Assembly: GCA_016188785.1 (NCBI GenBank)
Contig: JACPHD010000039.1
Location: 1-47,906 of the forward strand
DNA: 47,906 bases
Direction: 5' to 3'
From: Parcubacteria group bacterium
GTDB lineage: Bacteria; Patescibacteriota; Patescibacteriia; Patescibacteriales; GWC2-42-12
In this document: positions 1-47,906 of the stretch, piece after piece
How the letters are laid out: each line of letters starts with the position of its first letter
Numbering within the stretch: position 1 is the stretch's first letter
Position numbers and translations under genes: made by a program
The notes under the pieces: model-generated
Databases searched by the model: none
Seen by the model: the letters and a program-made list of their open reading frames with translations, nothing else
Told to the model about the DNA's origin: nothing

Positions 1-2
1 CA

Positions 3-113
3 GCTGTCACGCATAATGTAACAATTGATGATATTGATGAAACGGCCAATAAATTTGTAAAATACTTAAACACCAATAAGTTCAATTACTCCCTGCTTGG
101 ATTGAATGGCTAG
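3..113 (+). CDS. C-terminal end of an M16 (insulinase-like) zinc peptidase, partial
   Basis: An open frame runs from the window edge to a TAG stop and encodes 36 residues. The pattern 'T.DDI...A.KF...NKFNYSLLG' resembles the last helix and strand of M16 peptidases, where a segment of the form 'T.ddi..vA..yf...nl.lallGp' is usual. The active-site part lies upstream, outside the window, so the assignment rests on the tail alone. An unrelated protein with a similar end is possible. Confidence 0.45.
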   Translation, partial: AVTHNVTIDDIDETANKFVKYLNTNKFNYSLLGLNG

Positions 114-120
114 TCCGATT

Positions 121-147
121 TTGGAGTGTGAGTTCTATAGTTATAAT
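121..147 (+). promoter_or_regulatory. Possible sigma70-type promoter
   Basis: A perfect TATAAT (142-147) follows TTGGAG (121-126) with a 15-base spacer, which is short. It lies about 60 bases before the ATG of the coiled-coil membrane protein gene. The spacer and the weak -35 make this tentative. Confidence 0.3.
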
Positions 148-207
148 GGCCGTTAAAAATTTTAGTCCAATAATGTAATGACCGTATATAATTAAAATAA
201 ATAAAAT

Positions 208-1470
208 ATGGCGAAAAATTTAGATGGCATAAAAAAATTAAATCCCGAGGAAGTGAAAAAGAATCGTAAAATAGTTTTAAATTATATCGGCGAAAAAGAT
301 ACGGACCCGCTTGCCGGACGGGCAGGCTTGAGCAAAGAGCCCGGGTTAGCGAGCCGGGTTAGCTCGGTTTCTACGAATCGGGTTGACGGTCTTAGATTAA
401 ATAAGCCGCCGGAGTGGCCGGCGCTGGCAAAAGGCAATCAGGCCAGCCAGCAGGAAAAAATTAATTTTGCCGAAGAAAAAATCAGACTGGAAAAAATTGA
501 GCGGGCCGAGTTGATTAAAAAAGCCAATGCCAAAAAAGCTAAATTTAAAGCCGAAGAAAAATTTAAAGACGAGCAAGCCGGAAAGTTGCGCGAAAAATTA
601 AAGCTGGAGGAAAAGCTGCGAGCCGAAGAAAGAATAATAGAAGAAAATAAGCGCCGGCAAGAAATAAAACGGGCGGAAGAAATAAAAAGAATAAAAGAGG
701 AAGTTAAATTAGCTAAGGCCAAAGCCGCGGTTAAGAGAAAAGCAAAACGGCAAAAAGCCATCAAGCTGTTTAAGCAGAAGCTAAATAATAAATTAAACGA
801 AATTTTTTCCGCGGTTAAGAGAAATTTCGTCTTCGGTGCATTATATTTAATTGTTTTTTTAATTATCGGCTATACGGTTTTTTGCTTATTGGCGCTAAGG
901 CTTAAAACCGATAATAGCGTAATCGCCAAGCTGGCGCGCGTCTTGCCGGTGCCGGCGGCGCTTACCAGCCAGGGCCTAATAAATTATAATGATTGGCGCG
1001 ATTTAAAAAATGATAATAACACTAATTTAGCCAAATGGATAATTTTAAGGAATTTAAGCAGAAAATATAAAATGCCTGATAATTTGCCGGATAAAGTTTT
1101 GGCCGCGGCTTTTATTAAGGATGAAGATTTTAATCAAGCCGGACTGTTAAGAATAAAAAAAATCAGCCAGCTTTTAAAAGGCGCCGACGATCTGGAGCTG
1201 GCGAGCAAATATGCCGACGAAGCCAGCGGAGTAATTTATTATAATCATGAAGAGGCGGCGGAAAAATTCGGGCCGGCGATTTTTAATTTAAAAACCAATC
1301 AGACCAGCGATATAATTTTTAGCGATAATGGCTACTATATCGCGCAAAACGTCGGCGATAAAAATAGCCAGTCAGGCCTTAAATACCTTTTTGTCCGAGC
1401 CAAAACTTTAGATCAGTATATCAGCGAAAAATCGGCCAAGATTAAAATCTTTATTTTAGCTAACAATTAA
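208..1470 (+). CDS. Coiled-coil, single-pass membrane protein of unknown function
   Basis: I do not recognise a family. Residues about 75-205 are a highly charged Lys/Glu/Ala/Arg-rich stretch that should form a long cytoplasmic coiled coil. A single hydrophobic segment at about 207-230 is followed by about 190 residues that should lie outside the membrane. The topology resembles bitopic anchoring or cell-division proteins, but no named domain is visible. Residues about 31-62 are odd: the DNA (about 300-390) holds a GC-rich direct repeat containing CCGGGTTAGC twice, which looks like a repeat element carried in frame. The 3' end overlaps the convergent glutamate dehydrogenase gene by four bases. 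An antisense ORF over the coiled coil is a shadow of the Lys/Glu codons. Confidence 0.75.
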   Translation: MAKNLDGIKKLNPEEVKKNRKIVLNYIGEKDTDPLAGRAGLSKEPGLASRVSSVSTNRVDGLRLNKPPEWPALAKGNQASQQEKINFAEEKIRLEKIERAELIKKANAKKAKFKAEEKFKDEQAGKLREKLKLEEKLRAEERIIEENKRRQEIKRAEEIKRIKEEVKLAKAKAAVKRKAKRQKAIKLFKQKLNNKLNEIFSAVKRNFVFGALYLIVFLIIGYTVFCLLALRLKTDNSVIAKLARVLPVPAALTSQGLINYNDWRDLKNDNNTNLAKWIILRNLSRKYKMPDNLPDKVLAAAFIKDEDFNQAGLLRIKKISQLLKGADDLELASKYADEASGVIYYNHEEAAEKFGPAIFNLKTNQTSDIIFSDNGYYIAQNVGDKNSQSGLKYLFVRAKTLDQYISEKSAKIKIFILANN

Positions 1471-2615
1471 AAGACCGAGGTTTTGTTTTTCATTTTTTGC
1501 TGGACTCTGTCTATGGCGATTTGCCTAGCCACGGCTCGCGGATATTTTTTTGTTTTCAGACTTTGGCGTAAAATTTCTTCAGTTGACTTGGTAATCTTGC
1601 GCTTAACCAGATCAAACATCCGTTTGGCATTATAGCCGCGATACTCGGCATAAGAAGAAATCACTCCGCCGGCGTTAGCCACAAAATCAGGAATGATGAG
1701 AATGCCGCTAGCGGACAGCTCGGCTTCAATACTTTCGCTCATGGGAATGTTGCCGGCTTCAACTATGATTTTGGCTTTAAGCTTGTTTTTATTAGTGTCA
1801 TTAATAACATCAGTAACCGAGGCCGGGATTAAAATATCAACCGGTAAAGACCAAAAGTCTGCCGGAGATATTTTTTTAGAACTAAAGGCCGCGGTCAGAG
1901 GTATTTTTTTACTGATTATTTTTTTTATAACTTGCTCGTCAAAACCGTCCGGCGAATAAACCGCGCCGCCAACATCGGCGATCGCCGTTATCTTGGCTCC
2001 CAGATCGCGCAAAAATTTATAGGTGAAAGTGCCGACATTGCCAAAGCCGTGGATGGCGGCAGAAGCTCCTTTTAGATTAAGATTGGCGAATTTAGCCGCC
2101 ACGGCTGCGGCTTGGGCTACGCCGAAACCAGTACTGCCGAATTCATGGGGAATGCCGCATTTTTTGCTCTTGCGTCCGAATACTTTTAAGCAATAATTAG
2201 CTGGCTTGCCCGTGGCCGCGCGCCAGTTGCCAACCGCTTCAACGAACCACTGCATTTCTTTTTCTCCAGTATTGACATCCGGACCGGCAATGTATTTTTT
2301 AATCAGGAACGGCTTAATGGCGCGCGCGAAATTCTGAATGATTTGTTTTTTCTTAACTGCCGGTTGGCTGCCATCCCATTTGACGCCGGCCTTGGCTCCG
2401 CCGAAAGGGATGCCGGCCAGGGCGTTTTTCCAGGTCATGGTCGCGGCCAGACGTTTTACCTCGGCCATGGTTATATTGGCTGACAGGCGAATACCGCCTT
2501 TACCCGGACCCAGGGCTGTATTATGAATAACTAAAAAACCTTCCAGACCTGATTTCGCGTCCCTTACTTCCAGCGCGTATTCCGGACCGTATGGATCGGT
2601 TATATTTTCTATCAT
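1467..2615 (-). CDS. gdhA: Glutamate dehydrogenase (Glu/Leu/Phe/Val dehydrogenase family)
   Basis: The protein should interconvert glutamate and 2-oxoglutarate plus ammonium using NAD(P). The substrate domain shows 'GPGKGGIR' near residue 37 and 'TWKNALAGIPFGGAKAG' near residue 60, which contains the glycine- and lysine-rich catalytic region, followed by 'GPDVNTGEKEM'. A Rossmann-type dinucleotide motif 'GFGNVGT' lies near residue 190. At 382 residues it is somewhat shorter than the usual 410-450. Leucine dehydrogenase is an alternative, but 'PDVNTGEKEM' favours glutamate dehydrogenase. No Shine-Dalgarno is seen before the ATG. A palindromic repeat element lies between it and the gene for Ddl on the same strand. 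Confidence 0.88.
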   Translation of the reverse strand: MIENITDPYGPEYALEVRDAKSGLEGFLVIHNTALGPGKGGIRLSANITMAEVKRLAATMTWKNALAGIPFGGAKAGVKWDGSQPAVKKKQIIQNFARAIKPFLIKKYIAGPDVNTGEKEMQWFVEAVGNWRAATGKPANYCLKVFGRKSKKCGIPHEFGSTGFGVAQAAAVAAKFANLNLKGASAAIHGFGNVGTFTYKFLRDLGAKITAIADVGGAVYSPDGFDEQVIKKIISKKIPLTAAFSSKKISPADFWSLPVDILIPASVTDVINDTNKNKLKAKIIVEAGNIPMSESIEAELSASGILIIPDFVANAGGVISSYAEYRGYNAKRMFDLVKRKITKSTEEILRQSLKTKKYPRAVARQIAIDRVQQKMKNKTSVF

Positions 2616-2640
2616 AAAATTAATTTAAATGATGAGCCAA

Positions 2641-2797
2641 CGTCAGACTGTCTAAAAATTCATAAATTCGTCATTCCCCTGAAAAGGGGAATCCAGAAAG
2701 AATTTAATTTTAGCTAAATATTTTTTCTGGATTCCTTCCCCGCTTTCGCGAGGACTAAAGGCCGCAGGAATGACGGTACTTTTTAGACAGTCTGACG
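2641..2797. repeat. Nested palindromic repeat element, copy 1
   Basis: The element has perfect 18-base terminal inverted repeats (CGTCAGACTGTCTAAAAA at the left, its complement at the right). Inside is a second palindromic layer beginning CGTCATTCC and ending GGAATGACG, with further hairpins. The inner part is almost identical, in inverted orientation, to the element at 39573-39722 (about two differences over 67 bases). It carries no ORF. The size and terminal repeats are MITE-like or REP-like. Confidence 0.85.
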
Positions 2798-2800
2798 GCT

Positions 2801-3895
2801 TTAGAGCGAGGTGCGAAGTTTTTGTTCTTTATTAAATCGCTCAAGCGCTAATTTAATTAAAGTATCAACTAATTTGGCCGAGGAGATGCCGCTGGCTTGC
2901 CATAATTTCGGATACATGCTGATGGACGTAAAGCCGGGCATGGTATTTATTTCATTGATAAAAATTTTTTCGTTTTTTGTTAAGAAAAAATCCACCCGGG
3001 CCAGGCCCTCGCAGTCAACCGCTTTAAAGGCCTTAAGCGCCAGCGCTTGGATTTTTTTGCTGACTCGTTCTGGAATAGCGGCCGGTATAGAAAGCCGGGC
3101 GCCGTTCTCGTCAAGATATTTGGCTTCATAAGAATAAAATTCATGTTTAACAATTATCTCGCCACAGACCGACGCGCGCGGGTTCTCATTGCCTAAGACC
3201 GCGCACTCAACTTCTCGGCCTTTAATATATTCTTCAATAATAATTTTATTGTCGTAGGCAAAAGCTGTTTTAAGAGCGGCGATAAATTCACGTTTATTAC
3301 GCGCTTTAGTAATACCGACCGAAGAGCCGAGATTGGCCGGTTTAATAAACAAAGGCGAGCCAAGCTGGCGCGTAATTTTTTCGTAGACCGCGCTGTTTTT
3401 TTCCTGGCTTTGATAAATTAAAAACCGGGCCACCGGCAGTCCGGCGTCCCGCCAGAGCCTTTTGGCCACATCCTTATCCATGCCGGCGGCTGAACCAAGC
3501 ACGCCGGCTCCCACAAAAGGCACATTGGCCAGCTTAAGCAGTCCCTGGACCGTGCCGTCTTCGCCGAACGGGCCGTGCAGCACCGGGAAAACCACGTCAA
3601 CTTTTTTAGGGCCGTTGTCGGTTTTTGCTAAAAATTTTCCGCCGGCGTTGTAAGGAACTATGGCGCCGGCGGTTTTCGGTCCGCTGGAAATAATTTTTTT
3701 AGCCGCGGCTAATCGCGGCGCGCTGAAGGTCTGCCAGCCGCCGGTTTTATCAATGCCGATGAGAGTGATGTCGTATTTATTTTTGTCCAGCGCCGCTACA
3801 ATATTTCGCGCTGATCGCACGGAAACTTCATGCTCGGCTGACTTGCCGCCGAATAAAACCGCCACATGTATTTTTTTATGGTTATGGTTTTTCAT
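2801..3895 (-). CDS. ddl: D-alanine--D-alanine ligase
   Basis: This ATP-grasp enzyme joins two D-alanines for the peptidoglycan stem peptide in the cytoplasm. The N-terminus has the family motif 'VLFGGKSAEHEVSVRSA' (residues about 13-29). 'VFPVLHGPFGEDGTVQGLL' lies near residue 100. ATP-grasp features follow: 'PLFIKPANLGSSVG' near residue 180 and the C-terminal metal-binding 'FINEINTMPGFT' near 320. Length (364) is normal for the family. The gene lies between a repeat element and a RibD-like reductase gene on the same strand. Function is secure; whether D-Lac could be used cannot be told. Confidence 0.95.
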   Translation of the reverse strand: MKNHNHKKIHVAVLFGGKSAEHEVSVRSARNIVAALDKNKYDITLIGIDKTGGWQTFSAPRLAAAKKIISSGPKTAGAIVPYNAGGKFLAKTDNGPKKVDVVFPVLHGPFGEDGTVQGLLKLANVPFVGAGVLGSAAGMDKDVAKRLWRDAGLPVARFLIYQSQEKNSAVYEKITRQLGSPLFIKPANLGSSVGITKARNKREFIAALKTAFAYDNKIIIEEYIKGREVECAVLGNENPRASVCGEIIVKHEFYSYEAKYLDENGARLSIPAAIPERVSKKIQALALKAFKAVDCEGLARVDFFLTKNEKIFINEINTMPGFTSISMYPKLWQASGISSAKLVDTLIKLALERFNKEQKLRTSL

Positions 3896-3897
3896 AT

Positions 3898-4434
3898 TTA
3901 TTGACGATTAACTTGATAATGAAGCAAGAGCGTGCCGGTTCGATTGAGCCGTTTTATGGCTAACAAGTTAACTCGCGTCGTTCGAGCGCCGCCGGCAAAC
4001 ATTTCCTTGCCGCGACCGAAAATGAGCGGCTCAACAGTAATAAAGATCTCGTCCAAAAGTCCGTTTTCTAACATGAAGCGGTATACCGCTCCGCCGCCGA
4101 GCACGGCAACGTTCTTGTACTTTCCGAGTAATTTTTGAAGATCAACATTTGCTGGATTAACAAAAGTTACCGTTCCTCTGCGCGTGAGAGTCTTTGAGCG
4201 ACTTGAAAGGACAAAAGTATTCCTTTTGCGCAATCGCTTGGCAACTAACTCATAGGTATTGCGGCCGACAACAACGGCATCCGCGCGCGAAAGCGAGCGT
4301 TGGAAAAATTGCCAATCTTCCTTGCTTGTCCATCGCGGTAAAGCCTTTTCTGGCAGTGAAATGCGTCCATCAATGCTTGCGGCGACAAAAGCGATAAAAC
4401 GCGTTTTAGGTTGTAGAAGATGTGGCTGGCGCAT
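3898..4434 (-). CDS. RibD C-terminal / dihydrofolate reductase-like family protein
   Basis: The fold is that of NADPH-dependent pyrimidine reductases and DHFR. 'FVAASIDGRISLP' lies near the N-terminus, 'DAVVVGRNTYE' follows, then 'VLGGGAVYRFMLENGLLDEI', and 'EPLIFGRGKEMF' near the C-terminus. These are hallmarks of the RibD_C family. I start it at the internal Met (178 residues) because the upstream in-frame Met lies 14 codons earlier without homology. Even so it overlaps the 3' end of the upstream membrane gene by about 29 bases, indicating translational coupling. The real substrate (folate or a riboflavin precursor) is unknown; no other riboflavin genes are present here. Confidence 0.75.
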   Translation of the reverse strand: MRQPHLLQPKTRFIAFVAASIDGRISLPEKALPRWTSKEDWQFFQRSLSRADAVVVGRNTYELVAKRLRKRNTFVLSSRSKTLTRRGTVTFVNPANVDLQKLLGKYKNVAVLGGGAVYRFMLENGLLDEIFITVEPLIFGRGKEMFAGGARTTRVNLLAIKRLNRTGTLLLHYQVNRQ

Positions 4435-5134
4435 TTTGTTTATTTCTAAGAACCGGAACAAGATATTTCTGATCAATGTAAAATCCGAGGTTTAGAAAAT
4501 GTTTATTCACTAAGAGGCCAAGAAAATTATTGACGAGAATAAACGATCCGCTGATGCCAAGCGCAAATAGCAACCGTTCCGCTATAACGACTGGAATAAG
4601 GGAATTCCAAACTTGGGCCGGAAGGGCAAAGACCCAAATCCATAACGCGCCTCCCACCGCGTGCGCGGTAAAGGTGGCGCCGAGCGCTCGGGCAAGGAGA
4701 AATCGATCTTGTAAAAAATAAGCGATAATTGGAATTGTCCAAAATAACGTGAAGTACCAGACTGTCCGACCGATGGGATGCGCGATGAATGCCGCGATGG
4801 CGAGCGCGGGCACGATGAGATTTATTTTCCCTTTCTTTGAGAAATAAAGCACGGCAAAAAGCATGGGGAAGAAGCGAATAATCGTTCCGACATCATCAAT
4901 CTGCGCTCCGTGAACCAGAAAATTAAAGAACTGCATAAAAAAGACGGCGATGAGGCCCGGCATAGTTCCGATAAACGAGCCGGCAACAGGCGCAAACGCG
5001 TCATAAATTGTAAACTTAACCTTGGATCCGGCCAGTTGCGTTACCGGAATCTGCAAAGCGATAAATCCAAAAATCGCAAAAATAATTATAAAGAGCGCAT
5101 TTTTCTTGGTTATGAATTGATAAAAGTATTTCAT
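4406..5134 (-). CDS. Polytopic membrane protein, possibly an ECF-type substrate-binding (S) component
   Basis: The 242-residue protein has about six hydrophobic segments and starts with a positively charged N-terminus ('YQFITKK'). The second segment region 'YDAFAPVAGSFIGTMPGLIAVF' has the Gly-rich look of S components of energy-coupling-factor vitamin transporters, and the size fits. The gene overlaps the RibD/DHFR-like reductase gene, so a folate- or flavin-related substrate is conceivable. No ECF ATPase or T component is in the window. The family assignment is a guess from topology; membrane location is clear. Confidence 0.55.
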   Translation of the reverse strand: MKYFYQFITKKNALFIIIFAIFGFIALQIPVTQLAGSKVKFTIYDAFAPVAGSFIGTMPGLIAVFFMQFFNFLVHGAQIDDVGTIIRFFPMLFAVLYFSKKGKINLIVPALAIAAFIAHPIGRTVWYFTLFWTIPIIAYFLQDRFLLARALGATFTAHAVGGALWIWVFALPAQVWNSLIPVVIAERLLFALGISGSFILVNNFLGLLVNKHFLNLGFYIDQKYLVPVLRNKQNAPATSSTT

Positions 5135-5278
5135 AATAGTTTAGATTAGATAAGTTAATGGAAATAAAATAATACTAACTTGTAAAGATATCCTAATTTA
5201 AGTATGGCCTGACCAGGTTTTTATTTTATAGTTTTGAAGCATAGACTTTATTTATTAGAATTATTATGCTACGTTTGA

Positions 5279-5390
5279 GCCCCCTGCCAGAGTTGAACCG
5301 ACAACCTATGGTTTACCCGCCCGCAACGACTCGCAAGCGAGTCTTGCGTGTCGGGCGGGCGATACCGCTGCCCCGCCTGCCAAAGCCAGA
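5279..5390 (-). pseudogene. Broken tRNA-Thr copy split by a palindrome in the anticodon loop
   Basis: Positions 5279-5316 align base for base with the 3' half of the intact tRNA-Thr at 5391-5462 (same T-loop and same anticodon 3' stem). The match then stops between anticodon bases 34 and 35 and a 44-base GC-rich palindrome (5317-5360) follows. It resumes at 5361 with the six bases of the anticodon 5' stem. The D-arm and acceptor region (5367-5390) is degenerate and the acceptor stem cannot close. It sits directly against the intact gene. Confidence 0.75.
5317..5360. repeat. GC-rich palindrome inside the broken tRNA-Thr
   Basis: The outer arms CCGCCCG and CGGGCGG enclose a near-perfect inner hairpin built on GACTCGC/GCGAGTC. 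The same CCCGCCCGC core appears in the insert of the split tRNA-Gly (5839-5950) and inside secA (21093-21133), so this is one family. Confidence 0.75.
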
Positions 5391-5462
5391 GCCCACTGTC
5401 GGAATTGAACCGACAACCTATGGTTTACGATACCATTGCTCTACCAGTTGAGCTAAGTGGGC
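5391..5462 (-). tRNA. tRNA-Thr (anticodon CGU)
   Basis: The reverse strand folds into a full cloverleaf of 72 bases. Acceptor arms GCCCACT/AGTGGGC pair perfectly, the D-arm is GCTC...GAGC, and the anticodon stem ATGGT/ACCAT encloses loop ATCGTAA with anticodon CGT. The T-arm is GTCGG-TTCAATT-CCGAC. No CCA is encoded. It reads ACG threonine codons. Its stop-proximal neighbour is the NIF3-like gene, four bases away on the same strand. Confidence 0.93.
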
Positions 5463-5466
5463 GAGA

Positions 5467-5799
5467 TTAAATTATATCATATCTGGGCATAATATCAATA
5501 GCCGGTTCTTCGTAGGGGTGGGCTTTTTTAATTTCACCGATGACTTTTTTTACTAATTTTTTATGGCAAATGGTTTGGATTAGTTCTTCATTTACCAGCG
5601 CTAATTTGCCGATTTGCCCGATAGCCGGTTTGGCGCCAACCGTTGGCTTAAATCGGCCAACCTGCATAATTGAACCACTGCAAAATTCATAGTTTCCCTG
5701 ACGGCCGGCGCCGGCCTGGCCCATAGCTTGGCGCACTTTGGCCGCGTCTTTGACCGGCACGCTAACTAAAATTTTTACGTAATTTGATGGTTTTAGCAT
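5467..5799 (-). CDS. Small NIF3/YqfO-type (PII-like) domain protein
   Basis: The 110-residue protein has the signature of the PII-like insertion domain found in NIF3/YqfO proteins: an N-terminal strand 'VKILVSVPV', a central 'GRQGNYEFCSGSIMQVGRF', and the C-terminal 'AHPYEEPAIDI'. In stand-alone form it is a common conserved protein of unknown biochemical role, suspected to bind small ligands or metals. The gene is tightly packed between tRNA-Thr (four bases after the stop) and the split tRNA-Gly (three bases before the start), on their strand, so it may be co-transcribed with the tRNAs. Confidence 0.75.
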   Translation of the reverse strand: MLKPSNYVKILVSVPVKDAAKVRQAMGQAGAGRQGNYEFCSGSIMQVGRFKPTVGAKPAIGQIGKLALVNEELIQTICHKKLVKKVIGEIKKAHPYEEPAIDIMPRYDII

Positions 5800-5802
5800 A
5801 GA

Positions 5803-5984
5803 GCGGGATACGAGAATCGGACTCGCGTTTCTTGCTTGCCTGCCCGCCAGCGCTTCGCTTGAGCGAGAGACGGGAATCGAACCCGCGTTTCTTGCTTGGG
5901 AAGCAAAAGTACTGCCATTGTACTACTCTCGCGCAGGCGATGCGGGCGGGGGAAGCAGATGTACTGCCATTGTACTAATCCCGC
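5803..5984 (-). pseudogene. Split tRNA-Gly(CCC) whose anticodon loop contains a second, complete tRNA-Gly
   Basis: The halves 5803-5838 (36 bases) and 5951-5984 (34 bases) join into a 70-base tRNA the same length as the intact copy and aligning with it without gaps. Its acceptor arms GCGGGAT/ATCCCGC pair perfectly. The break lies within the anticodon, between C35 and C36. The 112-base insert consists of a palindrome arm, the whole tRNA-Gly at 5863-5932, and the other arm (CCTGCCCGCC against GGCGGG-type sequence). The outer copy has one mismatch in the anticodon stem and TCCGATT in the T-loop, so it is drifting. Called a pseudogene, though processing cannot be excluded. Confidence 0.75.
5863..5932 (-). 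tRNA. tRNA-Gly (anticodon CCC)
   Basis: A complete 70-base cloverleaf: acceptor GCGAGAG/CTCTCGC, D-arm GTAC...GTAC, anticodon loop TTCCCAA in stem TTTGC/GCAAG, and T-arm GCGGG-TTCGATT-CCCGT. It reads GGG codons. No CCA is encoded. It lies wholly inside the anticodon loop of another tRNA-Gly copy. Confidence 0.9.
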
Positions 5985-5990
5985 TTATTA

Positions 5991-6129
5991 TAAATTCCAA
6001 ATAACAAATTCCAAACAATACCAAAATTCTAATTTACTAATTTTCAAAAAGTTTAATTTTTTAGTATTTGTTATTTAGGATTTGTTTGTAATTTGGAGCT
6101 TGTAATTTGTGATTTGGTTATTGGAATTT
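5991..6129. repeat. AT-rich palindromic heptamer-type repeat
   Basis: The left part holds units such as AAATTCCAAAT and CAAATTCCAAAC; the right part holds complementary units such as ATTTGTTTGTAATTTGG and GTGATTTGG. Together they make an imperfect long inverted repeat with no ORF. The left-half words recur inside secA (20911-20966 and 22433-22494). Confidence 0.6.
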
Positions 6130-6151
6130 ATTTTATCTTTTATGCTATAAT
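6121..6151 (+). promoter_or_regulatory. Extended -10 promoter for the carboxypeptidase gene
   Basis: TATAAT at 6146-6151 is preceded by TGC, an extended -10. A poor -35 (TTGGAA, 6121-6126) lies 19 bases upstream. Transcription would begin about seven bases after the -10, only a few bases before the ATG at 6161, so the message would be leaderless or nearly so. Confidence 0.5.
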
Positions 6152-6160
6152 TATATTTAT

Positions 6161-7759
6161 ATGTCTAGGCGAAGTCAAATTATACTATTTTTTTTAAGTT
6201 TTACGCTGGCTTTAGCGGTCGGCGGTTTTGTTTATGCGGCCGAAACAGAAGTTCAGCCGGCCAATCGTTTTTATTTTATAAATTTAGATCAATCAACCAT
6301 CGCGAAAGGTTATACGGTTAGCGCTTTTGATCAGGCTATCAAGCTTTTTTTAGCGCCTGGCAGATTAAGCCAGCCGACCGGCCTGGACGCGGTGGAAATA
6401 AATGAAACGGTTGACAGCCCCTGGCAATTAGAAAGAATCAGTAAAGTTTATCAATTTGAATTCAGAAATAAAGCGGCTTATGACAGGACCAAGCCGTTTT
6501 ATCTAGAGTTGGCTTATGATAAAAGTTCGGATTATTATAAGCAGATTTTTTATTATGATAAAAATTATACGGCCTGGCGGCCTTTGCCCACGGTTGATTA
6601 TCCGGCAAAGTCGTTCGCGCGCGCTTCCATCCATTTGCCTTTCGCCCGCGTCGCGGTTTTCGCCAACCCAGAGGCTTTAGTTAGGGGTCAGGCCAGCTGG
6701 TATGCGCATAAAGGCGGCCTGTTTGCGGCTTCGCCGGATTTTCCCCAAGGCTCAAAACTGCGCGTTTATAATCTGGCCAACAATAAATTTGTTGACGTAA
6801 TAGTTAACGACTTCGGCCCGAACCGCCAGCTTCATCCTAACCGAGTCATTGATTTAGATAAACAGGCTTTTAAAAAATTAGCGTCTTTGGCCGCCGGTAT
6901 GATTAAGGTAAGGGTTGAGCCGCTCAAAATTGTTTCTAAAAATAATAAAATTTTAGGCCTAGACCAGTCCGGAGTTAAATCAGAACTGCAGATTTCGGCC
7001 AAAGCGGCCGTAGTGATGGATGAGCAAACCGGTAAAATACTCTGGCAAAAAAACGCCACCAGCACTTTGCCTTTGGCCAGCTTAACTAAATTAGTGGCCA
7101 TGAAAGTTTTTCTTGACACCAGGCCGACTTTAAGCCGGCCAGTAGTCTATAGCGTCCAGGACGAGGAACATAATTATGAATACGTCAATAAATGGGAATC
7201 GGCCAGATTAAAACTAGAAGACGGCGATATGGTAACGGTTGAGAATTTGTTTTACGCGGCTTTAGTCGGCTCGGCTAATAATGCCATTGAAACTTTAGCA
7301 CGCGTTAGCGGATCTGACCGAGCTGATTTTATATTAAAAATGAACCAGACCGTGGCCGGCTGGGGCGCCAGCAGTACGCATTTTATTGAACCGACCGGTC
7401 TGTCGCCCGAAAATGTGAGCTCGGCGTTTGATTATGCTATAATAACTAAAGAAGTTTATACTAACCCGATTATCCAAAAAGCCAGCGTTATGCCGCGATA
7501 TAAATTTACTACCATAAACACTAAAAAGGCGCATACTATAAACAACACCGACAAACTTTTACAAGCCAATCGTTTAAATATCACCGGCTCTAAAACCGGT
7601 TATCTTGATGAGGCCCAATATTGCTTAATGGCGCGGGCCAAGAATAATTCCGGCCGGCAAGTGATTGTCGTAACTATGGGCGCGCCTAATCGGCAAGAGA
7701 GTTTCAATCAAACTGAACAATTATTAAAATACGGCCTAAAGATGATAAAATATGATTAA
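6161..7759 (+). CDS. Secreted RlpA-like / S11 D-alanyl-D-alanine carboxypeptidase fusion
   Basis: A signal peptide or anchor occupies residues about 5-27. A beta-rich region of about 140 residues follows, then an RlpA-like double-psi barrel at about 175-250 ('GQASWYAHKGG' and 'VIVNDFGPNRQLHPNRVIDL'). The C-terminal half (about 280-530) is a peptidase S11 (PBP5-type) domain with the three penicillin-binding motifs: SLTK ('LPLASLTKL'), SANN and 'KTG'. It should trim D-Ala from peptidoglycan pentapeptides at the outer face of the membrane. The gene overlaps ftsE by eight bases, so envelope trimming appears coupled to FtsEX control of cell-wall hydrolysis. The fusion of an RlpA barrel with S11 is unusual. 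It contains no catalytic lytic domain visible beyond these. Confidence 0.87.
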   Translation: MSRRSQIILFFLSFTLALAVGGFVYAAETEVQPANRFYFINLDQSTIAKGYTVSAFDQAIKLFLAPGRLSQPTGLDAVEINETVDSPWQLERISKVYQFEFRNKAAYDRTKPFYLELAYDKSSDYYKQIFYYDKNYTAWRPLPTVDYPAKSFARASIHLPFARVAVFANPEALVRGQASWYAHKGGLFAASPDFPQGSKLRVYNLANNKFVDVIVNDFGPNRQLHPNRVIDLDKQAFKKLASLAAGMIKVRVEPLKIVSKNNKILGLDQSGVKSELQISAKAAVVMDEQTGKILWQKNATSTLPLASLTKLVAMKVFLDTRPTLSRPVVYSVQDEEHNYEYVNKWESARLKLEDGDMVTVENLFYAALVGSANNAIETLARVSGSDRADFILKMNQTVAGWGASSTHFIEPTGLSPENVSSAFDYAIITKEVYTNPIIQKASVMPRYKFTTINTKKAHTINNTDKLLQANRLNITGSKTGYLDEAQYCLMARAKNNSGRQVIVVTMGAPNRQESFNQTEQLLKYGLKMIKYD

Positions 7760-8432
7760 ACTAGCCAATATCACGAAAATTTATCCGCCGGATATTACGG
7801 CTTTGCATAAAGTAAATTTACATATTAAGCCAGGCGAGTTTATTTCCATCGTCGGCCAGTCAGGTACGGGTAAAACCACTCTGGTTAAGCTCTTAATCAG
7901 CGAGGAAAAAGCGGATCAGGGAAAAATTATTGTGGGCGGCTGGGATATTACCGCTATTGGCCAGGCGGAAATTCCGATTTTGCGCCGGCAAATCGGCGTG
8001 GTGTTTCAGGATTTTAAATTATTGCATAAAAAGACCTTGTTTGAAAATGTGGCTTTCGCTTTGCAGGTTTGCGGCGAGCGGCAGAGGAAAATAAACAGTA
8101 TTGTGCCGCAAGTTTTAAAAATCGTGGGGCTGGAGAATAAAATGCATCGCTATCCTTTAGAGGTTTCCGGCGGCGAACAGCAGCGCGCCGTGATCGCCCG
8201 CGCCTTAGTGCACCGGCCGAAAATTCTTTTGGCTGATGAGCCGACCGGCAATCTTGATTCAATCAACGCGGATGAAATTATTGAAATTCTGCAGAAAATA
8301 AATAAGTTCGGCACGACTGTGGTGTTAGTGACTCATAACCGCGAGGTGGTTAATAAATTAAGAAAAAGAGTTATTACCATTGAAAACGGCCTGATCGTGG
8401 GCGACCAGGCCGTGGGCAAGTATATTTTATAA
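7752..8432 (+). CDS. ftsE: Cell-division ABC transporter ATPase FtsE
   Basis: The 226-residue ATPase has Walker A 'GQSGTGKTTL' near residue 37, a Q-loop in 'VFQDFKLL', the signature 'VSGGEQQRAVIARAL', Walker B 'ILLADEPTGNLD' and the switch His in 'VVLVTHN'. The phrase 'LADEPTGNLD' and the size fit FtsE. With FtsX it forms a membrane complex that activates peptidoglycan hydrolases at the division site. Its start lies inside the end of the carboxypeptidase gene, so translation is coupled. It is separated from ftsX by 223 bases holding a palindromic repeat. Confidence 0.92.
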   Translation: MIKLANITKIYPPDITALHKVNLHIKPGEFISIVGQSGTGKTTLVKLLISEEKADQGKIIVGGWDITAIGQAEIPILRRQIGVVFQDFKLLHKKTLFENVAFALQVCGERQRKINSIVPQVLKIVGLENKMHRYPLEVSGGEQQRAVIARALVHRPKILLADEPTGNLDSINADEIIEILQKINKFGTTVVLVTHNREVVNKLRKRVITIENGLIVGDQAVGKYIL

Positions 8433-8504
8433 TAGTACTTACGAATTTTGATATTTTAAGCAGTAATAAATAAAAGCAAGTAATGGCTTTTAAAATCTTT
8501 ATCA

Positions 8505-8581
8505 CCCACAAATCTACAAATCAGCTACAAATATAACGAATAGAATTTGTAGTATTTGTAGCCAATTCGTAGATTTGTGGG
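8505..8581. repeat. Palindromic repeat between ftsE and ftsX
   Basis: The terminal arms CCCACAAATCTAC and GTAGATTTGTGGG are perfect complements, and inner CTACAAAT/ATTTGTAG units continue the pairing. The whole could fold into a 77-base hairpin in the ftsE-ftsX message, where it might act as a processing or partial termination point. Confidence 0.75.
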
Positions 8582-8655
8582 CTATCAACGATTAAATATA
8601 ATAATTATTTTTAATTTTAGCTAAATTATTTAACTAGTAAATCATTAACTCAACT

Positions 8656-9570
8656 ATGTTTTTATTATCTTTTTTAAGAGTGATAAAATTCAGTTTGCAG
8701 GATATCGGCCGCAATATCTGGCTGTCGCTTATTACGGTAGTCATTATTACCCTGGCTTTGTTTTCGGTTAATTTGCTCCTGACCGTGAAAATTTTAACTT
8801 CGGCCACGGTGAGCGCGGTTAAAGAAAAAGTTGATGTGAGTTTGTATTTAAAAGCTGAAGCGCCGGAAAATTTAATTTTAGCTTTAAAAAGCCAGATTAG
8901 CAACCTTAATTCGGTTAAGCAGATTGATTATGTTTCTAAAGAGGCGGCGATGGAAAGTTTTCGGGTGAAACACAAAAATAATCCGGAAGTATTGCGAGCC
9001 TTATTAGAGCTGGGAAAAAATCCGCTGTCGCCGAGTTTGATTATCAAACCCAGAGATATAAATAATTATGAGGAGTTGATTGCCAGTTTGAATAAAATTG
9101 ACAATGATATAATTGAATCAAGAAATTTTGACGACCATAAAGCGATTTTAGCCAAGATCAATAATATTGCCGAAAAAGCCAACCAAACCGGCCTGTTCGT
9201 CAGCTCGCTGTTTGTTTTGATAACTATACTGGTGGTTTATAACGCGGTGCGGGTAGCTATTTTTACGCATAAGCGGGAGATCGGCATTATGAAGCTAGTG
9301 GGCGCTTCTACCTGGTTTATCCGCGCGCCTTTTTTAATTTCCGGCCTGATTTACGCGCTCTTAGGCGTGCTCCTGATAATTATTGTTATTTACCCGTTTT
9401 TAAATTTAATCCAGCCGTATTTAGCCACATTTTTTTCCGGCTTTGAAGTTAATTTATTAGCTTATTATAACGGCAATTTTCTCTTGATTTTCGGTTTGGA
9501 GTTTTTAGCCGCCAGTTTAGTTAATGTTTTAGCCAGCTTAATAGCTGTGGGTAAGTATTCGAAGGTGTAA
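8656..9570 (+). CDS. ftsX: Cell-division permease FtsX
   Basis: The protein has the FtsX layout: one N-terminal membrane segment (about 20-43), an extracytoplasmic domain of about 125 residues ('VDVSLYLKAEAPE...VKQIDYVSKEAAMESF'), then three membrane segments in the C-terminal half with 'HKREIGIMKLVGAS' just before the last pair, the FtsX/MacB coupling motif. Length 304 is typical. It partners with FtsE. The stop is followed after 14 bases by the split tRNA-Gln on the opposite strand. Confidence 0.92.
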   Translation: MFLLSFLRVIKFSLQDIGRNIWLSLITVVIITLALFSVNLLLTVKILTSATVSAVKEKVDVSLYLKAEAPENLILALKSQISNLNSVKQIDYVSKEAAMESFRVKHKNNPEVLRALLELGKNPLSPSLIIKPRDINNYEELIASLNKIDNDIIESRNFDDHKAILAKINNIAEKANQTGLFVSSLFVLITILVVYNAVRVAIFTHKREIGIMKLVGASTWFIRAPFLISGLIYALLGVLLIIIVIYPFLNLIQPYLATFFSGFEVNLLAYYNGNFLLIFGLEFLAASLVNVLASLIAVGKYSKV

Positions 9571-9584
9571 AATTTTTTAGCTAC

Positions 9585-9816
9585 GCGGGACAGGGATTCG
9601 TCCCGAGTTAATCTCGGGACGCCACGGGTTTATCCCGTGGCTAACCACCTGATAAACGGCTTTCCCGCACAAAGCTCGGGGACAGGGATTCGAACCCCGA
9701 TTAAAGGCTCCAAAGGCCTCTGTCCTACCCTTAGACGATCCCCGAGCTTTGCGCGGGACCGCTGTCTTATTTATCCGCCAAAGCGTTAGCGACGGCGGGC
9801 CGTTGGACGACCCCGC
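9585..9816 (-). pseudogene. Split tRNA-Gln relic enclosing the intact tRNA-Gln
   Basis: Fragments of a second tRNA-Gln flank the intact one. The outer acceptor arms (GCGGGAC at 9585-9591 and GACCCCGC near 9809-9816) still pair, with two G-U pairs. The T-arm piece is interrupted by a TCCCGAG/CTCGGGA hairpin (9601-9620). The D-arm piece is interrupted by a second palindrome (about 9777-9801). The anticodon loop is opened and holds CCCGC-CAAAGC arms with the intact tRNA between them. Three separate palindromes therefore lie in the three loops of one tRNA. Confidence 0.6.
9675..9745 (-). tRNA. tRNA-Gln (anticodon UUG)
   Basis: The reverse strand gives acceptor TCGGGGA/TCCCCGA, D-arm GTC...GAC with AGGGTAG in the loop, anticodon stem GAGGC/GCCTT around loop CTTTGGA (anticodon TTG), and T-arm CGGGG-TTCGAAT-CCCTG, with G as discriminator. 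The flanks are complementary for about twelve further base pairs (CCGCACAAAGC against GCTTTGCGCGG), so the acceptor stem continues into a larger palindrome. Confidence 0.9.
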
Positions 9817-9844
9817 AATATCGGTAAGTTAGCCGCTTATTTTA

Positions 9845-10246
9845 TCAGAGAACATTATTTTTGATAAACTTAATAAAATCCTCTGCTATCGTGATAATTT
9901 CTTCGGTTTCCTCTTGGCTAAATTTTCTAAGAATCTCATAATCCGCTTCTTCGCGCGCGGTTTTTGCCTGGCGAAAATATTTTATGTATTTTACAGGTAC
10001 GTCCTTAGTTTTAATGAAATGCAAACTAAAAAGATTGATGATGCCGGCGTGAGTTTTCGCCATCAGTCCTTTAGTAACCAACAAAGAACTGGCCGCATCA
10101 AAAAAGGCATAGTAAGCCCGCGAGATAGCGTCGTTATACAGTTTGTTTTCCAAGAGAATTTTAGACGACTTAATTCTTTCCTTGGCGTTTTTTATTAAGA
10201 GCGAGGCTTGTTTTTTTCTATTTTGAGGAGATATTTTTATAACCAT
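9845..10246 (-). CDS. HEPN-domain protein of an MNT-HEPN module
   Basis: The 133-residue helical protein carries the HEPN pattern 'DAISRAYYAFFDAASSLL' with a downstream 'KTHAGI'. HEPN partners of minimal nucleotidyltransferases often act as toxins (RNases), and the MNT as antitoxin. It starts two bases after the stop of the MNT gene (MNT first, HEPN second), so the two should be co-translated. That order is opposite to the four modules of the array that follows. A role other than toxin, such as a binding domain, is possible. Confidence 0.8.
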   Translation of the reverse strand: MVIKISPQNRKKQASLLIKNAKERIKSSKILLENKLYNDAISRAYYAFFDAASSLLVTKGLMAKTHAGIINLFSLHFIKTKDVPVKYIKYFRQAKTAREEADYEILRKFSQEETEEIITIAEDFIKFIKNNVL

Positions 10247-10248
10247 TA

Positions 10249-10581
10249 TTAGATTGTTATTCCGTCTTGCTTGACTGACAGCATGAACGGCGTTTCTAGT
10301 GAACGAAGTTTTTTATATTCATTGCTGGAGTAGATATGGGGGGAAATATCAACTTGTTGCTTTAAAAAAATATCAGTCGCCACGTCGGAAATAAGGCGGC
10401 GTTTTTCCGGAGTTGTCCGTTTAAGTACAATCAAAATATCAATATCCGAGCCAGGCTTAAAATCGCCCCGCGCTTTAGAGCCGAATAAAATCAGCTTTGG
10501 CCTTTCATCTTCTAAAGTTCTCGCAAGCCTATCTTTAAAGTAAGCTATAGCGATGGTATCTTTTAATGGTATTTTTAGCAT
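10249..10581 (-). CDS. Minimal nucleotidyltransferase (MNT), probable antitoxin
   Basis: The polymerase-beta-type core is visible: 'LILFGSKARGDFKPGSDIDILIVL', that is GS followed by a D-x-D pair, at residues about 30-53. Length (110) fits MntA-like proteins. In studied pairs (MntA/HepT) the enzyme AMPylates the HEPN partner and so neutralises it; whether that happens here is inferred. It is the promoter-proximal gene of the pair with the HEPN gene two bases downstream. Confidence 0.82.
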   Translation of the reverse strand: MLKIPLKDTIAIAYFKDRLARTLEDERPKLILFGSKARGDFKPGSDIDILIVLKRTTPEKRRLISDVATDIFLKQQVDISPHIYSSNEYKKLRSLETPFMLSVKQDGITI

Positions 10582-10751
10582 ATTATTACTTTATCATATA
10601 TTACTAACTAATTTCAAGCCGAATAATAGTAAGTTAGCTACAGTTATCATAAAATATTTTTTAATTTTTGTAAAGCTAAAAATAAGAAAAATTATGATAA
10701 TTTATTAACTCTAATATTAGCCTAAAAACAATAAAAAAATTAAGTAGTCTC

Positions 10752-10780
10752 TTGACATTATTTAAGAGCTATGTTATGAT
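10752..10780 (+). promoter_or_regulatory. Near-consensus sigma70 promoter opening the plus-strand RNA array
   Basis: TTGACA (10752-10757) and TATGAT (10775-10780) are 17 bases apart, the ideal spacing. It faces away from the MNT-HEPN pair and towards the array of structured RNA units. No protein-coding frame with a credible start follows; the first element is a short RNA ending in a strong terminator. Confidence 0.8.
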
Positions 10781-10786
10781 GTAAGA

Positions 10787-10926
10787 AATTAAAATTAAAT
10801 ATAAAAAGCAAACGGAAGGAGAGAGCCATTTGCGACAACAATATTTAACTGTCTTTATATAAAAGGGCAATAAATATTGTGGTGCTCTCCAAGTGAAAAA
10901 CGCCATAATATTTATTGCCCTTTTTT
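10787..10926 (+). ncRNA. Short structured RNA, about 140 bases, of unknown family
   Basis: It lies between a strong promoter and a strong intrinsic terminator and has no ORF of note. Near the 5' side GCAAA and TTTGC form a small stem around a purine-rich stretch containing GGAGAG (10818-10823). The terminator loop contains CTCTCC (10885-10890), an exact complement, so a pseudoknot between leader and terminator loop is possible. It could be a stand-alone small RNA or an attenuator controlling entry into the array. I could not match it to SRP RNA, 6S RNA or a known riboswitch. Confidence 0.65.
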
Positions 10927-10927
10927 G
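10863..10927 (+). terminator. Strong intrinsic terminator of the short RNA
   Basis: The arms 10863-10882 and 10903-10922 pair over 20 base pairs (AAGGGCAATAAATATT and its complement plus four closing pairs with one G-U), around a 20-base loop, and a run of T follows (TTTTTT up to 10926). Confidence 0.85.
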
Positions 10928-11513
10928 TTAGCTTACTTTACTGATAAAGGCGAGAATAATGCGGAGGCAAGGGGGGTTAACCTCCATAATATGGAATTAG
11001 GCAATTGTCGGCCTTTAAATTCTATAACCATCCCCCGCATTATCCTCGTATTTATCGAGGTAAAAATGTTCTTTAAAATTCACCCAGCACTAATTTTTTT
11101 TGTGGCGAGAAAGATGGAGAGGAGAGAGACTGGCTGGATTGCGGGATATTCCCAAATTTGGTCGGCAAAAATTTTAAAAATTCCCCTTCATCTTTCTCTT
11201 CGGAGAAATGGTTTGTTCTTTGAAATGCTAATATTTTCAACGAAGCGTTTAGGGTAGTTAGGTAAAATTTTCAAGCACCAATTTTCAATTTACAATGAAT
11301 TTTCAATGAATTAATTTTCAATTTGAAAATTTAGTCATTGGTCATTCATTGAAAATTGGTCATTGAAAATTGAAAATTTCCAAGTGCTTTAACCGCTTCG
11401 TTGAAGGAGCAAAATGACCCGCGTCGCCGAGCTGGCGCTTGGCAAAAAACGCGGGTTGAGGATGGGGAAAAAAGAAAGAAAGAAAAAAGGAGAAAAAAAT
11501 GTTCTTTAAAAAT
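10928..11513 (+). ncRNA. Structured RNA unit of the array with three boxA-like motifs; no gene
   Basis: This gene-free stretch holds successive hairpin arms: CGAGAATAATGCGG against CCGCATTATCCTCG, CCTCG/CGAGG, GAGAAAGATG against CATCTTTCTC, and TTCAACGAAGCG (11236-11247) against CGCTTCGTTGAA (11394-11405). Inside the last pair sits an AT-rich palindrome of TTGAAAA-type words (about 11278-11380). BoxA-like motifs TGTTCTTTRAAA occur at 11067, 11214 and 11500. The 11236/11394 stem has a counterpart with compensatory changes at 14356/14537, which is evidence for a real RNA fold. An ORF at 10877-11257 in this stretch has no ribosome site and I treat it as spurious. Confidence 0.6.
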
Positions 11514-11576
11514 TAAGAGAAAAAATACCAACAAAAAATTGGGCAGAATACCCAATAGCCTTTGTTTACGCTGATA

Positions 11577-11801
11577 CTATAATAAATCAATAAGTTCGCT
11601 TACGGAAATTTTCGCCTGTTTTAAGATGCCGGAAAGCGTGCCAGTTTTTAGGTCTTTATTATGACAAGGCACGGTAACCGGCGGATGAAAATCGTCTTTG
11701 TAAAGAATATAGTGGCTGCCGCTGATACGGTCAAGCCTGAAACCGGCTTGTTTTAAGGCTTTGATTAGCTGTTTTGATTTAAGCCGGGGCAGTTTAGGCA
11801 T
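11577..11801 (-). CDS. hicA: HicA-family mRNA interferase toxin
   Basis: The 74-residue protein has the HicA double-stranded-RNA-binding-like fold pattern: 'LKSKQLIKALKQAGF' then 'RISGSHYILYKD', whose Gly-Ser-His contains the catalytic His, then 'TVPCHNKDLKTGTLSGILKQA'. HicA cleaves mRNA when not held by HicB. The start overlaps the end of hicB by eight bases, so toxin translation follows antitoxin translation. Confidence 0.9.
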   Translation of the reverse strand: MPKLPRLKSKQLIKALKQAGFRLDRISGSHYILYKDDFHPPVTVPCHNKDLKTGTLSGILKQAKISVSELIDLL

Positions 11802-12057
11802 AACAGCTAGAATTAGAGTTTAATTTTTGCTTAAGCGGATGCTTAAAGACGTCAATCTGGCGAAGTTCGGTAAATTCCAAAGGCACTTTTCGGCCATGCT
11901 TGATTAAGGATTTAATATAGCCTTCTACGGCATCGCGGATATTTTTTAAGGCCTCTTCGGCCGTGTCGCCTTCAGAAATACAACCGGGCAAAGCCGGCAC
12001 GGTTACGGTATAGCCGCCTTCTTTTTGGGGTTTTAATTCTACCGTATAGGTTAACAT
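11794..12057 (-). CDS. hicB: HicB-family antitoxin
   Basis: The N-terminal half is the partly degraded RNase H-like fold typical of HicB: 'YTVELKPQKEGGYTVTVPALPGC' style strand pair, then 'EGDTAEEALKNIRDAVEGYI'. No C-terminal DNA-binding domain is evident in the remaining 30 residues, so autoregulation would need the complex or another factor. It is the first gene of a two-gene operon with hicA and has its own near-consensus promoter upstream. Confidence 0.9.
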   Translation of the reverse strand: MLTYTVELKPQKEGGYTVTVPALPGCISEGDTAEEALKNIRDAVEGYIKSLIKHGRKVPLEFTELRQIDVFKHPLKQKLNSNSSCYA

Positions 12058-12124
12058 ATTATTAGTCAGTAATGTAAAATAATTTAAGAAAACAATCGCT
12101 CTAAGCGATTTGCTTTATATTTTG

Positions 12125-12153
12125 AATGTATCAAAACAATTTTTGGTTGTCAA
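12125..12153 (-). promoter_or_regulatory. Promoter of hicBA
   Basis: On the minus strand TTGACA (12153-12148) and TACATT (12130-12125) are 17 bases apart, about 70 bases before the hicB start. The -35 lies at the edge of the adjoining structured RNA unit, a placement shared by other modules of the array. Confidence 0.7.
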
Positions 12154-12154
12154 A

Positions 12155-12264
12155 TTAAGCCAGTTAAGGCAAATTTATTTTTTTCCGAGTTTATCGTTTG
12201 GCCTGCCATGAGTCTTGCCGAATGGCGGATTCAGCAGAGGAGAGAAAAGTGTTCTTTGAAAATT
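12155..12264 (+). ncRNA. Array RNA unit, family II, with boxA
   Basis: This unit begins AATTAAGCCAGTTAAGGC (a small GCC...GGC hairpin), runs through TTTTTTCCGAGT, a GGCCTGCC...GGCGG region containing GAGTCTTGCCGAATGGCGG, and ends AGAGGAGAG before the boxA-like TGTTCTTTGAAA (12250-12261), three bases from the stop codon of the convergent MNT gene. It closely matches 18975-19084 along its length, and its 3' part matches 15635-15686. No ORF. Confidence 0.6.
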
Positions 12265-12597
12265 TTATTTCAGTTTTATTTCAATGCCGGTAGTTTTAAT
12301 TTCGTTAACCAAAGAACTATATTTATCATTAAAATCTTTCGGGTTAAAACCGACCGGCTCAATGGTATAGTTCATGTTAAAAGTTAATTTTGACCAAAGA
12401 TAATTCATGGCGCTCCAGCTGTCTTTGAATTTCGGCGAGACAACACACAAATCAACATCGCTCCATTTATGCTGTTTACCCTTAGCGAAAGAACCGAATA
12501 AAATAATTTTTTCAATCGGCAGATTATCGTTTTTCAGCTCATTGACGTATTTAAGGATGTTATTATTTAGTTTTTTTGGTATTGTTTTTTTAGCCAT
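12265..12597 (-). CDS. Minimal nucleotidyltransferase of an array MNT-HEPN module
   Basis: The active-site motif 'ILFGSFAKGKQHKWSDVDLCVV' gives GS plus DxD at residues about 33-54, and the tail 'IEPVGFNPKDF' is shared with the MNTs at 17327 and 18225. It overlaps the upstream HEPN gene by 31 bases, an order (HEPN first) shared by all four pairs of the array. As the second gene, it would be made only with its HEPN partner. Antitoxin activity by nucleotidylation is inferred from the family. Confidence 0.82.
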   Translation of the reverse strand: MAKKTIPKKLNNNILKYVNELKNDNLPIEKIILFGSFAKGKQHKWSDVDLCVVSPKFKDSWSAMNYLWSKLTFNMNYTIEPVGFNPKDFNDKYSSLVNEIKTTGIEIKLK

Positions 12598-12968
12598 AGA
12601 AAAAGGCGTTTAGTAATGTTTAGATAATTTTCCGTATAGGATCGGTCGGCCAGTTTATAGAGATTTCTTTTGATATCGCCATAACGGCCAGCTATGTTAA
12701 ATTTAGTAATTTCCCGAAAGTTATTTCTTTGTTCCAAGGTAAATTCCAGATCGGCTAATTCAGCTAATTTTTCCAGATTATGAAGATAGGGCGCGGCTTG
12801 CTGCCTATTTTTCACCACTAATCCTTTTAGCTGTTTTTCCAGAGTTAAATGGCAAAAAAATAAACAAGCGTCATAATGCTTAGTTTTAAATAAATCTTCC
12901 GCTGTCCGCCAATCTTTTAAAGCCGCGTTTTCCCAATATAAAATATGCTGTTTTAATTGTTTGTCCAT
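12567..12968 (-). CDS. HEPN-domain protein of an array module
   Basis: The 133-residue protein has the HEPN core 'TKHYDACLFFCHLTLEKQLKGLVV' and is clearly paralogous to the one at 17641-18033 (shared 'LFKTKHYDACLFFCHLTLEK'). The classic RNase motif R-x4-6-H at the C-terminal side is not evident, so a catalytic toxin role is uncertain. It is the first gene of its operon, with its own promoter (TTGACT, 17 bases, TAATTT) whose transcript would start next to the ATG. Confidence 0.8.
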   Translation of the reverse strand: MDKQLKQHILYWENAALKDWRTAEDLFKTKHYDACLFFCHLTLEKQLKGLVVKNRQQAAPYLHNLEKLAELADLEFTLEQRNNFREITKFNIAGRYGDIKRNLYKLADRSYTENYLNITKRLFLWLKKQYQKN

Positions 12969-12974
12969 ACTAAT

Positions 12975-13003
12975 AAATTAGCATTGATAGCTTAATTAGT
13001 CAA
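12975..13003 (-). promoter_or_regulatory. Promoter of the HEPN-MNT pair at 12.3-13.0 kb
   Basis: Minus-strand TTGACT (13003-12998) and TAATTT (12980-12975) are 17 bases apart. The start point would fall at or next to the HEPN ATG (12968), so a leaderless message is likely. Confidence 0.5.
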
Positions 13004-13009
13004 AATGTT

Positions 13010-13201
13010 AGATTTAAGCGATAAGCAAATTGGACATAAAAATATTGTGTCCAGCTTGCTTTCCGTTTGGAAAGTGAAAACTCAAGCCGCGCGTCATCAG
13101 CGATTTGGGTGAAAAATGAAAAAATAAAGCCTACGGGCGCCTCTCCGAGTTAGCCATTGGCTCGGTGATGATAGGGGTTTCTCTAAGAAAGGAGGAAAAA
13201 A
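13010..13201 (+). ncRNA. Array RNA unit, family I, 5' part with conserved short-ORF leader
   Basis: It starts with AGCAAATTGGACATAAAAAT, the shared start of family I. GGACAT/GTGTCC closes a hairpin, then CTTTCC-GTTT-GGAAAG, then a CAGCGA arm after CCGCGCGTCAT. From about 13127 the sequence is nearly identical to 19801-19868: CTCCGAG...CTCGG hairpin, then GATGA, AGGGGTTTCTC and AAGAAAGGAGG. The last part is the ribosome-binding site of the short ORF that follows and can pair with the CTC just before it, so translation may be controlled by folding. Confidence 0.6.
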
Positions 13202-13351
13202 ATGGCAGAGATAAGTTTAAGGAAAAAAATAAGGGATGAACAGGTTAAGGCGGCAATCGCCGCCCAAGAACGCCGGGACAAAACCGGCAAAGATGAGGGG
13301 CCGAAGGAGAAGTCCCCAATACCGTACGATGCCTGGATGCACGTACGGTAG
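13202..13351 (+). CDS. Short basic ORF in array RNA unit (49 residues)
   Basis: The ATG follows a full Shine-Dalgarno (AAAGGAGG, about seven bases before). The product is hydrophilic and charged, with 'RKKIRDEQVKAAIAAQERR' near the N-terminus. I recognise no family. Its upstream leader is nearly the same as the leader of the unrelated zinc-ribbon ORF at 19877, which suggests both are payloads of one expression device. Its stop lies just before a hammerhead core. Coding status rests on the ribosome-binding site and leader only. Confidence 0.5.
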   Translation: MAEISLRKKIRDEQVKAAIAAQERRDKTGKDEGPKEKSPIPYDAWMHVR

Positions 13352-13357
13352 GTAATA

Positions 13358-13412
13358 AACAGTCTCGGATGCGTGTCCGGGCTGATGAGTTCAAAAGAGC
13401 GAAAATTGGATC
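13358..13412 (+). ncRNA. Hammerhead ribozyme core, copy 1 (probably impaired)
   Basis: Stem I CTCGGA (13364-13369) pairs with TCCGGG (13376-13381, one T-G). The core CTGATGA is at 13382-13388, stem II GTTC-AAAA-GAGC follows, then GAAA at 13401-13404 and AATTGGATC. The base expected to be U16.1 is G here, so stem III and cleavage are doubtful. A GGCGCT/AGCGTC hairpin follows before the boxA at 13443. Confidence 0.7.
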
Positions 13413-13442
13413 ACGGCGCTATTTTTAAAAGCGTCGGGTAAA

Positions 13443-13454
13443 TGTTCTTTGAAA
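13443..13454 (+). promoter_or_regulatory. boxA-like motif (representative)
   Basis: TGTTCTTTGAAA matches the boxA consensus of rRNA operons (TGYTCTTTRAMA), the binding site of NusB-NusE. The same motif with at most one change is found at 11067, 11214, 11500, 12250, 13443, 14338, 15675, 17312, 18219 and 19073, all on the plus strand. Seven of these lie 0-25 bases from the stop codon of a convergent minus-strand gene. Confidence 0.55.
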
Positions 13455-13462
13455 AAGTTATT

Positions 13463-13813
13463 TCAGCGATCGGATTTTCTATAAATCCATTTGCCTTTTT
13501 GTTTGGCTTTTGACATTATGGCCGAGTATTTTTCTATGTTAGAAAATTCTTTTGGCGTATAACCGATAATATCCATGGCAACCTGGTAGCTAACCTTGTC
13601 TCTAGTGTGATTCAAAAGGCTTAGCCGCTTGTCAAAGTCATACTTTGCAAAGTCTTTGGAGATAACTGCTAAATCCACATCACTATGTTTGGTTGGTTTG
13701 CCCCAGGCAAATGAGCCGAATAATAAAACACTGTCAACCCGGATTTTATTTTCCAGGGTACTAATATAATGATTGATGATTTTTTTGGGAAATTTTACTG
13801 TGGTTTGAGCCAT
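13463..13813 (-). CDS. Minimal nucleotidyltransferase of an array module
   Basis: 'LLFGSFAWGKPTKHSDVDLAVI' gives GS plus DxD near residues 30-50; the C-terminal part 'DIIGYTPKEF' corresponds to the 'EPVGFNPKDF' motif of the other array MNTs. At 116 residues it is a typical MNT. It overlaps its HEPN partner by 19 bases. It is more diverged from the 12.3 and 17.3 kb copies than they are from each other. Confidence 0.82.
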   Translation of the reverse strand: MAQTTVKFPKKIINHYISTLENKIRVDSVLLFGSFAWGKPTKHSDVDLAVISKDFAKYDFDKRLSLLNHTRDKVSYQVAMDIIGYTPKEFSNIEKYSAIMSKAKQKGKWIYRKSDR

Positions 13814-14184
13814 AAAAATAATTTTTTAGTATGGATAAGCAATTCTTTGGCGATTTTTCTATTAGGGCTGGATAATGGTTTATAGATTAAATCTGGATAA
13901 CGCGAACGTAAATAAAATTTGTTTAATTCTTCTAAAAGCGTTGTCTGCTGTTTTGATAAATTTATTTCGGCCAGAGATGACAGGCGCGGCAGATCATGAA
14001 TTTTAAGCAGTTCTTTCTTTTTCTTGATGATAATCATTTTTAGCGCTTTCTCAATTGTCTGGTGGCAATGCCAAAGAACCAAAAGATAGGTCCAGTGAGT
14101 CGGTTTTGGACTGTTAAATAATCTTTTGGCCGCATCCAGATCAGATTGAGCAAATAAAATCCATTTTTGAAGAATTAGTTTCAT
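13795..14184 (-). CDS. HEPN-domain protein of an array module
   Basis: A 129-residue helical protein with 'QSDLDAAKRLFNSPKP' and 'LLVLWHCHQTIEKALKMIIIKK', matching the HEPN helix pair seen in the other modules ('CHLTLEK'). Partner of the MNT gene that overlaps its end. A good promoter lies about 50 bases upstream. The R-x4-6-H motif is not clear, so toxicity by RNase action is unproven. Confidence 0.78.
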   Translation of the reverse strand: MKLILQKWILFAQSDLDAAKRLFNSPKPTHWTYLLVLWHCHQTIEKALKMIIIKKKKELLKIHDLPRLSSLAEINLSKQQTTLLEELNKFYLRSRYPDLIYKPLSSPNRKIAKELLIHTKKLFLWLKPQ

Positions 14185-14212
14185 TAGTTTAAATCAAGTT
14201 TTATCTGCTTAA

Positions 14213-14241
14213 ATAATAACAAGACCAGGTGATTTTTGCAA
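14213..14241 (-). promoter_or_regulatory. Promoter of the HEPN-MNT pair at 13.5-14.2 kb
   Basis: Minus-strand TTGCAA (14241-14236) and TATTAT (14218-14213) are exactly 17 bases apart. As in the other modules the -35 touches the edge of the RNA unit. Confidence 0.65.
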
Positions 14242-14244
14242 GGT

Positions 14245-14639
14245 AATTTGAGCGGCCGGCAAATTGGACATAAAAATATTTTTTCCGTCCGAGCTTCTAA
14301 ATTGTTTTGGAAATTTAGCCGGGAGAGATTTTTCCCCAGTTCTTTAAAATAAACTTTCAACCAAGCGTTTAGAATGGTTACTCTTTATTGTCATTCCGGC
14401 CTTTGAGCCGGAATCCAGGGTTAAGCGGAACAAACATTCTGTTTAATAATCAGTTTAACAAACCGAACTGCCTACGGGCTTAACCTGGATTCCCGCCTGC
14501 GCGGGAATGACAGTAATAAAATAAACGTTTTAAACCCTTGGTTGAAGGCATCAGCCTAATTCGCGTCTTGCCGGGTGGCAAGCAGCGCGGGTTCAGGCTG
14601 ATGAGAAAACCTTTTTGCCATTGAGAGGAGGTGATAACA
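14245..14639 (+). ncRNA. Array RNA unit, family I start, with palindrome insert and short-ORF leader
   Basis: The gene-free 14185-14639 stretch starts with the family I motif GCAAATTGGACATAAAAATA. A TAAATT/AATTTA hairpin and the boxA-like AGTTCTTTAAAA (14338) follow. TTCAACCAAG (14356-14365) pairs with CTTGGTTGAA (14537-14546); the equivalent stem at 11236/11394 has G and C exchanged at the matching pair. The loop of this stem holds a complete TGTCATTCC palindrome. After that come nested hairpins CATCAGCCT/AGGCTGATG enclosing CGCG/CGCG and CTTGCC/GGCAAG, and then the GAGGAGGTG ribosome site of the next gene. Confidence 0.6.
14389..14512. repeat. TGTCATTCC-family palindromic repeat inside an RNA loop
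   Basis: It begins TGTCATTCCGGC and ends GCGGGAATGACA, with inner CTGGATTCC-type complements. It belongs to the family seen at 20295, 37993 and 2641, and it sits in the loop of the conserved 14356/14537 stem. Confidence 0.75.
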
Positions 14640-14861
14640 ATGGCATTACGGGAATTGTTGGGAAAAGAGGTGTATGTACACCTCAATTCTGGCGGAGGCT
14701 TTTCAGCAAAAGTTTTTCGCCAGGAGGAAACCTTACTATGGTTTTCCGACGTTAACTTCGTCTTGGTACAAGCCGATTGTACCACGAAGGAAGTAACGGA
14801 GGGAGACCGAATCGTTCCCCTTTTCTCCATAAAGTATATGACTTTGGAGAAAGGGGAATAA
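14640..14861 (+). CDS. Small protein with an Sm/Hfq-like (LSm) pattern
   Basis: The 73-residue product reads as 'LLGKEVYVHLNSGGGFSAKV' (residues about 5-24), 'ETLLWFSDVNFVLV', and a closing 'GDRIVPLFSIKYMTLEKG'. This strand order, with a Gly-rich turn and a final I-x-x-[IML] strand, resembles Sm-fold RNA-binding proteins, but it is a visual match only. The ATG is preceded by GGAGG nine bases upstream; an in-frame GTG at 14631 is less likely. It lies on the plus strand between structured RNA segments, so an RNA-binding role would fit. Large antisense ORFs over it are shadows. Confidence 0.5.
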   Translation: MALRELLGKEVYVHLNSGGGFSAKVFRQEETLLWFSDVNFVLVQADCTTKEVTEGDRIVPLFSIKYMTLEKGE

Positions 14862-15033
14862 GGTTTCCTCCGCCTGCCTGTGGGCGGTATGAAAGCAGAG
14901 GCTTAAGATTGAAGTCTCTGCAAAGAATACACAGGAAAATCTCCGCGACCGCGGCGGCAAATCGGCGGTTACCGCGACTCCGGCGGGTGTAATGGGAGGG
15001 CCATTCAAAAAGTCTGAAAGGAGGTGAAAAAGA
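14862..15033 (+). ncRNA. Structured leader of the 15.03 kb zinc-ribbon gene
   Basis: Hairpins GCAGAG/CTCTGC (about 14899-14922) and a GC-rich CGCG...CGCG stem with CGGCGG-type arms precede the AAAGGAGGTG ribosome site at about 15018-15027. The GC content is well above the neighbouring genes. No ORF. Confidence 0.4.
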
Positions 15034-15276
15034 ATGGCAGAAAAGATACTGGAGCAGAAGTGCTCCAATGGTTGCGGTGAAAGACGGTGGGTGGCGGAGT
15101 GCTCCGTCGCCCACCAAGAGTCTTTCATTTGCTCCGGCTGCAAAACGCAGCAGGAGCGATGCGACCAGTGTTGCGAGGAGAAAGTTCTTTCTCCTCGCCG
15201 GTGGCCCGATGGCGGTCACCGTTGGCTGTGCCTGGAGTGCACAGCCGAGTACGAAGAGTATTTTACAAATAAGTAG
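15034..15276 (+). CDS. Small cysteine-rich zinc-ribbon protein
   Basis: Eighty residues with eleven Cys arranged mainly as pairs: 'CSNGCGE' near residue 10, then 'CSGC' near 33, 'CDQCCEE' near 43 and 'CLEC' near 67. This should bind two zinc ions. I recognise no specific family. The Shine-Dalgarno (AAAGGAGGTG) is strong. It is one of four short plus-strand ORFs of the array that all begin Met-Ala. Codon use is richer in GC than the minus-strand modules, which points to a different origin. Confidence 0.6.
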   Translation: MAEKILEQKCSNGCGERRWVAECSVAHQESFICSGCKTQQERCDQCCEEKVLSPRRWPDGGHRWLCLECTAEYEEYFTNK

Positions 15277-15690
15277 AATACTCTTCTACTCGTCCGCCCC
15301 CTCAAGCGAGGAAAAATAAAGGGGCAAACCTCTGGACATAAGAAGATAAACCAGAGGAGTATTATAGAGACTCACTCATCTCTATAATACTGGAGAGATT
15401 AGCTTTCAATTCCCGCGAAAGCAATCTGCTCATAATTGTTTTCTGCCTAAACCCCCGACTAGAATAAGCAAGATGGCTTGCTTTATTCTAAGGGCGCTAA
15501 AGGCATAAAAAACAAAAAAGGCGAATGATTGGGTGAAAAGCGAGTATTCACCCAATGGCCGAGGCGCAATGCCCAAGCTAAACAAAATAATTACTCACAA
15601 AAAATGGGAAAACTGCGCTGTTTTCCCCCTTTCCCGAGTCCGGCGATTATTTTGGCGGATTCAGAAAAGGAGAGCGTTCTTTAAAAATTG
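15277..15690 (+). ncRNA. Hairpin-rich RNA unit ending in family II sequence and boxA
   Basis: This 430-base gene-free stretch holds a series of good hairpins: CCTCTGG/CCAGAGG; a perfect 13-bp AGTATTATAGAGA stem around ctcactca (about 15357-15390); AGAATAA-GCAAG against CTTGC-TTTATTCT; TTGGGTGAA/TTCACCCAA; and GGGAAAAC/GTTTTCCC. From about 15634 it continues as the 3' part of family II (CCCGAGTCC...TGGCGGATTCAG...GGAGAG) and ends with boxA-like CGTTCTTTAAAA (15675-15686). It lies between the zinc-ribbon gene and the convergent ATPase gene. Confidence 0.55.
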
Positions 15691-15710
15691 AGTTAGATAA
15701 AATTTTATCC

Positions 15711-17030
15711 CTACCAATACCAGGCGGGTATGAATTTAATTAAAGTGGATTCAAGCCGCAATTCTCCCCAGAAGCCTTTGGTTAAAATAACCGCTTGTCT
15801 GGGACGATATTCAGAGATAAAACCGCGAAAGCCGCGGGAAATTTTAGGCGAGTCAAAAGAGGAATATTTTACCTCCAGAGGCAAGACTGATTCTTTTTTT
15901 GGCAGGATAAAATCCATTTCGGCTTTGGCTATGGTGCGCCAGTATTTTATGCCGTATTCTTCCGGCTCTTTAAATTTAAGCTGGGAAAATATTATATTTT
16001 CCACGATTGAGCCTAAGTCTGGTCTAAGCGATAAATCCTGAAAACCGCTGACAATATAATTTCGCAGTCCGATATCAATAAAATATACTTTAGGATTTTT
16101 TTTGATTTCGGTCGCCCGATTAGTGGAGTAAGGACTGATTAAAGAAATTATATAGGTTTGCTCTAAAATGGTTAGATGATTTTTTATCTCTTGCCAATAA
16201 CTTTGCGCGTCGCGCGCCAGGCTTTGGTAATTTACCAGGCCGCCTATTTGCGCGGCCAGCAAGGCGGTTAGTTTTTTAAGCGCGGCATAATCAGTGATTT
16301 TTAGCAGTTCAATAATATCTTTGGTCACGTAGGTGTCGTAAATATTTTTAAGGATAATAGTTTTGGTTTCCGCGTCGCCGGCTTTTACCACTTCCGGGTA
16401 GCCGCCCCAAAGAGCGTATTCTTCAAAGAGTTTTTTAAAGTCTTCCCGGAATATGTCAGTCTGGGGCAAAGAGAAATTTTTTTCCTGTTCCAGAAAATTT
16501 TTTACCAGCGCGTTTTTTTCTTGATAGGCATAAAAAAGCTGAGCCGATCTGGCCTGGACAAATTCACTAAAGCTTAATTGCCAGAGATGGAAATAAAAGA
16601 CCCGCCCGACTAAAAACTTAGCGGTTTTTCCGGTAAGTTCCAAAGAAGATGATCCGGTAACGATAAACTTGATATTGTTAAAAATATCATAAAGCAGTTT
16701 TAAGGTTCGGCCGCCGTCCGTCAGATACTGAAATTCATCAATGAAAAAATAAAACCGTTCAGTGGTTTTTTGGGCCATGAAGCTTTTTACGTAGGCTTTG
16801 GGGTCGGCGGAAAATTTTTCCAGTATTTCCCGATCTTCAAAAGTAAGAAACACGATCTGTTCCGGCTTAACTTTTTTTTCCTGCTTGAGCCATTGCTCCA
16901 GCACTCTTAAAAGAGTGGTTTTTCCTGATTGGCGCGGCCCTAATAGAGCAAAGATTTCTTTGCGGTCTAGCCATTTTTTAAGTTCTGCCAGAACCGCGCG
17001 GTCAAGAAAAGTTTGATTGTTTAATGACAT
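15711..17030 (-). CDS. AAA_14/DUF4143 family ATPase
   Basis: A 439-residue P-loop ATPase with Walker A 'LLGPRQSGKTTLLR' near residue 34, Walker B 'FYFFIDEFQYL' near residue 95, and sensor 'FIVTGSSSLEL' near 120. The C-terminal half carries the DUF4143 pattern, with 'VYFIDIGLRNYIV' and a late nuclease-like 'EMDFILPKKESVLPLEVKYS' that matches the D...E-x-K signature. Such ATPases are widespread in archaea and CPR bacteria and often lie near toxin-antitoxin loci, with unknown role. It occupies one cassette of the array alone, bounded by RNA units on both sides. Confidence 0.85.
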   Translation of the reverse strand: MSLNNQTFLDRAVLAELKKWLDRKEIFALLGPRQSGKTTLLRVLEQWLKQEKKVKPEQIVFLTFEDREILEKFSADPKAYVKSFMAQKTTERFYFFIDEFQYLTDGGRTLKLLYDIFNNIKFIVTGSSSLELTGKTAKFLVGRVFYFHLWQLSFSEFVQARSAQLFYAYQEKNALVKNFLEQEKNFSLPQTDIFREDFKKLFEEYALWGGYPEVVKAGDAETKTIILKNIYDTYVTKDIIELLKITDYAALKKLTALLAAQIGGLVNYQSLARDAQSYWQEIKNHLTILEQTYIISLISPYSTNRATEIKKNPKVYFIDIGLRNYIVSGFQDLSLRPDLGSIVENIIFSQLKFKEPEEYGIKYWRTIAKAEMDFILPKKESVLPLEVKYSSFDSPKISRGFRGFISEYRPRQAVILTKGFWGELRLESTLIKFIPAWYW

Positions 17031-17104
17031 ATTTTTAAGTTAATAGTAGTATTACTAAAACTTATTTAATAATACTATTGTTAAATTAAAATGTCAATAA
17101 GAGA

Positions 17105-17323
17105 CAATGAAATTCAAACGGCCAGCAACTTGGACATAAAAATTTTGTGTTCAGCTTGCTTTCCGTTTGGAAAGTGAAACTCAATCCGCGCGTCATCAGC
17201 GGCTTGAGTGAAAAATGAAAAAGCCCACTTTCTCGGATGAGTGTCCGAGCTGATGAGCTCAAAAGAGCGAAAATTGGATCACGGCGCTATTTTTAAAAGC
17301 GCCGGGTAAAATGTTCTTTAAAA
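17105..17323 (+). ncRNA. Array RNA unit, family I, complete copy with hammerhead and boxA
   Basis: This copy has no short ORF and shows the unit in simple form. It has a GGACAT/GTGTTC hairpin, CTTTCC-gttt-GGAAAG, ACTCAA against TTGAGT enclosing CCGC/GCGG, the hammerhead (17225-17279), a perfect CGGCGCT/AGCGCCG hairpin (17282-17304), and boxA TGTTCTTTAAAA (17312-17323). The next base after it leads into the stop codon of the convergent MNT gene (17327). Confidence 0.65.
17225..17279 (+). ncRNA. Hammerhead ribozyme, type III arrangement, copy 2
   Basis: Stem III CCACTT (17225-17230) pairs with AATTGG (17272-17277) with one mismatch; the cleavage base would be U17231. Stem I CTCGGA/TCCGAG is perfect with loop TGAGTG. 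The invariant CTGATGA lies at 17250-17256, stem II is GCTC-AAAA-GAGC, and GAAA follows at 17269-17272. Compared with copies 1 and 3, stem I and stem II show compensating changes. All core bases are present; the UUU cleavage triplet is unusual. Confidence 0.8.
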
Positions 17324-17326
17324 ATA

Positions 17327-17665
17327 TTAAATCAATTGCTTTAGTTTTATTTCTAGGCCGGTTCTTTTAATTTCATGAATAAGAGAATCTTCGTCGGCAA
17401 AATCTTTAGGACTAAAGCCGATTGGCTCAATCACCGGAGTTTTGTGGTCAGTTCTTTTCTCCCAAAGATATTGAAGAGCGTCCCAGGCGTTTTTAAACTT
17501 AGGCGAAATAACGCATAAATCAATATCGCTCCATTTATTTTGAGCGCCTTTGGCGTAAGAGCCAAACAGGATAACTTTTTGAATGGGAAGTTTGTCTTTA
17601 TTCAGGATATTAAGGTAGTTTTTAATGTTTCTTTTTACCTTTAGAGGTATTGTTCTTTTAGCCAT
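17327..17665 (-). CDS. Minimal nucleotidyltransferase of an array module
   Basis: The core is 'VILFGSYAKGAQNKWSDIDLCVI' (residues about 32-54), with the tail motif 'IEPIGFSPKDFADEDSLIHEI'. It is the closest relative in the window of the MNT at 12265, sharing 'NKWSD.DLCV.SPKFK'. Overlaps its HEPN partner by 25 bases. The stop codon lies three bases from a plus-strand boxA-like motif. Confidence 0.82.
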   Translation of the reverse strand: MAKRTIPLKVKRNIKNYLNILNKDKLPIQKVILFGSYAKGAQNKWSDIDLCVISPKFKNAWDALQYLWEKRTDHKTPVIEPIGFSPKDFADEDSLIHEIKRTGLEIKLKQLI

Positions 17666-18033
17666 AATGATAAATTTTTAGAGATTTCTAAATAATGGGA
17701 CGCGTATTCTTTGGTGCACATTTTATAAAAGTTGTATTTATGAGTGTCATAGCGAGCCGCTATATTAAAGGTAGTAATTATTTTTAAGTTTTTCATCTGT
17801 TCTTGATTTAGTGTTAATTTCGCCAGATTAGCAAGTTCAGGCAAGTCATGGCCGCGAGGAGCTGATTCTTTCATTTCTTTCACCGCCAGCCCCTTTAAAA
17901 GTTTTTCTAAAGTTAAGTGGCAAAAAAATAAACAAGCGTCGTAATGTTTGGTTTTAAATAAATCCAGAGCGGTTTTCCAGTTATTTTCCGCGGAGATTTT
18001 CCAGTAGTTAATTTGTTTATTGATATTATCCAT
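17641..18033 (-). CDS. HEPN-domain protein of an array module
   Basis: Shares 'LFKTKHYDACLFFCHLTLEKL' with the HEPN at 12567, so these two modules are recent duplicates of one another or of a common donor. 130 residues, first gene of the pair, preceded by a very good promoter. The typical RNase R-x4-6-H signature is not apparent. Confidence 0.8.
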   Translation of the reverse strand: MDNINKQINYWKISAENNWKTALDLFKTKHYDACLFFCHLTLEKLLKGLAVKEMKESAPRGHDLPELANLAKLTLNQEQMKNLKIITTFNIAARYDTHKYNFYKMCTKEYASHYLEISKNLSLWLKEQYL

Positions 18034-18053
18034 AGCGCTATTTTTCTATTTTT

Positions 18054-18082
18054 ACTATAACAAAAGAGCTGATGCAGGTCAA
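18054..18082 (-). promoter_or_regulatory. Promoter of the HEPN-MNT pair at 17.3-18.0 kb
   Basis: Minus-strand TTGACC (18082-18077) and TATAGT (18059-18054) with a 17-base spacer. The -35 lies in the first bases of the family I RNA unit (GTCAAATTTAAGC on the plus strand), so the repeat seems to supply promoter sequence to its left neighbour. Confidence 0.7.
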
Positions 18083-18230
18083 ATTTAAGCGGCCAGCAAA
18101 TTGGACATAAAAATATTGTGTTCAGTTTACTTTCCGTTTGGAAAGTAAAAATTAAAACCCTCCTCCACTTTCTCGGATGCGTGTCCGGGCTGATGAGTCC
18201 GAAAGGACGAAAATTGGATGTTCTTTAAAA
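18083..18230 (+). ncRNA. Array RNA unit, family I, short copy with hammerhead and boxA
   Basis: The unit runs from CGGCCAGCAAATTGGACATA through the CTTTCC/GGAAAG hairpin, loses the middle stem, and goes to the hammerhead (18165-18219). BoxA TGTTCTTTAAAA (18219-18230) follows at once and contains the stop codon (18225-18227) of the convergent MNT gene. It is the shortest complete copy and defines the minimal unit. Confidence 0.65.
18165..18219 (+). ncRNA. Hammerhead ribozyme, type III arrangement, copy 3
   Basis: Stem III CCACTT (18165-18170) against AATTGG, preceded by one more T-A pair, with one mismatch. Stem I CTCGGA/TCCGGG, loop TGCGTG. Core CTGATGA at 18190-18196, stem II GTCC-GAAA-GGAC, GAAA at 18209-18212. 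The core and stem II are the textbook hammerhead sequence. Confidence 0.82.
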
Positions 18231-18563
18231 AGACGATTTTATTTCAATGCCATGTTTTTTGATTTCATTCACCAGCGGGTCAATGTTTTTGAAGTTTTCC
18301 GGATGATAACCAACCGGTTCAATGCGAGAATCAACATCCAGCGCTTTTTTCCATAAATATGTTTCGTAATAATCCGCTTTTTTGGAAAACTTATCTGAAA
18401 TCACACAAACATCAATATCGCTGTATGGCTTATAATTGCCTTTAGCGTAAGAACCATAGAGAATAATTTTCTTCACCGGAAAATTATCTCTTTGTAAAAG
18501 AGTTTTGTAGTTAAGCAAGATTGTTTTTATTGATTTTATTTTAGCGGTGGCAGTTTTTGACAT
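18225..18563 (-). CDS. Minimal nucleotidyltransferase of an array module
   Basis: 'IILYGSYAKGNYKPYSDIDVCVI' gives GS and DxD near residues 33-54, then 'IEPVGYHPENF'. 112 residues. Overlaps its HEPN partner by 28 bases. Clearly related to, but more diverged than, the 12.3 and 17.3 kb copies. Confidence 0.82.
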   Translation of the reverse strand: MSKTATAKIKSIKTILLNYKTLLQRDNFPVKKIILYGSYAKGNYKPYSDIDVCVISDKFSKKADYYETYLWKKALDVDSRIEPVGYHPENFKNIDPLVNEIKKHGIEIKSSF

Positions 18564-18937
18564 AATTGTTTATATAGGGCGTTAATTTTTTTTATTTTCG
18601 GTTCAGTATAGCGCCAAGTGCAGAGTTTATAAAACGACAATTTATAGTCTGGATAACGCGCCCGAATATTGAACTTGTTAGCCTCGGCCAGAAATTCTAA
18701 ATCAGCTTTATCTAAAACAAGGTTCGCGTCTTGGGCTAAAACCGCAAGATTATGAATTGGCTTTGAGTGATTTTTCGTTTCTTTTATTACCAGCGCCTTT
18801 AAAATTTTTTCCAGCATAAGATGGCCGTAAAACAAAGAGTCCGAATATCTTTTTGCTTTAAAAAGGCTGACCATTGTTTCACGATCGTGTTCAGCAGTTC
18901 TTTGCCAATATTTTATTAAAGCCTTGGTTTCTTTCAT
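18536..18937 (-). CDS. HEPN-domain protein of an array module
   Basis: 133 residues with 'RYSDSLFYGHLMLEKILKALVIKE' as HEPN core and 'NIRARYPDYKLSFYKL' near the C-terminus, the same layout as the other array HEPN proteins. First gene of its pair. A family II RNA unit begins about 40 bases upstream. Confidence 0.8.
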   Translation of the reverse strand: MKETKALIKYWQRTAEHDRETMVSLFKAKRYSDSLFYGHLMLEKILKALVIKETKNHSKPIHNLAVLAQDANLVLDKADLEFLAEANKFNIRARYPDYKLSFYKLCTWRYTEPKIKKINALYKQLCQKLPPLK

Positions 18938-18974
18938 ATTCTGATATAATTAATGAAATTTAACTGATTTTATC

Positions 18975-19084
18975 ATATCAAATTAAGCCGGTTAAGGCAA
19001 ATTTACTTTTTTCCCGAGTCCAGCATTTGGCCTGCCAGAGTCTTGCCGAATGGCGGATTCAGAAGAGGAGAGTGTTCTTTGAAA
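18975..19084 (+). ncRNA. Array RNA unit, family II, second full copy
   Basis: AATTAAGCCGGTTAAGGC (hairpin), TTTTTTCCCGAGTCC, GGCCTGCC, GAGTCTTGCCGAATGGCGG, AGAGGAGAG and boxA TGTTCTTTGAAA (19073-19084) in the same order as 12155-12264. The small differences are mostly in loops. No ORF and no hammerhead core. Confidence 0.6.
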
Positions 19085-19086
19085 AA

Positions 19087-19458
19087 TTAAATAGCTAAAA
19101 TTTGAACAGTTGGAATTCGTTTAAAGTCTTTAATATTTCTGGTAACCAGAGGAGTACGCGTAAACAACGCCGTGGCCGCGATGGCCGCGTCAGGAAATTT
19201 AATTTTTGTACCGCGACGAATTTCCGCGGCGATTCTAGCTAGCGCGCGATCAAAAGTAATGGAAATAAAATTTTCTTCAAGAAATTTTTCCGTATTTTGA
19301 AGTTCCGCTTGAGCCATTCCTGGAAATGAAAGAATTTCAGTTTCAACCACGGTTGAAAGAAAAAGAGGCAGGCCAAGCTGCCGCCATTTGGTTAGAGTTT
19401 TAACTAAATTAGCATCGCCGCCTAAATAGGCGATAATAATATTCGCGTCAATTGTCAT
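19087..19458 (-). CDS. vapC: PIN-domain ribonuclease toxin (VapC-like)
   Basis: 123 residues with the PIN acidic residues in place: Asp4 in 'TIDANIIIAYL', Glu near 41 in 'VVETEILSF', Asp near 92 in 'KFPDAAIAATAL' and the closing 'TRNIKDFKRI'. PIN toxins cut tRNA or mRNA. A small basic protein gene lies 20 bases upstream and is probably the antitoxin. One cassette of the array. Confidence 0.87.
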   Translation of the reverse strand: MTIDANIIIAYLGGDANLVKTLTKWRQLGLPLFLSTVVETEILSFPGMAQAELQNTEKFLEENFISITFDRALARIAAEIRRGTKIKFPDAAIAATALFTRTPLVTRNIKDFKRIPTVQILAI

Positions 19459-19478
19459 TTAAATGAAAATTAATAACT

Positions 19479-19637
19479 CTATTCACGGCGAAGTTTTTTA
19501 AGATGATTTTCTAAGGCTTGGCGTTTGCGGCGCAAAAGACCGGCCGCTTTAGTCCAACTTTTTGGCAGCGGAGTTTGCAGTTTAGAAAGTTCTTCTAAGG
19601 CGATTATTTTTGTTGGTGGCAGGCATTTAGTATTCAT
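19479..19637 (-). CDS. Small basic protein, probable VapB-like antitoxin partner
   Basis: 52 residues from the ATG at 19637. The C-terminal half is rich in Arg and Lys ('KAAGLLRRKRQALENHLKKL') and the N-terminal part is short and lacks a recognisable AbrB or ribbon-helix-helix motif. It precedes the PIN gene by 20 bases on the same strand, the usual antitoxin position. A longer in-frame ORF extends to 20027 through the RNA unit, but it has no credible start. Antitoxin role is inferred from position. Confidence 0.55.
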   Translation of the reverse strand: MNTKCLPPTKIIALEELSKLQTPLPKSWTKAAGLLRRKRQALENHLKKLRRE

Positions 19638-19679
19638 AATTACATAATAGCAAGGGGTAGGGTCAGTGTCAAATTTTTT

Positions 19680-19876
19680 CCTGTCAAATTCAAACGGCCA
19701 GCAAATTGGACATAAAAATATTATGTTCAGCTTGCTTTCCGTTGGGAAAGTTAAACTTAAGCCGCGCGTCATCAGCGGTTTGGGTGAAAGACAAAAAAAC
19801 AAAGCCCACGGGCGCCCCTCCGAGCTTGCCATTGGCTCGGTGATGACAGGGGTTTCTCCAAGAAAGGAGGAAGAAA
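19680..19876 (+). ncRNA. Array RNA unit, family I, with conserved short-ORF leader
   Basis: AACGGCCAGCAAATTGGACA start; GGACAT/ATGTTC hairpin (compensated against GTGTCC of 13.03 kb), CTTTCC/GGGAAAG hairpin, then the CCGC...GCGG arm. From 19801 it repeats the 13127-13196 leader nearly base for base: CCGAG/CTCGG hairpin, CCCCT/AGGGG outer stem, TTTCTCC facing GGAGGAA of the ribosome site. Confidence 0.6.
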
Positions 19877-20086
19877 ATGGCGGATTATGTAGAAGCGATA
19901 AGGGTGGCCTGCCCGCGTTGCGGGCAAGATGAAGGGTACTATTTTGGATATGGAGACGAGCGGGTGTGGCCACATTGCGATGAGTCCAAAAGGACGAAAG
20001 CAGAAAATTATGGTATAATAATGCCAATGGCCATTATAAGGCCGATGAATCAGCCTAACAGAATCGGATCGGGGCAGCAGTGTTGA
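19877..20086 (+). CDS. Short zinc-knuckle ORF overlapping a hammerhead relic
   Basis: 69 residues from an ATG with a strong Shine-Dalgarno (AAAGGAGG). 'VACPRCGQDEGYY' and 'VWPHC' may hold one zinc. From about residue 33 the frame runs through a degenerate hammerhead core (19977-20000), and the last 30 residues look unstructured, so the natural product may have been shorter and extended by fusion into the RNA unit. No family is recognised. Confidence 0.45.
   Translation: MADYVEAIRVACPRCGQDEGYYFGYGDERVWPHCDESKRTKAENYGIIMPMAIIRPMNQPNRIGSGQQC
19977..20000 (+). ncRNA. Degenerate hammerhead core (relic)
   Basis: GCGATGA replaces CTGATGA, but stem II GTCC-AAAA-GGAC and GAAA are intact. Stem I cannot be found in its usual form. 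It occupies the position after the short ORF start where copy 1 follows the 13.2 kb ORF. Confidence 0.5.
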
Positions 20087-20088
20087 GA

Positions 20089-20129
20089 TGTCCCTCTTCT
20101 AAAGAAACATTTCATTTAGAGAGGGGACA
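20089..20129 (+). terminator. Hairpin at the right end of the array
   Basis: TGTCCCTCTTCTAAA and TTTAGAGAGGGGACA pair over 15 positions (one mismatch, two G-T) three bases after the short ORF stop. AAAAATC follows rather than a T run, so its termination strength is uncertain. No array element appears to its right. Confidence 0.45.
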
Positions 20130-20204
20130 AAAATCTCTCTCCTCTAAAACACCGTTTCTCGATTTATTATTCAGTCAGGCTGGTTCGCGGCCTTATAATG
20201 GCCA

Positions 20205-20233
20205 TTGATTTTTTTTTGGTTTAACTATATAAT
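20205..20233 (+). promoter_or_regulatory. Promoter of secA
   Basis: TTGATT (20205-20210) and TATAAT (20228-20233) are 17 bases apart. The transcript would begin about 130 bases before the secA start and pass a 22-base perfect palindrome (20245-20266) and a repeat element. Confidence 0.65.
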
Positions 20234-20244
20234 AGAATTGTTTT

Positions 20245-20266
20245 AATCACGCTAAATAGCGTGATT
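20245..20266 (+). terminator. Perfect short palindrome in the secA leader
   Basis: AATCACGCTA and TAGCGTGATT pair over ten bases with a two-base centre, followed by TTATAATAATT. It could be a weak terminator, an attenuator of secA, or an operator. Confidence 0.4.
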
Positions 20267-20294
20267 TTATAATAATTAGCGATACTCTCTTGGC

Positions 20295-20362
20295 TGTCAT
20301 TCCGGCCTCCGAGCCGCCCCGCAAAATGCGGGGTGGATTGCGGGTCGGAGCCCGCAATGACA
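20295..20362. repeat. TGTCATTCC-family repeat just before secA
   Basis: TGTCATTCCGGC at the left, GCCCGCAATGACA at the right, with CGCCCCGC/GCGGGG and TTGCGGG/CCCGCAA hairpins. It supplies a false upstream in-frame start for secA. The secA ATG is ten bases to its right. Confidence 0.7.
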
Positions 20363-20371
20363 AAATATTAT

Positions 20372-23254
20372 ATGAGCATAATAGATAAAATTTTTGGCGA
20401 CCCTAATGAAAAAGTTATTAAAAGTTTAAGGCCGATCGTGGAGCAGATCAATAATCTGGAAAAAAAATATCAGGCCATGAGCGATCAGAAATTGCGGGAT
20501 ATGACCGTGGAATTCAGGCAGAGATTGGGGGTGGAGACCGGCGAAGTAAAATCCCCCCGGCCCCCCCTGTTAAAGGGGGAGTTAGATGCAATTCTGCCCG
20601 AGGCGTTTGCCGCGGTGCGCGAGGCGGCCAGAAGAGTTCTCGGCCAGCGCCATTACGATGTTCAGCTGATGGGCGGCATTGTGCTTCATCGCGGCCAAAT
20701 TGCGGAAATGAGAACCGGCGAAGGCAAAACTTTAGTGGCGACTTTACCGGCTTATTTAAACGCACTGGCCGGTCAAGGCGTGCATGTTATAACCGTTAAC
20801 GATTATTTAGCCAAACGCGATGCCGAATGGATGGGGCGGGTGTATGATTTTTTGGGATTAAGTGTTGGTTGTATAACCCACGAACAGGCGTTCAAATTTT
20901 CCGCCGTTCAGAATGACCAAATCCCAAATCCCAAATCCCAAACAAATTCAAATGACCAAAATGAAAGCGAATTAGTTTTAGTGCCGAGAAAACAGGCTTA
21001 TGCCTGCGATATAATTTATGGCACGAACAATGAATACGGTTTTGATTATTTGCGCGATAATATGGCGCCGGATTTAGAATCAATGGTTCAGCGCCCCGCC
21101 CGCCATGCTTCGCAAGGCGAAGCGGGCGGGGGCTTAAGCTACGCGATTGTGGACGAAGTGGATTCAATTTTAATTGATGAAGCGCGCACGCCCTTAATTA
21201 TCAGCGCGCCGGCCGAAGAGTCAACGGATAAATATTATAAATTCGCCCAATTAGTGGAACGGCTGACTGAAAACGAAGACTATAATGTTGACGAAAAAAT
21301 GCGCGCCGCTACTTTAAGCGAAGCCGGCATAGCTAAAATGGAAAAATTTTTGGGCGTGGAAAATATTTATACGGCCGGCGGGATTTCCGAGGTGCATCAT
21401 ATTGAGCAGGCTTTAAAAGCTCGGGTGCTATTTAAGCGCGATCGCGATTATGTAATTAAAGACGGTGAAGTTATTATCGTGGATGAATTTACCGGCCGGT
21501 TAATGCACGGTCGCCGCTATTCCGAAGGCTTGCATCAGGCCATTGAAGCTAAAGAGCAGGTAGACATCCAGCGCGAATCCCAGACTTTAGCTACGGTCAC
21601 TTTTCAAAATTATTTTAGAATGTATCTTAAATTAGCTGGCATGACCGGTACGGCCGTTACTGAAGCCGAGGAATTTTCCAAAATCTATAATTTAGAAACC
21701 GTGGTTATTCCGACCAATCAGCCGTTACAGAGAACCGATCTTAACGATTTAATTTACGCCACGGAAAGCGGAAAATTCCAGGCCGTAGTAGAAGAAGTTA
21801 AGCGCCGGCATGCTCTAGGCCAGCCGGTTTTAGTGGGTACGATTTCCATAGAAAAAAATGAAATTTTAGGCCAGATGCTGGAACGGGAAGGAGTCAGGCC
21901 GCAAATTTTAAACGCCAAATATCATGAAAAAGAAGCGCAAATTATTTCCCAGGCTGGCCGGTTAGGCGCCGTAACCATCGCCACTAACATGGCCGGCCGC
22001 GGCGTGGATATAATTTTAGGCGGAAATCCCACCGATTCTGATGAGCAGTTAAAAGTTAAAGCCGCGGGCGGCTTGCATATCATCGGCACCGAGCGGCATG
22101 AATCAAGGCGCATTGACAATCAGTTAAGAGGCCGGGCCGGGCGGCAGGGCGATCCGGGTTCGTCCCAGTTTTACGTTTCCATGGAAGACGATTTAATGCG
22201 CATTTTTGGCGGCGATCGCATGAAAAATTTAATGGCGACTTTAAAAGTGCCGGCAGATCTGCCCATAGAAAACCGCCTGGTGTCGCGCTCCATTGAATCG
22301 GCTCAGCGCAAGGTGGAAGGCAATAATTTTGATATTAGAAAACATTTGGTGGAATATGATGATGTGATCAATAAACATAGAGAAACGATTTATAAAAAAA
22401 GAAGAGAAATTTTGGAAATGGGGGAAAGAGAAAATGACCAAATCCCAAATCCCAAATCCCAAACAAATTCTAATGATCAAAATTCCAAACAAAATGCAGA
22501 TTCTTTGTCTGCCATAATTTTAGAAATGATTGAAAATGAAATTGAACAGGCCGTGATTTTTCATACGGCCGCGGAAACGGCCGACGACTGGAATATTCAG
22601 GAAATTTATCAGGTAGTCTCAACCATATTTAATGTTGAGCCGAAATTGAAAGATGAATTGGCCGCTTTTTTAAAAAATGGCGATAAGTTAGATAAAGTAA
22701 AAGTTAGAACGAAAATTATTGAACATCTGGCTAATTTAGCCAAAGCCAATTATGAAAAAATCAGCGAATTGGCCGTAGAAGCCGGAGTTAATTGGCAACA
22801 AGTGGAAAAATCAGTTTTAATCAGGTCAATTGACATGTTTTGGATTGAGCACTTAGAAGCCATGGATCATATGCGCGCTGGCATCGGTCTGCGCGGCTAT
22901 GGTCAGCGCGACCCGCTCATAGAATATAAAAAAGAAGCTTATATTTTATATAATGAGCTGAATAATTTAATTCAAAAGCAAGTGGCTTATTCTATTTTTA
23001 AAGTGGCGGATTTAGGCAATTTCGCGGCGCCGGTTTTAAAAACTCGGCCGCAGAATTATATCGCGCCGGCCAAGACTATGGATAAAAATACCGGTTCGTT
23101 TTCGGCCTTCAAGCAAGACGGCGGAGCTAAAAAAAATAGCAATTTAGATCTGGTTCATGAAAAAGTAAAAGACGCTTCGGGGAAAAAACTCGGCCGCAAT
23201 GATCCGTGCTATTGCGGGTCGGGCAAGAAATATAAGAAGTGTCATGGGGCGTGA
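20372..23254 (+). CDS. secA: Preprotein translocase ATPase SecA, with in-frame repeat insertions
   Basis: SecA drives secretory proteins through SecYEG. I start at 'MSIIDKIFG', the usual SecA beginning; the upstream extension is repeat DNA. Walker A 'MRTGEGKTL' lies near residue 112, '[12 protein letters not shown]' and '[16 protein letters not shown]' follow, then 'NMAGRGVDI' and '[13 protein letters not shown]' in the second helicase domain. The C-terminus ends with the zinc SEC-C motif '[19 protein letters not shown]'. At 960 residues it is longer than the common 830-900. Four stretches explain part of this: residues about 60-71 ('[11 protein letters not shown]'), 181-198 and 688-708 (both with '[15 protein letters not shown]'), and 241-254 ('[14 protein letters not shown]'). 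Each is encoded by dispersed repeat DNA. Key motifs are untouched, so it should work. Confidence 0.95.
20550..20583. repeat. Palindromic repeat inside secA (insertion i)
   Basis: ATCCCCCCGG...CCCTGTTAAAGGGGGAGTT type hairpin encoding '[11 protein letters not shown]' in frame. SecA orthologues have no such stretch at the end of the first helix region. Confidence 0.65.
20911..20966. repeat. Heptamer repeat inside secA (insertion ii)
   Basis: AATGACC followed by three AAATCCC units and AAACAAATTC. The first 38 bases are identical to those of 22433-22494. The encoded peptide is '[17 protein letters not shown]'. Confidence 0.8.
21093..21133. repeat. GC-rich palindrome inside secA (insertion iii)
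   Basis: GCCCCGCCCGC and GCGGGCGGGGGC arms around CTTCGC/GCGAAG. Same family as the inserts in the split tRNA-Thr and tRNA-Gly. It encodes '[14 protein letters not shown]'. Confidence 0.75.
22433..22494. repeat. Heptamer repeat inside secA (insertion iv)
   Basis: Second copy of the AAATCCC-type repeat in the same reading frame relative to the unit, so it encodes the same peptide as insertion ii. It continues with TAATGATCAAAATTCCAAAC. Confidence 0.8.
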
Positions 23255-23260
23255 ATAAAA

Positions 23261-23322
23261 TAATTGTATCATTTTGTGCCACCTTATGATACAATTAAAT
23301 TAGATTTAATGATACAATTATT
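23261..23322 (+). promoter_or_regulatory. Triple operator-like repeat before the Fic-like gene
   Basis: The word ATGATACAATTA occurs at about 23286 and 23310, and its reverse complement at 23262, in the 62 bases before the ATG. The last copy touches the start codon. The Fic-like protein has an N-terminal winged-helix domain, so autorepression is a natural reading. Confidence 0.6.
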
Positions 23323-24366
23323 ATGCCTAAATTAACTGAACGACAATTAAATATTTTAGAATTTATTAAGCAGCATAATGGAGCCAGCAATAAAGCGATT
23401 AAAGATTATTTAAAAAATGCTTCCAGAATTACCGTTAATCGCGATTTACGCCGGCTTTTACTTGAGAAACTGATAAAAAAAGAGGGTCAAGGAAGAGGCA
23501 TTCGCTATTTTGAAGCCTCCTCCGGCGAACCGTTTCGTTATTTTGACGCGCAGGAATATTTTAAAAAAGGCCCTGACGAAAGAACCGTGAAATACGAAAG
23601 TTTTAATTTCAATATTTTTAAAAATTTAAAAGAAGTGTTTATTAAAAGTGAATTGAACGAACTGAATATATTAAATGACGATTACAAAAAAAGAATTAAA
23701 AATTTACCGCCGGCGATTATTAAAAAAGAATTTGAACGCTTGACCATTGATTTAAGCTGGAAATCTTCGCGGATTGAAGGCAATACTTACTCGTTATTAG
23801 ACACGGAAATTTTGATTAAAGAACATCGGGAAGCCGAAGGGCACGAAAAAGAAGAAGCCATCATGATACTTAATCATAAGAAAGCCTTAGATTATATTAG
23901 GAATAAAAAAAGCGATTTTAAAAAAATCACTTGGCGTAAAATAGAAAATATTCAAAGGCTGATTGTTGAAGATTTAAAGGTGCAAACCGGCCTAAGGAAA
24001 AAGCCGGTGGGAATTATCGGCACGAGATACCGGCCGCTTGATAATGAACATCAAATTAAAGAAGCGGTTGAAAAAACCGCTGTTAAAATCAATTCGTTTA
24101 AAGACCCTTTTTCTAAAGCGTCTGCGGCCATTTTATTAGTTTCTTACCTTCAGCCGTTTGAAGACGGCAATAAAAGAACCGCCCGTCTTTTAGGCGACGC
24201 CTTGCTTTCAGCTTACAATGCCTGCCCGCTTTCTTTCCGCAGCATTAATGAAGCCGACTATAAAAAAGCGATTATCTTGTTTTACGAACAAAATTCATTA
24301 AGATTTTTTAAAGAATTGTTCATAGAACAGTTTAAATTTGCGGTTCGCAATTATTTTTTAGGCTAG
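23323..24366 (+). CDS. Winged-helix/Fic-domain protein lacking the catalytic histidine
   Basis: Residues 1-70 form a DeoR/MarR-like winged helix ('LTERQLNILEFIKQHNGASN'). The middle carries the class II inhibitory motif 'SSRIEGN' near residue 148. The Fic core is 'YLQPFEDGNKRTARLLGDALL' near residue 275, where the family consensus is HPFx[D/E]GNGRxxR. Here Gln replaces the catalytic His and Lys-Arg replaces Gly-Arg. Fic proteins transfer AMP or other nucleotides to hydroxyl groups; without His this one is probably inactive or has a different chemistry, and may act mainly as a DNA-binding regulator. The promoter region contains three copies of an operator-like word. Confidence 0.82.
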   Translation: MPKLTERQLNILEFIKQHNGASNKAIKDYLKNASRITVNRDLRRLLLEKLIKKEGQGRGIRYFEASSGEPFRYFDAQEYFKKGPDERTVKYESFNFNIFKNLKEVFIKSELNELNILNDDYKKRIKNLPPAIIKKEFERLTIDLSWKSSRIEGNTYSLLDTEILIKEHREAEGHEKEEAIMILNHKKALDYIRNKKSDFKKITWRKIENIQRLIVEDLKVQTGLRKKPVGIIGTRYRPLDNEHQIKEAVEKTAVKINSFKDPFSKASAAILLVSYLQPFEDGNKRTARLLGDALLSAYNACPLSFRSINEADYKKAIILFYEQNSLRFFKELFIEQFKFAVRNYFLG

Positions 24367-24433
24367 AAAGCATGGGTGATAAATATTATAAAAATTTGTC
24401 AAAAAAATAAAAAGTACCATGGGAAATAAAATT

Positions 24434-24622
24434 ATGACAAAAGAAATTTTTGAAAAAGAAATTGCCATGTGCCGAGAATTGTCGAAAAAGAACGGCGGCA
24501 AATGTAATTGGGGTGAATGCGAAAAATGCGGCGTAATTCCTTTGTTATATAAACTAGGCAAGGGTGAAATTTATGAAAAGACGGATGAGGTTAAGAAATT
24601 AAAACGGAATATTTTAATTTAA
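24434..24622 (+). CDS. Small conserved-looking Cys-containing protein
   Basis: 62 residues from the ATG at 24434 (an in-frame ATG at 24419 would add five). 'GGKCNWGECEKCGVIPLLYKL' places three Cys in a C-x5-C-x2-C pattern after a charged helix with another Cys ('IAMCRELSKK'), so a metal site is plausible. It lies between the Fic-like gene and an MNT-HepT pair, on the same strand. I do not recognise a function. Confidence 0.5.
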   Translation: MTKEIFEKEIAMCRELSKKNGGKCNWGECEKCGVIPLLYKLGKGEIYEKTDEVKKLKRNILI

Positions 24623-24669
24623 ATCTGCTGGACAAAATGCATAAATTAAAGTAAGATTAAAATAATTAT

Positions 24670-24969
24670 ATGCGAGAAAAAATAATTGAATTGCAAAAAA
24701 AAATAACGCCGATTTTAGAAAAAAACGGGGTAGTGCGCGCCTCGGTTTTCGGCTCGTTCGCTCGCGGCGAGGAAACGTTGGAGAGCGATATTGATATTTT
24801 GGTTGAATTGCAAAAAGATAAAAGCCTCTTGGACTTAATTCATTTGAAAAACGAGCTAGAGGATTTATTAAGGAGAAAAGTTGATTTATTATCCTATGGC
24901 GGAGTTAATCCTCGTTTGAAAAAATATATCTATAAAGATGATATAAAAATTTATGGAAAAGGACAATAA
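24670..24969 (+). CDS. MntA-like nucleotidyltransferase antitoxin
   Basis: 99 residues with 'VFGSFARGEETLESDIDILVE' (GS...DxD) near residue 26. It overlaps the HepT-like gene by 17 bases. In the characterised MntA-HepT system the enzyme adds AMP to a Tyr of the HepT R-x4-H-x-Y motif, and that motif is present in the partner here. This pair is MNT first, HEPN second. Confidence 0.87.
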   Translation: MREKIIELQKKITPILEKNGVVRASVFGSFARGEETLESDIDILVELQKDKSLLDLIHLKNELEDLLRRKVDLLSYGGVNPRLKKYIYKDDIKIYGKGQ

Positions 24970-25291
24970 TGTTTTTTTAGAGCATATTTTAGAAAGCATA
25001 GAATTCATAGAAAATTATACGGCCGGATTAAGCGAGGAAAATTTTTTTAATTCCATGGAAAAACAGGACGCTATAATCAGAAGGCTGGAAATAATCGGCG
25101 AAGCGGCTAGAAATTTAACCGATAATTTTAAGGCTGGCCAGGCTCATATTCCCTGGCGCGATATCGCTGATTTTAGGAATGTTTTGATTCATGAATATTT
25201 CGGCGTTGACAAAGAAAAAGTTTGGGCGGTGGTCAAGAAGGATTTGCCTGGCCTAAAGCAAGAAATTGAATTTTTATTAAAGAAAAAATAA
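24953..25291 (+). CDS. HepT-like (DUF86) RNase toxin
   Basis: 112 residues, with the complete toxin motif R-x4-H-x-Y in 'FRNVLIHEYFGVD' near residue 80 and the family phrase 'RRLEIIGEAARNL' near 39. The His and Arg are the RNase active site and the Tyr the modification site in studied HepT proteins. It is coupled to the MNT gene by overlap. Confidence 0.9.
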   Translation: MEKDNNVFLEHILESIEFIENYTAGLSEENFFNSMEKQDAIIRRLEIIGEAARNLTDNFKAGQAHIPWRDIADFRNVLIHEYFGVDKEKVWAVVKKDLPGLKQEIEFLLKKK

Positions 25292-25368
25292 CTTGATTTT
25301 ATTTTTTAATTAAATTAAAATGATAAGAGAATGAATTTTATTTGCGCCCGTTTGGGTGTTATTATTTT

Positions 25369-27555
25369 ATGTCCGATAATATTTTACAAAAATTATTTAA
25401 GCCCAGCGCTCGCGGCCGGATCTGGTGGGTTTTTGTTTTTATTATAGCTTTAGTTTTAACCGCCTCGCTCATAAATTTTGGCGGCTATTATAATAAAGTC
25501 GTGGACAAGTTTAAAGCGCCTTTACCCAAAGTCAAAGAAACTTCTTTTAGGTTAGGCTTGGATCTGCTCGGCGGCACGCAACTAACTTATCAGGCCGACG
25601 TTTCGGCGCTCGCGGCCGCGGAAAAAAGCAACGCGGTTGAAGGCGTGCGGGACGTAATTGATCGCCGAATAAATACTTTCGGTGTGAGCGAGCCTAACGT
25701 GCAGATTAATAGAACTTCTGGCGGCGACTACCGGATCATCGTGGAGATGGCCGGCATTAAAGACGTTAAACAAGCCATTAAAATGATCGGCGAAACCCCT
25801 TTGCTTGAATTTAAAGAGCAGAATAATGAAATTAGGAAAATAACGCCGGCAGAAACTAAACAGCTTAATGATTATAATAAAGCGGCCGAGACGCGCGCTA
25901 CCGAAGTTTTAGGCAAAGTTATTTCCGGTGGCGATTTTAAAGCCTTGGCCTCGTCTTACAGCCAGGATGAAAAAACTAAAGCCTTGGGCGGCGATTTGGG
26001 CTATATTACGGAAAAAGATAATGCGGAAATTTATAATTTAGCCAGAAACATCTCGGTGGGTAAAATCAGCCCTGATTTAGGGCGCGTCGCCGCTGGCTTT
26101 GAAATTATTAAAGTTGAAGACAGGCGAGTAAAAATCAATCCCTTTAACAGTCAGGCGGAAAAAGAAGTTAAAGCAGAACACCTGCTGATTTGCTACATCG
26201 GCGCCGCCGGCTGTGAAAGCGGTTTAACCAAAGAGCAGGCCTTAGAAAAAATCAATAAATTAAAACAAACCGCTACGCCGGCTAACTTTAAGGATTTGGT
26301 CAAGCAAAATTCCACCGAGCCGGGCGCGCGCGAACAAGGCGGCGACTTGGGCTGGTTTGGCGCCGGCGCCATGGTTAAGCCGTTTGAAGACGAAGTTTTT
26401 AAACAGGCGGTGGGTACGATTTCCGCTCCAGTGGAAACCGAATTCGGCTGGCACTTGATTCATAAAGAAGAAGAAAGAAAAGTTGAAGAAATTAAAGCCA
26501 GCCATATTTTCATTAAAACTAAAACTGAAGCGGATATTATCGGCCAACAGAGCGAATGGAAAAATACCGAGTTGACCGGAAAAAATTTAAAGTCAGCCGC
26601 GGTGGAATTTAATCCGCAGGATGGTTCGCCCGAAGTGTCGCTAGTTTTTGACGACCAGGGCGCGAAAATGTTTGAAGCGGTTACGGCGCGGAACGTTAGC
26701 AAGCCGGTGGCGATTTATCTGGACGGTTATCCGATCAGCCAGCCTAAAGTTAATGAAAAAATTACCGGCGGCAAAGCCGTGATTTCCGGAAAATTCAGCA
26801 TCACCGAGGCTAAACTATTAGCGCAGAGGCTAAACGCCGGCGCTTTGCCGGTGCCGATTGAATTAGTCAATCAGCAGACCATCGGTCCGAGCTTGGGCCA
26901 AAAATCAGTGGCCGACAGCGCGCGCGCCGGCATTATCGGTTTTATTATTATCGCTTTATTCATGATCATTTTTTATAGATTGCCCGGCTTAATGGCGGTT
27001 TTGGCGCTGACGGTTTATAGTTTAGCGGTTTTTGCCATCTTTAAAATCGGTTTTTCCATGGCGGCCTTGGTTTTGGTCGGCATCTTTCTCTTAATCGGCA
27101 TTACGGTTAACGGCTGGTTTATTTTGTTCGCTTTTTTAAGTTATATTTTATTGTATTTTATCGGCGGTTTGTCGCCGGTAACTTTGACTTTAGCCGGTTT
27201 GGCCGGCGCCATTGTTTCCGTTGGTATGGCCGTGGACGCCAATATTTTAATTTTTGCCAGAATGAAAGAAGAAATCGCCAATGGCAAACCGCTGGCCAGC
27301 GCGATTGAAGTTGGCTTTAAGCGCGCCTGGCCGTCAATCAGGGACAGTAATTTTAATACCTTGATTACTTGTTTTATTTTGATTATGTTCACGACCAGCG
27401 CGGTCAAAGGCTTTGCCGTTACTTTAGGCTTGGGCGTTATTATTTCCATGTTCACTGCTATTTTTATCACCAGGAATTTTTTAAGCCTGATACCAAGTCA
27501 GTGGCTGGAGAAGAGGCCTAGCTTAATAACGTCAATTAAATCAGAAAATAAATGA
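25369..27555 (+). CDS. secD: SecD translocase subunit with two inserted parvulin-type domains
   Basis: SecD works with SecF to complete protein export. The first membrane segment (about 20-40), 'FRLGLDLLGGTQLTYQADV' and the P1 head start, residues 55-145, are normal. Then about 220 residues intervene, holding two PpiC-type peptidyl-prolyl isomerase regions: a partial one at about 170-255 ('GGDLGYITEKDN...GFEIIKVEDRR') and a full one at about 265-390 ('KAEHLLICY', 'GGDLGWFGAGAMVKPFEDEVF', 'TEFGWHLIHK'). The SecD sequence resumes with the P1 base and five membrane segments, including 'GMAVDANILIFARMKEE'. The start is taken at 'MSDNILQKL'. Total 728 residues. secF follows after a repeat. Confidence 0.9.
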   Translation: MSDNILQKLFKPSARGRIWWVFVFIIALVLTASLINFGGYYNKVVDKFKAPLPKVKETSFRLGLDLLGGTQLTYQADVSALAAAEKSNAVEGVRDVIDRRINTFGVSEPNVQINRTSGGDYRIIVEMAGIKDVKQAIKMIGETPLLEFKEQNNEIRKITPAETKQLNDYNKAAETRATEVLGKVISGGDFKALASSYSQDEKTKALGGDLGYITEKDNAEIYNLARNISVGKISPDLGRVAAGFEIIKVEDRRVKINPFNSQAEKEVKAEHLLICYIGAAGCESGLTKEQALEKINKLKQTATPANFKDLVKQNSTEPGAREQGGDLGWFGAGAMVKPFEDEVFKQAVGTISAPVETEFGWHLIHKEEERKVEEIKASHIFIKTKTEADIIGQQSEWKNTELTGKNLKSAAVEFNPQDGSPEVSLVFDDQGAKMFEAVTARNVSKPVAIYLDGYPISQPKVNEKITGGKAVISGKFSITEAKLLAQRLNAGALPVPIELVNQQTIGPSLGQKSVADSARAGIIGFIIIALFMIIFYRLPGLMAVLALTVYSLAVFAIFKIGFSMAALVLVGIFLLIGITVNGWFILFAFLSYILLYFIGGLSPVTLTLAGLAGAIVSVGMAVDANILIFARMKEEIANGKPLASAIEVGFKRAWPSIRDSNFNTLITCFILIMFTTSAVKGFAVTLGLGVIISMFTAIFITRNFLSLIPSQWLEKRPSLITSIKSENK

Positions 27556-27572
27556 TAAATAATTTTCAATAT

Positions 27573-27714
27573 TGTCATTGCGAGCTTCTGAAAGAAGCGA
27601 AGCAATCTCACGGATGAAACATTTGCAGGAAGGTGGTAATATTTTATCGATAATGTATTGTTCGTGAGATTGCTTCGTCGCTTCCGCCTGCTGGCGGAGC
27701 TCCTCGCAATGACA
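27573..27714. repeat. TGTCATTGCGAG-family palindrome between secD and secF
   Basis: Twelve-base perfect terminal repeats (TGTCATTGCGAG and complement). Inner arms GAAGCAATCTCACG and CGTGAGATTGCTTC pair perfectly. It should form a long hairpin in the secDF message. Confidence 0.8.
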
Positions 27715-27723
27715 CTTTGAAAT

Positions 27724-28632
27724 ATGACCAATTTTAAGATAATCCAAAAACGCAATATTTGGCTGGGAATCTCCGGTGCGCTGTTTGTCGTCTTTTTGGC
27801 GGCTTTACTCGTCTGGGGGTTTAAATATGGCATTGATTTTACCGGCGGCAGTTTATTAGAAGTAAAATTCAAGGCCGCCAGGCCGTCAGTCAGCCAGATT
27901 CAGGCTGGTTTGGCCGACGTTAAATTAAGCAGTTTGATTATTCAGCCGGTAGGCGAACAGGACATGATGCTTAAGTTTCAGGAAACCAAAGAAGAAACCC
28001 ATCAGGCCATTTTAAGCAAACTAAACGAGTTGGCGCAAAAAGACAATAAAAATAATTCAATTGAAGAACTGCGCTTTGAATCAGTCGGGCCTTCAATCGG
28101 CGCGGAATTAAAAATTAAATCCCTGTGGGCCATATTTTTTGCTCTCTTGGCCATGCTGTCTTATATTACTTACGCTTTTAGAAAAGTTTCCCGGCCGGTA
28201 GCTTCCTGGAAATATGGCTTAGCCGCGATTATGGCCATGTTTCATGATGTGGTTATTACTATGGGCGTGTTCGCTTTTTTAGGTCATTATTATGAGATAG
28301 AAATAAATACGGCTTTTGTGGCCGCGATTTTAACGGTTTTAGGCTATTCGGTTCATGATACTATCGTGGTATTTGACCGTTTGCGGGAAAATTTGCCTAA
28401 AAGCGATGAAGATTTTGAAGGTACGGTTAATACCAGTTTAAATCAAACCATTGTTCGTTCGCTTAATACTTCTTTAACCGTTTTATTAGTCTTGGCGGCC
28501 ATTATTATTTTCGGTGGCGCTTCTATTAGAACTTTTGTTTTAGCTTTAGCCATCGGCATCGGCATCGGTACCTATTCTTCCATTTTTGTGGCTTCGCCTA
28601 TTTTAGTGGTGTGGGAGCAGTGGAAAAAGTAA
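27724..28632 (+). CDS. secF: Protein translocase subunit SecF
   Basis: 302 residues with six membrane segments: one at 13-33, then 'GIDFTGGSLLEVKF' (the D-x-TGG region), a periplasmic head, and five C-terminal segments including 'AAILTVLGYSVHDTIVVFDRLREN' near residue 205, the SecF signature. It forms a complex with SecD, whose gene ends 169 bases upstream. The ATG is six bases after the repeat element. A terminator follows its stop. Confidence 0.94.
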   Translation: MTNFKIIQKRNIWLGISGALFVVFLAALLVWGFKYGIDFTGGSLLEVKFKAARPSVSQIQAGLADVKLSSLIIQPVGEQDMMLKFQETKEETHQAILSKLNELAQKDNKNNSIEELRFESVGPSIGAELKIKSLWAIFFALLAMLSYITYAFRKVSRPVASWKYGLAAIMAMFHDVVITMGVFAFLGHYYEIEINTAFVAAILTVLGYSVHDTIVVFDRLRENLPKSDEDFEGTVNTSLNQTIVRSLNTSLTVLLVLAAIIIFGGASIRTFVLALAIGIGIGTYSSIFVASPILVVWEQWKK

Positions 28633-28656
28633 GAGTTAAAAAATAAATAACTATTT

Positions 28657-28692
28657 TAAAAACAGCGGCATTTTTATAGGCGGCTGTTTTTT
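28657..28692 (+). terminator. Intrinsic terminator after secF
   Basis: AAAACAGC and GCTGTTTT arms around a loop of 16 bases, ending in TTTTTT. Its tail runs directly into the -35 of the mreB promoter. Confidence 0.7.
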
Positions 28693-28720
28693 GACAAAAA
28701 GCTGATTTTTAAGGTAGACT
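28691..28720 (+). promoter_or_regulatory. mreB promoter giving a leaderless message
   Basis: TTGACA (28691-28696) and TAGACT (28715-28720) with an 18-base spacer. The expected start point, about seven bases after the -10, is the A of the mreB ATG at 28727. Confidence 0.65.
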
Positions 28721-28726
28721 TTAAAC

Positions 28727-29770
28727 ATGTTGAATAAATTCTTCGGAAAATTTTCTAAAGACTTGGGCATTGATCTGGGCACGACTAATACTTTAGTTTA
28801 TACGCCGGACAAGGGCATTGTTATCAATGAGCCTTCGGTCGTGTCGGTTAATCTGCGCACCGATGAAATTTTATGCGTGGGCGCGGAAGCTAAAAAAATG
28901 CTGGGCAAAACTCCGCCCCATATCCAGGCGGTTAAGCCTTTAGTGGACGGTGTGATTTCTGATTTTGAAGTTACGGAAAAAATGCTTAAATATTTTATTG
29001 ACAAAGTGCATGCCGAGTATTTTACTTTAGCGCCGCGTCCACGGGTAGTGATCGGCATTCCTTTGGATATTACTGAAGTGGAAAAAAAAGCGGTTGCAGA
29101 TGCGGCCAAATCGGCCGGCGCGCGTGAAGTTTTTTTAATTGAGCAATCCCTGGCCGCGGCCATCGGCACCCGCCTTGATGTTACCGGCGCCCAGGCCACT
29201 ATGGTGGTTGACATCGGCGGCGGCACGACCGAAATCGCGGTTATTTCTTTAGGCGGGGTAGTTACCTGGAAAACCTTGCGTTTGGCCGGCAATGCCCTGG
29301 ACAATGACATTATCCAATATGTGCGCGAAGAATTTAATATTTTAATCGGCGAGCAAGTGGCGGAAAACATAAAAATCAGGATTGGTTCGGCCACGATTTT
29401 AAAAGAATCTATGGAAATGCCTTTGCGCGGCCGGGATTTAATCAATGGCTTGCCTAAAGAAGTTATGATTTCAGACAGCCAGGTAAGAGAAGCCATGCAG
29501 AGGATTATCAGGCAAATCATAGAGAACATAAAAATAACTTTAGAAACCACGCCGCCGGAATTAGTCTCTGATATTTATGAGTATGGCATTGTTTTAACCG
29601 GCGGCGGAGCCTTGCTTCGCGGTTTGGACAAAGAAATTGCTCAGGCCACTAAAATTCCGGTAAGAGTGGCCGAAGATCCGCTTACTTGCGTGGTTAGGGG
29701 CACGGGCATGCTGCTGGCCGATCCGGCCTTGCTGGCTAAAGTGCTGTCGCCGGCCACGGAAGAATACTAG
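28727..29770 (+). CDS. mreB: Rod-shape actin homologue MreB
   Basis: 347 residues with all actin-fold motifs: phosphate 1 'LGIDLGTTNTLVYT' near residue 14, phosphate 2 'MVVDIGGGTTEIAVIS' near 160, adenosine motif 'GIVLTGGGALLRGLD' near 285. MreB filaments under the membrane guide wall synthesis and keep the rod shape. mreC is 5.4 kb downstream, separated by an MNT-HEPN pair and a large secreted protein, so the usual mreBC operon has been opened by inserted genes. A 250-residue antisense ORF is a shadow. Confidence 0.96.
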   Translation: MLNKFFGKFSKDLGIDLGTTNTLVYTPDKGIVINEPSVVSVNLRTDEILCVGAEAKKMLGKTPPHIQAVKPLVDGVISDFEVTEKMLKYFIDKVHAEYFTLAPRPRVVIGIPLDITEVEKKAVADAAKSAGAREVFLIEQSLAAAIGTRLDVTGAQATMVVDIGGGTTEIAVISLGGVVTWKTLRLAGNALDNDIIQYVREEFNILIGEQVAENIKIRIGSATILKESMEMPLRGRDLINGLPKEVMISDSQVREAMQRIIRQIIENIKITLETTPPELVSDIYEYGIVLTGGGALLRGLDKEIAQATKIPVRVAEDPLTCVVRGTGMLLADPALLAKVLSPATEEY

Positions 29771-29774
29771 GGAA

Positions 29775-29845
29775 AATTTCCAAATCCCAAATCCCAATGA
29801 CCAATAAAATCCCAATGTTAAAAATACAAAACAAAAAATAAATTT
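29775..29845. repeat. Heptamer-type repeat remnant after mreB
   Basis: TTTCCAAATCCCAAATCCCAATGACC has the same words as the secA insertions ii and iv, in intergenic DNA. The remaining bases to 30015 are AT-rich and hold no ORF or clear hairpin. Confidence 0.6.
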
Positions 29846-30015
29846 TTATATAAAGTAAAACGGCATTTTTTGTATAGTTAGCTAATTTTAAATAATATAG
29901 TGTAAATTACGCGGGAAAAATTTATAAAAAAGCCAGATTAAATATATAACTTTGGAAAATATTTGGCAGTATAAAAGTAGTATAAAATTTTAAGGTATTA
30001 GAAATTTATAAATAT

Positions 30016-30333
30016 ATGGCGACTAGAGTTAAAATTAGGGAAATTACTGAAAAGATTAAAAAAGAGTATAAACCGGAAAAGATTATTCTTTTCGGCTCTT
30101 ACGCCTGGGGCAAGCCGCGTCAATGGAGCGATGTTGATTTGTTTATTGTTAAAAAAAGCAGAAAAAGAAGAATTTATCGGGAATACGAATTAAGAAAAAA
30201 ACTTTTCGGAAATAATTTCCCGCCCATGGATCTTTTAATATATACTCCGGCAGAATTAAAAAAAAGAATAGATATAAAGGATTTTTTTATTGGCGACATT
30301 TTATCTAAAGGCAAAGTTTTATATGAAAAGTAA
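30016..30333 (+). CDS. Minimal nucleotidyltransferase of an MNT-HEPN pair
   Basis: 105 residues with 'ILFGSYAWGKPRQWSDVDLFIV' near residue 27 (GS, DxD). MNT precedes HEPN, with an 11-base overlap. The pair sits between mreB and mreC, so it came in as a module and broke the operon. Codon use is AT-rich like the array modules. Confidence 0.82.
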   Translation: MATRVKIREITEKIKKEYKPEKIILFGSYAWGKPRQWSDVDLFIVKKSRKRRIYREYELRKKLFGNNFPPMDLLIYTPAELKKRIDIKDFFIGDILSKGKVLYEK

Positions 30334-30730
30334 ATTTTCTCCCATAGAATTGCAAACCAAAGAGTGGCTAAAGAAAGCGTATGACGATGAGTTAAACGCG
30401 AATTCCATTTTGACTCATCGCGATGGTACGGCAACTGGTGTTTGTCTGCTTTCACAACAAATGGCTGAAAAATATCTAAAAGCGTTTTTGGTGTTTAAAA
30501 AGCAATGGTTTCCCAGAATTCACGCTTTGGACAAATTGGCAGAGGTTTGCAGCGAAATTGATAAATCATTCGGAGGACTAAAAGACGACGCTTCTTTTTT
30601 AAATGTTTTTTATACTCCAGCGCGTTACCCGGCGGATTTTCCGGAATTTTTTTGGCCAGACGCGGAAAAAGCCTTTTCCGCCGCTAAAAGAATAAAAAAG
30701 TTTGTTTTGAGTAAAATAGAATTAGAATAA
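30323..30730 (+). CDS. HEPN-domain protein of an MNT-HEPN pair
   Basis: 135 residues starting at the ATG at 30323; a longer frame begins at a TTG at 30290. Core 'ATGVCLLSQQMAEKYLKAFLVF' near residue 38 and 'FYTPARYPADFP' near 95 mark the HEPN_dom family with Pro-rich 'ARYPxDF' tail. No R-x4-6-H toxin motif is obvious, so a binding or substrate-sensing role is as likely as a toxin role. Confidence 0.8.
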   Translation: MKSKFSPIELQTKEWLKKAYDDELNANSILTHRDGTATGVCLLSQQMAEKYLKAFLVFKKQWFPRIHALDKLAEVCSEIDKSFGGLKDDASFLNVFYTPARYPADFPEFFWPDAEKAFSAAKRIKKFVLSKIELE

Positions 30731-30772
30731 TAAAAAGTAAAATAACGCGTAAATTAGCAACGGCTTAAATTT

Positions 30773-33700
30773 ATGAATTTATTAAACAAAAAATTAAGGT
30801 TTGTTTTTGCGGCCATAATAATATTGGCGAGTTTTTTAATTATTTTTTCTAACGCTCAACAAGTAAAAGCGGCAAGTGACGGCTGGCATATTAAAGACGA
30901 TGCCACCGGAGGAGAGTGTTCAGTAATAGGCAACTGGGACGCAGAAAGCAAAACATGTACTTTGTCGCAAGATTTGAGTCAAGGAATAGTAATCGACAGC
31001 GACTACATAACACTTGATGGAGATAATGCGAATCGCTTCACTATAACTGGGTTCCACACTGGTTATGGCGTATATTTGAACGGCAGGAGTGGCGTCACCG
31101 TGAAAAATTTGCAGGTCAAAAACTTTTCCAGAGGGATATTCCTATTCTTTTCCAACAATAATACTATAAACTCAAATTCAGTCAGTTTTAATGACGCTAG
31201 AGGGATAGAAGTACAGTTTTCTAACAATAACGAAGTTACTAATAATACGTTTTCCGACAATCTCTCGGGAATTGGGGTGTTTTTTTCTTCCGGCAATTCA
31301 TTATCAAATAATTTTATCTCCAACAACTCTATTAACGGAACTGGCGGAATACTTATTCTCAAGAGTTCCAGTACCTCGATGTCTGGTAATGTTATCTCTG
31401 GAAATCAGTACAATTTTTATCTTTTCGGTACAGTAGACGCACACTACGACAACTCGATAGATACGACGAACTTAGTCGACGGCAAACCTATATACTATGT
31501 AAAAAACGCAGTCGGGCAAACCTATGACTCCTCAACCAATGCAGGTGTGTTTTTCTGCATAAGTTGCAGTGGCGCTACTGTCAAAGACCTTGATTTTTCT
31601 AGAAACGCGCTTGGGGTAATGTTCTATAACACTACCGATTCTAAAATAGAGCATGTTACTTCTCACGATAATTTTTACTACGGACTTTTTTTGCACAATT
31701 CCAAGCACAACGAAATAACGGAGAGTACTTTTTCTAAAAATGAAGTAAATGTGCACTTAATACGTTCTTTCGACAACTCTATTACTTACAATGAAATTAC
31801 CCGAGGCGATTCGGGTATCATTATTGCTGATTCATCAGACAATAATATTATTTCTAACAACCATATTGCATTCAACGACAGGACTATAAGGCACGGGGGT
31901 TATTATGGAGGCATTTTTATATTGTATGATTCCGACAACAATCAAACATATAACAATAATCTTATTGATAACTTTCCCAGTCAAATACAAGTGCAAAATA
32001 TAGCAGGGTCATACCCAGTAGGTAATACTTTCAATCTACCCGCGCCTACAGGCGGCAATTACTATAACGATTTTGATATCCCGTCGAAGGGTTGTAATGA
32101 TATAAATAACGATTCTTTTTGCGATTCACCATATATTTTCACTGTCGGACAAGATAACCTGCCGTGGACGAAAAGGGACGGGTGGCTTACACCGCAAAAC
32201 CAACCGCCAACCCCATTTTTTGCCAGCGTGCAAAATAACGGAGGAGTAATTATTAAAGATATTAATGCGCCAGACATTAATTCGCTTTTAAATTTTTATT
32301 TGAACGAAAATAAAACAGAACAAGAAATAAAGGATTTTCAATGCACCTACCAAGTAAACGATGAAAAGGGAAATAAAGTGTGCGGAGATATAAATAAGGG
32401 GTGGGGTATATTCGGACTTCAAACAAAAAATAAATTATTTGAGGTTTTGGGCGTGCTTAAAATTGTGCCTAATGATTGGGTATTGAAGGTAATAGATTCG
32501 CCTTGCCAGCAAGGAAGTGAATGTTGGTGGAAGGTTGAGGATCAAAGCAGTTCTATCTACGGAGATATAGAGGGGTACATAGTTTCTTCGTATTTAAATA
32601 ATACAATAAAAAATGATCTTATTGATAAAGAAAAAACCATACCCATTATACCCATAGATGCTTTTATTTCTTTCCCTACGGGATTTAATTTTACTAATTT
32701 TAATAAGGATAATCAGGATGATGTTAAGCGTCTTCAGATTATTTTGAGAACAGAGGGATATGACATTTATCCAAGCAATAATCTTGTGACTGGTCATTAT
32801 GGACCATTTACAACTGAAGCAGTGAAAAAATTACAAAAGAAATATAATTTATTTGAATCAGGAGAACTTGATGAAGCGACAAAAACAAAATTAAATAACA
32901 TATTAAATAATAGATATAAATTAAACAAGAATATTAAAGATATTATTATTGAATCAGTAAACAGTTATGGTAATAATTCAGAAACAGCAAGTTCTCTTTA
33001 TAGCAGCAATGATGGAAATAATGATTTTTCTTTTTTTAGTATTAATAAATTTCCTAAAACTCTTTTATTAGCGATAAAATCCGTGGAATCAGGCAATGTT
33101 AACTTTGATAATGAATGGGTGTCTTTTGATTACGGCCATGGCATAGGACAGATTACTTTTCAAGGATTGTATAATGAACCTTTTAATTATTCAGAAAATC
33201 TTTGGGATAATAGGGGTATTGGCAGTGGCGTTATAATACCATTATGCAGGAGCTTTAAAAGCAATGAATATTTTAAGTGTTATGGTAATGCTGGTACTGG
33301 AAACGAATCATTAAAACCCTATAAGCATTATAATGATGATAATGATGAGCCTATTTATAAACAATATAGCAATACAGCGCAATCAGTATACGCAAATATT
33401 AAAGACGGATTACGCGTGCTGCAAAAAGCTTTTGTATCGGTTAGTAATGTCATAGAAAAAATATTTTATGATGGTGGCGTTGAATATAAAATTACAGAAA
33501 CAGAAATGAAAAATATTTCCGCTGTTTATCGTTATAACCAAGGAAGTCCTTATAAAGTACAGGCAGTATATAAAATTTTAGAAGCTAATGACGATAATGT
33601 TTTAAGTAACGAAGAAATTGAATATATTTGGAATAAGTTTCTTAAATATATTTATAAAGAATCTAAAAATAAAGCATTAATTTGGATACAAAATGTAAAG

Positions 33701-35044
33701 TCTGCCTGCAATGATTTATCAAATAAACAATTTAAAGAATGTTTAAAAATAACTAATTTAAAAGAATTAACTAAAAGTGCATTTTATTTAAGTAATGTTG
33801 CAAATTATCTTGAGGTCGGAGAAAGCCTTTTTGGAAGTGAATATGAAAACGCAGATTTAGCAAAAAAAATGAAGCATATAAATGAAAATTCAGCTATATT
33901 ATGGCTTGCAAGTCCGGGAGAGTTACGAGTAATTGATTTACAGAATCGCATTACGGGATTAGTAAACAATGAAATACTAGAAGATGTACCAAATACAGTT
34001 TATGATAAAGAATCTGGAGTTATTACTTTATTATTTCCAAACGATGATTATCGTTATGAAGTTATAGGAACTGGTAATGGCGAATATGGTTTGGTGTTAA
34101 GTTTATTTGGTAAGGATATTACTTTTTCTGCTGAAAATATTCCTACAACTCCCAGTCAAATTCATCAATATACCATTAATTGGGATGCCCTTTCCCGAGG
34201 CGAAAAAGGAGTAACCGTCAAAGTAGACGAGAACGGCGACGGAACCTTTGATTACCAGTTTACCGCTGGAAAAACGCTTGAAGATAAAACACCGCCAACC
34301 ACTAATACTTTGCTTACGGGAACAACCGGCACGAACGGTTGGCATACTTCTGACGTAATGGTGACGCTTACCGCCGAAGATAACACAGGTGGTGTTGGTG
34401 TCCGTAGCACCGAATACTCTTTGGACAACGGAGCAACTTGGCAAGTGTACGTTGCTCCACTCACCATTGCTCAAGAAGGTATTCACGCTATCCTCTATCG
34501 TTCAATGGATTTCCTTGGCAATCTTGAATCAACGCAGACGCAAACCATAAAAATAGACAAAACCCCTCCCGAAGCGAGAATATTTTTTGACCAGAATTTA
34601 AAACAACTTAAAATTGAAGGCATTGATAATCTCTCGCCTGTCGCTGTAGTTAAAAATGATAAAACTTATATTCTTACTGATGAAGCTGGCCACACGCTGG
34701 CTGTTGTTTTTGATAAATTAAAAACCCAAGGCAAAGAAATAAAAGCCGAGATTAAGGCGCTTCGCTATGACAGTATTTCTATGTCAGTAATTCCAGAAAA
34801 TAAACTACAATATGAGTGGTCGCTTGAAAAAGATGGAAGTATTAAAGAATTAAATCAGCGAATTGAAATTGAAAAGATTTTTGATGTTCGCGCGCGCTAT
34901 AATGTGAAGAAGAACGAGACCATGATAGATGTAAAAATAGAAGACGATAAAGACGAAAAGAAAACCAAGCAAATTTATCCGGGGACTACAATCCTCACTC
35001 TAACTACTCGCTCCGGAAAATTTGCTATTAAATACGATTACTAA
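30773..35044 (+). CDS. Large secreted mosaic protein: beta-helix, peptidoglycan binding, transglycosylase-like, Ig-like
   Basis: 1423 residues. A signal peptide spans about 8-33. Residues 60-480 are a right-handed beta-helix of the NosD/pectate-lyase type with many 'NNxI..N' turns ('NNNTINSNSV', 'DNNIISNNHI'). Residues about 490-620 include SH3-like or bacterial wall features. Residues 640-710 form a peptidoglycan-binding domain ('DVKRLQIILRTEGYDIY', 'YGPFTTEAVKKLQKKYNL'). Residues about 755-980 resemble a lytic transglycosylase, with the catalytic-type 'AIKSVESGN' and 'YGHGIGQITFQG'. Residues about 1170-1270 are an Ig-like/OmpL47 repeat ('WHTSDVMVTLTAEDNTGGVG') and a 150-residue tail follows. 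It may act on or attach to the wall of the cell itself or a host. The middle third (32.3-34.1 kb) is far richer in A+T than the flanks, suggesting assembly from different sources. Confidence 0.8.
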   Translation: MNLLNKKLRFVFAAIIILASFLIIFSNAQQVKAASDGWHIKDDATGGECSVIGNWDAESKTCTLSQDLSQGIVIDSDYITLDGDNANRFTITGFHTGYGVYLNGRSGVTVKNLQVKNFSRGIFLFFSNNNTINSNSVSFNDARGIEVQFSNNNEVTNNTFSDNLSGIGVFFSSGNSLSNNFISNNSINGTGGILILKSSSTSMSGNVISGNQYNFYLFGTVDAHYDNSIDTTNLVDGKPIYYVKNAVGQTYDSSTNAGVFFCISCSGATVKDLDFSRNALGVMFYNTTDSKIEHVTSHDNFYYGLFLHNSKHNEITESTFSKNEVNVHLIRSFDNSITYNEITRGDSGIIIADSSDNNIISNNHIAFNDRTIRHGGYYGGIFILYDSDNNQTYNNNLIDNFPSQIQVQNIAGSYPVGNTFNLPAPTGGNYYNDFDIPSKGCNDINNDSFCDSPYIFTVGQDNLPWTKRDGWLTPQNQPPTPFFASVQNNGGVIIKDINAPDINSLLNFYLNENKTEQEIKDFQCTYQVNDEKGNKVCGDINKGWGIFGLQTKNKLFEVLGVLKIVPNDWVLKVIDSPCQQGSECWWKVEDQSSSIYGDIEGYIVSSYLNNTIKNDLIDKEKTIPIIPIDAFISFPTGFNFTNFNKDNQDDVKRLQIILRTEGYDIYPSNNLVTGHYGPFTTEAVKKLQKKYNLFESGELDEATKTKLNNILNNRYKLNKNIKDIIIESVNSYGNNSETASSLYSSNDGNNDFSFFSINKFPKTLLLAIKSVESGNVNFDNEWVSFDYGHGIGQITFQGLYNEPFNYSENLWDNRGIGSGVIIPLCRSFKSNEYFKCYGNAGTGNESLKPYKHYNDDNDEPIYKQYSNTAQSVYANIKDGLRVLQKAFVSVSNVIEKIFYDGGVEYKITETEMKNISAVYRYNQGSPYKVQAVYKILEANDDNVLSNEEIEYIWNKFLKYIYKESKNKALIWIQNVKSACNDLSNKQFKECLKITNLKELTKSAFYLSNVANYLEVGESLFGSEYENADLAKKMKHINENSAILWLASPGELRVIDLQNRITGLVNNEILEDVPNTVYDKESGVITLLFPNDDYRYEVIGTGNGEYGLVLSLFGKDITFSAENIPTTPSQIHQYTINWDALSRGEKGVTVKVDENGDGTFDYQFTAGKTLEDKTPPTTNTLLTGTTGTNGWHTSDVMVTLTAEDNTGGVGVRSTEYSLDNGATWQVYVAPLTIAQEGIHAILYRSMDFLGNLESTQTQTIKIDKTPPEARIFFDQNLKQLKIEGIDNLSPVAVVKNDKTYILTDEAGHTLAVVFDKLKTQGKEIKAEIKALRYDSISMSVIPENKLQYEWSLEKDGSIKELNQRIEIEKIFDVRARYNVKKNETMIDVKIEDDKDEKKTKQIYPGTTILTLTTRSGKFAIKYDY

Positions 35045-35152
35045 AGGTGGCACATTACTGTCCGAGAACTTATTTTTTGTCATTTTGGCCGTAGCCTGTC
35101 CTCAACTTGATTGGAGAAGCCGCAACCCAGAGTTTAGCGCTCTGAACATCTT

Positions 35153-35182
35153 CCTGGATTGCGGGTCAAGCCCGCAATGACA
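35153..35182. repeat. Half copy of the TGTCATT-family palindrome before mreC
   Basis: GGATTGCGGGTC-AAG-CCCGCAATGACA hairpin. The left partner half is missing or degenerate (35085-35150 has only scattered similarity). Confidence 0.55.
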
Positions 35183-35215
35183 TTTCGCGATTAAAGTATT
35201 ATGTTAAGATTAAAC

Positions 35216-36013
35216 ATGAAAAAATATTTATTTTTGATAATAGTCATCCTGTTGCTTATTTTTTCGCATTATGTCAAACTGCTGCGGCCGGTGGAAAACT
35301 TTTTAAACCAGAGCCTTAAGCCGGTTTTCGGCGGCTTTTATTCTTTAAGCGCCAATATAAATAAAACTTATCTGGAGCAGACGACTAAGCAGGATTTAGC
35401 GGCCGAACTAAAACAAGCCCAGGAAAAAGTAAATCAGCTTACGGTTGAAAATGTTAAATTAAGGTTTTTAGAAGAAGAAAATTCGGCCTTAAGAAAGCAT
35501 TTGAATTTTTTAAATAAAGATAGTCGGCGCTTTTTAATGGCTAATATTATTTCTCGTGGCCAAGGCAATCAAGCCATCGTGATTGATAAAGGCCTGCGGG
35601 ACGGTTTATCTGCCGGCCTGGCGGTGGTAAGTTCAATGGCTCTGGGCACTTCGAGCCAAGGGGTTATTATCGGTAAAATTGTTAACGTTAAAGAAGGGCT
35701 GGCGGAAGTTTATTTGGTAACCAATAAAAATAATAAATTAGCCGCGTCAATTTTCGGCGAGAATAAAACTTCCGGCATTGCCACGGGCGAGCTTGGTCTA
35801 ACGGTTAAAATTGATTTTATACCCCAGACGGAAAATATCAAGGCCGGCGATATTGTGGCCACTTCAGGTCTGGAACCGAGTATACCGCGCGGTCTGGTAA
35901 TTGGCCGGGTCGCCAGGGTTAGCAAAGAAAATAATGAAGTTTGGCAGACCGCCACAGTTGAACTATTGGTTGATTTAGAAGCATTATCCATTGTTTCAAT
36001 TTTATTGCCGTAA
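35216..36013 (+). CDS. mreC: Rod-shape protein MreC
   Basis: 265 residues from 'MKKYLFLII' (an in-frame ATG five codons earlier lacks support). Membrane anchor at 3-20, coiled coil at about 48-95 ('ELKQAQEKVNQLTVENVKL'), then two small beta barrels with 'NIISRGQGNQAIVIDKGLRDGL' and 'VVATSGLEPSIPRGLVIGRV', the MreC hallmark. It links MreB to the wall synthesis enzymes outside the membrane. murB follows four bases downstream. mreD is not found here. Confidence 0.93.
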   Translation: MKKYLFLIIVILLLIFSHYVKLLRPVENFLNQSLKPVFGGFYSLSANINKTYLEQTTKQDLAAELKQAQEKVNQLTVENVKLRFLEEENSALRKHLNFLNKDSRRFLMANIISRGQGNQAIVIDKGLRDGLSAGLAVVSSMALGTSSQGVIIGKIVNVKEGLAEVYLVTNKNNKLAASIFGENKTSGIATGELGLTVKIDFIPQTENIKAGDIVATSGLEPSIPRGLVIGRVARVSKENNEVWQTATVELLVDLEALSIVSILLP

Positions 36014-36017
36014 TAAT

Positions 36018-36944
36018 ATGCTTATAGAAAAAAATTTTGATTTGACTCGGTTCACGACTTTTCGCATCGGCGGCCAGGCTGAATTTTTTATGATAGTAAA
36101 AAATAGATCGGAACTGGTGAAAGCGGCCGTTTGGGCTCAAAGCAAAAAATTACCGTTAGCCATTTTAGCCGGCGGCAGTAATATTTTGATTGTCAGGAAA
36201 AAAATTAAAGGCTTGGTCTTAAAAATTTCCGGCCAGCATTATGTTATTAGAAAAAATTATCTAATTAGCTGGGCCGGCACCAGCCTGACTAAACTGGCTA
36301 AAATTGCCGCGGAGGCCGGTTTAGCCGGGCTGGAGTGGTCTTTCGGCCTTCCCGGCAGCGCGGGCGGCGCGGTCAGGGGCAACGCCGGAGCTTATGGCCT
36401 TGACATGTCTAGTGTCGTGGCCGAAGCCGAAGCTTATGATTTAACAAAAAATAAGCTCATAAAACTTGACAACCAGTCTTGCGGCTTTAGTTATCGCGAT
36501 TCAATTTTTAAAAAAAGAAAAAATTTATTAATCGTCGGAGTTAGATTAAAATTAACCAAAGGCGCGCCTGGCCCGATAAAAGCTTTAAGCCAGAAAAACT
36601 TTAACCATCGTTTTGCTTCTAATCCAAAAGGGCCGAGCGCGGGCTGCGTTTTTAAAAATTTGCAATATAAAAAAATTATTAGACAAAATAAAAAACTGGC
36701 CGTAGATTTAGCGGCTAAAGGTTTAGTTAGAGGCGATAAAATCAGCGCGGGTTATTTAATTGATCAGCTCGGGTTTAAAGGTAAAACCGTGGGCGGAGCC
36801 AAGGTTAGCGAGCAACATGCTAATTTTATAATAAATACCGGACAAGCTCAAGCTAAAGATGTTATTAGTCTTATAAATTTAATAAAAAGAAAAGTAAAAC
36901 ATAAATATAAAATAAGTTTGCAAGAAGAGATCCAGTATTTTTAA
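36018..36944 (+). CDS. murB: UDP-N-acetylenolpyruvoylglucosamine reductase MurB
   Basis: 308 residues from 'MLIEKNFDLT'. FAD-binding PCMH pattern 'TTFRIGGQAEFF' and 'LAILAGGSNILI' in the first quarter, 'GLEWSFGLPGSAGGAVRGNAG' near 110, the catalytic Ser region 'SAGCVFKN' near 206 and 'ISAGYLIDQLGFKGKTVGGA' near 245. It reduces enolpyruvyl-UDP-GlcNAc to UDP-MurNAc with NADPH. It lacks the extra domain of type I enzymes and fits type II. Four bases from mreC: one operon for wall growth. Confidence 0.95.
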   Translation: MLIEKNFDLTRFTTFRIGGQAEFFMIVKNRSELVKAAVWAQSKKLPLAILAGGSNILIVRKKIKGLVLKISGQHYVIRKNYLISWAGTSLTKLAKIAAEAGLAGLEWSFGLPGSAGGAVRGNAGAYGLDMSSVVAEAEAYDLTKNKLIKLDNQSCGFSYRDSIFKKRKNLLIVGVRLKLTKGAPGPIKALSQKNFNHRFASNPKGPSAGCVFKNLQYKKIIRQNKKLAVDLAAKGLVRGDKISAGYLIDQLGFKGKTVGGAKVSEQHANFIINTGQAQAKDVISLINLIKRKVKHKYKISLQEEIQYF

Positions 36945-37112
36945 AGTTGTATGTAGGCGCGGATTGCTAAATATGAAAAAGAAACTAAAAATCAAGGCGA
37001 GAAAAAGGTTAAAGTTAAAAAGGCAAAACAGAAAAGAATAAAGAGAAAAATAAATAGGATTACGCGGTTAATTTGATAGGTCTTTAACATTTTTTAGGGG
37101 GAGGGAATTAGT

Positions 37113-37232
37113 ATGGATATATTATTTGAGGCGGCTATTACCACCCTGGTATTTATTATTATAGGGTGGCCGATCACTAAGTTTATTGTGAAAAAAAGAA
37201 TAGAGGAGAATGATTATATAAAAAGGAAGTGA
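37113..37232 (+). CDS. Short single-pass membrane peptide upstream of acpP
   Basis: 39 residues with a Shine-Dalgarno (GGGGGAGGG, ten bases before the ATG). Residues 8-21 are hydrophobic ('[13 protein letters not shown]') and a charged tail follows ('VKKRIEEND'). It ends about 75 bases before the acpP start. Coding is suggested by the ribosome site and the membrane pattern only. A 22-residue Lys-rich frame at 36973-37041 nearby has no support and is left out. Confidence 0.45.
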
Positions 37233-37306
37233 TAATTGAAAAAATAGCCGTGGGAGCAAAGGTTGTTATCCAGAAAATTTTAGAGAAATTTCAGAGGAGA
37301 AATAAG

Positions 37307-37567
37307 ATGGAAGGCACGATTGAAGAAAGAGTAGTACAGTTGGTTGTTGATCAGCTGGGAGTTGGCCGGGAGGAAGTGACTCCGGAAGCCTCGTTTCTCG
37401 GGGATCTGGGCGCCGATTCCCTGGATACCGTAGAACTGGTCATGGCCTTTGAAGAGGAGTTCGGTATCGAGATCGCCGATAAGGATGCGGACAAAATCAC
37501 GACCGTCGGGGCGGCGGTGGAGTATATTAGAAAGGCCCAGCGAGGTAGAGATGAAAAAAAAGATTGA
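37307..37567 (+). CDS. acpP: Acyl carrier protein
   Basis: 86 residues with the full phosphopantetheine site '[21 protein letters not shown]' near residue 36, where Ser is the attachment point. I start at 'MEGTIEERV', which has GAGGAG eight bases upstream; the in-frame GTG at 37229 would add 26 residues of no similarity. CPR genomes often lack fatty acid synthesis, so what it carries is open. The downstream ACP-like gene overlaps its end by 17 bases, so the two are made together. Confidence 0.92.
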
Positions 37568-37871
37568 TCCTTGTTTTGATGTCTGTACGAGAGGAAATCA
37601 GGCGCAGGTGTATGAAAAAGTAGTCCGGATTATAAGTGATGAGATAGGGATCAGGCCAGCCGATATTACGCCCGATCTTTATCTTAGAAGAGATTTAATG
37701 GCCGATCGGGAGGAGGTACTAAACCTGGAGGTCGCCTTAGAGGACGAATTTGGAATTGAATTTCCTTATGAATCTTTGTGGCGGCAGATTCCCAGCTGGG
37801 GACGAATTACCGTACGTGATATAGTATGGTTTATCGCCAACGAGCTTGCAAAAAAAGAGCTCGTATCATAG
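37551..37871 (+). CDS. ACP-like protein without the phosphopantetheine serine
   Basis: 106 residues, start at the ATG inside the acpP end with AGGTAGAG as weak ribosome site. Helix and loop pattern follow ACP: '[20 protein letters not shown]', then '[19 protein letters not shown]' and '[13 protein letters not shown]', '[10 protein letters not shown]'. Where ACP has Asp-Ser-Leu, this one has Asp-Arg-Glu, so it cannot be charged with phosphopantetheine at the usual place. It may be a partner or regulator of the real ACP, or a structural subunit. A longer frame from 37449 is not supported. Confidence 0.75.
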
Positions 37872-37877
37872 TTCTGT

Positions 37878-37913
37878 GGGGGCGCTTTCCCAATAGGTGC
37901 CCCTTCTTTTTTT
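37878..37913 (+). terminator. Intrinsic terminator of the acp genes
   Basis: GGGGCGC pairs with GTGCCCC (one G-T pair) around a ten-base loop, then TTC and seven T. Confidence 0.75.
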
Positions 37914-37992
37914 GCTAGGGAAAAATAGAAATTGGATTATTCAAGATTAAAATTGAATTTTTGGTAAATTTTTCAGAAAAGCTATTTTTTAT

Positions 37993-38115
37993 TGTCATCC
38001 CGGGCTTGACCCGGGATCCAGGAGAGAAACATACGAACTTGCCTTATAGACAACGATTTAAAAACAACCTTAGTACGGACTAACCCTGGATTGCGGCTCG
38101 GGGGCCGCAATGACA
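37993..38115. repeat. TGTCATCCC-family palindromic repeat before glyS
   Basis: TGTCATCCCGGGC...TTGACCCGGGAT hairpin at the left and GGATTGCGGC...GCCGCAATGACA at the right; the ends are complementary over TGTCAT. Middle part 38020-38085 has no ORF. Confidence 0.7.
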
Positions 38116-38159
38116 GATACTATTTGCTATTTTCAAGTTTTTATAGTAAAATTGTGTCT

Positions 38160-39542
38160 ATGACTGAGAATAATCTAATGGAAAAAATCGTTTCTTTGTG
38201 CAAGCGGCGCGGGTTTATTTTTCCGTCTTCGGAAATTTATGGCGGTTTGGCCGCGGTCTATGATTACGGACCTTATGGGGTTGAGTTGGCTAATAATATC
38301 AAACAAACTTGGTGGAAGCAGATGGTGCGTTTAAACGACAATATTGTTGGGTTGGACTCGGCTATTTTTATGCAGCCTAAAGTTTGGGAAGCCTCCGGCC
38401 ATGTGGCCGGCTTTGCTGACCCGCTGGTTGAATGTAAAAATTGCCACGCGCGCTTAAGGCTGGATCATCTTTTAGAAGAAAACGGCGTCGCGGCTGACGA
38501 AAAAATGAGCGAAGACCAGATCGGAGAAATTTTTGAAAAAAATAAAAACAAGATTAAATGCCCGGTTTGCGGCCGTGGTAATTTTACCGGCGTTAAAAAG
38601 TTTAATTTACTAGTTAAGTCAAACTTAGGCAACTTTGCGTCCGACTGGCAAAAAGAGCCGGTCTACCTGCGCGGCGAAACCTGCCAGGGGATTTATGTTA
38701 ACTATAAAAACGTTTTAGACAGCGCTCGGGTAAAAATTCCCTTCGGTATCGCCCAGATCGGCAAGTCTTTCCGCAATGAAATAACCGCCCGCCAGTTTAT
38801 TTTTCGCACCCGCGAGTTTGAGCAGATGGAAATGCAGTATTTCGTCAGTCCGGGAGAAGAAATGAAAGAGTATGAAAAATTAAAAAAAGCCCGCTGGCAA
38901 TTTTATTTGTCTTTAGGCCTTAGGGAAAAAAATTTAACCTGGCATAAGCATGAGAATTTAGTCTTTTACGCCAAAGCGGCTTATGATATTGAATATAATT
39001 TTCCTTTCGGTTTTAAGGAATTGGAAGGCGTCCATGCTCGCGGCGATTATGATTTAAGCCAGCACGCTAAATTTTCCGGCCAGGATTTATCTTATGCCGA
39101 CCCGCAGACTAAAGAAAAATACGTGCCACATATTATTGAGGCTTCAGCCGGTGTGGGCCGTACTTTTTTGGCGGTTTTAACCGATGCTTATGAGGAGGAA
39201 AAAATTGGTCAAGAAACCAGAGTTGTTTTAAAGATAAACCGCTGGCTGGCGCCAATTAAAATCGCGGTTTTTCCGCTGTTAAAAAATAAGCCGGAACTGG
39301 TAAAAAAAGCCAAACAGGTTTATAATCAATTAAAAGTTGACTACCTGTGCGAGTTTGACGATAATGGCAATATCGGCAAGCGTTACCGCCGGCAAGATGA
39401 AATCGGCACGCCCTATTGCTTAACGGTTGATTTTGAAACTTTAGCAGACGGGCAAGTTACCGTAAGAGACCGCGACACTATGAAGCAAACCAGGGTCAAA
39501 GTATTGGATTTAGATAATTTTTTCCGGGATAAATTTGTATAA
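38160..39542 (+). CDS. glyS: Glycyl-tRNA synthetase, homodimeric class II type
   Basis: 460 residues from 'MTENNLMEKIVS'. 'KRRGFIFPSSEIYGGLAAVYDYGPYG' is the N-terminal signature. Two Cys pairs in 'CKNCHARL' and 'CPVCGRG' (about 95-145) form the zinc insert. Class II motif 2 is 'KSFRNEITARQFIFRTREFEQME' near 220 and motif 3 lies in 'HIIEASAGVGRTFLAVL' near 330. The C-terminal 100 residues are the anticodon-binding domain. It charges tRNA-Gly such as the tRNA-Gly(CCC) at 5863. A repeat separates it from the acp genes. Confidence 0.95.
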   Translation: MTENNLMEKIVSLCKRRGFIFPSSEIYGGLAAVYDYGPYGVELANNIKQTWWKQMVRLNDNIVGLDSAIFMQPKVWEASGHVAGFADPLVECKNCHARLRLDHLLEENGVAADEKMSEDQIGEIFEKNKNKIKCPVCGRGNFTGVKKFNLLVKSNLGNFASDWQKEPVYLRGETCQGIYVNYKNVLDSARVKIPFGIAQIGKSFRNEITARQFIFRTREFEQMEMQYFVSPGEEMKEYEKLKKARWQFYLSLGLREKNLTWHKHENLVFYAKAAYDIEYNFPFGFKELEGVHARGDYDLSQHAKFSGQDLSYADPQTKEKYVPHIIEASAGVGRTFLAVLTDAYEEEKIGQETRVVLKINRWLAPIKIAVFPLLKNKPELVKKAKQVYNQLKVDYLCEFDDNGNIGKRYRRQDEIGTPYCLTVDFETLADGQVTVRDRDTMKQTRVKVLDLDNFFRDKFV

Positions 39543-39572
39543 ATAATTTTTAATTACGAAATACCCTAAATA

Positions 39573-39722
39573 TGTCATTGCGACAGAGTCCAAAAAGTAC
39601 CGTCATTCCTGCGTAGGCAGGAATCCAGAAAAAATATTTGGCTAAGATTAAATTCTTTCTGGATTCCCCTTTTCAGGGGAATGACGAATTTCCGAGTTTT
39701 CTGACAGTCTGTCGCAATGACA
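39573..39722. repeat. Nested palindromic repeat element, inverted copy of 2641-2797
   Basis: The outer TGTCATTGCGACAGA/TCTGTCGCAATGACA arms are of the 27573 type. The inner part (about 39599-39686) is the reverse complement of the core of the 2641 element. One family therefore inserted into another. Confidence 0.85.
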
Positions 39723-39748
39723 CTCATTCTGTAATTCAAAGTAAATAA

Positions 39749-41578
39749 ATGAAAAATTTAGTTAAAAATTTTTTAATAATTTTTACGGTTTTTTTGCTGA
39801 TGGCCGCTTTTTTCAGCCTCTGGAGCGGCAATGGCCAGAAAACCGAGCCGGTCGGTCTAGAAACTCTAATCAGCCAGATTAACAAAGGGGAGGTGAGTAA
39901 GATTATTATTGTGGGCAATGAAATCAGAGTAAGCTTAAAGTCGGGCAAAAGCGAGGTGGTGAAAAAAGAAGCTGGCGATACTTTTTCCCAGATTATTAAA
40001 AACTACAATGTTGACCCGAATAAATTAGCCGGCTTATTGGTTGAAGTGCAGGATAACCAGGGGCTGGATTATTGGCTGGCCGCGATTTTGCCTTTTTTAA
40101 TTCCCTTTTTATTGATCAGCGTTTTTATTTATTTCATGATGCGCTCGGTGCAGGGGGCTAATTCCCGCGCCATGATGTTCGGCCAGTCCCAGGCTAAAGA
40201 AACCGGCCAGGAGTTTAAAGGCAAAGTGACTTTTAAGGATGTGGCCGGCGCTAAAGAAGCCAAGGAAGAATTGTCCGAAGTGGTTGAATTTTTAAAAAAT
40301 CCCAAGAAATTTTCCGAGCTGGGGGCGCGCACGCCGCGCGGAGTTTTGCTTTTAGGCAGTCCGGGCACGGGCAAAACTTTATTAGCGCGAGCCGTGGCCG
40401 GCGAGGCCGGCGTGCCGTTTTTTTCCATTTCCGGCTCCGAATTCGTGGAAATGTTCGTAGGCGTGGGCGCGTCGCGCGTCCGGGATTTATTCCGCAAAGC
40501 TAAAAAAAGCGCGCCTTGCATAATTTTTATTGACGAAATTGACGCGGTCGGCCGCCGCCGCGGCGCCGGACTAGGCGGCTCGCACGACGAGCGGGAGCAG
40601 ACTTTAAACCAGATTTTAGTGGAGATGGACGGCTTTGATCCTAATACTAACATTATCGTTATCGCGGCCACTAACCGGCCGGATGTTTTAGACCCGGCCC
40701 TACTTCGGCCCGGCCGGTTTGACCGACGGGTTATTTTAGACGAGCCGGATTTAGCCGACCGTGAAGCTATTTTAAAAGTTCATTCCAAGAAAAAACCGTT
40801 AGGCAAAGAAGTAAGCTTAAAAAGAGTGGCTGAAAGAACCCCGGGTTTTACCGGCGCTGATTTGGCTAATCTGTTAAACGAGGCCGCGATTTTAGCGGCC
40901 ATGAAAAACAAAAAAATAATTGACTTAGAAGAAATTTTTTCCTCCATTGAAAAGGTCATGCTCGGGCCGGAAAGAAAGTCAAGAATTTTATCCGATAAAG
41001 AAAAAAAGATAACCGCTTATCATGAAGCCGGCCACGCGATCGTGGCGCATTTTCTGCCGCATACTGATCCGGTGCAGAAAGTTTCCATTATCGCCCGCGG
41101 TCAGGCCGGCGGTTATACTTTAAAATTGCCGCTGGAAGACAAGCATATGTATTCTAAGAGCGAGTACGTTGAAGAAATCGCCGTGCTGGTGGCCGGCTAT
41201 ATTGCCGAACAGGAGATTTTCGGCGAGGTGACCACCGGCGCTACTTCGGATTTGCGCCGCGCTACCGCTTTGGCCAGAAAATTAGTTACTGATTTCGGCA
41301 TGAGCGAATCTTTAGGTCCGCGCACTTTCGGCGAAAAAGAGGAGATAATATTTTTAGGCCGGGAAATTCATGAACAGCGCGATTACAGCGAGAAAGTGGC
41401 CGAGCAGATTGACAAAGAAATCTCCAGCTTTATTGATAAAGCCGGACATCAGGCTAAAGGCCTAATTAAAGCCGAGCATGACTTTTTAGAAAAAGTCGTG
41501 GCCGAGCTTATAGTTAAAGAGACTTTGGAAAAAGAGGAGTTTGAGAAAATCGTGGGGGAGAAGAAAAAAGAGGAGTGA
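39749..41578 (+). CDS. ftsH: Membrane-bound AAA protease FtsH
   Basis: 609 residues. Membrane segments at about 5-26 and 110-131 with an external domain between. Walker A '[15 protein letters not shown]' near 200, Walker B '[16 protein letters not shown]' near 258, second region of homology '[27 protein letters not shown]' split by a few residues near 300. The zinc protease site '[13 protein letters not shown]' lies near 423, and the third ligand in the '[19 protein letters not shown]' region. It degrades damaged membrane and soluble proteins. Ends with a TGA stop. Confidence 0.97.
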
Positions 41579-41604
41579 TTTTTAGGCGGCAGTTCGTGCT
41601 GGCA

Positions 41605-41624
41605 AATAGATTTTGTGGTATAAT
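41605..41624 (+). promoter_or_regulatory. Possible promoter with strong -10
   Basis: TATAAT (41619-41624) preceded by TGTGG; no clear -35. It lies 33 bases before the AAAGGAGG-bearing membrane protein gene. Confidence 0.4.
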
Positions 41625-41656
41625 ATAAATATTAATAAATAACTAAAGGAGGTTTT

Positions 41657-42646
41657 ATGCCATTTTACAGAAACATTTTAAAACAAGCCTGGAGCTTAAC
41701 CTGGCGCCACAAGTATCTTTGGTGGTTCGGCATTTTCGCCGCGCTACTCGGCAACGGCGGCGAATTGGAAATTTTATTTAATAATAAATCCAGCGTTAAT
41801 CCGGGCCAGTCTTTATTTCCGGCTTGGCAAAGAATTATGTCCACTAAAGTATTTAGCGGACAAACTCTAACTAATATCGGAAATTTATTCAGGCATGATA
41901 CTTTAAATATAATTTTAGTTTCGGCCGTAATTTTAATCGCTTTGGCTATTGGCCTGTTTTTAATTTGGCTGGTTATAGTTTCGCAAGGCGCCATAGTTAA
42001 TAATTCAGCCGCGGCGATTAAACAGAAGAAAAATGCTTTCAGGGACGGCCTGGAGGCCGGCCGGTTAAATTTTTGGCCGGTGCTAATTTTAAATATTATA
42101 ATTAAAGCCGTAATTTACGCGCTGTTAGTTATTATCAGCCTGCCGGTGATTTTTTTTCGGGGAGATTTTAACGCCAATCTGTTTTATATTCTGGCTTTGG
42201 TGCCGGCCGTGCCGGCGGCCATAATTTTATCTTTTATTATGAAATACGCCGTGGCTTACGCGGTGATCAATAAAAGTAAAGTGGCGCCGGCGATTAGGCA
42301 AAGCTGGCGGCTGTTTAAAGAAAATTGGCTGATAAGTTTTGAGCTGGCGTTTATCTTGTTTTTTATAAATTTATTATTCGGTTTGGCCATAGTTTTAGCG
42401 CTGCTGACCTTGGCTGTGCCATTTTTGTTTTTGGGCTTGATATTTTATTATACTTTTTCGTTGGTCGGTTCCTGGCTGATCGCCAGTTTAGCTTTAGCCA
42501 GTTTTTTATTTATCGTGGCCGCGGCCGGAGCGGCGCTGGCGGTTTTTCAGATTGCTGCCTGGACCGGCTTATTTTTAGAGCTGAATAAAAAGAGCGTAAG
42601 CACGAGCAAGCTGGTCAGGGTGGTGAATAATCTGGTCAAGGCGTGA
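41657..42646 (+). CDS. Polytopic membrane protein of unknown function
   Basis: 329 residues with about six hydrophobic segments (near 20-38, 94-116, 140-166, 172-196, 225-258, 265-303). The N-terminal 'AWSLTWRHKYLWWFGIFAALLG' motif is typical of a family of CPR and Gram-positive membrane proteins with the 'glycerophosphoryl diester phosphodiesterase membrane domain' look. A full AAAGGAGG ribosome site stands eight bases before the ATG. Function is unknown. It lies between ftsH and the MNT-HepT fusion gene on the same strand. Confidence 0.75.
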   Translation: MPFYRNILKQAWSLTWRHKYLWWFGIFAALLGNGGELEILFNNKSSVNPGQSLFPAWQRIMSTKVFSGQTLTNIGNLFRHDTLNIILVSAVILIALAIGLFLIWLVIVSQGAIVNNSAAAIKQKKNAFRDGLEAGRLNFWPVLILNIIIKAVIYALLVIISLPVIFFRGDFNANLFYILALVPAVPAAIILSFIMKYAVAYAVINKSKVAPAIRQSWRLFKENWLISFELAFILFFINLLFGLAIVLALLTLAVPFLFLGLIFYYTFSLVGSWLIASLALASFLFIVAAAGAALAVFQIAAWTGLFLELNKKSVSTSKLVRVVNNLVKA

Positions 42647-42668
42647 GGGAAAGATTTTTTAAAAGGCT

Positions 42669-43562
42669 ATGCTGGAAAAACAAAAAATTCAAAAGTTGAA
42701 AACATATTTTGCCAAACGCGAAGATATTGAAATGGCGTTTCTTTTTGGTTCGCGCGCCGGGAAAAATAGAGTTGGCGAACATTCTGATTGGGATGTAGCG
42801 GTTTATTTTACGCCGGAAAAAAAAGAGCCGCTTAATCCGGCGAACACGCGGTTTCACGGCATCATAGAATGGGAGGAGCAGGACAGACAATATCCGGCTG
42901 AAGATAGAGTTTGGAGCGATGTCATGAAAATTTTAAATACTGATGAGGTTGATTTGGTTGTTTTAAATCGTTGTCCGGCAAATATTGCCGATAGCGCCAT
43001 TCGCGGCCGGCCGCTGGTAATAAAAAATAAATGGCTTTATTTGGAATTTATGCTTTTAATTACCAGAGTGGCGGAAAGTTTTAGGCAATTTGTGTTTGAT
43101 TATTATAAAATAAGCCAAAGATCGCATTCGTTAAGTCAGACTGATTTAGAGCGGCTAGTAAGAACTATTGATTTTTTAGAAAAAGAAATGCCGCTTTATT
43201 CTTATTTTTTGAATTTTAATCAAAAAATATATGAAGATGAGGTTTTAAAAAGGCATGAAGTGGAGAAATGGCTGGAAAATATTTTAATGGCAACGATAGA
43301 TATTACAAAGATTTTAATCGGCAGCAGAAAACAATCAATCCCTGACACTTATCGCCAGTCTGTTTTAAAAGCCATTCAGTTGATGGATTTGCCTGATAAT
43401 TTTATAGAAAATTTTAATAAATGGGTTATTTTAAGAAATAGTCTGGTTCATGAATATTTAGACATAAAATGGAAAAGAATAAAAAATTTTATTGATGAAA
43501 GCGAGCCATATTTTCAGGAGTTTATTAAAAAAGCAAAAGAGTTTTTATCAAATGATGAATAA
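42669..43562 (+). CDS. Fused MNT-HepT protein (antitoxin and toxin domains in one chain)
   Basis: 297 residues. Residues 1-120 are a nucleotidyltransferase with 'FLFGSRAGKNRVGEHSDWDVAVY' (GS, DxD with Trp-Asp spacing) and a helical link 'SDVMKILNTDEVDLVVL'. Residues about 165-295 are a HepT/DUF86 domain with the complete R-x4-H-x-Y motif in 'ILRNSLVHEYLDI' near residue 263. Elsewhere in the window these domains come as two proteins, so this is the single-chain version. It would be able to modify its own toxin motif in cis or in a dimer. Confidence 0.87.
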   Translation: MLEKQKIQKLKTYFAKREDIEMAFLFGSRAGKNRVGEHSDWDVAVYFTPEKKEPLNPANTRFHGIIEWEEQDRQYPAEDRVWSDVMKILNTDEVDLVVLNRCPANIADSAIRGRPLVIKNKWLYLEFMLLITRVAESFRQFVFDYYKISQRSHSLSQTDLERLVRTIDFLEKEMPLYSYFLNFNQKIYEDEVLKRHEVEKWLENILMATIDITKILIGSRKQSIPDTYRQSVLKAIQLMDLPDNFIENFNKWVILRNSLVHEYLDIKWKRIKNFIDESEPYFQEFIKKAKEFLSNDE

Positions 43563-43626
43563 AAAGATTGGTTAATTAAGATGGTCAAGGCGGCGCGAGG
43601 CAAGGGGTTTAAAATAGAGAAAATAA

Positions 43627-43666
43627 AACAAGGAGTGGTCTTAACCAGTTAAGACCACTCCTTGTT
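43627..43666. terminator. Bidirectional terminator, 19-bp perfect stem
   Basis: AACAAGGAGTGGTCTTAAC and its exact complement are separated by CA. T-rich tails follow on both strands (GTTTTGAG to the right, GTTTTATTTT on the minus strand). Confidence 0.75.
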
Positions 43667-43732
43667 GTTTTGAGGTCAATCAAATTCAGTTGGTTTGCCT
43701 GTTTACAAAATTTATGTAAAAATAAGAGTATT

Positions 43733-44311
43733 ATGATTTCATATTTAAAAGGGAGGGTTAGGCATAAAGGCAATGGTTTTATTATACTGGAATTAAATAA
43801 TATCGGTTATCAGGTTTTTGTTTTGCCCTTGCTTTATGTCGAGGCAAATTTTAATCAGGAGATTGAACTTTATACTCATCAATACGTGCGCGAAGACGCT
43901 TTAAATTTATACGGTTTTAGAAGCCTGGCCGAGCTGGAATTGTTTGAGATGCTGCTTTCCATTTCCGGCATCGGCCCGCGTTCAGCTTTAGGAGTTTTAG
44001 CAATCGCCAGCGCGGCTGATATTAAAGCATCAATCGGCCGCGGCGATCCGGCGCTTTTGACCAAAGTCTCCGGCATTGGCCGTAAAACCGCGGAACGGGT
44101 AGTTTTAGAATTGCGCGAAAAAATCGGCAAATTAGGCGGCGATGAGGGCCAGCCGGGCCAGAGCCAATTAGGCTCAAGCGACGAGATTGACGCTTTAATG
44201 GCACTGGGCTATTCGCTGGCGCAGGCGCGCGAAGCCTTAAACGGAGTTGACAGCAAACTAACTGACAGCGGCGAGCGCATTAGGCAGGCGCTAAAAAAGC
44301 TGGGGAAATAG
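43733..44311 (+). CDS. ruvA: Holliday junction branch-migration subunit RuvA
   Basis: 192 residues from 'MISYLKGRV'. OB fold in the first 65 residues ('GFIILELNNIGYQVFV'), two helix-hairpin-helix motifs ('SISGIGPRSALGVL' and 'VSGIGRKTAERVVLEL'), and the C-terminal UBA-like domain that binds RuvB ('DALMALGYSLAQAREAL'). A longer frame upstream overlaps the terminator and is not likely. Confidence 0.95.
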   Translation: MISYLKGRVRHKGNGFIILELNNIGYQVFVLPLLYVEANFNQEIELYTHQYVREDALNLYGFRSLAELELFEMLLSISGIGPRSALGVLAIASAADIKASIGRGDPALLTKVSGIGRKTAERVVLELREKIGKLGGDEGQPGQSQLGSSDEIDALMALGYSLAQAREALNGVDSKLTDSGERIRQALKKLGK

Positions 44312-44373
44312 AAGTTCAATTATAAATTATCAATTACGAATTACGAATATTAATTTCTGGATTCCTGCCTGCC

Positions 44374-44530
44374 AGGTTGTCTAAAAAGTCAAAAAATAAC
44401 ATTTTTGTCATTTCGACCCCGCATCTGCGGGGGAGAAATCCCTTAAATTAGGTAAATCCGCCTTAAAGGGATTCCTCGCTTCCGACTGCTGGCGGAGCTC
44501 GGAATGACAGTTCTTGGACAGTCTGAATGA
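44374..44530. repeat. Nested palindromic repeat element after ruvA
   Basis: Outer GGTTGTCTAAAAAGT against TTGGACAGTCT arms resemble the 2641 family. Inner TGTCATTTCGA (44406) against TCGGAATGACA (44499-44509) with AAATCCCTTAA/TTAAAGGGATT and a GCGGGGGA/CCCGCAT hairpin. No ORF between 44312 and 44573. Confidence 0.75.
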
Positions 44531-44573
44531 CAATTAAAATATACAAATAATTATTTAATATCATCAAAATATA

Positions 44574-45305
44574 ATGGAAGAAATAAAATTAGCTGAAAAT
44601 ATAAAAAAATACGAATTGCCAGAAAGCAACATACTTGAGCTTGATGAAAATTCAATAATTCGCCAAAAAAACTCGGATTATTATAAAGGCTTAAAAGAAG
44701 AAGGGATTGATTGGCCGATTGAAATTCAGGGAGGCGGGAGGTCGTTTTATAATAAAAAAGAATTTGAAATAGCTTATCCGGTAGGCGATGTTTTTTTGTC
44801 TTTTGCAATTACGGCCCATGAATTGGGCCATTTAAGACAAGGAGAAATAAATCCGCTTTTTGCTGACGAAGAATTGGGTTCACCATCACCAAAAAAACAG
44901 GCAGAGACGGAATTTCATCCTGATACCGAACAAGACGCCTGGCAAAGAGGTTTGGAAAGAATAAAAAAACATTGTCCAGAATATTTAAAATTAATAGATA
45001 ATAAATTTCAAAAATATAAAAAAAACGGCAAATTTAGTCAATTTAAAGATTTTGAAGAATTTTATAAATATGTGGTTAGCGTCAGTTTAAGAATAACAAG
45101 CTTTAATGATAAATTTGAAGATGATAATACAGTGCCGAATATTGAAAAAGGCAGATTACTGGGTAAAATGATAAAAAAGGATGAACTGACAAATGATTTT
45201 TTTAATAATCAGGAACAATGGCGTACTGGTGAAAAAGCGGATAGAAATATTTTAAAAGAATTTGTTAAAAAAATGGCGATAAAAATTGCCGAAGAGGCAT
45301 ACTAA
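44574..45305 (+). CDS. Putative zinc metalloprotein with an HELGH motif
   Basis: 243 residues. 'FAITAHELGHLRQGE' near residue 80 fits the HExxH signature of gluzincin and ImmA/IrrE-type peptidases. A further acidic 'EFHPDTEQDAWQRGLERI' near 115 could give the third ligand. No signal peptide or membrane segment, so it is probably cytoplasmic. The family is not recognised beyond this. It ends one base before the FemAB gene start, so the two form an operon. Confidence 0.65.
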   Translation: MEEIKLAENIKKYELPESNILELDENSIIRQKNSDYYKGLKEEGIDWPIEIQGGGRSFYNKKEFEIAYPVGDVFLSFAITAHELGHLRQGEINPLFADEELGSPSPKKQAETEFHPDTEQDAWQRGLERIKKHCPEYLKLIDNKFQKYKKNGKFSQFKDFEEFYKYVVSVSLRITSFNDKFEDDNTVPNIEKGRLLGKMIKKDELTNDFFNNQEQWRTGEKADRNILKEFVKKMAIKIAEEAY

Positions 45306-45306
45306 T

Positions 45307-46275
45307 ATGCAAATAATCAATTTAACAGACGAAAAACAACTTAATGACTTTGTGGGCCGAGAGGAACACTCGCAGTTTTTGCAATCTTGGCAGTGGGGAG
45401 AATTTCAGCAAGAAGTAAGCGGCATAATCTGGCGCATCGGCGTTGAAGTGGACGGACAATTAGTCGCCTCGGCCAAGTTAGTAAAAAAGCAGCTGCCCAT
45501 GGGCCGGAGCTATTTTTATTGCGGACGCGGACCGGTGGGAATTACGAATTACGAATTACGAATTACGAATTATTTATTTGAAGAAATAGAAAAAATTGCT
45601 AAACAGGAAAGCGTGATGTTTTTAAGATTTGAACCAGCCTTCAAAATTCAAAATTCAAAATTCAAAATTATTCAAACTATTGATGTTCAGCCAAGCCAGA
45701 CATTGATTTTAGATTTGAGCCGGTCAGAAGAAGAATTGTTGAAACAGATGCATCAAAAGACTCGCTATAATATTCGTTTGGCGGAAAAGAAGGGCGTAAA
45801 AATCGTAGCGGCCGGTATTGGGCGTTTCGAAGAATTTTGGCAGCTTTTAGTTTCTACCGGCGATCGCGATGAATTCAATCTGCATGGCCGCAGTTATTAT
45901 CAGGCCATGCTAAAATTAGACAGCGATTTTGTAAAATTATTTTTTGCCGAGTATCAGGGTAAGCCGCTGGCCGGAAATCTAATGGTTTTTTTCGGCGACA
46001 CCGCGACTTATATTCATGGCGGCTCGTTGGCTGAAAATCGCGAAACCATGGCGCCTTACGCTTTGCAATGGCATAACATCAAATTAGCCAAGCAGTTAGG
46101 TTATAAATATTATGACTTTCATGGCGTGGATGAAATTAAATGGCCGGGCGTAACCCGCTTTAAAATTGGTTTTGGCGGTAAGATTATAAATTACCCGGGA
46201 ACTTTTGATTTAGTCTATGACGCCGGCTGGTATAATATTTATAAGATGGTGAGGAAAGTTAGGAGAACGTTTTAG
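45307..46275 (+). CDS. FemAB-family peptidoglycan bridge aminoacyltransferase
   Basis: 322 residues. Two GNAT-like subdomains are visible: 'HSQFLQSWQWGEFQQ' near residue 19 and 'SYFYCGRGPVG' in the first; 'MHQKTRYNIRLAEKKGVKI', 'AGNLMVFFGDTATYIHGG' and 'PYALQWHNIKLAKQLGYKYYDFHGV' in the second. FemAB proteins add amino acids from aminoacyl-tRNA to lipid II. Two heptamer microsatellites (45539-45573 and 45643-45670) sit in frame and give 'NYELRITNYL' and 'KIQNSKFKI' stretches, poorly conserved surface regions by position. The next gene is a Mur ligase. Confidence 0.9.
   Translation: MQIINLTDEKQLNDFVGREEHSQFLQSWQWGEFQQEVSGIIWRIGVEVDGQLVASAKLVKKQLPMGRSYFYCGRGPVGITNYELRITNYLFEEIEKIAKQESVMFLRFEPAFKIQNSKFKIIQTIDVQPSQTLILDLSRSEEELLKQMHQKTRYNIRLAEKKGVKIVAAGIGRFEEFWQLLVSTGDRDEFNLHGRSYYQAMLKLDSDFVKLFFAEYQGKPLAGNLMVFFGDTATYIHGGSLAENRETMAPYALQWHNIKLAKQLGYKYYDFHGVDEIKWPGVTRFKIGFGGKIINYPGTFDLVYDAGWYNIYKMVRKVRRTF
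45539..45573. repeat. Heptamer microsatellite (GAATTAC x5) inside the FemAB gene
   Basis: Four perfect units and one variant. Seven is not a multiple of three, but three units restore the frame; the five units plus flank keep the frame open. Confidence 0.85.
45643..45670. repeat. Heptamer microsatellite (CAAAATT x4) inside the FemAB gene
   Basis: Four perfect units of seven bases, encoding 'KIQNSKFKI'. Second such array in the same gene, 70 bases from the first. Confidence 0.85.
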
Positions 46276-46397
46276 AAAATTTTTAATTTTTGAATTTTTA
46301 ATTTTATAAATAATTTTTAATACATTAATTTTTAAACATTTAAAATTTAAGCATTATTTATAAAATTACAAAATTAAAAATTTTCATTTGAAAAATT
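46276..46397. repeat. AT-rich palindromic repeat between FemAB and Mur ligase genes
   Basis: Words such as AATTTTTAATTTTATAAATAA on the left match complementary ATTATTTATAAAATTA and AATTAAAAATTTTC on the right. No ORF. It may form a long weak hairpin in the shared message. Confidence 0.6.
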
Positions 46398-47816
46398 ATG
46401 GAACGACTATTTTATATCATAAAAAAATACATTCCGGCCAAACTTTTTGCCGCTCTCCAGCCGGTTTATCATTATCTGCTGGCCGCCTTGGCCGCGGCTT
46501 GGTACGGCTGGCCGTCGAATAAGCTTATCATTATCGGCGTAACCGGCACGACCGGTAAAACTACCAGTATTTATCTAATAGCCAAAATGTTAGCTTTAGC
46601 CGGTTATAAAACCGGTTTTACTTCAACCGCTATTTTTAACGACGGCGAGAATGAATGGCTGAACGACAAAAAAATGACCATGGCCGGCCGGTTTTTTACA
46701 CAGAAAATGCTAAAAAAAATGGTAAAAAATAATTGCCGCTACGGCTTAGTAGAAACCACCTCGCAAGGCATTGAGCAATTTCGCCATCAGTTTATAAATT
46801 ACGATATTTTAATTTTTACCGGCCTTTATCCTGAACACGTCGAAGCGCACGGCAGTTTTGCTAACTATAGAGAAGCTAAAGGCAAGCTGTTTAAGCATCT
46901 TAAAAAGTGCCAGACTAAATATGCCAATGATAAAAAGCAAGTGGTAAGGGCTGAAAACGGCTTTAAAAAAATAGCGGCTAACCGGGTTAAAAAGACTATT
47001 ATTGCTAACGCTGATGACGTTAACGTTGATTATTTTTTAGATTTCTGGGCCGAAGAAAAAATAATATACGCAAATAGAAACGAATTTAAAACTAATATAA
47101 CAAATAATAAAATGCAGTTTGTTAAATATGGAGATATTGAATCAAGCAAAGACGGCATTGAATTTACCGTTGATGATAAAATAAAGGTTAACCTGAATCT
47201 ACTAGGCGAATATAACGCGGCTAATGCCATGACCGCGGTTTGTTTGGGTTTAAGCCAGGGCATAAATTTGGAAAAAATTAAAATTGGCTTAGCAAAAATT
47301 AATGGCGTGCCGGGAAGAATGGAAGTGATTAAAGATGTTCGACGCGGTTTTATCGTAATAGTGGATTACGCTTTTGAACCCGAGGCTTTAAAGAAAATAT
47401 ATGCGGCCATATTAAAATTAGAACATAATAAAATAATTCATGTATTAGGCTCAACCGGTGGCGGGCGAGACGTAGCGCGGCGGCCGAAACTCGGCGCCCT
47501 GGCCGGCGAGCAGGCTGATGTTGTTATAATTACTAACGAAGATCCGTATGATGATGATCCGAGGCTGATTATTGATCAGGTGGTGGCCGGCGCGCTTAAG
47601 GCCGGTAAGATAGAAAATAAAAATTTATTTAAAATTGAAGACCGGCGGCAGGCGATTAAAAGGGCTTTATTTTTAGCGCGAGCCGACGATCTAGTTTTAA
47701 TTACCGGTAAAGGTTCGGAGCAGGCGATCTGCCTGGCTGACGGAGTAAAAATACCCTGGGATGATCGGGAAGTAGTCAAGGAGGAACTAAATTTGGCTCC
47801 CCGTCAAATAGTGTGA
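46398..47816 (+). CDS. Mur ligase family protein, MurE-like, lacking the N-terminal substrate domain
   Basis: 472 residues. The ATP-binding 'GVTGTTGKTTSIY' lies at residue 47, whereas MurE has it near 110, after a UDP-MurNAc-binding domain. Here that domain is replaced by 35 mostly hydrophobic residues. The central ligase domain ('TTSQGIEQFR', 'NYDILIFTGLYPEHVEAHG', 'NAMTAVCLGLSQGI') and the C-terminal domain ('VDYAFEPEALKKIY', 'LGSTGGGRDVARR', 'TNEDPYDDDPRLI') are intact; the 'DPR' region suggests a diamino-acid substrate as in MurE. Such shortened enzymes are common in CPR lineages. It may be membrane-associated. Confidence 0.83.
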   Translation: MERLFYIIKKYIPAKLFAALQPVYHYLLAALAAAWYGWPSNKLIIIGVTGTTGKTTSIYLIAKMLALAGYKTGFTSTAIFNDGENEWLNDKKMTMAGRFFTQKMLKKMVKNNCRYGLVETTSQGIEQFRHQFINYDILIFTGLYPEHVEAHGSFANYREAKGKLFKHLKKCQTKYANDKKQVVRAENGFKKIAANRVKKTIIANADDVNVDYFLDFWAEEKIIYANRNEFKTNITNNKMQFVKYGDIESSKDGIEFTVDDKIKVNLNLLGEYNAANAMTAVCLGLSQGINLEKIKIGLAKINGVPGRMEVIKDVRRGFIVIVDYAFEPEALKKIYAAILKLEHNKIIHVLGSTGGGRDVARRPKLGALAGEQADVVIITNEDPYDDDPRLIIDQVVAGALKAGKIENKNLFKIEDRRQAIKRALFLARADDLVLITGKGSEQAICLADGVKIPWDDREVVKEELNLAPRQIV

Positions 47817-47906
47817 TAGCTTAATATCCAGATCAGCGGTAAAAAAGCTAAAGTTATTTTGGCGATATAGTTGTTAATATTTTTGAAACCATAAGACACT
47901 CTTTTA
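47804..47906 (-). CDS. C-terminal end of a membrane protein, partial
   Basis: An open minus-strand frame enters from the window edge and ends with TGA at 47806-47804, overlapping the end of the Mur ligase gene by 13 bases in convergent orientation. The 33 visible residues include a hydrophobic stretch 'IAKITLAFLPLIWILSYHTI', which would be a last membrane segment. The family cannot be told. Confidence 0.4.
   Translation of the reverse strand, partial: KRVSYGFKNINNYIAKITLAFLPLIWILSYHTI

Follow-up and report, generated by a model that had tools for sequence, protein, structure and literature searches.

Nested tRNA genes in a Parcubacteria genome suggest replacement of resident tRNA genes from within

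Few genes are as conserved, or as hard to replace, as those for tRNAs. Rickettsia palindromic elements and REP/REPIN sequences are short, dispersed, GC-rich palindromes present in many copies, some of them within genes. Integrative elements use tRNA genes as targets and provide tRNA sequence in place of what they disrupt, which makes the insertion tolerable. In the archaeal order Thermoproteales, tRNA introns and their transposition have been described (PMC10714607), and a tRNA-Sec gene nested inside selB has been reported (PMC8124441).

The window analysed here, a 47,906-nucleotide stretch of a draft Parcubacteria group genome, contains a tRNA-Gly nest at 5803–5984. The nest lies on the minus strand, which a sequence-only reading of this DNA had left out. 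From 5984 to 5803, the 5′ half of an outer, resident tRNA-Gly(CCC) gene (5951–5984, 34 nt) runs to anticodon base 35 and is followed by the left palindrome arm CCCGCCCGCATCGCCTGC (5933–5950), an intact inner tRNA-Gly(CCC) gene (5863–5932, 70 nt), the right arm AAGCGAAGCGCTGGCGGGCAGG (5839–5860) and the outer 3′ half (5803–5838, 36 nt, T stem intact). The inner gene was detected by both ARAGORN and Rfam (65.8 bits) and is the sole intact CCC gene that ARAGORN finds in the genome. Joined, the outer halves give 70 nt that align without gaps to the 70-nt inner gene (61/70 identical) and that ARAGORN calls as tRNA-Gly(CCC). Their acceptor stem forms all seven pairs (7/7), and the anticodon is split between bases 35 and 36 (CC/C). 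The insert measures 112 nt with the inner tRNA included. RNA folding of the whole unit predicts a cloverleaf within the anticodon loop of a second cloverleaf, with the two paired arms as the joint. The sequence-only reading had described a tRNA-Gly gene within the anticodon loop of another, the gapless 70-base join, the perfect acceptor stem, the position of the break and an insert made of palindrome arms and the inner gene, and these descriptions hold throughout. Its suggestion to look for the same nesting in related genomes was also rewarded, as homologous nests are present in other genera and families. A single C–A mismatch in the outer anticodon stem (TCTGC/GCAAG) had escaped it; in the homologous Gly nest of genome G008 this stem is perfectly paired. 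The left-arm family of the Gly nest occurs in dispersed copies through the genome. The joined outer halves match an intact gene in G024 (100%/97%), and the 70-nt join matches intact genes in G010 and G011 at 96%. Behind the Gly nest of G008 (L150, 1454–1501) there is another right arm and, beyond it, a third 3′ half whose sequence is identical to the inner gene's; this is the remnant of a third nesting level.

These nests share features with each of the systems above. Their palindromes, like Rickettsia palindromic elements and REP/REPIN sequences, are short, GC-rich, dispersed and multicopy, and some lie in genes, but they enter tRNA loops and hairpin tips and many carry a whole tRNA gene. Like integrative elements, the tRNA-bearing cassettes target tRNA genes and bring replacement tRNA sequence; however, they are too short for an integrase, sit in mid-gene, and contain a complete, divergent tRNA rather than a 3′ end. 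As with the archaeal introns, a short insert in the anticodon loop has been gained repeatedly, whereas the nests lie at 35/36 or in the D loop, give no sign of splicing in a genome where no RtcB was found, carry a tRNA, and sit in host genes that decay. The tRNA-Sec gene in selB is likewise a tRNA gene within another gene, but there the host is a protein gene, and palindromes and serial replacement go unmentioned in its abstract (PMC8124441). We could not find nested replacement of essential tRNA genes described in the open-access literature, the scope of our search.

The window holds two further nests, both damaged and both on the minus strand. In the partly decayed Thr(CGT) nest (5279–5462), an inner tRNA-Thr(CGT) gene (5391–5462) is followed by a right arm (5372–5388) of a type also seen in G035 and G040, the D-side piece of the outer tRNA-Thr(CGT) gene (5360–5371), a further palindrome that interrupts this gene's anticodon loop (5316–5359), and its 3′ half (5279–5315). 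The left arm and outer 5′ end have been lost, leaving the right half of a D-loop nest. In the third nest (9585–9817, the outer 3′ end set by eye), an inner tRNA-Gln(TTG) gene (9677–9743) lies between arms at 9744–9756 and 9664–9676 within an outer Gln-like gene, which has a palindrome in its D loop (9775–9799) and others in its variable and T-loop region (about 9622–9640 and 9600–9620).

The genome is a draft of 1.007 Mb in 45 contigs, about 95% complete (94.8%), with contigs C8 and C13 read as N. It contains at least eight nests: Gly and Thr-CGT in the window, Thr-TGT on contig C36, Val-TAC and Met on C32, Val-CAC on C42, Pro-GGG on C37 and Glu-TTC on C9; the Gln nest is more decayed. Beyond the anticodon loop, each of the outer Pro, Met, and Gln genes has been hit by at least two additional palindromes. 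ARAGORN found no tRNA-Trp, tRNA-Tyr, or tRNA-Gly(TCC) in the whole genome (~95% complete, two short contigs read as N), and these genes may be missing or interrupted.

In every nest of the genome the inner and outer genes are of the same isotype. For Gly-CCC, Thr-TGT, Thr-CGT, Val-TAC, Val-CAC, Pro-GGG, Glu-TTC, and Gln-TTG, the genome has no intact copy besides the inner gene; the exception is Met, for which a second CAT gene exists. Anticodon matches were scored only for outer genes with an uninterrupted anticodon, because ARAGORN's intron mode misjoined halves and automatic joining mis-set arm ends at several loci. In these outer genes the anticodon is the same as the inner one (Thr CGT, Thr GGT, Arg CCG, Arg CCT, Pro GGG, Ala CGC, Ala GGC, and Val CAC); the exceptions are L266, with a decayed outer gene (CCC against CCT), and L231, which is unreadable. 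With few exceptions the genome has one gene per anticodon, so only insertions that restore function can survive, and the shared anticodon would be kept by selection. A homology-driven mechanism could act as an additional force but would not alone enforce the anticodon. The anticodon arms of inner and outer genes are often near-identical, which recombination within the tRNA would also fit.

Nesting extends well beyond this genome. A search pattern of two T arms, spaced too tightly for tandem tRNAs of normal length, matched in 31 of the 61 genomes of the order, with about 60 matches against about 15 for a reversed control, and a similar pattern matched in 122 of 381 genomes of the phylum. Since such patterns also pick up some tightly packed or short tandem tRNAs, loci were checked structurally. 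Among 67 candidates, about 60 are convincing nests, from about 40 Patescibacteria genomes; the total is approximate, some candidates being doubtful (e.g., L178, L204, L243, and own_C1), and the pattern misses nests that have lost the outer T loop. Thr, Arg, Val, Pro, Gly, Ile, Ala, Ser, Glu, Gln, Met, and other isotypes are represented, and triple nests occur in G017 (Gly) and G024 (Thr). G118, a genome of about 600 kb, has a Val-CAC nest within a 603-kb contig. The observation made at the Gly locus is thus a general one.

The palindrome arms fall into two classes. Class 1 arms (CCYGCCYG..CRGGCRGG) enter the anticodon loop or the D loop precisely, neither duplicating the target nor removing a base. 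Among the nests, the break lies at 35/36 in Gly and Thr and in the D loop in many others. Class 2 arms (CCCCG..CGGGG) are accompanied by changes to a few loop bases, so not every insertion is clean. In class 2 nests (e.g., L037 4891–5074, L200, L245, and L257) the same loop remnants flank the arms, TTCA before and CAAG after, or the reverse complement, as might be expected of an element whose two ends differ and which can enter in either orientation.

Comparison with related genomes separates resident from newcomer. Joined outer halves match intact genes in congener G001 for Thr (100%), Val-CAC (96%), and Val-TAC (93%), in G006 for Glu (93%), in G001 and G011 for Pro (89%), and in G002 and G006 for Met (84%). 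The Val-CAC and Thr loci share flanking proteins with their counterparts, the Leu-Val and Arg-Met-Lys loci correspond in gene order, and G010 has the order Thr-protein-Gly. In G001 the Thr and Val-CAC nests are absent and intact resident genes stand in their place. The inner genes find their matches elsewhere: Pro in G003 (99%), Val-TAC in the G011 gene at the same Leu-Val locus (96%), Glu in G001 (96%), and Val-CAC in G002 (93%). Inner and outer genes are only 71–87% identical in seven nests of this genome, so the inner genes are not fresh copies. The intact, syntenic outer matches, the inner matches in other genomes and this divergence together indicate that the outer genes are the native ones and that the inner genes most likely arrived from elsewhere.

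The outer genes also decay. At the Val-CAC locus, G001 has the intact resident, the genome of the window (G000) the full nest, and G002 that same nest, lacking the right arm and outer 3′ half; the G002 nest has the same upstream gene as that of G000 and one more palindrome, in the D loop. For Pro, G001 and G011 have intact genes and G000 a nest whose outer gene carries two further palindromes, while in G008 just a 5′ relic is left and in G003 nothing but the inner gene and an arm-like scrap. Because the outer genes decay and no other intact gene supplies the anticodon of the inner one (Met excepted), the inner gene appears to be the functional one and the outer gene a disposable relic.

The probable explanation is that a palindrome-bounded tRNA cassette inserts in the loop of a resident tRNA gene, and that the inner gene, of the same anticodon, replaces the outer. 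It draws on the nesting itself, the shared anticodon, the resident outer and divergent inner genes, the absence of the Thr and Val-CAC nests from G001, and the decay series. The cassette would be a whole tRNA gene flanked by the arms of a GC-rich palindrome, and its entry would destroy the resident gene. The cell would survive because the cassette supplies a tRNA of the same anticodon, from then on the only one of its kind. The inner tRNA would be expressed from the promoter of the outer gene and cut from the joint transcript by RNase P and 3′ processing enzymes. The outer gene would then gather palindromes, lose its halves and finally disappear, so that only the foreign tRNA stays at the locus, and repeated rounds would give triple nests. 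A Thr cassette with similar arms interrupts another outer gene in a genome of a second family (G043; 85% identity over cassette and arms), which favours movement as one unit. A wider reading, advanced tentatively, is that the cassettes are active, horizontally moving selfish elements at home in the loops of essential single-copy tRNA genes, which carry the replacement with them and make the host dependent, and that the tRNA sets of Patescibacteria turn over by serial nesting. If replacement of this kind occurs, foreign tRNAs taking a resident's locus from inside would explain tRNA turnover in a huge phylum, and would represent a type of insertion that compensates its damage with a spare gene copy. 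The numerous tRNA fragments and seemingly split tRNAs of these genomes would also become intelligible.

Uptake of foreign DNA offers another source for divergent inner genes: an incoming ortholog would be patched in by short-homology recombination at the anticodon or D arm, with the palindrome arms arising from repair or template switching. The frequent identity of anticodon arms would suit such a process, as would the 96% match of the inner Val-TAC gene to a gene at the same Leu-Val locus of G011. We consider it unlikely, however, given that the same arms, together with their tRNA, are met again in other outer genes and families (Thr, in G000 and G043) and that palindromes lacking a tRNA use the same sites.

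The sequence-only reading had proposed that a palindrome entered the anticodon loop and that duplication or recombination then placed the second tRNA inside. The first part stands, in that palindrome arms do interrupt the loop and carry a tRNA of the same isotype; the idea that the inner gene arose as a duplicate of the outer is not supported. In its fuller form, tandem duplication would be followed by insertion of a palindrome in one copy and recombination of the neighbouring copy between its arms. Shared isotype and often identical anticodon arms are what this predicts, and partial tandem tRNA copies do exist on contig C27. It is nonetheless improbable: inner and outer genes are far from the near-identity of tandem duplicates, their acceptor stems are paired independently, and no simple crossover places a gene between both arms. 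Moreover, G001 has the outer type intact at the Thr, Val-CAC, and Val-TAC loci, and the matches of the inner genes go some way towards placing them with other species, away from the outers. Simple duplication was rejected on the divergence of inner and outer genes. The copies on C27 (L035, 6878–7153) are two 100-nt tandem tRNA 5′ halves with a D-loop palindrome, just before an intact tRNA-Val(GAC) gene.

It had also been noted that the insert, if transcribed, would resemble an anticodon-loop intron, in which case the outer tRNA would be spliced and each nest would yield two tRNAs. Exact class 1 insertion, joined outer halves that still make a perfect tRNA, and arms predicted to form a helix on the anticodon stem are all compatible with this. 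But the RNA ligase RtcB (PF01139) was found neither in the genome (94.8% complete) nor in 12 family members (it was present in 7 of 61 genomes), and in a search for a group I intron core with Rfam only three hits in the window passed gathering cut-offs, all of them tRNAs. The breaks, at 35/36 or in the D loop, are not at the canonical intron position 37/38 of bulge-helix-bulge introns. Outer halves have been lost in G002, G008, and the Thr nest of the window, and the outer Pro, Met, and Gln genes carry their additional palindromes in other loops. Splicing of the outer gene is unlikely because RtcB was not found, relatives do without half of the outer gene, and removal of class 2 inserts would not restore the anticodon; an intron is thus a very improbable account of the nests, and was rejected on the RtcB search and the decay series. 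An assembly artefact, which a draft in 45 contigs of metagenome-assembly type might invite (the genomes compared are also metagenome assemblies), deserves practically no credence, chance and artefact being excluded for the nests as a class because homologous nests recur in independent genomes of other genera and families, an orthologous decayed version exists in a congener, and the near-closed genome G118 has its nest within a 603-kb contig.

If cassettes insert and replace as proposed, the question arises which enzyme puts hairpins into hairpin tips. As in MITEs, terminal inverted repeats are present, in the form of the palindrome arms, but target site duplication is not, class 1 insertion restoring the target exactly; the G017 nest shows a 4-base CAAG repeat. 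The Y1 (RAYT) single-strand transposase family, the mover in REP/REPIN elements, gave one weak match in G000 and none in the nest-bearing G010, and showed no clear association with nest-bearing genomes. No viral contig matched the cassette (two patterns), and no free form of it was seen. The distribution of palindromes points to structure-led insertion at hairpin tips. About 46 class 1-type palindromes were counted in the genome, of which 6/46 lie inside tRNA sequence, which makes up roughly 0.4% of the genome (an estimate). Of the 40 outside tRNA sequence, nine top a second hairpin, whereas shuffling the flanks gave 1.9 (maximum 6.3, 500 shuffles); this comparison is only indicative because the repeats share flanks. 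Cassettes may therefore land on such tips, for example in single-stranded DNA. At L049 (1448–1482) and eight similar places, a palindrome without a tRNA lies at the tip of a dispersed palindrome, mostly GTCATTGCGGGCT..GACCCGCAATCC.

Follow-up and report, generated by a model that had tools for sequence, protein, structure and literature searches.

The contig analysed here (47,906 nucleotides from a Parcubacteria group bacterium, hereafter the window) carries between ftsX and secA an array in which short hammerhead-like elements recur on the plus strand, and it raises the question of whether these elements are ribozymes, whether they cleave, and what cleavage would do to the surrounding transcripts. 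The minus strand of the array encodes HEPN/MNT pairs, a PIN protein and an AAA/DUF4143 protein (open reading frames were called mechanically throughout).

Two complete and two broken copies of the element were located, all on the plus strand. Copy 2 (17225 to 17277) displayed a type III layout, with stem III at 17225-17230/17272-17277 (one mismatch, C17228·T17274), position 17 at 17231, predicted cleavage at 17231/17232, stem I at 17232-17237/17244-17249, the core at 17250-17256, stem II at 17257-17260/17265-17268 and GAAA at 17269-17272. Copy 3 (18165 to 18217), also of type III, had its predicted cleavage site at 18171/18172, stem I at 18172-18177/18184-18189, the core at 18190-18196 and stem II (GTCC/GGAC) at 18197-18200/18205-18208. 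Stem II differed between the two copies by two double compensations and stem I by the replacement of a U-A pair with U·G, all other differences lying in loop bases. Both possessed stem III with the U16.1-A15.1 pair; they are confirmed as complete type III hammerheads save for a single C·U mismatch within stem III. Copy 1 (13363 to 13404) kept the core and stems I and II; its stem III was gone, U16.1 was replaced by G at 13362, and it is predicted to be dead in cis. The invariant core (CUGANGA and GAAA) was present at 13382, 17250 and 18190 and absent at 19978, where the fourth copy (CGATGAGTCCAAAAGGACGAAA, 19978 to 19999) is a broken half-core fragment retaining stem II and GAAA only (20.1 bits, E 7.6e-4). 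Position 17 was U in the window copies, giving a UUU triplet, and the conserved loop I and loop II motifs (GNGU, NAAA) were carried.

The sequence-only reading of this DNA had described these parts correctly: CTGATGA with GAAA at the three positions, stem I as CTCGGA/TCCGRG, stem II as GTTC/GAGC, GCTC/GAGC and GTCC/GGAC, a once-mismatched stem III (CCACTT/AATTGG) giving the type III layout at 17.2 and 18.2 kb, and the loss of U16.1 in copy 1 were all found in the sequence. It had also placed a relic at 19977. Stem II and part of the core do match there, over 19978-19999, and as this fragment lies within the 3' part of a zinc-ribbon-like ORF starting at 19878, its status as a relic is plausible and unproven.

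Rfam at its own cut-offs returned tRNAs only and no hammerhead from the window. Under permissive settings, the type III model RF00008 matched copy 2 at 26.6 bits (E 0.024) and copy 3 at 24.6 bits (E 0.094), so that the comparison with Rfam hammerhead models proposed earlier did match both copies, but below the gathering cut-off of 48.5 bits. Since most relatives fail likewise (one Rfam hammerhead match above cut-off among 18 relative loci), this shortfall reflects the threshold rather than biology. A loose core pattern gave 10 matches in the window against 2.0 expected, an excess that is weak on its own because three of the matches were minus-strand ones in the leader repeat described below.

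A first model, built from the three window copies, matched a relative that belongs to a different genus of the family; its stem III (GCTCTT/AAGAGT) had no mismatch and its triplet was UUC. The next search matched 11 of the 111 genomes from the order. In an alignment of fifteen sequences, 94.5% pairing was seen and covariation scored 0.811, compared with 0.278 after shuffling. The final model (R3) comprised 145 non-window sequences, with 95.5% of cells paired, compensatory changes in all three stems, and covariation of 0.902 compared with 0.221 when shuffled and at most 0.13 when partners were slid. Our model without window sequences scored copy 2 at 62.4 bits (E 1.3e-17) and copy 3 at 62.7 bits (E 1.1e-17); copy 1 reached 45.1 bits (E 6e-12). 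The proposed hammerhead identity is thus supported by non-window model scores and by covariation.

As the 145 sequences had been collected with models seeded from the window, a separate test used loci chosen only by a 23-nt core and stem II string (CTGATGAGTCCNAAAGGACGAAA). Stem I was present at 117 of the 123 genome sites chosen in this way, and these included 116 with U16.1, none with G at position 17 and 99 with stem III, the last compared with 13.3 after 3' flanks were exchanged among loci and 0.15 after shuffling of 5' flanks. Among 61 viral sites, stem I was found at 58, U16.1 at 58, G at position 17 at none and stem III at 43; the corresponding exchange of 3' flanks gave 21.4, a high control value because many viral stems III are alike. 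G at position 17 was likewise found in 0 of 145 aligned relatives and 0 of 175 sequences of the core-pattern set (the rule-based finder that yielded 286 relatives barred this base by design, which makes its counts unusable here). Avoidance of G at this position is a demand of cleavage chemistry and not of base pairing, and the family therefore looks catalytically constrained. Loop I of the relatives was mostly U-GNGU and loop II NAAA, conserved at the sequence level as expected of a tertiary contact. Self-cleavage by the family appears very likely from these sequence patterns.

A broader model detected relatives in 38 of the 381 genomes sampled from the class and in 43 of the 380 from the phylum (about 11% for the latter). 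The 23-nt pattern occurred in at least 118 stretches of named species genomes and in 69 stretches of viral contigs. Nearly all informatively named entries among the 80 matches listed were Patescibacteria (Saccharibacteria, Falkowbacteria, Kaiserbacteria, Nomurabacteria, Shapirobacteria and others), the exceptions being one Phycisphaerales and one Polynucleobacter bin. On a single Patescibacteria contig (G577:C16, 13610-30270; loci L295 and L296), six hammerhead matches lay on one strand. A plain DNA search for close relatives gave, outside the own genome, one short non-ribozyme match only. No paper linking hammerheads with the Candidate Phyla Radiation or Patescibacteria was found among open-licence literature, and the relatives form a large, apparently undescribed set across Patescibacteria and phages.

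The relatives shared a precise anatomy. A strong hairpin, with a stem of median length 10 bp, ended within a few bases 5' of the stem III start at 72 of 152 genome loci (4 to 14 in controls) and 47 of 58 viral ones (0 to 3). After removal of similar sequences, the same was seen at 80 of 162 genome sites (10 to 19 in controls) and 38 of 52 viral sites (1 to 3), the control rate for an abutting 5' hairpin on non-redundant sites being about 2 to 12%. Hairpins 3' of stem III were near control at genome sites (12 of 152) and in slight excess at viral sites (10 of 60, control 1 to 4). The upstream gene was co-directional at 81 of 88 viral and 134 of 184 genome sites. The distance from its stop codon to the cleavage site in viruses was tight (median 37 nt, quartiles 31 to 43), so that stop, hairpin and ribozyme adjoin without slack. 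A strong hairpin thus usually adjoins the 5' side of stem III, typically right after a same-strand stop codon, and this arrangement is apparently new. No common gene family emerged among 101 upstream proteins, which were mostly small and without known family, most having no match at all. At least two copies on one strand were found in 44 of 214 loci, with gaps often of 0.3 to 2 kb. One Parcubacteria record (L106, 2200-6700) held at least eight hammerhead copies in about 4 kb, each preceded by a hairpin whose sequence varied with pairing kept; these units alternated with a repeated three-hairpin element around a helicase-like gene.

The window copies displayed this anatomy in looser form. Plus-strand hairpins were found at 17179-17209 (11 bp, one mismatch), 18126-18149 (a perfect 10 bp) and 13320-13350 (9 bp), and none abutted its ribozyme, the first two stopping 15 nt short of stem III in copies 2 and 3 and the third 6 nt upstream of copy 1. 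The third hairpin overlaps the stop codon of a small plus-strand ORF (13202-13351, 49 aa, with a ribosome-binding site, read by eye), and copy 1 therefore shows the usual order of gene, hairpin and hammerhead. No gene directly precedes the intact copies 2 and 3; instead, both follow a structured leader repeat of 113 nt (17110 to 17222, plus strand), with further copies at 13010, 18081 and 19686 and a partial one at 14246. The folding z-score of 17105-17330 was -5.6, and within the genome the leader repeat was found on this contig only. Strong minus-strand promoter-like sites occurred at the left edge of the leaders (17097, 18082, 19672), and a simple scan gave no convincing plus-strand promoter just before them. 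Each leader had the sequence AAATTGGA close to its start, with a second occurrence in the region of the stem III 3' strand (13028/13403, 17132/17271, 18100/18211); the two form a short direct repeat on either side of the leader-hammerhead unit, in the form AACTTGGA at 17.1 kb. The leader copies at 13130-13200 and 19805-19878 ran into a stem (GGAG paired with CTCC or similar) by which a small ORF may have its ribosome-binding site masked, a possible translation control.

Downstream, the boxA-like sequence TGTTCTTTRAAAA was found at 17312-17324 (plus strand) after copy 2 and at 11500, 12250, 13443, 18219 and 19073. This array holds six of its seven occurrences in the genome, each on the plus strand, and those from 12250 on adjoin convergent toxin-antitoxin genes at the 3' end. 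A tie to an rRNA leader was rejected, the seventh occurrence (L286) having no rRNA in its 2-kb locus. Convergent minus-strand MNT and HEPN pairs lie downstream of copy 2 (17327 to 18033, with MNT at 17327-17665 and HEPN at 17641-18033; PF01909/PF18765 and PF05168), copy 3 (18225 to 18937) and copy 1 (13463 to 14184). A general link between the ribozymes and HEPN/MNT genes was also discarded: besides locus L022 (L037 being the same place), one further locus had an MNT-like match. The antisense role is therefore a local guess only, and the role suggested by the sequence-only reading, in which cleavage separates upstream RNA from a boxA and antisense part, was not established; the placement of the relatives favours 3'-end formation of the upstream RNA. 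A candidate structured RNA was noted in the window at 20010-20220 (plus strand) and in L022 at about 1330-1520 (minus strand), preceded by a TATAAT box. Its closing stem varies between the two loci with pairing kept, its inner motifs are AACAGAATC, GCAGTGT and CTCTCTCCTCTAAA, and it follows the hammerhead fragment in the window and an intact hammerhead in L022. It had no Rfam match.

Folding of the window copies was less favourable than that of most relatives. RNAfold, whose model has no loop I/loop II contact, favoured a CUGAU:AUUGG helix over the hammerhead fold by 4.1 kcal/mol, and about 91% of relatives had a smaller gap. Folding of 17105-17330 at minimum energy paired the leader with the 5' strand of stem III, and a similar pairing was obtained for copy 3. 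The triplet UUU, earlier considered a weak cleavage site, was found in only 10 of 286 relatives, which agrees with that view. Given the rare triplet, the fold gap, the hairpin 15 nt away and the missing upstream gene, present activity of the intact copies is likely but uncertain. The proposal that the units cut themselves just before stem I was borne out for the position of the site; cutting by the window copies themselves stays a prediction, with a weak stem III and a better rival fold against it.

We place at roughly 60% the probability that the intact copies are hammerheads of the Patescibacteria- and phage-wide set which cut plus-strand RNA for 3'-end formation or insulation, copy 1 and the 19.98-kb copy being broken. 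A chance or coding sequence resembling a hammerhead could account for scores under the Rfam gathering cut-off and for a fragment inside an ORF; it is scarcely credible, being rejected by covariation of 0.902 versus 0.221, E-values of about 1e-17 and the string-chosen loci, and refuted for copies 2 and 3. A genuine hammerhead ancestry without present function, in which the window copies are carried along by duplication of the leader repeat while decaying, is doubtful but deserves more weight. Two of four copies are broken, stem III, triplet and fold compare unfavourably with relatives, and the intact copies lack an upstream gene and follow a leader confined to this contig; however, the changes between copies 2 and 3 keep pairing or sit in loops, and the conserved loop motifs are retained.

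Two further readings would give the array a more elaborate function. The leader sequence GGAAAGUG might pair with CCACUUUC on the stem III 5' strand and gate cleavage, hence antisense transcription into the toxin-antitoxin operons. This pairing is the one in the minimum-energy fold and a boxA-like sequence comes after it, yet it may be a chance likeness to the adjacent CTTTCC hairpin, the leader has no relatives from which covariation could be read, and the HEPN/MNT association is not general; such a switch is improbable. Still less probable is that paired hammerheads excise a unit (e.g., 17232-18171, 940 nt) whose ends are then ligated to form a circular RNA, in the manner of retrozymes or viroid-like RNAs. 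The loci with several copies per strand and their gaps would suit it, but the spacing fits gene lengths and stop codons, and Perreault et al. (PMC3088659) report a search for splicing or circularisation by tandem bacterial hammerheads that yielded no such product. Retrozymes and viroid-like circular RNAs do share a type III ribozyme in repeated copies; unlike them, the window shows no LTR-like repeats, sign of circles or rolling-circle setting, and has DNA-encoded gene arrays instead.

The preferred function, by analogy with the relatives, is 3'-end formation together with separation of neighbouring transcripts. From the observed sequences, covariation, chemical constraints and hairpin and gene placement in relatives, we infer the following for cleavage, RNA ends and function. 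The plus-strand RNA would fold and cut itself between U at position 17 and stem I. The upstream RNA (the structured leader, or a small mRNA in the original layout of copy 1) would keep a stable hairpin, followed by a short unpaired tail with a 2',3'-cyclic phosphate at its end, and the downstream RNA would begin with a 5'-OH. In relatives, the hairpin and a tail of roughly 7 nt left after the cut would look much like the end made by an intrinsic terminator, and the upstream transcript may by analogy gain a terminator-like, exonuclease-resistant end. The cut would also part it from RNA that continues into the convergent HEPN/MNT genes. Alternatively, the hairpin might be there to stack coaxially on stem III, which would be compatible with the 3'-end role.

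The window copies resemble type III hammerheads of RF00008 in their CUGAUGA...GAAA core, three stems, open stem III, U16.1-A15.1 pair, NUH triplet and loop I/II motifs, and differ in their score (25 to 27 bits versus 48.5), a tight stem II with an NAAA loop, a mostly GNGU loop I and the stem III mismatch. They also resemble the clustered bacterial and prophage hammerheads treated in the consulted part of Perreault et al. 2011 (PMC3088659), with several copies per locus flanking single genes. That part of the paper describes integrase and prophage gene contexts, without mention of Patescibacteria or a stop-codon-linked 5' hairpin; it reports cleavage of tandem bacterial sets in vitro and suggests that clusters of hammerheads in phages divide long transcripts into mRNAs the length of a gene, a suggestion that the present 3'-end proposal extends.

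The role of bacterial hammerheads has been a standing question since 2010-2011, and the Rfam cut-off hides a large set of these ribozymes. Hundreds of relatives, from one major uncultured phylum and viral contigs, share a precise geometry of stop codon, hairpin and cleavage site, which makes the 3'-end hypothesis directly testable. At odds that we put a little short of even, the succession of stop codon, hairpin and type III hammerhead would be a routine substitute for terminators in Patescibacteria and many phages, dividing polycistronic RNA into units of one gene each, whose 3' ends would carry a cyclic phosphate and be protected by a hairpin, and the array of the window would be a local, partly decayed instance capping leaders that face HEPN/MNT operons.
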